Positions 1 through 37,866 of a stretch of 37,866 nucleotides of DNA are shown one piece after another (the stretch's first letter is position 1; each line of letters starts with the position of its first letter). The stretch is from an uncultured Erysipelotrichaceae bacterium. GTDB lineage: Bacteria > Bacillota_I > Bacilli_A > RF39 > UBA660. The notes under the pieces are model-generated. The model did not search any database. It saw nothing but the letters and a program-made list of their open reading frames with translations, and had not been told where the DNA came from. The DNA is taken from positions 1 to 37,866 of the forward strand of contig CACXGX010000075.1 in the NCBI GenBank assembly GCA_902767365.1, given 5' to 3'. Both the position numbers and the translations under genes were made by a program.

Positions 1-29
1 TTATAATACAAAAAGAATAAGACTTAATT

Positions 30-62
30 AAAAAAGACACGCATTATTTTTTAATACGTGTC
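30..62 (-). terminator. Rho-independent terminator of the dCTP deaminase-like gene
   Basis: Read on the minus strand, an 11-bp stem (one G-T wobble) at 36-62 is followed by a six-base T run (30-35). It lies just past the stop codon at 90-92 of the minus-strand gene. The first 29 bases of the window show nothing else. Confidence 0.8.
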
Positions 63-89
63 AACTAGATGGGTTACATCATCAAATTA

Positions 90-896
90 TTACTCATTTT
101 TATTTTGTTTAGTATAATCAATAGTTAAATCATTAACTAACTCAAAACGATGACTTTGTTTTGTAATATTATCTTTTCTATTAGAATTAATTTCTTCAAA
201 AAACATTTTTGCAGGTCTTGCCCAAACATTTGAGTCTTCTCGATCATATAGATTTCTATAAATAATTGTATATTCTTTAGTTTCAGAATCCATACATATA
301 TCTTGTATATAATAATAATTTCCTTTGAAATGCCTAACAACTTTTCCAATATAATCAGAATAAATCATTGATTCTTTACGTATATCTTTATTATGACAAA
401 CTGCTTTACTATCAGAATACAACTTATCATTTTTAACCTTTTTATCAAGTTTTTCAAATACAACTTGAGCTATTTGAATTTTTGGGGTAATAATATATGA
501 ATTTACTGAATTATTAGTAACAGAAATATTAAGTTTTCCTTTAAATCCAGGATGTAAATGTTGAGTAGCAATATTTAACCCTAAGCAATTTAAAGAAGTT
601 CTACCTTGAATAAATCCACATATATTATTAGGAAGATTAAATATATCCTCTAACATAACTAATATAGTTTCACCTGGTTCTATTACATAACCCTCTGTAA
701 TATTTATTTCTTCATACATATTATTTAATTCTTGAGCATCAATAAAAGAAATAGGCTTTTGATTTTTTTTAATTTTTAATATATATTTATCAGTTGTTAT
801 ATCATAAGAAGAAGATTTTATATTTTGATTATTTGCATTTTCTATTAATAAATCCTTTGAAATCATTTTTTTAATTGTATTATAACCTAAAACCAC
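90..896 (-). CDS. dCTP deaminase/dUTPase-fold protein fused to a C-terminal DUF1653 domain
   Basis: The N-terminal ~155 residues match the dCTP deaminase (Dcd) trimer family: an early NIKSSSYDI block, IEPGETILV, GRTSLN at about 98-103 where the family has RSSLAR, then HPGFKG and a late QIAQVVFEKL strand. Residues ~182-235 read as DUF1653 (VVRHFKGNYYYI, IIYRNLY, VWARPAKMF), normally a small stand-alone protein. GTG at 896 is chosen because the protein then begins MVLGYNTIKKMI, like Dcd proteins, and a purine-rich GAAAGAGAG lies about 8 bases upstream; GTG at 905 is the alternative. The residue matching the catalytic glutamate of E. coli Dcd (LEFYN segment) is a serine (about S125), and the last arginine of RSSLAR is cysteine. 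Deamination of dCTP is therefore doubtful; a nucleotide-binding or regulatory role is possible. It is one of two minus-strand genes, with its own promoter and terminator. Confidence 0.8.
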   Translation of the reverse strand: MVLGYNTIKKMISKDLLIENANNQNIKSSSYDITTDKYILKIKKNQKPISFIDAQELNNMYEEINITEGYVIEPGETILVMLEDIFNLPNNICGFIQGRTSLNCLGLNIATQHLHPGFKGKLNISVTNNSVNSYIITPKIQIAQVVFEKLDKKVKNDKLYSDSKAVCHNKDIRKESMIYSDYIGKVVRHFKGNYYYIQDICMDSETKEYTIIYRNLYDREDSNVWARPAKMFFEEINSNRKDNITKQSHRFELVNDLTIDYTKQNKNE

Positions 897-919
897 CCAT
901 ACCACTCTCTTTCAAAATA

Positions 920-928
920 ATTATAACA
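920..928 (-). promoter_or_regulatory. Extended -10 promoter of the dCTP deaminase-like gene
   Basis: On the minus strand the sequence reads TGTTATAAT, a perfect extended -10. No good -35 is seen. It is about 20 bases upstream of the chosen GTG, in the divergent region shared with the gene starting at 1016. Confidence 0.6.
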
Positions 929-993
929 TATACCAGAATATATCGTGAAAATTATTTAATAAATATTTTTGTAATTATATAATTATGTGTTAT

Positions 994-999
994 TATAAT
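994..999 (+). promoter_or_regulatory. -10 box of the gene at 1016
   Basis: TATAAT lies directly upstream of a GGGAAGTGAT ribosome binding site (1003-1012). Transcription would start near 1006, which rules out the ATG at 1001 and supports the ATG at 1016 with a leader of only about ten bases. Confidence 0.5.
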
Positions 1000-1015
1000 A
1001 ATGGGAAGTGATTAT

Positions 1016-1810
1016 ATGGGAATTGTATATCATGGAAGTAAAGAACATGGATTAAAAAGGATAGAGCCAATGAAATCAACTCATGGTAATTATGTATATG
1101 CAACAAAAGAAAAAGTTTTAGCATTACATTTTAGTGGTAGATGTGGTGATGACTTAACATATGATATTGGCCATTTTGATACAAAGAAAGATGGGCCATG
1201 GGAACTAGTTGAAAATATACCAGGTGCATTTGAAAAAATGTATTCTAATAGTTCTTCAATATATTCTTTCAAGGATGATACTTTTAAAGATATTCATACA
1301 GGATTTGAAGAAGTGGTATCAGAAGTTGGCGTTGATGTAATTAATGAAGAATATTGTGAAAATGTATATGAAGGATTATTAAAAGCAGAAAATGACGGTC
1401 TACTAGTAATATATAGGTATCCAAATAAACCTGTAAATTTTAAGCAAGATGGATCAGATATTTTAGATAAATATAGATATTATAAAAAAACATTAAATAT
1501 GGATATTAGTAAAAATGAATTTGATAGATTAGTATATTTACATCCTGAGTTATTGCAAAAAATAAATGATTTAGCAAGAGAACTTGGATATAATTATCAC
1601 TATGAACCTAAAGACATAATTGCTCTTTTTAATAATAGAGTTCAAAGACAGTTATCAGATATGGAACATGAACAATTTGTTGATTGTGCTTACAATAGTA
1701 TTTGTAATAGTTTCCCTGAATTAAAAAATGAAATAGATGTTATTTATAATTACTATAAAGAATCTTTAAAAAATAAAAATAGTGAAGAACAAAATAAAAA
1801 TGTTAAGTAA
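1016..1810 (+). CDS. Unknown protein, N-terminal region resembling an ADP-ribosyltransferase fold
   Basis: 264 residues, no signal peptide or membrane segment. The start has the pattern YHGS (5-8), IEP (16-18), NYVYAT (25-30) and ALHFSG (36-41). This spacing of an early HG, an aromatic-x-x-T strand and an A-x-x-F/W helix resembles ADP-ribosyltransferase-like families such as DUF3990. Similar proteins exist as uncharacterised proteins in Firmicutes (recollection). The rest is helical and acidic with a lysine/asparagine-rich tail. The start at 1016 is chosen over 1001 because of the GGGAAGTGAT site and the -10 position. It is followed after 11 bases by another unknown gene, probably in the same transcript, and is divergent from the Dcd-like gene. 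No catalytic glutamate can be assigned by eye, so enzymatic activity is unproven. Confidence 0.6.
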   Translation: MGIVYHGSKEHGLKRIEPMKSTHGNYVYATKEKVLALHFSGRCGDDLTYDIGHFDTKKDGPWELVENIPGAFEKMYSNSSSIYSFKDDTFKDIHTGFEEVVSEVGVDVINEEYCENVYEGLLKAENDGLLVIYRYPNKPVNFKQDGSDILDKYRYYKKTLNMDISKNEFDRLVYLHPELLQKINDLARELGYNYHYEPKDIIALFNNRVQRQLSDMEHEQFVDCAYNSICNSFPELKNEIDVIYNYYKESLKNKNSEEQNKNVK

Positions 1811-1821
1811 GATTGTTAAGT

Positions 1822-2649
1822 ATGGATAATACTCAAAATGAATTATTAAAAAGATATAAATATTTAAATGAAAATAAGGAACTAATATTAGCTAGTTGCA
1901 TTGTGTATGGTATAGATAAAGAAAATATAAAAAAGAAAATAAAAAAGTTAAAAAGATTGAAGGCAACAAATAAAAACTTAGCACAATTTATAGATAAAAT
2001 GTTGACTTCTTATAAAACTGATTTGAAATCTCCAAAAGCATATTTATCTTCTTATTCACCATCTTGGTATACAAATATGCTAGAAGAATTATTACTTGGA
2101 GATTTAGAATTAGAAGATACAAAAATATATCATCGTATCAATACAATTAAAGAAAACGAAATACTTTTCTATCAGTTTAAAAATATGGTAAATGATTTGG
2201 AACAAAGAAGGAAGAAAAATCAACATTTAAAAAGAATTCCTACATTTACAGTATGGAAAATATTATCATATGTAAGAAACAAATATAAAAATAATAAAGT
2301 TGTTTTATCAGCCCTTGATAAATATTACAATTTAGATAGGTATACAGTTGCTCAAGATGATTGCAAGTATGGATATTATATTGAAGGAAATATAGAAAAA
2401 GTTTCACATAATTATCCAAATTCAACTTTGTATGGAAATTCATATGATAGTTGTGTTTCATTTAGCTATCAAGGTAACAAATACGAAAAAGAAGATGACT
2501 ATTTTGATTATAGGGATGGTACTTCTTTAGATGATGATTTCTATCCAACACAATTTGCATATGATTTAGCAAATTGTGAAATGGTTAAAAATAAAGAAAA
2601 AGTATTAAAAGAATACTTAGAAAAAGTTAAAGCTTTAACAAACAATTAA
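1822..2649 (+). CDS. Hypothetical protein, lysine-rich and probably cytoplasmic
   Basis: 275 residues with no recognised domain, signal peptide or membrane segment. The first third is a charged helix with a KKKIKKLKRLK stretch at about 37-47, which could bind nucleic acid or membrane surface. The middle has a WYTNMLEELLLGDLELEDT segment, and the C-terminal third is rich in tyrosine and aspartate (EKEDDYFDYRDGTSLDDDF). ATG at 1822 is preferred to the TTG at 1813. It follows the ADP-ribosyltransferase-like gene by 11 bases and was probably co-transcribed with it. I do not recognise the family. Confidence 0.6.
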   Translation: MDNTQNELLKRYKYLNENKELILASCIVYGIDKENIKKKIKKLKRLKATNKNLAQFIDKMLTSYKTDLKSPKAYLSSYSPSWYTNMLEELLLGDLELEDTKIYHRINTIKENEILFYQFKNMVNDLEQRRKKNQHLKRIPTFTVWKILSYVRNKYKNNKVVLSALDKYYNLDRYTVAQDDCKYGYYIEGNIEKVSHNYPNSTLYGNSYDSCVSFSYQGNKYEKEDDYFDYRDGTSLDDDFYPTQFAYDLANCEMVKNKEKVLKEYLEKVKALTNN

Positions 2650-2667
2650 TCACAAATATTAAATATA

Positions 2668-2696
2668 TTGATAAAACTAATAAAGCATGATATGAT
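2668..2696 (+). promoter_or_regulatory. Vegetative promoter of the gene at 2751
   Basis: TTGATA (2668-2673), exactly 17 bases, then TATGAT (2691-2696), a near-consensus sigma-A promoter. Transcription would begin near 2703, so the upstream in-frame ATG at 2697 cannot be the start. Confidence 0.75.
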
Positions 2697-2750
2697 ATGG
2701 AACAAAAACATCATATATTATTTGCACACAATTTGATGATGAGGGGAAAA

Positions 2751-3254
2751 ATGGTAGATAAATTAAAAGAAAATGTTAATAAAAAAGGGTTTCATTTTCC
2801 ATGTCAATTTGAGACAATGTCAGTAGAAACAGCATTTGATTATTTAGAAGCATCAAGAGATGGTCATGGTTATTTATTTGAACCGGATAACTATTATGGT
2901 TTTATGTCACTACTAGTATTAAAATGTGGAATAGATATTGATTATGTATTTAGTAGTGAATTTACTGAAGATATCGAAGAGGTAAAGAAACATACTATAA
3001 TATCAAATATGACTTTAGAAGAGCTTCAAAAAGAAGTTGGGAAAAGAATTGAAGAATGTTCACAACGTATGGCAAGAAGATATGCTATTATGAATGCAAT
3101 AGATAGATATAATAATCTAAACATAATAGAAAGAATATTTCAAATCCTTGTAGGCAATAAACTAAATGATGGCTCATTTGAAAAGAAAACTACTAAAGAA
3201 ATAAATGAATTATATATTCCTAAAAAGCAAAAAATAATAGTTAATAGGAAATAA
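2751..3254 (+). CDS. Hypothetical protein
   Basis: 167 residues, soluble, with no family that I recognise. Visible features are MSVETAFDYLEASRDGHGYL near the N-terminus, an acidic middle (SSEFTEDIEEVKKH), a helix with MARRYAIMNAIDRYNN, and a basic tail (PKKQKIIVNRK). ATG at 2751 is preceded by a strong GAGGGG site four bases upstream and lies downstream of the predicted transcription start; the earlier in-frame ATG at 2697 does not. It has its own promoter although it is only about 100 bases after the previous gene, and is followed by an unusual terminator. Confidence 0.65.
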   Translation: MVDKLKENVNKKGFHFPCQFETMSVETAFDYLEASRDGHGYLFEPDNYYGFMSLLVLKCGIDIDYVFSSEFTEDIEEVKKHTIISNMTLEELQKEVGKRIEECSQRMARRYAIMNAIDRYNNLNIIERIFQILVGNKLNDGSFEKKTTKEINELYIPKKQKIIVNRK

Positions 3255-3334
3255 TAGAGGCAATTTGCATATAATATTATGGAACGCAACGTAAAATGCG
3301 TTTACATAGATTAAGAGAGGCCTCTCTTTTTTTG
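3255..3334 (+). terminator. Terminator with an unusual long-range stem and an inner hairpin
   Basis: AGAGGC at 3256-3261 can pair with GCCTCT at 3320-3325, followed by seven T (3327-3333). Inside lies a separate 6-bp hairpin, AACGCA/TGCGTT (3283-3302). The local GAGAGGCCTCTC palindrome alone leaves almost no loop. A TATAAT at 3270-3275 inside the element could drive a transcript of about 55 nt, so a small RNA is an alternative reading. Confidence 0.5.
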
Positions 3335-3335
3335 T

Positions 3336-3364
3336 TTTACAAATGAATAATACAATGTTATAAT
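3336..3364 (+). promoter_or_regulatory. Consensus promoter of the HD-domain gene
   Basis: TTTACA (3336-3341), 17 bases, TATAAT (3359-3364), with TG in the extended -10 position. It begins immediately after the T run of the preceding terminator. Confidence 0.85.
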
Positions 3365-3394
3365 CAAATAGACAAAAGAAAGAGTATGATAAAT

Positions 3395-3886
3395 ATGATA
3401 GATAATGAATATGAATTAATAATAAAAGATATAGATAGTAGTGAAGAATTTCAAAAAACTAAAGAAATAGTTCATCATGGAATGAATAGATATGATCACT
3501 CTAAAAGAGTATCTTTATATTCTTATAAAATTGCTAAAAAGTTAGGATTAAGTTATGAAGAAGTAGCAAGAGCAGCACTTTTGCATGATTTCTTTTTAGT
3601 AGATAATAAAAATATTTCTGTAAAGGAAAAAGCAAATACTTTAGTTAATCATCCAAAATATGCCTTAAAATATTCAGAGAAGTTTTTTTATTTAACAGAA
3701 AAAGAAAAAGATATAATTGTTACTCATATGTTTCCCATTGCTCCAACTAGAGTCCCTAAATATGCTGAAAGTTGGTTAGTTGATATAGTCGATGATGTTG
3801 TAGCAATAATTGAAGAAGTTCAAGTGAAAAAAAGACAAATTCTAAGCATGGCTAATTTTTTTATAGTATTATTATTAACTATTTAA
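3395..3886 (+). CDS. HD-domain phosphohydrolase
   Basis: 163 residues forming one HD domain: HHGMNRYDHSKRV (helix with the first metal-binding histidine), then the HD doublet in AALLHDFF (about H64-D65), NHPKYA, THMFP and a final aspartate in DIVDDVVA. HD proteins hydrolyse phosphate esters of nucleotides; the substrate cannot be read from sequence. Two ATGs (3386 and 3395) are possible; 3395 is preferred because the AAAGAGT site is too close to 3386. It is monocistronic, with its own strong promoter and an A/T hairpin terminator. Confidence 0.85.
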   Translation: MIDNEYELIIKDIDSSEEFQKTKEIVHHGMNRYDHSKRVSLYSYKIAKKLGLSYEEVARAALLHDFFLVDNKNISVKEKANTLVNHPKYALKYSEKFFYLTEKEKDIIVTHMFPIAPTRVPKYAESWLVDIVDDVVAIIEEVQVKKRQILSMANFFIVLLLTI

Positions 3887-3890
3887 AACA

Positions 3891-3910
3891 AAAAACAATA
3901 GTTTTTTTTT
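3891..3910 (+). terminator. Weak A/T-only terminator after the HD gene
   Basis: AAAAAC, loop AATA, GTTTTT, followed by further T. The stem has only one G-C pair, so efficiency is uncertain. Confidence 0.4.
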
Positions 3911-3914
3911 ATTT

Positions 3915-3942
3915 AAAAAAAGAATTGATAAAAAATCAATTC
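3915..3942 (-). terminator. Terminator of the tRNA-Arg gene
   Basis: On the minus strand, GAATTGAT and ATCAATTC form an 8-bp stem followed by seven T. It lies about 20 bases past the tRNA 3' end. Confidence 0.75.
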
Positions 3943-3961
3943 AACTTTAATAACATAATAA

Positions 3962-4037
3962 TGGTGTCCCCGGTAGGACTCGAACCCACATCTATCCCTT
4001 AGGAGGGGATTGCTCTATCCTGCTGAGCTACGAGAAC
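3962..4037 (-). tRNA. tRNA-Arg (anticodon CCT)
   Basis: A complete 76-nt cloverleaf on the minus strand. The acceptor stem GTTCTCG pairs with CGGGGAC. The D arm is GCTC...GAGC. The anticodon stem ATCCC/GGGAT encloses loop CTCCTAA, giving anticodon CCT (reads AGG). The T arm GTGGG-TTCGAGT-CCTAC is followed by discriminator A and an encoded CCA. The acceptor stem contains two G-T wobbles. It is a single gene between an extended -10 promoter and a terminator. Confidence 0.95.
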
Positions 4038-4046
4038 AACAAATAC

Positions 4047-4055
4047 ATTATACCA
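4047..4055 (-). promoter_or_regulatory. Extended -10 promoter of tRNA-Arg
   Basis: TGGTATAAT on the minus strand, ten bases before the tRNA 5' end. No convincing -35 at the usual distance. Confidence 0.65.
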
Positions 4056-4112
4056 TATCTTAACAAATTATAGTATAATAAAATAGAATAAAGTATATTT
4101 AAAGAGGCGAAT

Positions 4113-5228
4113 ATGAGTACATATATAATACCAATTAAAATAGGCTTAATAATATTTCCAATACTAGCATTATTACTAACTTTTCCATATATGGTAAAAC
4201 AATATCATAAATATGGCTCAATATTATTTTTAAGAACAATGATAGTATATTCCTTTGTCCTATATCTTTTAATAGCGTGGTTTATGGTTATATTACCTCT
4301 TCCTAGAATAGAAGATGTAGAAAAAATGACAGGACCATGGGCCCAATTAATTCCATTTCAAGGATTTATAGATATATTTAATAACACAAATTTTAATATA
4401 TTGAATTTCTCTAGTTGGATTAGTTTTTTTAAAAATCCAAGTGTTTATACAGTATTATTTAATTTCTTATTAACATTACCATTTGGTGTTTATTTAAGAT
4501 ACTATTTTAAAAGAAAATGGTGGGAAGTATTAACAATATCTTTTTTGTTAAGCTTATTCTTCGAAGTAACACAATTAAGTTGCTTATTTGGAATATACCC
4601 AAGACCATATAGATTGTTTGATGTAGATGACTTAATAGTAAATACTACTGGTGGTTTAATTGGATATTTAATTACACCATTATTAAGTAAAATATTACCA
4701 TCAAGGGAAATCATTGATGAGAAATCATATACTAAGGGTAAAAACGTATCACGTTCAAGAACTATAGTAGCATCTTTCATAGATTTTATTATAGTATGTA
4801 TAATTACTTTTTCTGGGATATTTAAAAGAAATTATTTAGACTTATCATTGCTTATGTATATTTTTCTAATTTATAATATCATATTTACAATAATATTTAA
4901 TGGTAGAACAATTGGGAAAATCATTGTTGGCGTAAGATTAGTTAGTGAAGATAATAAAAGAGCAAGGATAAACCAAATTTTAATACGATACATAATAAAG
5001 TATTTTTTGATGTTTGAAGTATATTACGTAACATTTGTTATATATGATAATGCTAAACTTGGTTTAATTGGACAAATATTACTAATATTAATTTATTCAT
5101 CACTTTTAATAATATACTTTAGATCAATTATATGTATTTTTTCAAAGAAAAAGAAATTTATTTATGAATCATTAAGTAGAACTAAACATATCAGTACAAT
5201 TAAAAATAAAGAAGAAAAAGAAGTATAA
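4113..5228 (+). CDS. VanZ-like and RDD two-domain membrane protein
   Basis: 371 residues, strongly hydrophobic. Residues ~40-190 match VanZ-like proteins: five or so membrane spans, LIPFQGFIDIF, NFLLTLPFGVYLRYY, SLFFEVTQL and FDVDDLIVNTTGGLIGY are the usual landmarks. Residues ~212-345 match the RDD family (SRSRTIVASFIDFII, GRTIGKIIVGVRLV). VanZ proteins give low-level glycopeptide tolerance in some bacteria and are otherwise of unknown envelope function; RDD proteins are membrane proteins of varied function, including ion exchange. A -10 TATAAT is at 4074-4079 and an AAGAGGCG site precedes the ATG. The gene is monocistronic, with a strong hairpin after the stop. Confidence 0.85.
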   Translation: MSTYIIPIKIGLIIFPILALLLTFPYMVKQYHKYGSILFLRTMIVYSFVLYLLIAWFMVILPLPRIEDVEKMTGPWAQLIPFQGFIDIFNNTNFNILNFSSWISFFKNPSVYTVLFNFLLTLPFGVYLRYYFKRKWWEVLTISFLLSLFFEVTQLSCLFGIYPRPYRLFDVDDLIVNTTGGLIGYLITPLLSKILPSREIIDEKSYTKGKNVSRSRTIVASFIDFIIVCIITFSGIFKRNYLDLSLLMYIFLIYNIIFTIIFNGRTIGKIIVGVRLVSEDNKRARINQILIRYIIKYFLMFEVYYVTFVIYDNAKLGLIGQILLILIYSSLLIIYFRSIICIFSKKKKFIYESLSRTKHISTIKNKEEKEV

Positions 5229-5237
5229 AATAATGTC

Positions 5238-5264
5238 AACAAGGGACAAAAATGTCTCTTGTTT
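5238..5264 (+). terminator. Terminator after the VanZ-RDD gene
   Basis: An 11-bp stem (AACAAGGGACA with TGTCTCTTGTT, one wobble) with an AAAA loop. The T tail is short. Confidence 0.6.
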
Positions 5265-5274
5265 CATGTTTGTT

Positions 5275-5283
5275 TGATATAAT
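5275..5283 (+). promoter_or_regulatory. Extended -10 promoter of the P-type ATPase
   Basis: TGATATAAT about 25 bases before the ATG at 5309. No clear -35; the region upstream is the preceding terminator. Confidence 0.55.
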
Positions 5284-5308
5284 TTAAAATGAGATAGAGG
5301 GTGTAAAA

Positions 5309-7624
5309 ATGGAAAGATATACTCCAAATGTAAATGATGGACTTACAAAAAAGCAAGTAGAAAAAAGAATTAAAGAAAATTTGAATTATACAGATGTATC
5401 AGTTCCTACAAAAAGTATAAGACAAATAGTAAGAGATAATTTTTTTACATTATTTAATTTTTTAAATTTTGGCCTTGCACTTGCCATTGCATTAGTAGGA
5501 GCATATAAAAATATGCTTTTTATTGGTACAGTTATATTTAATATTATCATTAGTACAGTTCAAGAAATAAGAGCTAAAAAAATAGTAGATAAGTTATCTC
5601 TTATTAGTCAATCAAAAGTTGTTGTAATAAGAGATGGAAAACGAAAAGAAATTAGAAGAGAAGAAGTAGTATTAGACGATATAATTGAACTAAAAGTAGG
5701 TTATCAAGTAGTAACTGATAGTATTGTTATGGAAGGCTCATGCTTAGTAAATGAATCATTTATTACTGGAGAAGAAACTCCAATTGAAAAGAAAAAAGGA
5801 GATATGGTTCTTTCAGGAAGTTTTATAACGGGTGGAAAAGTATTAGCTAAAGTAGAACATGTTAAAGATGATAATTATACATCAATTATAAGTAAAGATG
5901 CTAAATACATAAAAAAATTAAATTCAGTTTTAATGATATCATTAAATAAAATAATAAAAGGTATTTCTTTTACCATAGTTCCAGTCGGAATACTTTTATT
6001 TATAAATCAATATTATTACGCTGAAAGTGATTTTAATTTAGCTGTTTTAAATACAACAGCTGCTTTAATTGGTATGATACCCGATGGATTAATATTATTA
6101 ACTAGTACGGTTTTAGCAGTATCAATTATTAGGCTTAGTCAGTACAAAGTTTTAGTACAAGAACTATATTGCATTGAAACACTTGCAAGAGTAGATGTTT
6201 TATGCCTTGATAAAACAGGAACAATAACAGAAGGGGTAATGGAAGTAGTAGATTTTATTCCAAATATAAAATATTCAAAAGAAGAAGTTAAAACATTACT
6301 AGATAAGATATGTCATTCAATTGAAGATGTATCTCCAACAATGACTGCAGTTAGAAATAAATTTGAAACAGCTAATGGTAAACCACTTGAATATAAAAAA
6401 ATAATACCATTTTCCTCTGATAAAAAATATTCAAAAGTTGAAATGGAAGATTTAAATTATTACTTGGGAGCTCCTGAATTTATAATCAAAAATAGTAATT
6501 ATGAAGAATATTCAAAAGATTATAGAACGCTACTTTTAGCAGTAGAAAAAAATGGTAAAAAAAGTCCTGTCGCATTAATTCTTATTCAAGATAAAATAAG
6601 AAAAGAAGCTAAAGAAACATTAAACTACTTTAAACAACAAGGTGTAGATATTAAAATTATTTCAGGGGATAATCCTATTACAATTTCTCAAATAGCTAAA
6701 AGAGTAGGAATTGATAATTATGATAAATATTGTGATTTATCAACAATAAAAACAAAAGAAGAATTGAAAGAAGCATATTTAAATAATACTATTTTTGGCC
6801 GTGTTAAACCTGATCAGAAAAAAGAATTAATTTTGCTAATTAAAAGTCTTGGGCATACAGTTGCAATGACTGGAGATGGAGTAAATGATGTTTTAGCATT
6901 AAAGGAAGCGGATTGTAGTATTGCTATGGCATCTGGAAGTGATGCTGCAAGAAATGTTAGTCAGTTAGTTTTAATGAATTCAAATTTTGATGCAATGCCA
7001 AAGGTAGTTGAAGAGGGAAGAAGATGTATAAATAATATTGGAAGAAGTGCATCACTATTTTTAACAAAAACAATTTATACTATACTTATAGTTTTAATGG
7101 TGTTATTTACTGCCTTCCATTATCCTTTCCATCCAATTCATTTAAGTTTAATGAATTTAATAACAATTGGTGCTCCATCTCTTGTATTAGCACTAGAACC
7201 TAATAAAGAACGTGTTAAAGGTAATTTTTTAGTTAAAATAATAGCTAATGCTTTACCAACAGCGCTTACTGTTTTTTCAACCATTTTCATATTTTTATTT
7301 TTAACAAGAAATTCTGGATTAATCCCTGTTGAGAATTCAACAATAACAGTTATTTTGACAACAATTATTATGCTTATATTTCAATATAAATTGTGTAAGC
7401 CATTTAATACTATAAGGATTATTCTAATGGTTTCAATGTGCAGTATCTTTGCCATTGAAATATTATTCTTTAAAAACTTTTTCACCTTATCTAAATTTGA
7501 TTTAGGAATGTATATTTTAACAATTTCTCTAATTTTAACTGGAATGCTATTATGGAAGGGTTATAACTGGGCTTTTGAATATCTAAGAATGCATAATAAA
7601 AAATTTAATAAAATGATTCAATAA
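5309..7624 (+). CDS. P-type cation-transporting ATPase, CtpE/CaxP-like
   Basis: 771 residues with the full P-type ATPase plan. An N-terminal region is followed by membrane spans near 45-85, then the actuator domain with SFITGEETPIEKKKGD. The membrane cation site GMIPDGLILLTS comes next, then the phosphorylated aspartate D301 in DKTGT and the hinge MTGDGVNDVLALKEAD (about 520-535), and six C-terminal spans. The PDGL (PEGL-like) motif and the short nucleotide-binding domain fit the CtpE/CaxP-type calcium or divalent cation exporters rather than heavy-metal ATPases, as there is no CPC motif or metal-binding N-terminal domain. The ion is inferred. An AGAGGGTG site precedes the start. It is monocistronic, and no metal riboswitch precedes it, in contrast to the gene at 34072. 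Confidence 0.9.
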   Translation: MERYTPNVNDGLTKKQVEKRIKENLNYTDVSVPTKSIRQIVRDNFFTLFNFLNFGLALAIALVGAYKNMLFIGTVIFNIIISTVQEIRAKKIVDKLSLISQSKVVVIRDGKRKEIRREEVVLDDIIELKVGYQVVTDSIVMEGSCLVNESFITGEETPIEKKKGDMVLSGSFITGGKVLAKVEHVKDDNYTSIISKDAKYIKKLNSVLMISLNKIIKGISFTIVPVGILLFINQYYYAESDFNLAVLNTTAALIGMIPDGLILLTSTVLAVSIIRLSQYKVLVQELYCIETLARVDVLCLDKTGTITEGVMEVVDFIPNIKYSKEEVKTLLDKICHSIEDVSPTMTAVRNKFETANGKPLEYKKIIPFSSDKKYSKVEMEDLNYYLGAPEFIIKNSNYEEYSKDYRTLLLAVEKNGKKSPVALILIQDKIRKEAKETLNYFKQQGVDIKIISGDNPITISQIAKRVGIDNYDKYCDLSTIKTKEELKEAYLNNTIFGRVKPDQKKELILLIKSLGHTVAMTGDGVNDVLALKEADCSIAMASGSDAARNVSQLVLMNSNFDAMPKVVEEGRRCINNIGRSASLFLTKTIYTILIVLMVLFTAFHYPFHPIHLSLMNLITIGAPSLVLALEPNKERVKGNFLVKIIANALPTALTVFSTIFIFLFLTRNSGLIPVENSTITVILTTIIMLIFQYKLCKPFNTIRIILMVSMCSIFAIEILFFKNFFTLSKFDLGMYILTISLILTGMLLWKGYNWAFEYLRMHNKKFNKMIQ

Positions 7625-7648
7625 ATATCGGGAACACCGATATTTTTT
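7624..7648 (+). terminator. Terminator of the P-type ATPase
   Basis: AATATCGG, loop GAACA, CCGATATT, then T. A clean 8-bp stem. Confidence 0.85.
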
Positions 7649-7668
7649 ATGTATTAATATTCTTTTCT

Positions 7669-7697
7669 TTGTAAAAAAAATAATAATGTGTTATAAT
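7669..7697 (+). promoter_or_regulatory. Promoter of the phospholipid operon
   Basis: TTGTAA (7669-7674), 17 bases, TATAAT (7692-7697), with TG at the extended -10 position. Confidence 0.75.
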
Positions 7698-7729
7698 CAA
7701 TTATATAGATATTAGAGAAGAGGTATTTT

Positions 7730-8341
7730 ATGTTAATTGGAAAGTATAATAAATCGTTGATAATAAGCTATCTAGGAGTAACATTTGCAGTAGTAGGAAT
7801 GTATTATGCTCTTACAGCAAATTTTAAAGTATCTATGATAATGTTAATACTTGCTGGAGTTTGTGACATGTTTGATGGTAAAATTGCTAGAATGTGTAAA
7901 AGAGATAGAGATGAAGAACTATTTGGAATTCAATTAGATTCTCTTGCTGATACAATTGATTTTGTAGCATTTCCAATAATCTTTGGTCTAGCCTTAGGCT
8001 TTAATGAATGGTATCATGTTGTAGCATATGTTCTACTCGCAATGTGTGGAATACAAAGACTATGTCATTTTAATGTTCTTGTAATTAATAAAAATGATAA
8101 AGGCCCAGTTAAATTTTATAGTGGGCTACCTGTAACATCTACATCAATAACATATCCATTATTATGGTTAATATCTAATTATATATCATGTGGATTGTAT
8201 CAAATTTGTTATACTATCTTAACATATTTAACTGCTATATTATTTGTTTTAAATATAAAAGTTCCAAAACTAAGAGGAATTGCATATCCAATAGTTGCAG
8301 TTATTGCAATTGTAGGAATTGTTATGCTTTGTCTAGTATAA
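7730..8341 (+). CDS. pssA: CDP-diacylglycerol--serine O-phosphatidyltransferase
   Basis: 203-residue membrane protein that joins CDP-diacylglycerol and serine to make phosphatidylserine. The CDP-alcohol phosphotransferase motif is complete: D46, D49-G50, A53-R54, G66, D70 and D74 (DMFDGKIAR ... FGIQLDSLAD). The AR-to-G spacing is 11 residues instead of the canonical 8, with a charged insert KRDRDEE, as I recall from clostridial-type PssA proteins. About six membrane spans. An AGAAGAGG site precedes the ATG. The stop overlaps the psd start by one base (TAATG), so the two are translationally coupled, and together they convert CDP-diacylglycerol to phosphatidylethanolamine. Confidence 0.92.
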   Translation: MLIGKYNKSLIISYLGVTFAVVGMYYALTANFKVSMIMLILAGVCDMFDGKIARMCKRDRDEELFGIQLDSLADTIDFVAFPIIFGLALGFNEWYHVVAYVLLAMCGIQRLCHFNVLVINKNDKGPVKFYSGLPVTSTSITYPLLWLISNYISCGLYQICYTILTYLTAILFVLNIKVPKLRGIAYPIVAVIAIVGIVMLCLV

Positions 8342-9210
8342 TGACTAAAATAATTATAAGAGATACAAATGAAATAATAGAAGATAAAAGTCCCAAAGGG
8401 GCTAATTTTCTTTATAAGAACTTTTTTGGACGAATAATATTAAAAATAGTTAATAAAAGATTTATATCTAAAATAGGTGGTTTTTATCTTAATAAAAAAA
8501 TATCAACTAAACATATTAATAATTTTATTAAAGATAATAATATTGATATGAGTGAATATGAAAATACAAAATATCAATCATTTAATGAATTTTTTTCACG
8601 TAAAATAATCGATGGTAAAAGAACTTTTTCTAAAAACAAATTAGATTTTTGTGCTCCTTGTGACTCTAAAATAACAGTATATCAATTGGATAATAATCAA
8701 GAATTTATTATTAAAAATAAAAAATATACATTAGAAAGAATATTAAGAGATAAAGACTTAGCAAATAATTATAAAAATGGCTATTTCATAGTATTTAGAT
8801 TATCTGTTGATGACTATCATAGGTATGCTTACATTGATAGTGGTAAATTATTATCTAGAAAAGTTATTAATGGAGTTTTTAATACAGTAGGACCAATTGC
8901 TTTTGATAGATATAAAGTTTATCAAGAAAATCAAAGAGAATATGAAGTTTTAGAAACAGAAAATTTCGGTACAATAATTCAAATGGAAATTGGTGCTATG
9001 ATGGTAGGTAAAATATATAATTATAAGAAAAAGAAATTTAAACGAGGAGAAGAAAAAGGTTATTTTTTATTTGGGGGTTCAACAGTAGTTATTATAATAA
9101 AAGAAAATATAATTAAAATTGATGAAGATATTTTAAATAATTCAAAAAATAAAATAGAAACTAAAGTTAAACAAGGTAATAAAATAGCAAGGAAGTGTAA
9201 TAATGTTTAA
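8341..9210 (+). CDS. psd: Phosphatidylserine decarboxylase proenzyme
   Basis: 289 residues, starting MTKIIIRDTN at the ATG that overlaps the pssA stop. It removes the carboxyl group of phosphatidylserine at the membrane. Family marks are SFNEFFSRKI (about 80-90), DYHRYAY with the active-site histidine, and the self-cleavage site FGGSTVV, where S247 becomes the pyruvoyl group of the small C-terminal chain. The GGST form replaces the LGST of proteobacteria. Some reading frame extends upstream into pssA, but the overlap start agrees with the family. The 3' end overlaps the hydrolase gene by eight bases. Confidence 0.92.
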   Translation: MTKIIIRDTNEIIEDKSPKGANFLYKNFFGRIILKIVNKRFISKIGGFYLNKKISTKHINNFIKDNNIDMSEYENTKYQSFNEFFSRKIIDGKRTFSKNKLDFCAPCDSKITVYQLDNNQEFIIKNKKYTLERILRDKDLANNYKNGYFIVFRLSVDDYHRYAYIDSGKLLSRKVINGVFNTVGPIAFDRYKVYQENQREYEVLETENFGTIIQMEIGAMMVGKIYNYKKKKFKRGEEKGYFLFGGSTVVIIIKENIIKIDEDILNNSKNKIETKVKQGNKIARKCNNV

Positions 9211-9928
9211 ACATAAAGCAATATTAATAATTCATGGTTTTGCAGGGGGAACATATGACATTGAAAATTTAGCCAACTATCTTGAATTAAATAAAAAATT
9301 TGATGTATTCTTTTTTACACTACCTGGGCACGATGTTAAAGATAAAAGAAAAGCAACAAGTAAGGAATGGATTAAAGAATCTGAAAAACAAATTAATTAT
9401 TTGATTAATAATGGATATAAAAATATATATTTAGTTGGTCATAGTATGGGTGGTGTTATAGCAACATATTTAGCTAAAAAATATAAAGAAGTAAAAAAAA
9501 TAGTTTTAGCTGCTCCAGCTTTCACATCAATGGCATCAAAAAAAGAAGGTGGGGTTATAAATGCATTATTTAAAATACCTGAATTAGTTAAAGTTTATAG
9601 CTACAATGAAATACTAACAAGGGTTAATAAGCTACCTGTATCAGCAGAAAAAGAATTTATGGAATTAATAGAAACATACAAAAATGATATATATGACATA
9701 AAAGTACCAGTAATGTTTGTGCATGGTACAAAAGATCAAGTAGTTCCACCAACATCATCAGAAAAAATATTTAATGAAATAAATAATAATCATAAAAAAA
9801 TAGTACTTGTTAATGACTATTATCATGATATTTTTAAAGGAAGAAAAAATGATATAATATGTTGTGAGATAGAGAAGTTCTTAAAAGAAAAAAACTTTAT
9901 GATTAAAGAAGAAAAAATAGAATTATAA
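9203..9928 (+). CDS. Alpha/beta hydrolase, monoacylglycerol lipase or carboxylesterase type
   Basis: 241 residues. It opens with LIIHGFAGG (oxyanion strand), has the nucleophile elbow GHSMGG with S81, the acid in VHGTKDQVVP (D178) and the base in YYHDIF (H208), giving a full catalytic triad and a short lid region. It resembles Est30-like carboxylesterases and bacterial monoacylglycerol lipases. It overlaps psd by eight bases, so a role in lipid or lysolipid turnover with phosphatidylethanolamine synthesis is a reasonable inference. No signal peptide, so cytoplasmic. Confidence 0.85.
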   Translation: MFKHKAILIIHGFAGGTYDIENLANYLELNKKFDVFFFTLPGHDVKDKRKATSKEWIKESEKQINYLINNGYKNIYLVGHSMGGVIATYLAKKYKEVKKIVLAAPAFTSMASKKEGGVINALFKIPELVKVYSYNEILTRVNKLPVSAEKEFMELIETYKNDIYDIKVPVMFVHGTKDQVVPPTSSEKIFNEINNNHKKIVLVNDYYHDIFKGRKNDIICCEIEKFLKEKNFMIKEEKIEL

Positions 9929-9983
9929 TTATTTACAAATTAAAATATTAGAGTAAAATTAAATTAAGGAGAGAGATAACTAA

Positions 9984-10532
9984 ATGGAAGAAGAATTATT
10001 TAAAGAAATTGCAGAAGAAAAAATGCTTAAAGCACTAGATAATTTAGAAAAGAGATTTGGAACAGTAAGAGCAGGAAGAGCAAATCCAAATGCTTTAGAT
10101 GGAGTTATGGTTTCGTATTATGGAGTTGATACACCATTAAAACAATTAGCAACTATTTCAGTTCCAGAAGCAAGACAATTGCTAATAAAGCCTTTTGATA
10201 GGTCTTGTTTACACGCAATTGAAAAGGGAATATTTGAGGCTGATTTAGGCTTTACTCCAAATAATGATGGAGAAACAGTAAGAATTATTATTCCACCTTT
10301 AACTGAAGATAGAAGAAGAGATTTAACTAAACAGGTTAAAGCTATGGCTGAGGAAGCAAAAGTTGCAGTAAGAAACATTAGAAGAGATACAATGGAAGAT
10401 ATTGAAAAAGCAAAGTTACCTGAAGATGTAGAAAAAGGAAAAGATAAAGAAATACAAGATTTAGTAAATGAATACAATAAAAAAATTGAAGAAATGTTAA
10501 AAATAAAAGAAGAAGAGTTAATGAGTGTATAA
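9984..10532 (+). CDS. frr: Ribosome recycling factor
   Basis: 182 residues, standard length. With EF-G it splits the post-termination 70S ribosome. Diagnostic segments are FGTVRAGRANPNALDGVMV, PFDRSCLHAIEKGI, GETVRIIIPPLTEDRRRDL and the helical tail. An AAGGAGAGAG site lies upstream. In most genomes frr sits after pyrH or rpsB-tsf-pyrH; here it follows lipid genes by 55 bases, perhaps from its own promoter (TTTACA near 9932, AT-rich -10 near 9955). Confidence 0.95.
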   Translation: MEEELFKEIAEEKMLKALDNLEKRFGTVRAGRANPNALDGVMVSYYGVDTPLKQLATISVPEARQLLIKPFDRSCLHAIEKGIFEADLGFTPNNDGETVRIIIPPLTEDRRRDLTKQVKAMAEEAKVAVRNIRRDTMEDIEKAKLPEDVEKGKDKEIQDLVNEYNKKIEEMLKIKEEELMSV

Positions 10533-10545
10533 CTTTTCTTTTTTT
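10509..10545 (+). terminator. Terminator overlapping the end of frr
   Basis: An 11-bp stem with two wobbles (GAAGAAGAGTT, 10509-10519, with AACTTTTCTTT, 10531-10541), an 11-base loop and a T run. The 5' arm lies inside the coding sequence. Confidence 0.55.
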
Positions 10546-10587
10546 GTGTCAACTTTTACATATATACTCTTTTTATTTACATATTTG

Positions 10588-10605
10588 TATTGTAAATTTA
10601 CAATA
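10588..10605 (+). promoter_or_regulatory. Perfect 18-bp palindrome in the promoter of the surface-protein gene
   Basis: TATTGTAAATTTACAATA is a perfect inverted repeat. It overlaps a likely -35 (TTGTAA, 10590-10595; 17 bases to TAATAT at 10613-10618). Its size, symmetry and position are those of a repressor operator. The binding protein is unknown. Confidence 0.55.
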
Positions 10606-10648
10606 TGTTTGATAATATAAAAATGTAAATATTATAGGAGGGAAATAT

Positions 10649-11749
10649 ATGAAAAAAAATATTATATTATATTTATTAGTCTTAGGGGTTTTATTAGTTA
10701 TGCCATTTGCAACTGCAAAAGCAGCAGCTAATGTAGAAGTATCAAAAATTGAATTGGTTGAGATAAGTGATGGAGTAGTTGTAAACAACGAACCAAAAGC
10801 AAATGGATTGAATATTGATTTTGATTTAGCATTTGCAAATATACATGATGTAGTAAAATACAAAGTTACAATAAAGAATAATGATGATAAAGCATATATA
10901 ATGACAAACCAAACAACACAGGTAAGTGATTATATGAAATATGAATATGTTTTTGCCGATGATAATAATGAACTTGAAGCAAATGGAGAAAAAGAAATAA
11001 ATATAATTATAACATATGAAAGTGAAGTGCCAACAGCAGCATTATCAAGTGGAAAATATGAAGAAACAAATAGTGTAGAATTTAAGCTTGTAAATACAGC
11101 AACTGGAGAATTAGTAGAAAATCCAAAAACAAGCGATAACTTATTAATTTATGTAAATATATTAATAGCAAGTTTAATTTTATGTGGAATAGCAATAAAG
11201 ACAAAGAAAGTAAGAAAAACAGTAGCAGTATTTGCATTATTATTAGTGGTAATACCAACAGGAGTAAAAGCATTAGAAGAAATATCATTTAAGTTAAATT
11301 CAAAGATAGAAATATCAAAAGATAGAAAATTCTGCTTTGTATACGATTATCAAGACTATAAAGGTGATAGACAAGAATTTGACTTTGAGGCAGGACAAAA
11401 GTGGCAAGATATAATTGATGGAACAGGAGTATTCAATATATCAGATGAAAATGTAATATATAACGAAATTGAAGGATCAGAATCAGGAGAAGTAATTTAT
11501 TATGCAACAGAAGCATATGATAAATGCTTAAAAGATTTAGATAAAGATATAGAAGCAATATTACAAGGAAGAGACTTTAATGACTTAACAAATGAAGAAA
11601 AAGAACAAGTAATAAGTATAACAAGTAGTGAAGAATATAATAATGGATATAACGAATGTAATACAATGCTTAATAATTTAACAAATGTTAAGAAAACAGA
11701 TACAATTAAATCAAATGATAGAGGATGCTACATAGTAACTTTACCATGA
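10649..11749 (+). CDS. Exported surface protein with an internal sorting-like signal and a second hydrophobic segment
   Basis: 366 residues. Residues 1-25 are a signal peptide ending ATAKAAA. An extracellular beta-rich domain follows (to about 155). Next is ENPKTSD with NPKTS at 158-162, a hydrophobic stretch (about 165-182) and KTKKVRK, the order of a sortase sorting signal. The chain does not end there: a second hydrophobic segment (about 190-207) ending GVKALEE looks like another signal peptide, followed by an acidic C-terminal domain with four to five cysteines (CFVYDY, YDKCLKD, YNECNT, GCYIV). It reads like two exported proteins joined. A strong GGAGGG site precedes the ATG. It is the only gene here that ends in TGA. 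No known function. Confidence 0.75.
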   Translation: MKKNIILYLLVLGVLLVMPFATAKAAANVEVSKIELVEISDGVVVNNEPKANGLNIDFDLAFANIHDVVKYKVTIKNNDDKAYIMTNQTTQVSDYMKYEYVFADDNNELEANGEKEINIIITYESEVPTAALSSGKYEETNSVEFKLVNTATGELVENPKTSDNLLIYVNILIASLILCGIAIKTKKVRKTVAVFALLLVVIPTGVKALEEISFKLNSKIEISKDRKFCFVYDYQDYKGDRQEFDFEAGQKWQDIIDGTGVFNISDENVIYNEIEGSESGEVIYYATEAYDKCLKDLDKDIEAILQGRDFNDLTNEEKEQVISITSSEEYNNGYNECNTMLNNLTNVKKTDTIKSNDRGCYIVTLP

Positions 11750-11768
11750 GATTTTCAAACTGTGTAAT

Positions 11769-11795
11769 AAAAAAGAGAAGAAATTCTCTTTTTTT
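11769..11795 (+). terminator. Terminator of the surface-protein gene
   Basis: AAAAAGAGAA, loop GAAA, TTCTCTTTTT, then T. Confidence 0.8.
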
Positions 11796-11796
11796 A

Positions 11797-11825
11797 TTGA
11801 TAATAATCAACAAATAAAATATAAT
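11797..11825 (+). promoter_or_regulatory. Promoter of the three-gene unknown operon
   Basis: TTGATA (11797-11802), 17 bases, TATAAT (11820-11825). The -35 directly follows the T run of the preceding terminator. Confidence 0.8.
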
Positions 11826-11866
11826 ATAGCCAAATAAATTTGATATATAAAGTTTTTGAGGCAATT

Positions 11867-12625
11867 ATGAGTAGAATATTAGGTAGAACATATGATATAT
11901 ATAATATTTCAAAGTATTTAATAGATAATTATAGCAAACAATATGTATTTAATAAAAGACAAATAAGTGATGACGAGTTTTTTGATGCAACAAGAGTTAT
12001 TAGTCCATATCTAGGGGAGAAAGAATTAAATTATTTAGAACAATGTAATGTTCAATATGGCTATAATATTTTTATAAAAGATACTACTTATAGTAATTAT
12101 GGAGAAGAAAATATTATTATATTTCCTACTAAAAATCTTCATGAATCATATAAAAGAGATATGATCTATTTTTTGGGTGAATTACTTAAAAGAAATAGTC
12201 TAGATTATACACCACAAGATTATGATATAAGTTGCCAGTTTAGTAATGTTCTTCCTTATTTACTTGAATACTTATTTTTAAGAGATACAAATAAAGAAAT
12301 AGATTTTAGTACAAGACACTTAGATGGTTTATTATTAAATTCTAAAATTTATAAAAATATATTTGAATGTTATAGGGATGATGAAAAATTTATGAAAGAA
12401 GAAAGATTTTTAGAGCAATCATTAATATTTTTAGTAAGTTTATCGTCTCTAGATGCAACTCTTCAAATTAGCGATGAAATAGCAAAAGATAAAATTGAAC
12501 TTCAAAAATTAATCCATGAATTATTTGAAAATAAAAATCATAACCGTGAAGAAATACTGGCAGATAGAAATATAACAACATATGGTTTTAAAAGATTAAT
12601 GAAAGAAATAGATTTAAGAGGTTAA
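11867..12625 (+). CDS. Hypothetical protein, first of two tandem paralogues
   Basis: 252 residues, cytoplasmic and mostly helical. ATG at 11867 is chosen because a GAGG site lies just upstream and because the protein then begins MSRILGRTYDIYNISKYL, matching MSKLYIRSLDVFQTSRLL of the next gene. Shared segments are SSLDATLQI, a repeated leucine-rich helix (LLEYLFLRD), an RHLDGL motif and the tail NREEILADRN...GFKRLMKEI. It is separated from the paralogue by one base, so the pair probably arose by duplication and works together. I do not recognise a named family. Confidence 0.65.
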   Translation: MSRILGRTYDIYNISKYLIDNYSKQYVFNKRQISDDEFFDATRVISPYLGEKELNYLEQCNVQYGYNIFIKDTTYSNYGEENIIIFPTKNLHESYKRDMIYFLGELLKRNSLDYTPQDYDISCQFSNVLPYLLEYLFLRDTNKEIDFSTRHLDGLLLNSKIYKNIFECYRDDEKFMKEERFLEQSLIFLVSLSSLDATLQISDEIAKDKIELQKLIHELFENKNHNREEILADRNITTYGFKRLMKEIDLRG

Positions 12626-12626
12626 T

Positions 12627-13448
12627 ATGAGTAAACTATATATAAGAAGTTTAGATGTATTTCAAACATCAAGATTGCTAGTTGAATCTAAATTGCAAAA
12701 ATACAAAACTAATAATAATAAAATAAGTTTAGACGAATTTATAGATAGTTCTTTTGCAATTAGAGATTATTTATCCGATAACGCTAAGGAAGTATTAAAA
12801 GATAACCATATTAAAATTGTATTTAATCCATTTAATTTTAAAAGCGGTTTATATATGCCAAAAAGTATAGAAGACCATCAAACTTTATATTTTCCTCACT
12901 TTACACCAACTGAAGAAGACAAACGTATTTTTAATTTTTCAATTGGTACTATATTATCAAACTTTAATCCAGACAATCCTACCGATTTACTTACAATTCC
13001 AGATGAATATAGTGATGTTTTAAGTTTTTTATTACAATATTTATATTTAAAGGAAGAGAATAAAGAAGATACTTTTAGTATTAAACATTTAAATATACTT
13101 AAGAGATATGCAAAAAGATATATTAAAACATATGATAGTTATAATCGTGATTTGTTAAAAAGAAATGATGTAGACTGTGATTTTATTAATGACAAAATAC
13201 AATTATATAATGATGAACAAGAGAAAAAATTTTTAATTGCAACATTAAATTTATTAATACCTTTTTCATCTTTAGATGGAACTCTTCAAATAATCGATAA
13301 AATCCAAGATAAAAATGAGTTAAGAAAATTAATAGAACTTTTAGTAAATAATGAATATAGAAATAGACAAAAAATATTATATGATAGAGGAATAGAATCT
13401 GAAGGCTATAAACGTTTACAAAAAGAAATAGAAAAATATATAAAATAG
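12627..13448 (+). CDS. Hypothetical protein, second tandem paralogue
   Basis: 273 residues. Its C-terminal third aligns with the previous gene along its whole length (SSLDGTLQIIDKI, NRQKILYDRG, GYKRLQKEI), and the central DEYSDVLSFLLQYLYLKEE matches QFSNVLPYLLEYLFLRDT. It is more charged in the middle and has no signal peptide, membrane span or catalytic motif. The gene starts one base after the previous stop and ends 12 bases before the third member. Confidence 0.65.
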   Translation: MSKLYIRSLDVFQTSRLLVESKLQKYKTNNNKISLDEFIDSSFAIRDYLSDNAKEVLKDNHIKIVFNPFNFKSGLYMPKSIEDHQTLYFPHFTPTEEDKRIFNFSIGTILSNFNPDNPTDLLTIPDEYSDVLSFLLQYLYLKEENKEDTFSIKHLNILKRYAKRYIKTYDSYNRDLLKRNDVDCDFINDKIQLYNDEQEKKFLIATLNLLIPFSSLDGTLQIIDKIQDKNELRKLIELLVNNEYRNRQKILYDRGIESEGYKRLQKEIEKYIK

Positions 13449-13460
13449 GATGTGGCTATA

Positions 13461-14684
13461 ATGAATTATGAAGAATTATATGAATATTATTTGATACTAT
13501 TTATGTTATATAATGGTGATAACGAAGAAGATTTTGAAGAAACGTATGATATAGATGAAATATATACATATCTATTTTCTAAACTAAGCGATCAATTTGA
13601 TAGAGAACTTGATTTATCTTCTTTAAAAGATAGAGAAGATGTATATAATTATTTAAATAGCATGTTTAAATATAGATTACTAAGTAATTTATTGAAAGAT
13701 CAGTTTAATGAATTGACAAATGAAGGAAATGATAGATTCATATTAGAAAACATTACCCCAATTTGCGATATAGTAACTAGTGAACTAAATAAATTAAACG
13801 AAATTGAAATGAAAGAAAAAGTTTTACCTAAAATATCATTAGAAGAATTAGATAATTTACTTATAGAATATTTACTATCTATTGACCCAAATGGAGATTA
13901 TTTAGAATTATATGAAAAAATTAAAATAGAAAATAAAATACTTTTTCTTAGCACACTTAGTGAGGAACAAAAAGAAAAATTATTAGATATGTTAAACATA
14001 GAAGAAATAGACCATGGATTATATTTAAGAACAGTTCCTATAATTATTTTTGATGATAAAGAAGACATAAGTGATATAAAAGTATTAGCTCATGATATTA
14101 TTCGTTTCTATATTGATTGGAAAAATGGAGGGAAAGAAACTCATCCTTTAATTGATGAGTTCCCATCTATCTTTTATGATACATATTTAAATAAATTTTT
14201 ATTACAAAAAGGATATAGTGAAGAAGATATTAATCAACTAAATTTATATCGACCTAGAAAAATAAAAGAAAACTCTAATTACTTGTCAAAAATTATTTAC
14301 TATCTAAAAATATGCCTAAATAAAGGATTTGATATTTCAGAAGAAGATGATATTAAAGAAATTAAAAGAATATTATTAGAAACTAGTGAAAAAGATATGC
14401 AAAATATTAGAAATCCAAAAGATATAGCATGTATAAATTGTGATGCGACAAATATATTTTTATCAAATCATCTAGATTTATTTATATCAAACTTTAGATA
14501 TTTAATAAATAATTATTTAGCATCTCACTATTTAGAAAAAGTAGAAAATGAGGAAATTACTCTTGAAAGGATGAAAGAATTAGCAAATAATTTACCTGAT
14601 ATAAGTCCAAGCATAATTATTGAAACTAAAGAAGAAAGAGAAAAAAGAAATAAAGATTGCAAAAACAAAAGAAATGCTTTATAA
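13461..14684 (+). CDS. Hypothetical protein, possible degenerate zincin
   Basis: 407 residues, acidic and helical. ATG at 13461 is preferred to the GTG at 13452 because AGGATGTGG is well placed for it. Near 14085 the sequence reads KVLAHDIIRFYIDWKNGG, followed about 20 residues later by IDEFPSIFYDTYLNKFL. The order resembles the HExxH helix and downstream glutamate helix of M3-type metallopeptidases, but the motif is HDIIR, so two zinc or catalytic residues are missing. The DEFPSIFYDTYLNKFL helix also resembles the central helix of the two preceding genes, suggesting one family. If this is right, the protein is an inactive relative. The inference rests on short motifs only. Confidence 0.6.
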   Translation: MNYEELYEYYLILFMLYNGDNEEDFEETYDIDEIYTYLFSKLSDQFDRELDLSSLKDREDVYNYLNSMFKYRLLSNLLKDQFNELTNEGNDRFILENITPICDIVTSELNKLNEIEMKEKVLPKISLEELDNLLIEYLLSIDPNGDYLELYEKIKIENKILFLSTLSEEQKEKLLDMLNIEEIDHGLYLRTVPIIIFDDKEDISDIKVLAHDIIRFYIDWKNGGKETHPLIDEFPSIFYDTYLNKFLLQKGYSEEDINQLNLYRPRKIKENSNYLSKIIYYLKICLNKGFDISEEDDIKEIKRILLETSEKDMQNIRNPKDIACINCDATNIFLSNHLDLFISNFRYLINNYLASHYLEKVENEEITLERMKELANNLPDISPSIIIETKEEREKRNKDCKNKRNAL

Positions 14685-14699
14685 TTACAAGTAGATTTT

Positions 14700-14904
14700 T
14701 ATATTGATTGCAATAATTAGGAAGTAGTAATAAAAGTACTATCTAATAGAGAGCTAGTATAAGGTGGAAGTCTAGCAAGAAAAGTATTTATGAATTCATC
14801 CTATAAGCATTTATTAATAATAAACGGTTGTGCGTTATAGCTTAATGAGTAAAAATAAGGTGGTACCACGAACACTTCGTCCTTTGGGATTAAGTGTTTT
14901 TTTA
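14700..14904 (+). promoter_or_regulatory. T-box riboswitch specific for tRNA-Phe
   Basis: The conserved T-box sequence AAGGTGGTACCACG is at 14857-14870, inside the antiterminator. A terminator follows: AACACTT (14871-14877) and AAGTGTT (14892-14898), then T. Stem I contains the usual AGAGAG and GGTGGAAG elements, and the specifier codon is TTC (14795-14797), matching phenylalanine. Uncharged tRNA-Phe binds and permits read-through into pheST. Confidence 0.92.
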
Positions 14905-14920
14905 TTTGAAAGGAGATACT

Positions 14921-15964
14921 ATGAAAGAAAAAGTTGAATCAATAAAAAATGAATTAAGTGAGGATTTAAAAGAAGTAAAAAATATCCAAGATGTTCAAAA
15001 TTTAAAAGTAAAATATCTTGGTAAAAAAGGACTTGTAACTGATCTTACAAGTAATATGAAAGATTTATCTATTGAAGAAAAGAAAGAAGTAGGTAGACTA
15101 TCTAATGAATTGAAAGGATTAGTTACAGAGACACTAACTAACTTGGAAAATAAAATTAACAATGAGGAATTAGAAAAGAAACTTAAAAATGAAAAGATAG
15201 ATATTTCACTTCCTAGCACTAAAGTAAGTTGTGGAGCTCCAAATATTTTAGAAAAATTAATAGAAGAAGTAGAAGAACTTGCAATTTCAATGGGATATGA
15301 TGTTGTAGAAGGTCCGGAAGTAGAAAAAGACTTATATAATTTTGAACTTTTAAATTTACCAAAAGGTCATCCAGCAAGAGATGCCCAAGATACATTCTAC
15401 ACAGATGGAGATACTCTACTTTTAAGAAGTCAAACATCTCCTGTACAAATTAGGACAATGCTTGAAAACACTGAAAAAACACCAATTAGAATTATTTGCC
15501 CAGGTAAAACATATAGAAGAGATGATGATGACGCAACCCATTCACATCAATTTTCTCAAATTGAAGGATTGCTAGTAGATAAGGATATATCTCTTGCAAA
15601 CTTAAAAGCAACTTTTGATGTAATTGCAAAAAAATTATTTGGAGAAGACCGTGAGACTAGATTTAGACCAAGTTACTATCCTTTTACAGAACCATCAGTA
15701 GAAATGGATATATCTTGTTTTAACTGTGGTGGAAAAGGATGTAATATTTGTAAAGGAACAGGTTGGATAACTGTAGGTGGTGCTGGAATTGTTCATCATA
15801 ACGTATTAGATAATTGTGGTTATGACTCAGAAAAATGGACAGGTTTCGCCTTTGGATTTGGAGCAGAACGTCTTGCTATGCTTAAATATGGAATTACTGA
15901 CATTAGAACATTTTATACAAATGACTTGAGAGTAACAAATAATTTTGATAGAAAGGATGTGTAA
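14921..15964 (+). CDS. pheS: Phenylalanyl-tRNA synthetase alpha subunit
   Basis: 347 residues. ATG at 14921 follows an AAAGGAGA site. The coiled-coil N-terminal arm (1-100) is followed by the class II catalytic core: [11 protein letters not shown], the TSPVQIRTM motif, [19 protein letters not shown] (motif 2) and [15 protein letters not shown] (motif 3). The insert [18 protein letters not shown] holds four cysteines typical of many Firmicute PheS proteins and likely binds zinc. It charges tRNA-Phe as an alpha2beta2 tetramer with PheT and is controlled by the T-box upstream. Confidence 0.96.
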
Positions 15965-15969
15965 CTAAT

Positions 15970-18345
15970 ATGGCTATAAGTATGAATTGGGTCAAAGAAT
16001 ATGTTGACCTTGAAAATGTTGATTTAAAAGAATTAGCAACAAAAATAACTAATGCTGGTGTTAATGTTGAACATGTATCTCAACATAATTTAAATAATTT
16101 AGTTGTTGGAGAAGTATTAGAATGTGATGATATACCTGATACACATTTACATAGATGTTTAGTGGATGTTGGAATAGATAAACGACAAATTGTTTGTGGT
16201 GCTAATAATGTAAGATGTGGAATAAAAGTAATTGTATCCTTACCAGGCGCTATATTACCAGGAGGTTTTGAAATAAAAACTTCTACAATTCGTGGATATG
16301 AATCAAATGGTATGATTTGTGCTTTATCTGAATTAGGACTTGAAGAAGATACACCAGAAAATCATGCTAAAGGTATTTATGAATTGCCTCTTGATGCTCC
16401 AGTTGGAACAGATGTAGTAAAATATATGTCACTAGATGATACAATTTATGAGCTAGACCTAAATCCAAATAGAAATATTGATTGTACAAATCATATTGGA
16501 TTTGCATATGAAATTGCAAGTGTTCTTGGCAAAAAAGTAACTCTTCCAGATATATCAACAAATCCAATAAAGGATTCTATTAAAAAGTATTTTACACTTG
16601 AAATTGATACTCCTAATTGTACTATGTACAATGCAAAAATGGTTAAAAATGTAGAAATAAAAGAATCTCCTGATTTTATTAAAAATAGATTAATTGCAGC
16701 AGGAATGAGACCAATTAATAATGTCGTTGATATTTCAAATTACGTAATGCTTGAATTTGGGCAACCATTACATTTCTTTGATAAAGATAAACTTGGAAAT
16801 AAAATCAAGGTTAGAATGGCAAATGATAATGAATCAATTATAACAATTGATAAAAAAGAACGTGTCTTAACAAATGAAGATATTGTAATAACAGATGGAA
16901 CAAAACCTGTATGTATTGCTGGTGTAATGGGGGGAGCAAATACTGAAGTAGATGAAAATACAAAAGATATATTAATAGAAAGTGCAATTTTTAATTCTTA
17001 TAATGTTAGATATACTTCATTAAGACTTGATTTAAGAAGTGAAGCATCATTAAGATATGAAAGAGGACTTAATTATGAATATACATCAATGGCAATTGAA
17101 AGAGCATGTCATCTTTTAGAAAAGTATGCATCCGGTAAAGTATTAAATGACACAATAGTATATGATAATATTGAAAAGAAAGAAAAAGTGGCTAAAGTAA
17201 CACTTGAAGAAATTAATAAAACACTAGGTTTAAACATGAATTTAGAAGATGTTAAAACTAGTTTAAATAATCTTGGATTTGATTATAAAGAATCAAAAGA
17301 AACGTTTACTGTAACAATACCTAATAGAAGACTAGACGTAGAAGCTCATAGACAAGATTTAATTGAAGAAATAGGTAGACTATATGGATATGATAAAATT
17401 AAATCAGTACTTCCTACAATTCCAAATAAATCAGGTAAATATGTTGGCGCTGTAAAATATAGAAAATTGATATCAAATAGACTTAGATCTTTAGGATTAA
17501 ATGAATGTAAAACATATACATTAATAAGTGATGAAGAAAATAATATGTTTAAATACAATCGTCATGAACAAATTGATTTAAATAGACCTATGAGTAGTGA
17601 TAAGAAAATAATTAGGCAAACACTTATTCCATCTTTATTGAAAACATATGAATATAATAAATCGAGAAATGTAAAAGATGTTATGATTTATGAAATATCA
17701 AATACATATTTTAATAAAACTGAAGAAGATACAAAAATTGCAATTTTGATGAAGGGTAATTATATAAACAATTTATGGAACAAAACAATTATTAAGACAG
17801 ATTTTTATCTTTTAAAAGGAATATTAGAAAATGTATTAGACTATCTAGGTTTAAAAAATAGATATCATTTAAAAGAAGCTGAAATAGACGGAATGCATCC
17901 AGGTATTAGTGCTGAAATAGAACTTGATAGAGAACCAATTGGATATCTAGGAAGAGTTCATCCTAATATTTCTAAAGATGATATTTATGTTCTTGAAATG
18001 AGTATGACTAAAATTATAGATAAAAAAATTAAACCAATAAAATATAAAGAAATATCTAAATATCCAAGTATTCAAAAAGATTTAGCATTTATAATTAAGA
18101 AAGATATATCTAGTGGAACAATCGAAGACTCGATTAAAAAAGCAGGAGGTAAATTACTAACTAATATTGATGTATTTGATGTATATACTGGAGAAAATGT
18201 CCAAGATGATGAAAAATCAATTGCATATTCCCTTACATTTAGTGATCCTACAAGGACATTAAGTGATGATGAAGTAATGCAAGTATTCAATAAGATTATA
18301 GAAGAAGTTGAAAAGAAACATAATGCTATATTAAGAGACAAATAG
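15970..18345 (+). CDS. pheT: Phenylalanyl-tRNA synthetase beta subunit
   Basis: 791 residues, full length. From the N-terminus: an EMAP-like tRNA-binding OB fold (VGEVLECDDIPDTHLHRCLV), the B3/B4 editing domain with NRNIDCTNHIGFAYEIA and RPINNVVDISNYV, a B5 domain, the inactive catalytic-like fold and a C-terminal anticodon-binding FDX-ACB domain (SKYPSIQKDLAFII, FSDPTRTLSDDEV). It removes mischarged tyrosine and recognises the tRNA. The start is five bases after the pheS stop, in the same operon. Confidence 0.96.
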   Translation: MAISMNWVKEYVDLENVDLKELATKITNAGVNVEHVSQHNLNNLVVGEVLECDDIPDTHLHRCLVDVGIDKRQIVCGANNVRCGIKVIVSLPGAILPGGFEIKTSTIRGYESNGMICALSELGLEEDTPENHAKGIYELPLDAPVGTDVVKYMSLDDTIYELDLNPNRNIDCTNHIGFAYEIASVLGKKVTLPDISTNPIKDSIKKYFTLEIDTPNCTMYNAKMVKNVEIKESPDFIKNRLIAAGMRPINNVVDISNYVMLEFGQPLHFFDKDKLGNKIKVRMANDNESIITIDKKERVLTNEDIVITDGTKPVCIAGVMGGANTEVDENTKDILIESAIFNSYNVRYTSLRLDLRSEASLRYERGLNYEYTSMAIERACHLLEKYASGKVLNDTIVYDNIEKKEKVAKVTLEEINKTLGLNMNLEDVKTSLNNLGFDYKESKETFTVTIPNRRLDVEAHRQDLIEEIGRLYGYDKIKSVLPTIPNKSGKYVGAVKYRKLISNRLRSLGLNECKTYTLISDEENNMFKYNRHEQIDLNRPMSSDKKIIRQTLIPSLLKTYEYNKSRNVKDVMIYEISNTYFNKTEEDTKIAILMKGNYINNLWNKTIIKTDFYLLKGILENVLDYLGLKNRYHLKEAEIDGMHPGISAEIELDREPIGYLGRVHPNISKDDIYVLEMSMTKIIDKKIKPIKYKEISKYPSIQKDLAFIIKKDISSGTIEDSIKKAGGKLLTNIDVFDVYTGENVQDDEKSIAYSLTFSDPTRTLSDDEVMQVFNKIIEEVEKKHNAILRDK

Positions 18346-18349
18346 TGTT

Positions 18350-18378
18350 AAACTCACATAATTTTATGTGAGTTTTTT
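18350..18378 (+). terminator. Terminator of the pheST operon
   Basis: AAACTCACAT and ATGTGAGTTT form a 10-bp stem with loop AATTTT, followed by T. Confidence 0.9.
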
Positions 18379-18424
18379 AATATATACATATATAAATATG
18401 TTATTCTATAATAGAGGTGTAGAT

Positions 18425-20002
18425 ATGGAAACATCTAATTATGATAAACAAAAAGTTTTATTATTAGTTGGTTTTCTAGTAGCAGTTATAATAATTCAAG
18501 GTATAGTTATTTTTAATATTTATAATGATAATAAAAAATTAAAAAATGCTACAATTATAGCAGATAATAATGATGAATTAGTAAATTCTAAATTAGAACT
18601 AAATAAAAAAATTACTAAAGAAATAAATATTGAAAATATAAGAAATTATAAAGCTACTGCAGAAATAATATTTAGAGAAGAATGGTTTTATAATAATGAA
18701 TTGCTAGACAATATTAAAATAACAAGAATAACAGTTAACGGAAAAGGATGGGAAAAAAATGGTGACTATAGATATACAAAAGAACTAGAACCAGGTGAAA
18801 AAGATAAAATAAGAATTACAATAGAACTAATAGAAGAAAATAAAGAATATTTAAATGCTATTTATAAGTTATCATATAAAATAACATATAGAGATAAATC
18901 ATATAATAATGATCAAAATATAAATTATGCTAAATTAACAACAGGTAGAGAAATTAATTTATTAATTAGAAAAATATCTTCTAAAGAATTTAAAGAATAC
19001 GAAAATAATACATCCGTTAAAAGAATGGTTATTATTAATGAATATACTAATACTGACAATATGTCAGAAGAAAATAATATCTCAGAGATTGGATTACCAG
19101 TTTATATGTCATATAACGATGGAACAGTATTTTGGTATACAGAAGCAGAAACAATATATTTTAATAATGATTCAGAATATATGTTTAGTAATTTAAAAGA
19201 ATTAAAAGAACTAGAAGGTTTTGATATTATTGATACATCGAAAGTAAAAAATATGTCAAGAATGTTTTATAATAGTGGAATTCAAGACTTTAGATTCCTT
19301 AAATATTTTAATACTTCAAATGTTAATGAAATGAAATGGATGTTTGCTGGAATAAAAACAAATAATTTAGATTTATCAAATTTTGATACATCTAAAGTTG
19401 AAGATATGAGCGGTATGTTTAACGGCATAGAAATCGATACACTAGATTTATCAAGTTTTGATACATCAAATGTTGAAGATATGTCTTTCATGTTTGACAA
19501 CATAGAATTAAATAAACTTGATTTATCAAGTTTTGATACATCGAATGTTAAAGATATGCATAATATGTTCTTTTTTTCACAAATAGATGATTTGAATATA
19601 CAAAATTTTAATACAAAAAATGTAACAAATATGAATGGAATGTTTGAAGGATTAAAATCTAAATCATTAAATATATCTAACTTTGATACAAGTAATGTAA
19701 CAAGTATGGAAAATATGTTTTCTCATTCAAAAATTAAAAAATTAGATTTAAAAAATTTCAGGACAAATAAAGTAACAACAATGAGTTATATGTTTAATGG
19801 TACAGATAAATTAGAATATTTGGATATATCTTCATTTGATTTTTCAAATTTACAAAAAGATAATAGTTATAATAGTGGATTTTATAACTTCATTAATTGG
19901 ACAAACCCTAAAATAGTGATATATGTTAAAAATACTAGTGATAAAGAAATGATTTTAAAATCATCTAATGAATTAACTACTGATAATATAAAAATAAAAT
20001 AA
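18425..20002 (+). CDS. Membrane-anchored BspA-like (DUF285) repeat protein
   Basis: 525 residues. The first 8-30 residues are a non-cleaved signal anchor (VLLLVGFLVAVIIIQGIVIF) followed by an asparagine- and lysine-rich stalk, so the bulk lies outside the cell. A beta-rich domain (about 60-260) precedes eight tandem repeats of about 22-23 residues of the form FDTSNVxxMxxMF (about 265-480), the DUF285/BspA-like type of leucine-rich repeat found in mycoplasmas and gut bacteria. Such proteins bind host or neighbouring surfaces in some species; the partner here is unknown. A GAGGTG site precedes ATG 18425, and a TATAAT at 18407-18412 gives a very short leader. Other in-frame codons upstream to 18368 lie within the pheST terminator and are unlikely starts. 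Confidence 0.85.
   Translation: METSNYDKQKVLLLVGFLVAVIIIQGIVIFNIYNDNKKLKNATIIADNNDELVNSKLELNKKITKEINIENIRNYKATAEIIFREEWFYNNELLDNIKITRITVNGKGWEKNGDYRYTKELEPGEKDKIRITIELIEENKEYLNAIYKLSYKITYRDKSYNNDQNINYAKLTTGREINLLIRKISSKEFKEYENNTSVKRMVIINEYTNTDNMSEENNISEIGLPVYMSYNDGTVFWYTEAETIYFNNDSEYMFSNLKELKELEGFDIIDTSKVKNMSRMFYNSGIQDFRFLKYFNTSNVNEMKWMFAGIKTNNLDLSNFDTSKVEDMSGMFNGIEIDTLDLSSFDTSNVEDMSFMFDNIELNKLDLSSFDTSNVKDMHNMFFFSQIDDLNIQNFNTKNVTNMNGMFEGLKSKSLNISNFDTSNVTSMENMFSHSKIKKLDLKNFRTNKVTTMSYMFNGTDKLEYLDISSFDFSNLQKDNSYNSGFYNFINWTNPKIVIYVKNTSDKEMILKSSNELTTDNIKIK
19216..19860 (+). repeat. Tandem DUF285 repeats within the BspA-like gene
   Basis: Eight protein-level repeats, each beginning near D-T-S-N/K-V and ending near M-x-x-M-F-x, period about 22-23 residues (66-69 bases). 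A ninth, degenerate unit (FDFSNL) closes the array. Runs such as LDLSSFDTSNVEDM and LDLSSFDTSNVKDM are nearly identical in neighbouring units, which suggests recent duplication or gene conversion. Confidence 0.85.
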
Positions 20003-20024
20003 CTCTAGATTTCTAGAGTTTTAT
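20001..20024 (+). terminator. Terminator of the BspA-like gene
   Basis: AACTCTAG, loop ATTT, CTAGAGTT, then T; it begins on the stop codon. Confidence 0.75.
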
Positions 20025-20036
20025 TAATTTAAATTA

Positions 20037-20045
20037 TGATATAAT
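20037..20045 (+). promoter_or_regulatory. Extended -10 promoter of the YgjP gene
   Basis: TGATATAAT 25 bases before the start at 20070; no clear -35. Confidence 0.55.
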
Positions 20046-20069
20046 ATAAGAGTAAGTTTTGGTGATTAT

Positions 20070-20705
20070 ATGCATATTAATATAGATGGAAAAGATTATG
20101 AAGTAATAATAACAAAGAAAATAGGTAATAGAAATACTTATCTACGTGTAAAAGATGATTTAAAGATATATGTAACTACAAATTCTTTTACTTCTAATAG
20201 AGAAATAGAAAAAATAATAATTAAAAATCAAGAATCAATTATGAAAATGATAAATAAGCAAGAAAAAAGATGTGAAAACAACAGCGGATTCTTATACTTA
20301 GGTAAAAAATATGAAATTATATATACAAGTACCCCTGGTATAGTTTTAGGACATGAAAAAGTATTTATTAGTAGAAATTTTGATTTAGATAAATGGTATA
20401 AAAAAGAAGCATCAAAAATATATAAAGAACACCTAGATGATTGTTATAATAGATTTACAAGAAGTATTCCATATCCTTCACTAACATTAAGAAAAATGAC
20501 AACTCGTTGGGGAGTATGTAATACCAAGGATAAACGTGTAACACTAAATTTAGAATTAATGAAGAAACCAATTGAGTGTTTAGATTACGTAATAATGCAT
20601 GAATTATCACATTTAGTATATCCAAATCATTCAAAAAATTTTTGGTCATTAGTAGAAGAAAATTGTAAAGACTATAAAAAATCCAAAAAAATACTAAAAG
20701 AATAG
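20070..20705 (+). CDS. YgjP-like (DUF45/WLM) metal-dependent hydrolase
   Basis: 211 residues, cytoplasmic. The zincin motif HELSH (177-181) and the third ligand in PNHSKNFW (about H187) are intact, and KMTTRWGVC upstream (142-150) is the conserved YgjP segment. The N-terminal half is a small beta-rich domain (ITKKIGNRNTYLRVKDDLK). Members are thought to be peptidases related to SprT/Wss1 or have unknown function; the substrate is unknown. The ATG follows a GGTGAT site. The SpoU gene begins nine bases downstream, so they share a transcript. Confidence 0.85.
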   Translation: MHINIDGKDYEVIITKKIGNRNTYLRVKDDLKIYVTTNSFTSNREIEKIIIKNQESIMKMINKQEKRCENNSGFLYLGKKYEIIYTSTPGIVLGHEKVFISRNFDLDKWYKKEASKIYKEHLDDCYNRFTRSIPYPSLTLRKMTTRWGVCNTKDKRVTLNLELMKKPIECLDYVIMHELSHLVYPNHSKNFWSLVEENCKDYKKSKKILKE

Positions 20706-20714
20706 AGGGATAAA

Positions 20715-21446
20715 ATGCTAATAACAAGTATAGATAATGATAGAATAAAAAATTATGTTAAATTGAAAGATAGAAAATATAGAAAAAAAACTAAAAAATT
20801 TATAGTTGAAGGAATGCATCTTGTTTTAGAAGCATGTAAAAAAGGAATTGTTGAAGAACTAATAGTAGAAAAAGATGTTGTTTTACCAATTAATTTACCA
20901 ACTGTTTATGTTACAAATGAAATAATTAATAAAATAAGTGATATGGACTCTCCAAGTAATGTTATGGCTTTATGCAATATGGAAGAAAATCAGATAACAG
21001 GGAATAAAATATTAATGTTAGATGAAATCCAAGATCCAGGGAATTTAGGAACAATAATAAGAAGTGCTTTAGCATTTAATGTTGATACAATTGTATTAAG
21101 CCCAAATACTGTAGATTTATATAATCCTAAAGTAATTAGAGCAACTCAAGGTATGATGTTTCATATAAATATTGTAATAGAAGAACTTGAAAAAGTGATT
21201 AAAGAATTAAAAGAAAAAGAAATACCTATATATGGAACAAGGGTAGATTATGGAGAAGATGTTAGAAATTTAAAAGATAAAGATAGAAAAAAGTATTGTT
21301 TAATAATGGGAAATGAAGGAAATGGAGTAAGAGAAGAAATACTAGATATGTGCGATTCTTATTTTTATATAGACATGAATGAAAAAGTTGAAAGTTTAAA
21401 TGTAGGGGTTGCAACAAGTATAATATTGTATGAATTAAATAAATAG
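20715..21446 (+). CDS. SpoU/TrmH-family RNA 2'-O-methyltransferase
   Basis: 243 residues. The N-terminal L30e-like substrate-binding domain has KFIVEGMHLVLEA. The C-terminal knotted SPOUT domain shows motif 1 (DEIQDPGNLGTIIRSA), motif 2 (IMGNEGNGVREEI) and motif 3 (LNVGVATSIILYEL), which bind S-adenosylmethionine. It is closest in architecture to rRNA methyltransferases such as RlmB or TrmH-like YsgA; the target is not predictable from sequence. In many Firmicutes this gene neighbours pheST, as it does loosely here. Confidence 0.9.
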   Translation: MLITSIDNDRIKNYVKLKDRKYRKKTKKFIVEGMHLVLEACKKGIVEELIVEKDVVLPINLPTVYVTNEIINKISDMDSPSNVMALCNMEENQITGNKILMLDEIQDPGNLGTIIRSALAFNVDTIVLSPNTVDLYNPKVIRATQGMMFHINIVIEELEKVIKELKEKEIPIYGTRVDYGEDVRNLKDKDRKKYCLIMGNEGNGVREEILDMCDSYFYIDMNEKVESLNVGVATSIILYELNK

Positions 21447-21463
21447 ACCATTTAGTCATAAAA

Positions 21464-21472
21464 TGTTATAAT
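21464..21472 (+). promoter_or_regulatory. Extended -10 promoter of rimM-trmD
   Basis: TGTTATAAT 22 bases before the rimM start; the -35 is poor. Confidence 0.55.
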
Positions 21473-21494
21473 ACATAATGTACAAGGAGGACCT

Positions 21495-21995
21495 ATGAAA
21501 GACGAATATATTCACATTGGAAAAATAGTTAATACTCATGGAATAAAAGGCGAACTTAGAATATTAAGTAATTTTAAATATAAAGAAAAAGTCTTTTTAC
21601 AAAATAGAAAAATATATATTGGTGAAGAAAAGCAAGAAGAAATGATTAAAAGTTATAGACATCATAAAATATTTGAAATGATTACAATGTATGGCTATGA
21701 TAATATTAATGAAGTATTAAAATTTATAAACAAAGATATATTTGTTAAAAAGAATGACTTAGATCTAAAAGATAAAGAATTTTTGGATGAAGACTTGATT
21801 AATCTAAATATAATTTTTAATAATCAAGAAGTAGGTCATGTTATAGCAATAAGACATATAAACCCAAAGAATAAAATAATCGAAGCAGAAATTAATAATA
21901 AAATAACATTAATACCTTATCATGAAGATTTTATATTAAATGTTGATTTAGTAAATAAAAAAATAGAATTAAATTTAATAGAGGGAATGATTTAA
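21495..21995 (+). CDS. rimM: 16S rRNA processing protein RimM
   Basis: 166 residues. The N-terminal domain has HIGKIVNTHGIKGELRI, the RimM signature, and the C-terminal PRC-barrel contains LNIIFNNQEVGHVI. It helps mature the 30S head through S19. An AAGGAGG site lies five bases before the start. Its stop overlaps the trmD start by one base. The usual rpsP partner is absent upstream. Confidence 0.92.
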   Translation: MKDEYIHIGKIVNTHGIKGELRILSNFKYKEKVFLQNRKIYIGEEKQEEMIKSYRHHKIFEMITMYGYDNINEVLKFINKDIFVKKNDLDLKDKEFLDEDLINLNIIFNNQEVGHVIAIRHINPKNKIIEAEINNKITLIPYHEDFILNVDLVNKKIELNLIEGMI

Positions 21996-22666
21996 TGAAA
22001 ATTGATATATTAACATTATTTCCATCAATGTTTGATGGATTCCTATCAAATTCAATTATTAAAAGAGCAATAGAAAAAAAATTAGTAGAAATAAATATTA
22101 TAAATTTTAGAGATTATTCAAAAGATCCTCATCATAAAGTTGATGACACTCCATATGGTGGAGGAAATGGCATGGTACTAATGGTACAACCTATATATGA
22201 TGCAGTAATGGCTTTAAAAAATGAAGAGACAAAAGTAATTCTATTGACACCGGATGGAGAAAAATATACTCAAAAAAAAGCATATGATTTAAAAAAAATT
22301 AAACATTTAATAATTATATGTGGTCATTATGAGGGATTTGATGATAGAATAAGAAGTATAGTTGATTATGAAATAAGTATAGGAGACTACATTTTAACAG
22401 GTGGGGAAATACCAGCAATGATTATAGCAGATACGATCACTAGACTTGTTGATGGAGTAATAGAAGAAGGTTCGCACATAAATGACTCTTTTAATCCCAA
22501 AACTAATTTACTTGATTATCCTACATATACTAAACCAAGAGAATTTATGGGCATGACAGTGCCAGAAGTCTTACTTAATGGCAATCACAAAGAAATAGAT
22601 GAATATAGATTAAATGAAAGTATAAAGAAAACAAAAGAAAAAAGACCAGATTTATTAGAGAAGTAG
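21995..22666 (+). CDS. trmD: tRNA (guanine37-N1)-methyltransferase
   Basis: 223 residues, a trefoil-knot methyltransferase that modifies G37 next to the anticodon and keeps the reading frame. Signatures are TLFPSMFDGFLSNSI, VDDTPYGGGNGMV, LTPDGEKY, CGHYEGFDDRIR, GDYILTGGEIPAM and the late DYPTYTKP. The catalytic aspartate and arginine of the CGHYEG-DDR region are present. It overlaps rimM by one base. Confidence 0.95.
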   Translation: MKIDILTLFPSMFDGFLSNSIIKRAIEKKLVEINIINFRDYSKDPHHKVDDTPYGGGNGMVLMVQPIYDAVMALKNEETKVILLTPDGEKYTQKKAYDLKKIKHLIIICGHYEGFDDRIRSIVDYEISIGDYILTGGEIPAMIIADTITRLVDGVIEEGSHINDSFNPKTNLLDYPTYTKPREFMGMTVPEVLLNGNHKEIDEYRLNESIKKTKEKRPDLLEK

Positions 22667-22675
22667 GTGAATGTT

Positions 22676-23143
22676 ATGGCTGTAACAAGCAAGTTCTTAA
22701 TTGTTAAAGAAAAAAATTCAAAAGATATAAAATATTTTGATTACGATAAATTAAACGGATATAATCTTACAACTAAAAAAGATGTTCATTTTGCAGATGC
22801 AATAGACGTAAATAGAGTCATAATTATCAATCCAACTTTTATAGAGAAAATTGCTTCAAGAAAAATAAATACTAAATTCAATAAATTGATTAACATGATG
22901 CAAGTAGTATGTGAAGTTGGAGATGAAGATGAATCTGGAGAAGGATACAAAATAGCATTAGACGAAGCAGAAAAATTAAAACTAGAATTATGGAATAAAT
23001 ATAAAAAATTTATTGCAGATGAAAAACTAGAATTGATGGTTAAAAAAATTGAAATATTAGAAGATGAATTAAAATTGAGATTAAATTTATTATTAAATAA
23101 AAAAATGTTTGATGAAGAATTAAATAAAGGACATAGTAGATAA
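22676..23143 (+). CDS. Hypothetical protein of the rimM-trmD-rplS cluster
   Basis: 155 residues, no signal peptide. The first half (SKFLIVKEKNSKDIKYF, then INPTFIEKIASRKINTKF) is beta and mixed; the second half is a long lysine/glutamate-rich helix (LDEAEKLKLELWNKYKKF, KKIEILEDELKLRLNLLL) that could form a coiled coil. ATG at 22676 is chosen over GTG 22667 because AGGTGA is at the correct distance. It follows trmD by nine bases and shares its transcript up to the terminator at 23143. I do not recognise the family; its position between trmD and rplS suggests a ribosome- or RNA-linked role, as an inference from context only. Confidence 0.6.
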   Translation: MAVTSKFLIVKEKNSKDIKYFDYDKLNGYNLTTKKDVHFADAIDVNRVIIINPTFIEKIASRKINTKFNKLINMMQVVCEVGDEDESGEGYKIALDEAEKLKLELWNKYKKFIADEKLELMVKKIEILEDELKLRLNLLLNKKMFDEELNKGHSR

Positions 23144-23167
23144 TGCAAGAAATTCTTGCATTTTTTA
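23143..23167 (+). terminator. Terminator of the rimM-trmD transcript
   Basis: ATGCAAGA and TCTTGCAT form an 8-bp stem with loop AAT, then T. Its first base is the last base of the preceding stop codon. Confidence 0.85.
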
Positions 23168-23184
23168 TTGTCTTATGATACAAT
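23156..23184 (+). promoter_or_regulatory. Putative promoter of the rplS leader
   Basis: TTGCAT (23156-23161), 17 bases, TACAAT (23179-23184). The -35 lies within the 3' arm of the terminator. Confidence 0.5.
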
Positions 23185-23240
23185 CTATTCGTTGTGTAAT
23201 CCGCTAGCATTATTTTTTTATAGCTATGATTTCCGAAAAA
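23184..23240 (+). promoter_or_regulatory. Ribosomal protein L19 leader (autoregulatory)
   Basis: The leader contains ATTCGTTG, TAATCCGCT and TTTCCG blocks and a TAGC...GCTA stem, which match the L19 leader motif known from Bacilli (recognised from memory). L19 is thought to bind it and limit its own expression. Confidence 0.7.
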
Positions 23241-23261
23241 AACAAGAAAGGAATGATAATC

Positions 23262-23606
23262 GTGAATGTAATTGATAAAATTACAAAGAAACAAATGAAT
23301 CCCAACATACCTGAATTTAGAGTTGGAGATACTGTAAAAGTAAATGTAAAAATAATTGAAGGAAACAAAGAAAGAGTTCAAGCATATGAAGGAGTAGTAA
23401 CTTCTCGTAAAGGTGGAGGAATTAGTGAGACGTTTACTGTTAGAAAAGAGTCTTACGGAGTTGGAGTTGAAAGAACATTCCCAATTAATTCACCAAAAGT
23501 TGACAGCATTGAAGTGTTAAGACATGGTAAAGTAAGAAGAGCTAAATTAAATTTCTTAAAAAATGTTGTAGGACAATACAGAATCAAAGAAAGAGGACAA
23601 AAGTAA
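23262..23606 (+). CDS. rplS: 50S ribosomal protein L19
   Basis: 114 residues, standard length. The start is the GTG at 23262, giving [11 protein letters not shown], which matches the family; AAAGGA (23247-23252) is about nine bases upstream. The upstream in-frame ATGs at 23226 and 23253 would add residues unlike L19. Conserved blocks are [48 protein letters not shown] and [12 protein letters not shown]19 sits at the 30S-50S interface. Confidence 0.95.
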
Positions 23607-23622
23607 GACTTTTGCCTTTTTT
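23595..23622 (+). terminator. Terminator of rplS
   Basis: CAAAAGT, loop AAG, ACTTTTG, extended by GG/CC past a bulged A, then six T. It overlaps the last codons. Confidence 0.8.
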
Positions 23623-23701
23623 ATTATAATAAATTACATAAAAAGCAATATAATATTTTGTAAATAAATGTATTATTAATTTAAATTATTAAAATTTTAG
23701 A

Positions 23702-23729
23702 TTTACATTTTCAATAAAGGTTGTAATAT
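23702..23729 (+). promoter_or_regulatory. Promoter of the signal peptidase gene
   Basis: TTTACA (23702-23707), 16 bases, TAATAT (23724-23729). Confidence 0.5.
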
Positions 23730-23746
23730 ATATATAGAGGTTATAT

Positions 23747-24274
23747 ATGGACAAATTAGAAAATAAAGATAATAAAGAAACAATAAAAAATTATATTAAA
23801 GAATTTGCTCCCTTTGTAGCAATAATCGTTATAGTTTTATTAATAAAACAATTTATCATAACTCCTGTTCAAGTTAATGGTGCCTCTATGGATCCAACTC
23901 TTGCCAATGGAGACATAATGATATTGGATAAAATTACATATAAAATACGTGGGATAAAAAGATTTGATATAGTTGTAGTAAGAAATGGTGATACTCTATT
24001 AATAAAAAGAGTAATTGGATTACCAAATGAAGTTGTAAAAGTAGAAGGTAATAAATTATTTATAGATGGAGAAGAAATAGATCAAGATTTCTTAAGTGAA
24101 GATGAATTAACAGATGATTTTGAAACACATGTTAATGATGATTGCTATTTTGTAATGGGTGATAATAGGAATTTATCATTAGATAGTAGAAATTTAGGTT
24201 GTTTCAATAAAGATAAAATACTAGGTACTACATCTTTAACAATATTTCCACTTAATAGACTAGGAACAAAATAA
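23747..24274 (+). CDS. lepB: Signal peptidase I
   Basis: 175 residues, Gram-positive size. One N-terminal membrane span (about 22-37) precedes the extracellular protease domain. The catalytic dyad is S47 in GASMDPTL and K87 in LLIKRVIGLP; MGDNRNLSLDSRNLGCF is box E. It cleaves signal peptides from exported proteins such as those at 10649 and 36721. Upstream is a GAGG site. lepB near rplS is common in Firmicutes. Confidence 0.95.
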   Translation: MDKLENKDNKETIKNYIKEFAPFVAIIVIVLLIKQFIITPVQVNGASMDPTLANGDIMILDKITYKIRGIKRFDIVVVRNGDTLLIKRVIGLPNEVVKVEGNKLFIDGEEIDQDFLSEDELTDDFETHVNDDCYFVMGDNRNLSLDSRNLGCFNKDKILGTTSLTIFPLNRLGTK

Positions 24275-24281
24275 AATTATT

Positions 24282-24313
24282 TCTCTAAACCTTATATGGT
24301 TTAGAGATTTTTT
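24282..24313 (+). terminator. Terminator of lepB
   Basis: TCTCTAAACC, loop TTATAT, GGTTTAGAGA: a perfect 10-bp stem followed by six T. Confidence 0.95.
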
Positions 24314-24349
24314 AATATTTACTAGTTTTAAATATAAAATAGTATAAAA

Positions 24350-24512
24350 TATAATCATGATGGAAAAAAGTGTAATTCCTAATATTAGTAGTGATAAAGA
24401 CTAATACATTAAGATGTAAATAAATAATATTAAAATTTATAATATTTTTAACTTTACATATTGATAAAATACGTTATTAATAAGAAAATGAACTAAAATG
24501 TTCATTTTTTTA
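24350..24512 (+). other. Possible orphan short transcript between lepB and nfnA
   Basis: The 304-base gap after lepB holds, in order, the lepB terminator, a weak promoter (TTTAAA-17-TATAAT, -10 at 24350-24355), about 130 bases without a credible gene, and a second perfect terminator at 24485-24512. A 15-codon frame (ATG ATG GAA, near 24358) exists without a ribosome binding site. An isolated promoter-terminator pair could make a small RNA of about 150 nt. No known RNA family is recognised. Confidence 0.3.
24485..24512 (+). terminator. Stand-alone terminator upstream of nfnA
   Basis: AAAATGAAC, loop TAAAAT, GTTCATTTT, then T; a perfect 9-bp stem not attached to a visible gene. Confidence 0.85.
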
Positions 24513-24523
24513 TAAAATAAGAC

Positions 24524-24553
24524 TTGATATTACTCTTTAACTATAAGTAAAAT
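24524..24553 (+). promoter_or_regulatory. Putative promoter of nfnAB
   Basis: TTGATA (24524-24529), 18 bases, TAAAAT (24548-24553). Confidence 0.45.
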
Positions 24554-24578
24554 AATATATGTGAGGATAGGTGAAATA

Positions 24579-25421
24579 ATGTATAAAGTATTATATAACA
24601 AAAGAATAAGTTCAAACTCTTTTGAAATGGCGATAGAAGCACCATTAGTAATTAAAAAAGCTATGCCTGGTCAATTTGTTATTGTTATGGCAAAAGAAGA
24701 TAGTGAAAGAATTCCACTAACAATCTATGATTATGATAAAGAAAAGGGAATATTATATCTAATATATCAAGTAATAGGTGCATCAACTGAAGAATTAACA
24801 TATGTAAAAAATGAGATATTCTCTGTAGCAGGACCACTTGGAAACGCTAATGAAATATGTAAAAATATAGAAGAATTCAAAGATAAAAGAATTGTTTATG
24901 TTGCTGGAGGAGTTGGTATAGCGCCAGTATATCCACAAGTAAAATATTTAAATGAACATGGATTGAAAGTAGATGTAATAGATGGAGCAAGAAACGTAGA
25001 TTTATTACTAATAAGAGATAAAATTGAGAGTGTTGCTAATAAAGTATTATATGCAACAGATGACGGATCATATGGCGTAAAAGGATTTGTTACAAATGTT
25101 TTAGAAGAACATATTAATGATTATGATATATGCGTTACAATTGGTCCAATTATCATGATGAAAAATGTCTGCGAAGTTACAAAAAAATATAATATGCCTA
25201 CAATTGTAAGTATGAACCCACTTATGGTTGATGGAAGTGGTATGTGCGGAGCATGTCGTTGTGAAGTAGATGGAAAACCAAAATTTGCTTGTATTCATGG
25301 TCCAGAATTCGATGGTCATAAAGTTAATTTTGAATTAGCATTAAAAAGAATGAATACATATAAAGAAGAAGAAAAAATCAAGTGGGAAGAAATGAAAGAA
25401 AGACTTTCCAAGGAGGCATAA
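24579..25421 (+). CDS. nfnA: NADH-dependent ferredoxin:NADP+ oxidoreductase small subunit
   Basis: 280 residues. A ferredoxin-NADP-reductase fold: the FAD domain with MPGQFVIVMAKEDSERIPLTI, the nucleotide site YVAGGVGIAPVYPQV, and at about 220-240 the [2Fe-2S] ligands DGSGMCGACRCEV...FACIHGPEF. The same fold occurs in the dihydroorotate dehydrogenase electron-transfer subunit, but the next gene is the GltA-like flavoprotein, which defines the NfnAB (SudAB) pair. ATG 24579 has AGGTGA seven bases upstream; GTG 24561 is less likely. NfnAB couples NADH and reduced ferredoxin oxidation to make NADPH. Confidence 0.88.
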   Translation: MYKVLYNKRISSNSFEMAIEAPLVIKKAMPGQFVIVMAKEDSERIPLTIYDYDKEKGILYLIYQVIGASTEELTYVKNEIFSVAGPLGNANEICKNIEEFKDKRIVYVAGGVGIAPVYPQVKYLNEHGLKVDVIDGARNVDLLLIRDKIESVANKVLYATDDGSYGVKGFVTNVLEEHINDYDICVTIGPIIMMKNVCEVTKKYNMPTIVSMNPLMVDGSGMCGACRCEVDGKPKFACIHGPEFDGHKVNFELALKRMNTYKEEEKIKWEEMKERLSKEA

Positions 25422-25423
25422 GT

Positions 25424-26788
25424 ATGAATGATGAAAAAGTAAAAGGAAGAGTACAATCTAAAGAAGAAAGAGTAAAAAACTTTAATGAAGTAGAATTAGG
25501 TTATAATGATGAAGAAGCCCTAAAAGAAGCTAATAGATGCCTACAATGCCCAAATCCTAGGTGTGTACAAGGATGTCCAGTTAATATTGCAATACCAGAA
25601 TTTATAAAAGGAATTAGAGATGGTGATTTAAAAAGAGCATATGAAGTAATATCACGTTCATCAAGTCTTCCAGCAGTATGTGGTAGAGTATGCCCACAAG
25701 AAAAACAATGTGAAAAAATGTGTATAAAAGGTTTTAAAGGTGATGCTATTTCAATTGGATCACTAGAAAGATATGTTGCAGATCAAGCAATTAAAAATGA
25801 ATATAGTGCTACAACTAATGTAGAAAAAAATGGTAAAAAAGTAGCAGTTGTTGGAAGTGGACCTGCTGGACTTACATGTGCTGGGGACCTTGCTAAAAAT
25901 GGATATGAAGTAACAATTTTTGAAGTGCTTCATAAAGCTGGAGGGGTTTTAACATATGGAATTCCAGAATTTAGACTACCAAAATCAATTGTACAAAAAG
26001 AAGTTGACTCATTAAAAAAACTAGGAGTTGAAATAAAAACTGATGTACCAGTTGGTAATGCAATAACAATTAACGAATTAGAAGAAGAATATGATGCAGT
26101 TTTTATAGGAAGTGGTGCAGGACTTCCAAAATTTATGGGAATTCCTGGAGAAGATGCTAATGGTGTTTTCTCTGCTAATGAAATATTAACTCGTATAAAT
26201 TTAATGGGAGCATATAAAAGTGATTCTAAAACTCCAATAAAAAAAGTAAAAAGAGCATATATAATTGGTGGAGGAAATGTTGCTATGGACGCTGTTAGAT
26301 GCTTAAAAAGATTAGGCATTGAAACCCATTTGATGTATCGTCGTAGTGAAGAAGAACTTCCAGCAAGAAAAATGGAAGTGGAACATGCAAAAGAAGAAGG
26401 AATAATATTTGATTTATTACAAACTCCTACAAAAATTATAACTAACGAAAACAATGATGTTGTTGGTATGGAAGTAGTTAATATGATTTTAGGAGAACCT
26501 GGACAAGACGGTAGAAGAAGTGTTACAGAAGATTCAAATAGCAAACATAATATAGATTGTGAAATGGTCGTAATGGCACTTGGAACAAGTCCAAATCATG
26601 AAGCATTAAAAGAAAGTAGTATTGAATTGACTGAAAGAGGACTTATAAAAGTTGAAGAAGAAAAAACTAAAACTTCACATGATAAAGTATTTGCAGGAGG
26701 AGATGCTGTAACAGGTGCAGCAACAGTTATTTTAGCAATGGAAGCTGGGAAAAAAGCAGCTAAAGAAATAATGGAAAAATTATCATAG
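25424..26788 (+). CDS. nfnB: NADPH-dependent glutamate synthase-like flavoprotein (NfnB)
   Basis: 454 residues, annotated in many genomes as gltA. N-terminal cysteines CLQCPNPRCVQGCPVNI and CGRVCPQEKQCEKMC hold two [4Fe-4S] clusters; GSGPAGLTCAGDLA binds FAD, IIGGGNVAMDAVRCLKRLG binds NADP(H), and GGDAVTGAATVILAMEAGK is the second FAD motif. It starts two bases after nfnA at an ATG with a strong AAGGAGG site. No large glutamate synthase subunit is adjacent, which supports the electron-bifurcating Nfn role instead of glutamate synthesis. It implies ferredoxin-based fermentation. Confidence 0.9.
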   Translation: MNDEKVKGRVQSKEERVKNFNEVELGYNDEEALKEANRCLQCPNPRCVQGCPVNIAIPEFIKGIRDGDLKRAYEVISRSSSLPAVCGRVCPQEKQCEKMCIKGFKGDAISIGSLERYVADQAIKNEYSATTNVEKNGKKVAVVGSGPAGLTCAGDLAKNGYEVTIFEVLHKAGGVLTYGIPEFRLPKSIVQKEVDSLKKLGVEIKTDVPVGNAITINELEEEYDAVFIGSGAGLPKFMGIPGEDANGVFSANEILTRINLMGAYKSDSKTPIKKVKRAYIIGGGNVAMDAVRCLKRLGIETHLMYRRSEEELPARKMEVEHAKEEGIIFDLLQTPTKIITNENNDVVGMEVVNMILGEPGQDGRRSVTEDSNSKHNIDCEMVVMALGTSPNHEALKESSIELTERGLIKVEEEKTKTSHDKVFAGGDAVTGAATVILAMEAGKKAAKEIMEKLS

Positions 26789-26814
26789 AAAGAAAAGCTT
26801 TTTTCTTTTTTTTT
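26789..26814 (+). terminator. Terminator of nfnAB
   Basis: AAAGAAA, loop AGCTTT, TTTCTTT, then nine T. The T run runs directly into the next gene's -10. Confidence 0.5.
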
Positions 26815-26822
26815 GATATAAT
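26814..26822 (+). promoter_or_regulatory. Extended -10 promoter of the HAM1 gene
   Basis: TGATATAAT beginning in the terminator's T run and 18 bases before the ATG at 26840. Confidence 0.6.
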
Positions 26823-26839
26823 CAATAAGAGGTGATATT

Positions 26840-27442
26840 ATGAAAATATTGTTTGCAACTGGAAATCAAAGTAAAATTAAAAGATTTTTTAAAGAATTAA
26901 GTGATAATGGAATAGAACTTCTATCACTAAATGATATAAATGTAAATATTGATATTGAAGAAAATGGTAAAGATGCAATTGAAAATGCAATAATTAAAGC
27001 TATGGCTTATTATAAAGAAACAGGTATGATTACAATGGCAATGGATGATACATTATATCTTGAAGGAATACCAGATAAATTACAACCAGGAACTCATGTT
27101 AGAAGAGTAAATGGGAAAAAACTTAATGATGAAGAAATGATTGAACATTACACAAAATTAGCAAAAAAGTATGGAGTAGATGGTAAAATTACAGCTAGAT
27201 GGATATATGGTATAGCATTAATTAAAGATAACAAAATAAATACTTATACATGGAGTAAAGATGATTTTTATATCACTGATAAAAGAAATGATAAACTAGA
27301 AAAAGGATATCCTTTAAATTCAATTTCAATTAATAAAAAATTGAATAAATATTTTACTGATATAACTGAAGAAGATAAAAAAATAATTAATCAGGAAGAA
27401 ACTGATGTTATAGAATTTATTAAAAATAGTATAGGAGAATAA
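26840..27442 (+). CDS. HAM1/RdgB-type non-canonical purine NTP pyrophosphatase, divergent
   Basis: 200 residues. The first strand LFATGNQSKIKRF and the second DINVNIDIEENGKDAIENAIIKA match the HAM1 family that hydrolyses ITP, XTP and dITP to monophosphates. The usual DDSGL motif is MDDTLYLEGIP and the family's PGVYSARY is PGTHVRRV, so this is a variant subgroup that I also recall in lactobacilli. The substrate may differ from the standard enzyme. An AGAGGTGAT site precedes the ATG. The thioesterase gene follows after one base. Confidence 0.75.
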   Translation: MKILFATGNQSKIKRFFKELSDNGIELLSLNDINVNIDIEENGKDAIENAIIKAMAYYKETGMITMAMDDTLYLEGIPDKLQPGTHVRRVNGKKLNDEEMIEHYTKLAKKYGVDGKITARWIYGIALIKDNKINTYTWSKDDFYITDKRNDKLEKGYPLNSISINKKLNKYFTDITEEDKKIINQEETDVIEFIKNSIGE

Positions 27443-27443
27443 T

Positions 27444-27854
27444 ATGGTAGATATAGAATTAACAAAAGAAAATATAATAAAAAACTTTGATAAAATGAAC
27501 GGATTTATTAAACATAATAATATTCATATTGAAAAACTAGAAGATGATTTAGCAATAGCTTATGCAAACATAAATGAAAATTCACTTAACCCTAATGATA
27601 CAGTTCATGGAGGTTTAATATTTGCCTTATCTGATACAGCAATGGGGACTCTTTGCTATTTATCAGGTACAAAAGGTGTAACAATTGATTCATCAATAAG
27701 TTATTTAAAACCATGTAAGGGTAAAATAATTAAATGCATAGCTACTCCAATTAAAGTAGGAAAAACAATTGGAGTATATAAAAGTGAAATATATAATAGT
27801 GAAAATGAGTTAGCAGCAATAGTAACAGCAAACTATATGTTTCTTAATAAATAA
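27444..27854 (+). CDS. PaaI-like hotdog-fold thioesterase
   Basis: 136 residues. The 4HBT hallmark NPNDTVHGGLIFALSDTAMG is complete, with a long helix and strands GVTIDSSISYLKPCKGK and GVYKSEIYNSENELAAIVT. Members hydrolyse acyl-CoA, often aryl- or short-chain; the substrate is unknown. It begins one base after the preceding stop, so the two genes are translationally coupled, but no functional link is known. Confidence 0.85.
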   Translation: MVDIELTKENIIKNFDKMNGFIKHNNIHIEKLEDDLAIAYANINENSLNPNDTVHGGLIFALSDTAMGTLCYLSGTKGVTIDSSISYLKPCKGKIIKCIATPIKVGKTIGVYKSEIYNSENELAAIVTANYMFLNK

Positions 27855-27925
27855 AAAAATTTATATAGAAAAAATATAATCTTTGGAGTATAATCATTAT
27901 GTAAAAGATAGTAAGAGGTATAAAG

Positions 27926-29185
27926 ATGGAAAAAGAAGAAATAGTAACAAAAAGAAAAATTAAAAAAGCACCAATTATTATAATATCAATTATTGTATTA
28001 TTAATTATTTTAATAGTAACGTTTATAATTATAGGTAAACAAAGTATAAAAATTGAAATAGTGAAAGATGTTAATAAAGAAATTAATTATAAAGATGAAA
28101 ACTTTATATATCCAACATTAAAATGTTCTATATATGGGAAAGATATAAGTAAAAACAATATAAAACTTATAGAAGATGTTAACTTAGCTAAACTAGGAGA
28201 ACAAAAACTAAAATATAAATGTTCTAAATGGTTTTTTGAAACAGAATATGAAATAAATGTAAAAGTGGTAGATAAAGTACCTCCTGAATTAACTTTAAAT
28301 GGAGATGTTGAATTATCTTTATATGTAGGAGATAAATATGAAGAGAAAGGTGCATTAGCATCTGATAATGTAGATGGAGATCTTACTGCAAAAATATCAG
28401 TTGAACCTCAAGTCGATACTTCAAAAGAAGGTACAATTGAACTTGTTTATTCTGTAACTGACTCATCTGGGAATACTACAACTGCTAAGAGAAGTATAAA
28501 AGTAAATAAAAAACCTGACTCAAATAAAACATCTTCTGGAGGTTCTTCAAGTTTAGGTTGTGGAGAAGCTGGAGTAATATATTTAACATTTGATGATGGG
28601 CCAAGTACTTCTTATACTGCACATATATTAGATGTACTAAAAAAATATAATGTCAAAGCAACATTCTTTGTTACTGGAAGAGAAAGTGATGCTCTTATAA
28701 AAAGAGAATTTGATGAAGGACATGCTGTTGCTGTTCATACTTGGACTCATGATTATGGAAAAATTTATAAATCTAGTGATGCATTTTGGAGTGATATGCA
28801 AAAAGTTCAAAATAGAATTAAAAAAATAACTGGAGAAGATACAAAATTATTCCGTTTTCCTGGAGGTTCATCAAATACAGTATCAAGAAAATATAAAAGT
28901 GGAATTATGACTCAACTTGCTAAGGAAATGAATGAAAAAGGTTATGCTTATTTTGATTGGAACATTTCAAGCGGAGATGCTGGAGGAACAACTGATCCAA
29001 ACGTAGAATATAAAAATGTAGTAAATTCATTGTCTAAAAAAAGAGGAAATGTTGTTTTAATGCATGATATTAAAAAACATACATCTGATTCAATTGAGCG
29101 AATGGTTAAATATGGATTAGATAATGGATATACATTTAAAGTGTTAACTGGAGATGTTATATGTCATCAAAGAATTAATAATTAA
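27926..29185 (+). CDS. Membrane-anchored polysaccharide deacetylase with an Ig-like domain
   Basis: 419 residues. One N-terminal span (about 17-38) anchors it outward. Residues ~118-195 form a DUF5011-type Ig-like domain (PPELTLNGDVELSLYVGD, GTIELVYSVTDSSGNT), then a glycine-serine linker. The NodB domain (about 215-410) carries TFDDGPS (221-227), HTWTH (271-275), RFPGG (R310), DWNISSGDA and LMHDI, all metal and catalytic motifs. It most likely removes acetyl groups from peptidoglycan N-acetylglucosamine, giving lysozyme tolerance (PgdA-like); another polysaccharide is possible. Two TATAAT sequences (27875-27880 and 27889-27894) and an AAGAGGT site precede the ATG. Confidence 0.88.
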   Translation: MEKEEIVTKRKIKKAPIIIISIIVLLIILIVTFIIIGKQSIKIEIVKDVNKEINYKDENFIYPTLKCSIYGKDISKNNIKLIEDVNLAKLGEQKLKYKCSKWFFETEYEINVKVVDKVPPELTLNGDVELSLYVGDKYEEKGALASDNVDGDLTAKISVEPQVDTSKEGTIELVYSVTDSSGNTTTAKRSIKVNKKPDSNKTSSGGSSSLGCGEAGVIYLTFDDGPSTSYTAHILDVLKKYNVKATFFVTGRESDALIKREFDEGHAVAVHTWTHDYGKIYKSSDAFWSDMQKVQNRIKKITGEDTKLFRFPGGSSNTVSRKYKSGIMTQLAKEMNEKGYAYFDWNISSGDAGGTTDPNVEYKNVVNSLSKKRGNVVLMHDIKKHTSDSIERMVKYGLDNGYTFKVLTGDVICHQRINN

Positions 29186-29188
29186 AAT

Positions 29189-29214
29189 AAAAAAGTTACT
29201 TATGTAACTTTTTT
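29189..29214 (+). terminator. Terminator of the deacetylase gene
   Basis: AAAAAGTTAC, loop TTAT, GTAACTTTTT; clean 10-bp stem. Confidence 0.85.
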
Positions 29215-29261
29215 AATATCATTTAATATATTTATGTTAGAATTATAGAAGGTGATTATTT

Positions 29262-31004
29262 ATGATTAAAAAATTAATAAAATCTTTAAGAGAATATAAA
29301 ATTCCAACATTACTAACACCAATATTTGTAATATTTGAGGTAATACTTGAAGTTCTTATACCATTACTTATGAGCAAACTAATTGATGATGGAATTTCAA
29401 ATAATAATATGAATATTGTTTACATAGTTGGAATTGCTTTAGTAATATGTGCAATAATCTCTTTAATTTTTGGTATATTAGCAGGAATAAGTGTTTCTAA
29501 AGCGTCAACTGGTTTTGCCAAAAACCTGCGACATGACTTATATTATAAAGTACAAGACTTTTCATTCTATAATATTGATAAATTTTCAACTAGCAGCTTA
29601 ATTACAAGATTAACAACAGATGTATCTAACGTACAATTTGCCTTTCAAATGGTAGTAAGAACAGCAGTACGTGCTCCATTAATGCTAATAACAAGTATAA
29701 TTTTTTCAATTACAATAAGTCCAAAATTATCACTTATTTACTTAATAGTAGCACCATTATTAGGAATATCTCTTCTTTTTATTGCCAAAATTGCTCATCC
29801 AACAATGAAAAAGGTTTTTGAGTCGTACGATGATTTAAATAATGTAGTAGAAGAGAATGTAAACGCAATAAGAGTAGTAAAATCCTTTACATTAGAGGAA
29901 GAAGAGGAAACAAAGTTTAAAAATGTATCAAACAAAATTTATAAACTTTTTGTAAAAGGAGAAAAAATTTTAGCATTAAATAGCCCAATAATGCAGACAT
30001 CTATGTATACATGTATTTTATTAATATCATGGTTAGGAGCCCATATAATTGTCAGTACTGGTGGAAGTGAATTAACAACAGGGAACCTGATGACTTTGTT
30101 TACATATACAACTCAAATCCTTGGAAGCTTAATGATGCTTTCCATGATATTTGTAATTATAACAATATCTAGAGCATCAATGGAAAGAATTGTAGAAGTT
30201 TTAGATGAAATACCAGATATACAAAATCCAAAAAATCCTATTACGAGAGTACCTAATGGTAGTGTCAAATTTGAAAATGTTTCATTTAGTTATATAAAAG
30301 ATAAAAATAAAGAAGTATTAAAAGATATTAATTTAGAAATAAAAAGTGGAGAATTTGTAGGTATAATTGGTGGAACAGGTACAGGAAAGTCATCATTAGT
30401 AAATCTTATACCTAGATTATATGATGTTACAGAAGGAAATATTTATGTTGGAGGCAATAACGTTAAGGATTACGATTTAAAAATGCTTAGAGATGAAGTA
30501 TCGTGTGTTCTTCAAAAAAATGTTTTATTTTCAGGAACTGTTGTCGAAAATATAATGTGGGGTGACGAAAATGCTTCATTTGAAGATGTCGTAAATGTTT
30601 GCAAACTTGCTCAAGCTGATAAATTTATTAATGAATTAGAAAATGGATATAATACGCATATCGAAGAAGGTGGTACAAATGTATCGGGAGGACAAAAGCA
30701 AAGGCTATGTATTGCAAGAGCCTTATTGAAAAAACCTAAAATATTAATTTTAGATGACTCTACAAGTGCAGTTGACACAAGAACTGACAGATTAATACAA
30801 GAAGCTTTTAAAAAAGACTTACCAAATACTACCAAAATAGTAATTGCCCAACGTATTTCGAGTATTGAACATGCTGACAAAATAATTGTACTTGATAATG
30901 GGAAAATAAATGGTATAGGAACTCATAAAGAACTATTAAGAAAAAATGAAATATACAAAGAAGTATATGAATCCCAAATGAAGGGAAGTGATAAAAATGA
31001 ATAA
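29262..31004 (+). CDS. Heterodimeric ABC exporter subunit, degenerate-site half
   Basis: 580 residues: six membrane spans (to about 310) and a nucleotide-binding domain with Walker A GGTGTGKSS (about 368-376), signature VSGGQKQR and Walker B ILILDDSTSAVD. The residue after the Walker B aspartate is D (about 498), not the catalytic E, which is typical of the non-hydrolysing half in TM287/288- and BmrCD-like heterodimers. It pairs with the next gene, which overlaps by eight bases. The cargo (drug, lipid or peptide) is unknown. An AAGGTGAT site precedes the ATG. Confidence 0.9.
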   Translation: MIKKLIKSLREYKIPTLLTPIFVIFEVILEVLIPLLMSKLIDDGISNNNMNIVYIVGIALVICAIISLIFGILAGISVSKASTGFAKNLRHDLYYKVQDFSFYNIDKFSTSSLITRLTTDVSNVQFAFQMVVRTAVRAPLMLITSIIFSITISPKLSLIYLIVAPLLGISLLFIAKIAHPTMKKVFESYDDLNNVVEENVNAIRVVKSFTLEEEEETKFKNVSNKIYKLFVKGEKILALNSPIMQTSMYTCILLISWLGAHIIVSTGGSELTTGNLMTLFTYTTQILGSLMMLSMIFVIITISRASMERIVEVLDEIPDIQNPKNPITRVPNGSVKFENVSFSYIKDKNKEVLKDINLEIKSGEFVGIIGGTGTGKSSLVNLIPRLYDVTEGNIYVGGNNVKDYDLKMLRDEVSCVLQKNVLFSGTVVENIMWGDENASFEDVVNVCKLAQADKFINELENGYNTHIEEGGTNVSGGQKQRLCIARALLKKPKILILDDSTSAVDTRTDRLIQEAFKKDLPNTTKIVIAQRISSIEHADKIIVLDNGKINGIGTHKELLRKNEIYKEVYESQMKGSDKNE

Positions 31005-32862
31005 TAAAAAGATTGAAATAAAAAAAGGAACAATTAAAAGATTACTATCATACTTATTTAAAAATAATAAAAGTAAATTATTCATCGTACTTATTTGTAT
31101 TATAATTAGTGCTATTGCAGGAGTTTTAGGATCACTATTTTTGCAAACTTTAATTGATGATAATATTACTCCAATGATAGAGAAAAATTTAAATGACTAT
31201 ACTCCATTATTAAATGCCATACTTAAAATGTCTGTTATATATTTAATTGGAATAATATCAACGTATACATATAATATTTTAATGACAATTGTAGCTCAAA
31301 GAACTTTAAAAGAAATAAGAGACGATATGTTTGTAAAAATGGATAAACTGCCAATAAAATATTTTGATACTCATACTCATGGTGACATAATGAGTAGATA
31401 CACTAATGATACGGATACACTTAGACAAATGATAAGTCAAAGTATACCAAATATGTTTTCAAGCTTAATGACAATAATTGCTGTTATATTTTCTATGATT
31501 TACCTTAGTCCATTTTTAACAGTATTTGTTCTAATTTTCTCAATAGTTACAATTATTATTACAAGAAAATTAGCAAGAAATAGCGCTAAACACTTTATAA
31601 AAGGTCAAAAATCATTAGGAAAAGTAAATGGATATATAGAAGAAATGCTTAATGGACAAAAAGTTATTAAAGTATTTACTCATGAAAAAAAGGCTGAAGA
31701 AGACTTTGATATATTAAACGATGAGTTAATGAATGATTCGTTTAATGCAAATAAGTATGCCAACATAACAATGCCAGTTGCAGGTAATCTTGGGTATTTA
31801 GAGTATGCGTTAGTAGCCCTTATAAGTACATATTTAACAATAAATAATATTATATATTTTTCAGTTGGAACAATAATCTCATTCTTACATCTAACAAGAA
31901 GTTTTCAAATGCCAATAAACCAAGTTACAAATCAATTAAATTCAATTATTATGGCCTTAGCAGGAGCAAGTAGGATTTTTGAAATGATGGATGAAGAAAA
32001 AGAAAGAGATGATGGTTATGTTACTCTTGTAAAAGTAACAGAGAAAAATGGAAAATATAAAGAAACTAAAAATGGTATTTGGGCATGGCGACATCCTCAT
32101 CATGATGGAAGGCTTGAATATGTTCCACTTAAAGGACATATCGAACTAAATGGCGTTGATTTTGGATATGTTAAAGGGAAACAAATCTTATATGATGTAA
32201 CAGTATATGCTAAGCCAGGCCAAAAAATAGCTCTAGTAGGATCAACTGGTGCTGGAAAAACCACAATAACAAATCTAATAAACAGATTTTATGATATTGA
32301 AGATGGTAAGATAAGATTTGATGGAATAAATATAAACAAAATAAAAAAGAATGATTTGAGAAGAAGTATTGGGATGGTTCTACAAGATGTTTTCTTATTT
32401 ACTGGTACAATAAAAGAAAATATAAAATATGGTAATCCAAATGCCACTGATGAAGATGTTATAAAAGCATGTAAACTAGCAAATGCTCATGATTTTATAA
32501 TGATGCTTCCTAAAGGATATGACACAATGCTTACAGGCAATGGTCAAGAACTATCACAAGGGCAACGACAACTATTATCTATTGCAAGAGTAGCAATAAC
32601 AAACCCACCAGTAATGATACTCGATGAAGCAACAAGTTCAATTGATACAAGAACCGAAAAAATTGTCCAAGATGGAATGGATAAATTAATGGAGGGAAGA
32701 ACAGTTTTTGTAATTGCACATAGATTATCAACTGTTAGAAATTCTAAAGCAATAATGGTAATGGAACATGGAAAAATAATAGAAAGAGGAAATCATGATG
32801 ATTTAATTAAACTACAAGGAGAATATTATAAATTATATACAGGAGCTTTTGAATTAGAGTAA
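30997..32862 (+). CDS. Heterodimeric ABC exporter subunit, catalytic half
   Basis: 621 residues. Six spans, Walker A GSTGAGKTT (about 414-422), signature LSQGQRQL and a complete Walker B with catalytic E (MILDEATSSID, about 542). Between the membrane and ATPase domains is an insert with WAWRHPHHDGRLEYVPLKG (about 360-380), as I recall from the clostridial lineage of these transporters. ATG 30997 has GGAAGTGAT just upstream; GTG 30988 is less likely. With its partner it would make one working and one degenerate ATP site. Confidence 0.9.
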   Translation: MNNKKIEIKKGTIKRLLSYLFKNNKSKLFIVLICIIISAIAGVLGSLFLQTLIDDNITPMIEKNLNDYTPLLNAILKMSVIYLIGIISTYTYNILMTIVAQRTLKEIRDDMFVKMDKLPIKYFDTHTHGDIMSRYTNDTDTLRQMISQSIPNMFSSLMTIIAVIFSMIYLSPFLTVFVLIFSIVTIIITRKLARNSAKHFIKGQKSLGKVNGYIEEMLNGQKVIKVFTHEKKAEEDFDILNDELMNDSFNANKYANITMPVAGNLGYLEYALVALISTYLTINNIIYFSVGTIISFLHLTRSFQMPINQVTNQLNSIIMALAGASRIFEMMDEEKERDDGYVTLVKVTEKNGKYKETKNGIWAWRHPHHDGRLEYVPLKGHIELNGVDFGYVKGKQILYDVTVYAKPGQKIALVGSTGAGKTTITNLINRFYDIEDGKIRFDGININKIKKNDLRRSIGMVLQDVFLFTGTIKENIKYGNPNATDEDVIKACKLANAHDFIMMLPKGYDTMLTGNGQELSQGQRQLLSIARVAITNPPVMILDEATSSIDTRTEKIVQDGMDKLMEGRTVFVIAHRLSTVRNSKAIMVMEHGKIIERGNHDDLIKLQGEYYKLYTGAFELE

Positions 32863-32893
32863 AAGAATGCAATTTAAATTGTATTCTTTTTTA
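32862..32893 (+). terminator. Terminator of the ABC exporter operon
   Basis: AAAGAATGCAAT pairs with ATTGTATTCTTT (one wobble) around AATT-rich loop, then T; overlaps the stop codon. Confidence 0.8.
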
Positions 32894-32950
32894 AAAAAAA
32901 TTGTTTTTTAAATATCAATGTGTTATCCTTATAATAAGGAGTGATATTAA

Positions 32951-33733
32951 ATGAAAAAAATAAAATTAAAAGATAAAAAAACAATTATATTAATAATATC
33001 AGTAGTAGCATTACTAGTTGTTTTATTTTTAGTATTTGGAAGAAATTCTACTAGTAAAAAAGATGAAGAAAAACAAAATGAAAACAAAAAAGTAATCAAT
33101 TATGCACTTAAATATGAAGGAGTATTTTCAAATAATAATATAGAAGTATATCTATACCCAATTGCAGTAAATAAAGTATTCTATACAATTGATGGAAATG
33201 GATATTATGAAGGGGTTGCAAAAGCAAATGAGAAAAACATTGAAGATGATTCATTTACCTTTACTCTTAATGATGAAATAGTATCTTTATCAATAAAAGA
33301 TAAAAGTATTTCTTTAGGAACTAATACTTTTAATAAGATTAGTGATTATTCTAAAGAAGATTTCTACAAGTACAATATTGGTCCAATAGAATATGCAACT
33401 TCAAAATATACTGCAAGATTTACAAAAGACGATATAGAAATAAATATGATTCAAGTATCAGACACAGAAGTAGAAATAGAAATGCATAAAAGTTCAACTT
33501 TGAATTTATCTGGAACAGTAAGTGTTTTTGAAATTCAAGATGATGGAACTCTTATTGAAAAAGTTTTAAATAAAGATGAAAAACAAGATAAAATAGCAGT
33601 CGATGGTGATAAAGCACTTTATATTGCAAATAATGAAAAACATAAACAATACGATGGAACATATTCTAAAGCAAAAGATTTAACTTTAGATGATATAATT
33701 CATAACAAATTTAGACTATATCTTGCTGATTAA
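32951..33733 (+). CDS. Exported membrane-anchored hypothetical protein, possibly frameshifted at its end
   Basis: 260 residues to the TAA. A signal anchor (about 11-30: TIILIISVVALLVVLFLVFG) and a charged linker precede two similar beta-rich units: YALKYEGVFSNNNIEVYLYP at about 50-70 and YTARFTKDDIEINMIQVSDT at about 153-172, suggesting an internal duplication. No family is recognised. It ends FRLYLAD at 33733, but one base away the same protein style continues to 33812. An ATAAGGAGTGAT site precedes the ATG; a -10 TATAAT is at 32930-32935. It is possibly a pseudogene or a sequence error at the end; see 33732. Confidence 0.7.
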   Translation: MKKIKLKDKKTIILIISVVALLVVLFLVFGRNSTSKKDEEKQNENKKVINYALKYEGVFSNNNIEVYLYPIAVNKVFYTIDGNGYYEGVAKANEKNIEDDSFTFTLNDEIVSLSIKDKSISLGTNTFNKISDYSKEDFYKYNIGPIEYATSKYTARFTKDDIEINMIQVSDTEVEIEMHKSSTLNLSGTVSVFEIQDDGTLIEKVLNKDEKQDKIAVDGDKALYIANNEKHKQYDGTYSKAKDLTLDDIIHNKFRLYLAD

Positions 33734-33812
33734 AGATGAATGGATTAATTTAGAAACTAAAGATAAACCAAATGATTATTCAAATATTTTTGCTGTTATC
33801 ACCAAAATATAA
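33732..33812 (+). other. Out-of-frame continuation of the preceding gene
   Basis: In the +1 frame after LAD the sequence reads KDEWINLETKDKPNDYSN... to ATCACCAAAATATAA, 26 sense codons with the composition of the upstream protein and no start of its own. Deleting one T at 33731 would give LADKDEWINL and extend the product by about 26 residues. This suggests a frameshift mutation, a sequencing or assembly error, or programmed slippage; no slippery sequence is obvious. Confidence 0.5.
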
Positions 33813-33887
33813 ACGAATAAAGACGTTATAGGATATAATGAGGGCGATAGATAAAATTATATCAAGATATTACGATACCTATTAAAA

Positions 33888-33916
33888 TTGACTTTTTATG
33901 TGTTTTGTGGTATAAT
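33888..33916 (+). promoter_or_regulatory. Strong promoter of the manganese riboswitch leader
   Basis: TTGACT (33888-33893), 17 bases, TATAAT (33911-33916), plus TGG making an extended -10. This is the best promoter in the window. The bases from 33813 to 33887 before it show no gene. Confidence 0.85.
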
Positions 33917-33924
33917 TTATAGCA

Positions 33925-34029
33925 TTGAAAGGGAGTAGTTCCATCTTAAAGATGAAGTTATTCAACAATCGGTATAAATATATATGCATATATTTGCCTG
34001 GGTAACTATTAAAGAACAAGACTTTTATA
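33925..34029 (+). promoter_or_regulatory. yybP-ykoY manganese riboswitch
   Basis: Conserved elements appear in order: AAAGGGAGTAG (33928-33938), a CATCT/AGATG hairpin, TCAACAATCGG, a long AU-rich stem with TGCA loop, CCTGGGTAACT and ACAAGACTTT (34016-34025). Stem AGTTA/TAACT closes the central helix. The closing helix is AAAG/CTTT, one pair shorter on both sides than the family's AAAGG/CCUUU, so the two arms have changed together. Family members sense Mn2+. Recognised from memory of the family and of the L. lactis structure. Confidence 0.85.
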
Positions 34030-34051
34030 GAAATATAAGAGCCTTTTTTTT
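34018..34051 (+). terminator. Expression-platform terminator of the manganese riboswitch
   Basis: AAGACTTTTATA (34018-34029) pairs with TATAAGAGCCTT (34034-34045) around loop GAAA with one mismatch, followed by eight T. Its 5' arm includes the 3' strand of the aptamer's closing helix, so the two folds exclude each other. Confidence 0.8.
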
Positions 34052-34071
34052 AGACTCTTTAGGAGGAAAAT

Positions 34072-34860
34072 ATGAAAAAAATTATTAAGGACAACATAGT
34101 ATTTACAATAATAACAACAATTGTATTTACAATAATAATTTTAGCATCAAGTATTACAACAATAAATAGTGGAGAAGTTGGAGTAAGAGTAAGATTTGGT
34201 AAAGTTATTAATCAGTCAACACATGAAGGAATTAATTTTCAAATTCCATTTATTGAAAGAATTGATAAATTAAATGTTAAGGTACAAAAATCAGAAGTAA
34301 CTACTAATAGTTCTAGTAAAGATTTACAAGACGTTGATATGAGTGTTGCAGTAAACTTTAGAATTGATTCAAATAAAGCCGTTGATTTATATAAAAATGT
34401 AGGTAAAAATTATGAATCAATTATTTTAACACCAGCAATTCAAGAAAGCATAAAAGCTGTAACATCAAAATATACTGCAGAAGAGTTAATAACAAATAGA
34501 AGTGAAGTAAGTATTAAATGTATGGAAGAACTATCAAAAAAAGTTGAAAAATATGGATTATTAGTAAATGATTTTAACATTACAGATTTTAGTTTCAGTA
34601 AAGAATTTGAAAAAGCAATAGAGGAAAAACAAGTAGCAGAACAAAAAGTATTAACTGCAAAACAAGAATTGGAAAAAGAAAAAATAGAGGCTGAAAAGAA
34701 AATAGTTAAAGCAGAAGCAGAAAAGAAAGCTAATGAGCTTAAAGAAAAATCATTAACAGATAAAATTATTAAAGAAAAATTTATTGATAAATGGAATGGA
34801 GAACTACCAAAAGTAACTGGGAACAATGCTATTTTAGATATATCAAGTTTAGTTAAATAA
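34072..34860 (+). CDS. SPFH/prohibitin-like (band 7) membrane protein
   Basis: 262 residues. A single N-terminal span (about 9-28) is followed by the SPFH core: INSGEVGVRVRFGKVINQ, EGINFQIPFIERIDKLNVKV, QDVDMSVAVNFRID and ESIILTPAIQESIKAVTSKY, which match prohibitins and HflC. A coiled coil (about 170-235, EEKQVAEQKVLTAKQELEKE) precedes a short tail. Such proteins form ring-like cages that organise membrane regions and control FtsH-type proteases. A strong AGGAGG site (34061-34066) precedes the ATG. The gene is preceded by a manganese riboswitch and terminator, an unexpected regulator for this family, and is followed by its own terminator. Confidence 0.92.
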   Translation: MKKIIKDNIVFTIITTIVFTIIILASSITTINSGEVGVRVRFGKVINQSTHEGINFQIPFIERIDKLNVKVQKSEVTTNSSSKDLQDVDMSVAVNFRIDSNKAVDLYKNVGKNYESIILTPAIQESIKAVTSKYTAEELITNRSEVSIKCMEELSKKVEKYGLLVNDFNITDFSFSKEFEKAIEEKQVAEQKVLTAKQELEKEKIEAEKKIVKAEAEKKANELKEKSLTDKIIKEKFIDKWNGELPKVTGNNAILDISSLVK

Positions 34861-34861
34861 T

Positions 34862-34888
34862 GAAGAGTTTCAAAAAACTCTTCTTTTT
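34862..34888 (+). terminator. Terminator of the SPFH gene
   Basis: GAAGAGTTT, loop CAAA, AAACTCTTC, then T. Confidence 0.9.
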
Positions 34889-34939
34889 TATTGCAAATCA
34901 TACTTAAATAATTTATATTAAGAGTGAATGAGGGATAGT

Positions 34940-36526
34940 ATGAAAAAAGCAAGTAAAAGTAGTACGAAAAAAACAGACAAGAATAAAAAAAACTATAAAA
35001 ATAAAAACAATAATAAAACAAATCAAAGAAGAGAAAAGATATCTAATAACAACAAAAATAAAACTAAAATAGAAATCAAAAATATTGATAATAATAAATC
35101 AAATAATAATAGTGTATTAAAAATAATACTTATTTCCATTTTGTTAATTTTTATACTTGGATTATCATTAATAATTATTCCAAAAATAAAGAAAAATAAT
35201 GAAGTAAATAAATTAAAGAATGAAATAAAAGAAAATATTAAAAACTTTGACAAAATAGATAAAGAAAAAATATTAAAAGATAATATAACTTCAAAAGAAT
35301 TAAATAAAGTTGAAGTAAATATTGAAAAATATTTAATAGATATAGTAGAAATTAAAAAAAGTTATGAGCAAATCAAAGATTATATAAAAAACATATATAA
35401 ATATGAAAATATAATTAATAAAGAATCACAGGACTATAATATAGAAAAATTAGATAATTTAAAAGCTGATTTAATTAATGTTAAACAAAAAGATGTTTTT
35501 AAAAGTGATAATAAAGAATATCAAAAATTATATAACGATTTAAAAAAAGAAGTTGATACATTAATAAATGAAAGTGATACAGATACATTAATAAATTATA
35601 TACAGGAAAGAAAGCCAATACTAGAATATTTAGAAAAAAATAAAGAATATTATGAATTTAAAGAAAATATAATTATATTTAAGAAAAGAGTAAAAAAAGA
35701 AGAATTTGATAAATTAATAACAAATATAAATGATTTTATAGAATACAAACTTATTGAAGATAAAACTGCCCCTATAATTAATGCAAGTAATATTACAATA
35801 TATAAAGGAGATAAATTAGATATTAAAAATAAAATAAAATGTGTTGATGAAGTGGATGACAATGTTGAATGTAAAATATCTGGTACCTTTAATAGTAGTA
35901 AAATTGGAGAATATAAAATTACTATAACCAGTGAAGATAAATCTAAAAATGAGAGTAAAAAAGAAATAAAAATCATTGTTAAAGAAAAACAAGTAACGCA
36001 AGTAGCAAAAGTAGCAAGTAATAAACCATATTATATAGAAGTAATAAGAAATCAAAATATTGTAATAATATATGGAAAAGATAATAATAATCAGTATACA
36101 AAAGTAGTTAAAGTTTTTGTAGCATCAACAGGTAGAAATAATAAAACCCCACTTGGAACTTATAAAACAACAAGAGGTGGAACTTGGGGATGGTTAGTAG
36201 GAGGAGTTGCTGGTCAGTATATAACAAGATTTTATGGAAGTTACTTATTTCATTCAGTACCATATTATACAAATAATAAAGGGAAGTTAGAATGGGAAGA
36301 ATACAATAAACTTGGAACACAAGCATCAGCAGGATGTGTAAGACTAACAGTAAGAGATGCAAAATGGATATATGATAATATAGCAAATGGAACAACAGTA
36401 AGAATTTATGATGGTCAAATACCAAAGGGAATTACAAAACCAACTGCCCAAAAAATACCATCAAATAGTCCTAATAGAGGCTGGGATCCAACTGATCCAG
36501 ATAAAAATAATCCATGGAATAAATAG
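34940..36526 (+). CDS. YkuD L,D-transpeptidase, membrane-anchored
   Basis: 528 residues. A very basic, asparagine-rich cytoplasmic head (1-55) precedes a membrane span (about 60-80), a lysine-rich helical stalk, a DUF5011-like Ig domain (about 275-350) and the YkuD catalytic domain. The domain carries H438 in FHSVPYY and the nucleophile C466 in ASAGCVRL, with the TPLGTYKT strand. It forms 3-3 crosslinks or attaches proteins to peptidoglycan. A proline/asparagine tail (PNRGWDPTDP) ends it. ATG 34940 is preferred to 34928 because GAGGGA is well placed for it. Confidence 0.9.
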   Translation: MKKASKSSTKKTDKNKKNYKNKNNNKTNQRREKISNNNKNKTKIEIKNIDNNKSNNNSVLKIILISILLIFILGLSLIIIPKIKKNNEVNKLKNEIKENIKNFDKIDKEKILKDNITSKELNKVEVNIEKYLIDIVEIKKSYEQIKDYIKNIYKYENIINKESQDYNIEKLDNLKADLINVKQKDVFKSDNKEYQKLYNDLKKEVDTLINESDTDTLINYIQERKPILEYLEKNKEYYEFKENIIIFKKRVKKEEFDKLITNINDFIEYKLIEDKTAPIINASNITIYKGDKLDIKNKIKCVDEVDDNVECKISGTFNSSKIGEYKITITSEDKSKNESKKEIKIIVKEKQVTQVAKVASNKPYYIEVIRNQNIVIIYGKDNNNQYTKVVKVFVASTGRNNKTPLGTYKTTRGGTWGWLVGGVAGQYITRFYGSYLFHSVPYYTNNKGKLEWEEYNKLGTQASAGCVRLTVRDAKWIYDNIANGTTVRIYDGQIPKGITKPTAQKIPSNSPNRGWDPTDPDKNNPWNK

Positions 36527-36555
36527 AAATGAGTTTTTTCATTTCTATTTTTTTA
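36523..36555 (+). terminator. Terminator of the L,D-transpeptidase gene
   Basis: ATAGAAATGA and TCATTTCTAT form a 10-bp stem around a T-rich loop, followed by T; overlaps the stop. Confidence 0.9.
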
Positions 36556-36625
36556 TCAATTATAATAATTCTATAATTATATTATTTAAATATAATAAAA
36601 TGTAATAGTGAAATATTAAATTCCC

Positions 36626-36654
36626 TTGTATTGGATTTTTTATAGTGTTATAAT
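36626..36654 (+). promoter_or_regulatory. Promoter of the repeat surface-protein gene
   Basis: TTGTAT (36626-36631), 17 bases, TATAAT (36649-36654), with TG at the extended -10 position. Confidence 0.75.
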
Positions 36655-36665
36655 ATTAAGCGTAA

Positions 36666-36691
36666 TCAGGGGAGTTAGGCATTAACACTGA
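36666..36691 (+). promoter_or_regulatory. Small two-part hairpin in the surface-protein leader
   Basis: TCAG/CTGA and GTTA/TAAC form a stem separated by a GGGA/A internal loop, with apical loop GGCAT. It lies between the promoter and the ribosome binding site; function unknown. Confidence 0.4.
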
Positions 36692-36720
36692 ATTATAATA
36701 GTAAAGAAAGGAGTAATATT

Positions 36721-37866
36721 ATGTTTAATAAGAAAAGAATTGCTGTATTTATCATATTCATCTTGATAATGTTTTTCTTAGTAACGTTTGCTGGAAACTC
36801 TGCTCAAACTGCAAAAGTTCCAATGCGTGACGTAATTTTTACTGATAGCTTTGACGGGAAAAATATATCAGAACAAAGAGTTGAATTAGGTAAAGCAGCA
36901 GTAGTGCCTGAAGATCCAAAACATACTAATTTTATTTTTGCTGGATGGTATCAATTTGATAATCACGAAGTAAAAGTAGAAAAGTTTGATAGGATACTTG
37001 AAAATACTCATGTAATTGCATTATACAAAGGTGACAGAAATAATAATGGTATTGCTGATGAAGATGATGATTATTTCACAGTTAGATTTATTGACTCATT
37101 AAACAATAAAGTATTAAAAACTGAAAGAGTGTTAGTTGGACTTGATGCTTCAGCTCCAATTGCACCAACACATGCTAATTATACTTTTGTTGGATGGAGC
37201 AGAGAATATACTAACGTAAGAAACAACATTGATGTATTAGCAATGTATCGAAACAATAACAATAACGATGATGCAAATACAATGTATACTGTAACCTTTA
37301 TTGATGGTGATACTGATAAAGTTATAAAGACTGAAACAGTACAAGAAGGTTTAAGTGCAACTGCACCAACACCACCTAAACATGAAGGAAGAGTATTCGT
37401 AAAATGGGATGGAGAATATACTAACGTTAAAAATAATAGAACTGTAATTGCAAGATATAGTGACGATAAAAATAACAATGAAATTCCAGATGAAGAAGAA
37501 TACAGAACAATTACATATACAGACGGAGTAGATGATGAAGTTGTATTTGAAGACAAAGTATTTGAAAAACAACTTGATGGTTTAGATACACCATTATTTG
37601 GAGAAAATCCAAAAAGAGAACATTATTCTTTTGAAGGATGGCAACCAGAAGTATCTAAAACAGTAAATGGAAATGCTGTTTATAAAGCAACATGGAAACA
37701 AGTAACTCATGAAGTTATAATTGATCCACAATGTGATGAAAATAATGGAGAAGTATGTGAAAATCCAACACCAGATGACCCAATTCCAGAAGGAGAGAAA
37801 TATACACTTCCAAGAATCACAAGAAATTACACAGTAACATTTACAGAAAATGAAGCAGTAGAAAAA
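36721..37866 (+). CDS. Large surface protein with InlB-type repeats (partial, runs off the window)
   Basis: The first 382 codons are seen and no stop is reached. Residues 1-32 are a signal peptide (basic start, FIIFILIMFFLVTF, then GNSAQTA). Four repeats of the Listeria-Bacteroides (InlB B/Flg_new) type follow, each with a strand such as YTVTFIDGDTDKVIKTETV and an xxFxGW motif (FAGWY, FVGWS, FVKWD, FEGWQ). Between them are short acidic asparagine-rich linkers (GDRNNNGIADEDDD, DDKNNNEIPDEEE) that resemble calcium-binding loops. AAAGAAAGGAG is an excellent ribosome binding site. Such proteins are usually wall-linked adhesins; any C-terminal anchor is outside the window. Confidence 0.85.
   Translation, partial: MFNKKRIAVFIIFILIMFFLVTFAGNSAQTAKVPMRDVIFTDSFDGKNISEQRVELGKAAVVPEDPKHTNFIFAGWYQFDNHEVKVEKFDRILENTHVIALYKGDRNNNGIADEDDDYFTVRFIDSLNNKVLKTERVLVGLDASAPIAPTHANYTFVGWSREYTNVRNNIDVLAMYRNNNNNDDANTMYTVTFIDGDTDKVIKTETVQEGLSATAPTPPKHEGRVFVKWDGEYTNVKNNRTVIARYSDDKNNNEIPDEEEYRTITYTDGVDDEVVFEDKVFEKQLDGLDTPLFGENPKREHYSFEGWQPEVSKTVNGNAVYKATWKQVTHEVIIDPQCDENNGEVCENPTPDDPIPEGEKYTLPRITRNYTVTFTENEAVEK

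Follow-up and report, generated by a model that had tools for sequence, protein, structure and literature searches.

Manganese riboswitches are known for their control of exporters, and prohibitins and HflKC scaffold FtsH-type proteases. In crystal structures of yybP-ykoY riboswitches, phosphates of both loops, L1 and L3, coordinate Mn2+ together with the N7 atom of an invariable L3 adenosine; this Mn-specific ligand is A41 of the L. lactis RNA (UCA41AUUC) and A48 of the X. oryzae RNA (ACA48UACU; PMC6754395). In the L. lactis riboswitch, Mn2+ stabilises helix P1.1 and prevents termination (PMC11087558). Some yybP RNAs precede genes that fit Mn2+ sensing poorly, and the class may include RNAs with other metal specificities (Sherlock and Breaker, PMC7266159).

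The stretch of DNA analysed here (37,866 nucleotides, referred to as the window) is chromosomal and belongs to a 1.6-Mb genome of an uncultured member of the Bacilli in 134 contigs (G000), several close relatives of which come from goat gut. It contains a leader of about 150 nt between a promoter and an SPFH open reading frame, with an aptamer and a terminator that together span 33922-34051:

33888-33916, + strand: sigma-70 promoter, TTGACT-N17-TATAAT with a TG extension, matching the consensus at 11/12 positions
33924-34029, + strand: yybP-ykoY-type aptamer, as matched by covariance model R1
33926-33931, + strand: 5' strand of P1, the switch helix, pairing with 34022-34027
33932-33937, + strand: L1, GGAGUA, the metal-site loop, invariant in all SPFH leaders (role according to PMC6754395)
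33938-33941, + strand: 5' strand of P1.2, GUUC (the non-transport form), pairing with GAAC at 34014-34017
33942-33954, + strand: P2 hairpin, CAUCU-UAA-AGAUG, with covarying pairs
33956-34007, + strand: P3 (AGUUAU/GUAACU), L3 (UCAACAAUCGG/CCUGG) and P4
34014-34027, + strand: 3' strand of P1.2 (GAAC), joining AAGA, and 3' strand of P1 (CUUUUA)
34018-34051, + strand: intrinsic terminator, with a hairpin at 34018-34045 and a tract of 8 U at 34044-34051; the whole 3' strand of P1 lies inside it
34061-34066, + strand: Shine-Dalgarno sequence AGGAGG, read from the sequence
34072-34860, + strand: gene for an SPFH/Band_7 protein (262 aa) of the prohibitin type that has a single membrane segment at its N-terminus
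34862-34890, + strand: terminator after the SPFH gene

The near-consensus promoter, the terminator and the SPFH target gene named in a preliminary description of this locus are thus all in place, the last with a Band_7 match (PF01145) at E 1.2e-36. From the promoter, transcription is expected to start at about 33922; the -10 form that the window shares, TGGTATAAT, precedes most of the relatives' leaders as well. Because a terminator closes the unit at 34862-34890, the riboswitch appears to serve the SPFH gene alone. The surrounding genes are ordinary chromosomal ones (trmD, a SpoU methylase, a signal peptidase, ABC transporters and an L,D-transpeptidase).

The leader had been described as a yybP-ykoY aptamer, with an RF00080 score proposed as a check. 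That score did not materialise: RF00080 gave no match to the leader at its gathering threshold or at E<=10. Scans of the window, its own genome and 146 relatives found this model to be insensitive in the lineage. Of six leaders that precede mntP or Ca/Na-exchanger genes in other families, it recognised five, with E-values of 4e-6 to 2e-3, below its cut-off. We therefore used a covariance model, R1, made from five mntP and CaCA leaders taken elsewhere in the class (four that RF00080 recognises at those E-values, plus the mntP leader L067), with no sequences from the window's family. Two exporter leaders of that family (L153 and L175) are not listed by RF00080 at E<=1 and score 58-60 bits with R1, so the miss reflects a weakness of RF00080 for this lineage. 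R1 matched the window leader, on which it had not been trained, at 33.0 bits (E=6.8e-5 in 67 kb), its sole credible match in the window. Elsewhere in the window it gave only noise of 12-16 bits, and the P-type ATPase gene at 5309, said earlier to lack such a leader, indeed has none. The SPFH leader of a related genome, G011, likewise absent from the training set, scored 46.3 bits; those of G011, L185 and L186 cover 46-57 bits and the exporter leaders of the window's family 54-60 bits. By homology and motif we assign the window leader, though divergent, to the yybP-ykoY class, the class that the preliminary description had proposed.

Four further R1 matches (L098-L101, E 0.08-0.67) were judged false by sequence, and weak Rfam matches in the leader (mir-3149, rox2 and opuB) were put down to chance. 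BLASTN with the leader returned mostly AT-rich noise, yet it located the leader in G011. This last sequence is also matched by Rfam RF02617 (SSRC10) at E 0.0011, and RF02617 has matches in L002, L175, L185 and L153. Its consensus, GGGAGUAGC...CGUCA...GCGAGACC followed by a terminator, resembles that of a yybP-ykoY leader, although the family is entered as a Streptococcus sRNA.

Both parts of the metal site are present in the window leader. L1 reads GGAGUA, and in L3 (UCAACAAUCGG) A33967 occupies the place of A48 and is equivalent to A41; the adenosine is found in all SPFH leaders. Since L1 and this adenosine are kept, Mn2+ is, by homology, most likely the ligand of the SPFH leader.

The expression platform overlaps P1. 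The 3' strand of P1 lies within the 5' arm of the terminator, by 6/6 nt in the window and by 6-8 nt in the other leaders, making the two structures mutually exclusive, and the arrangement is the same as in L. lactis. Ligand binding should thus turn the SPFH gene on, which bears out the ON logic predicted earlier from sequence. With P1 and P1.2 enforced, the aptamer fold is stable in all seven SPFH-locus leaders. The window terminator (-6.8 kcal/mol vs -11.5 to -14.5 in relatives) is weakened by one A.C mismatch, which predicts a leakier switch. At low metal, the terminator would take up the 3' strand of P1 and transcription would halt upstream of the SPFH gene. Mn2+ would dock L1 against L3, hold P1.2 and P1 together and so block the terminator, and the resulting read-through, in the cell as well, would allow the prohibitin-like protein to be made. 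SPFH rings may then scaffold membrane proteases or other membrane proteins, beside a separately riboswitch-controlled exporter, and the likeliest purpose would be quality control of membrane proteins in Mn2+ excess. We think it probable that the leader is a divergent yybP-ykoY transcriptional ON switch of the Mn2+ class whose SPFH product serves membrane quality control under Mn2+ excess. The sequence comparisons establish the homology of the aptamer, its covariation, its conservation before SPFH orthologues and the overlap of P1 with the terminator; Mn2+ as the ligand, read-through in the cell and the role of the protein are inferences.

Absence of the leader before the SPFH genes of relatives had been set beforehand as grounds for rejecting the proposal. 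Leaders of the window type precede SPFH orthologues in five other genomes or loci, with proteins 74% (G011), 74% (L185), 70% (L186), 67% (G396) and 56% (G213) identical to that of the window. G396 carries the leader twice at this locus (L167, contig C3): one copy precedes a 138-aa open reading frame and the next, about 600 bases away, precedes the SPFH gene; five leaders of the yybP type occur in this genome. In G011 a 48-aa membrane open reading frame lies between leader and SPFH gene. When the seven SPFH-locus leaders were aligned with MAFFT, the 28 pairs were paired in 95.4% of cells and 8 of them had changed on both sides, while slid controls of the same alignment were only 33-45% paired. 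Across 45 distinct family leaders, covariation extends to all 26 model pairs, in an alignment that was fitted to the model and is for that reason a weaker test of covariation than the MAFFT alignment. P1.2 and most of P1 show no both-side changes within the SPFH leaders and do show them family-wide. A different SPFH type, in an operon of NfeD and slipin genes, has the leader in G023. The link between leader and SPFH gene is not obligatory, as leader-free orthologues exist (G060, G068, G081, G084, G050, G139 and L187/L188). In the tree, leader-bearing SPFH genes fall in two subclades, so there have been repeated gains of the leader or frequent losses.

We searched 386 family genomes with a loose pattern, filtered the many chance matches by R1 scoring and obtained some 45 leaders. 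These yybP aptamers split into two forms by helix P1.2, and the window's SPFH case is one instance of a larger pattern in which the same switch form precedes many non-transport genes. Leaders upstream of Ca/Na exchangers and P-type ATPases occur in the window's own genome and in its family; one of them, L164 (G000:C35:34232-34322), precedes a calcium/sodium antiporter (TIGR00367) and has the exporter form. When P1.2 is UAAC/UAAU, the target is a Ca/Na exchanger or P-type ATPase in all 8 leaders with a gene identified as an exporter. The other leaders of this type precede a membrane protein whose homologue follows the P-type ATPase in L153 (L178) and a protein of unknown family (L157), or are cut by the contig end (L162). 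When P1.2 is GUUC/GAAC, GUUC/GAGC or GUCC/GGAC (about 35 leaders), none has a recognisable transporter downstream. The association of form with exporter target gives a Fisher p of 7e-9, a value that overstates independence because sister species are included.

The genes behind second-form leaders encode prohibitins, NfeD with slipin, lipoproteins (a crude scan finds a lipobox in eight), an AdoMet-decarboxylase-like protein, in three genomes a protein that resembles deoxyribosyltransferases, a more distant peptide deformylase and proteins with no Pfam match. Behind nine second-form leaders (L136, L137, L138, L141, L142, L148, L158, L161 and L169) the first open reading frame encodes small lipoproteins or exported proteins, families with no Pfam match that share the motifs FxPGEHxI...PEGY and HAHKY. 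The nucleoside 2-deoxyribosyltransferase-like genes (PF15891) follow L154 (G029), L176 (G010) and L192 (G067), and the AdoMet-decarboxylase-like protein (228 aa) lies downstream of L166 (G419). Defined strictly, the second form is present in 5 of about 54 genomes of the family vs 1 of about 341 others, and the reversed control of this strict motif gave 0 matches in 395 genomes. In the single genome outside the family, G648, the GUUC/GAAC leader precedes mntP and an exchanger, which argues that the second form can serve Mn control.

Tentatively, then, the family may have split one metal riboswitch into an exporter form and a form with GUUC/GAAC or GUCC/GGAC in P1.2, present in up to five copies per genome and running a separate regulon of envelope and stress proteins, perhaps at another threshold or with another ion. 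We regard the arrangement in the window as real, and it may belong to a Mn regulon other than efflux among uncultured Bacilli of gut and rumen.

The GUUC/GAAC form could instead be a specificity variant that senses another ion, such as Ca2+, or an envelope signal, which would place the SPFH gene outside the manganese regulon. The completeness of the P1.2 split (exporters in 8/8 UAAC/UAAU leaders vs 0 of about 35 with GUUC or GUCC) would fit such a change, as would the absence of the GUUC form before transporters within the window's family and a set of targets made up mostly of lipoproteins and unknown proteins. Changed metal specificity has been foreseen for some yybP RNAs (PMC7266159), and for the three-way-junction yybP of Streptococcus mgtA a review (PMC9495176) gives tighter in vitro binding of Ca2+ than of Mn2+. 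Three GUUC leaders (L138, L148 and L149) have lost the invariant L3 adenosine, which is seemingly replaced (CAAUG, CAACU), and are candidates for changed ion specificity. However, P1.2 is a helix and supplies no metal ligand, the SPFH leaders keep L1 and the L3 adenosine unchanged, both types of L3 occur with both forms of P1.2, and the G648 leader stands before mntP. We consider a change of ligand at the SPFH leaders unlikely, and the reading as a Mn2+-class ON switch is kept.

The SPFH protein itself is closest among solved structures to mitochondrial prohibitins (prohibitin-2, E 1.3e-30), ahead of HflC, HflK and QmcA, and it stays below the NCBIfam equivalog cut-offs for HflC and HflK (hflC, 43.6 bits vs 134.4). 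Among phage families it has a match to phrog_200 at 1e-52, and close homologues 73% and 63% identical to it lie on two viral contigs (L198 and L199), one of which (L199) also carries Erf and DNA methyltransferase genes. Neither viral homologue has the leader, and a search of the viral collection with the strict leader motif gave 0 matches; travel with phages was for this reason rejected for the leader and kept for the protein. It is plausible that prohibitin genes have been exchanged between phages and hosts and that chromosomal copies were put under the switch.

These leader-free viral homologues, together with the phrog_200 match, would also suit a genuine yybP switch with a passenger gene: a phage-type prohibitin that came to lie behind a duplicated promoter-riboswitch cassette and gains little from Mn control. 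Near-identical leader copies before unrelated genes in one genome (L137/L138) point the same way. Against this, the leader, with its covariation, is retained in six genomes and in two SPFH subclades, ahead of orthologues that share 56-74% identity, and the NfeD and slipin operon of G023 has it too; we find a passenger gene improbable. A chance resemblance, or a plain ligand-free terminator or attenuator, could account for the missing RF00080 score in such AT-rich sequence, and is scarcely credible given an R1 match obtained without training on the leader, its conservation before orthologues, its covariation and the empty strict-motif control.

If the Mn2+-class ON switch acts on the SPFH gene as proposed, metal excess is answered by membrane reorganisation as well as by pumping, and a function-poor bacterial SPFH family gains a concrete candidate for an inducing signal. 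The conservation of leader and SPFH gene in related species hints at a manganese response wider than metal export. The leaders also offer natural variants for studying what determines ion choice and threshold in the yybP aptamer, and RF00080 overlooks a whole lineage of yybP leaders. In the literature searched, which covered few subscription papers and is weak evidence of absence, no report joins yybP-ykoY or a Mn riboswitch with SPFH or prohibitin genes.

Compared with yybP-ykoY RF00080 (L. lactis yoaB, X. oryzae), the window leader has the same L1 (GGGAGUAG), invariant L3 adenosine, layout of P1, P1.2, P2 and P3 and 3' AAGAC, and its transcriptional terminator overlaps P1 as in an ON switch. 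It differs in falling below any Rfam score, in having no helix between P3 and P1.2 (a three-way junction) and in its target: a Mn or cation transporter downstream is usual for the class, not defining, and here the leader is followed by an SPFH gene with its own terminator. The yybP riboswitch of Streptococcus mgtA, an RNA of which SSRC10 (RF02617) looks like another example, shares the junction type (PMC9495176) and the position of the terminator; it controls a Mn/Ca P-type ATPase, whereas the window leader precedes a prohibitin-like protein. That protein resembles prohibitins and HflKC in its Band_7 domain, N-terminal membrane segment and helical, charged C-terminal region, and it differs from them in being a bacterial protein of 262 aa, below the HflC and HflK equivalog cut-offs and with homologues on phage contigs. 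Altogether, what is new relative to these systems is the prohibitin target and the split of P1.2 into two forms.
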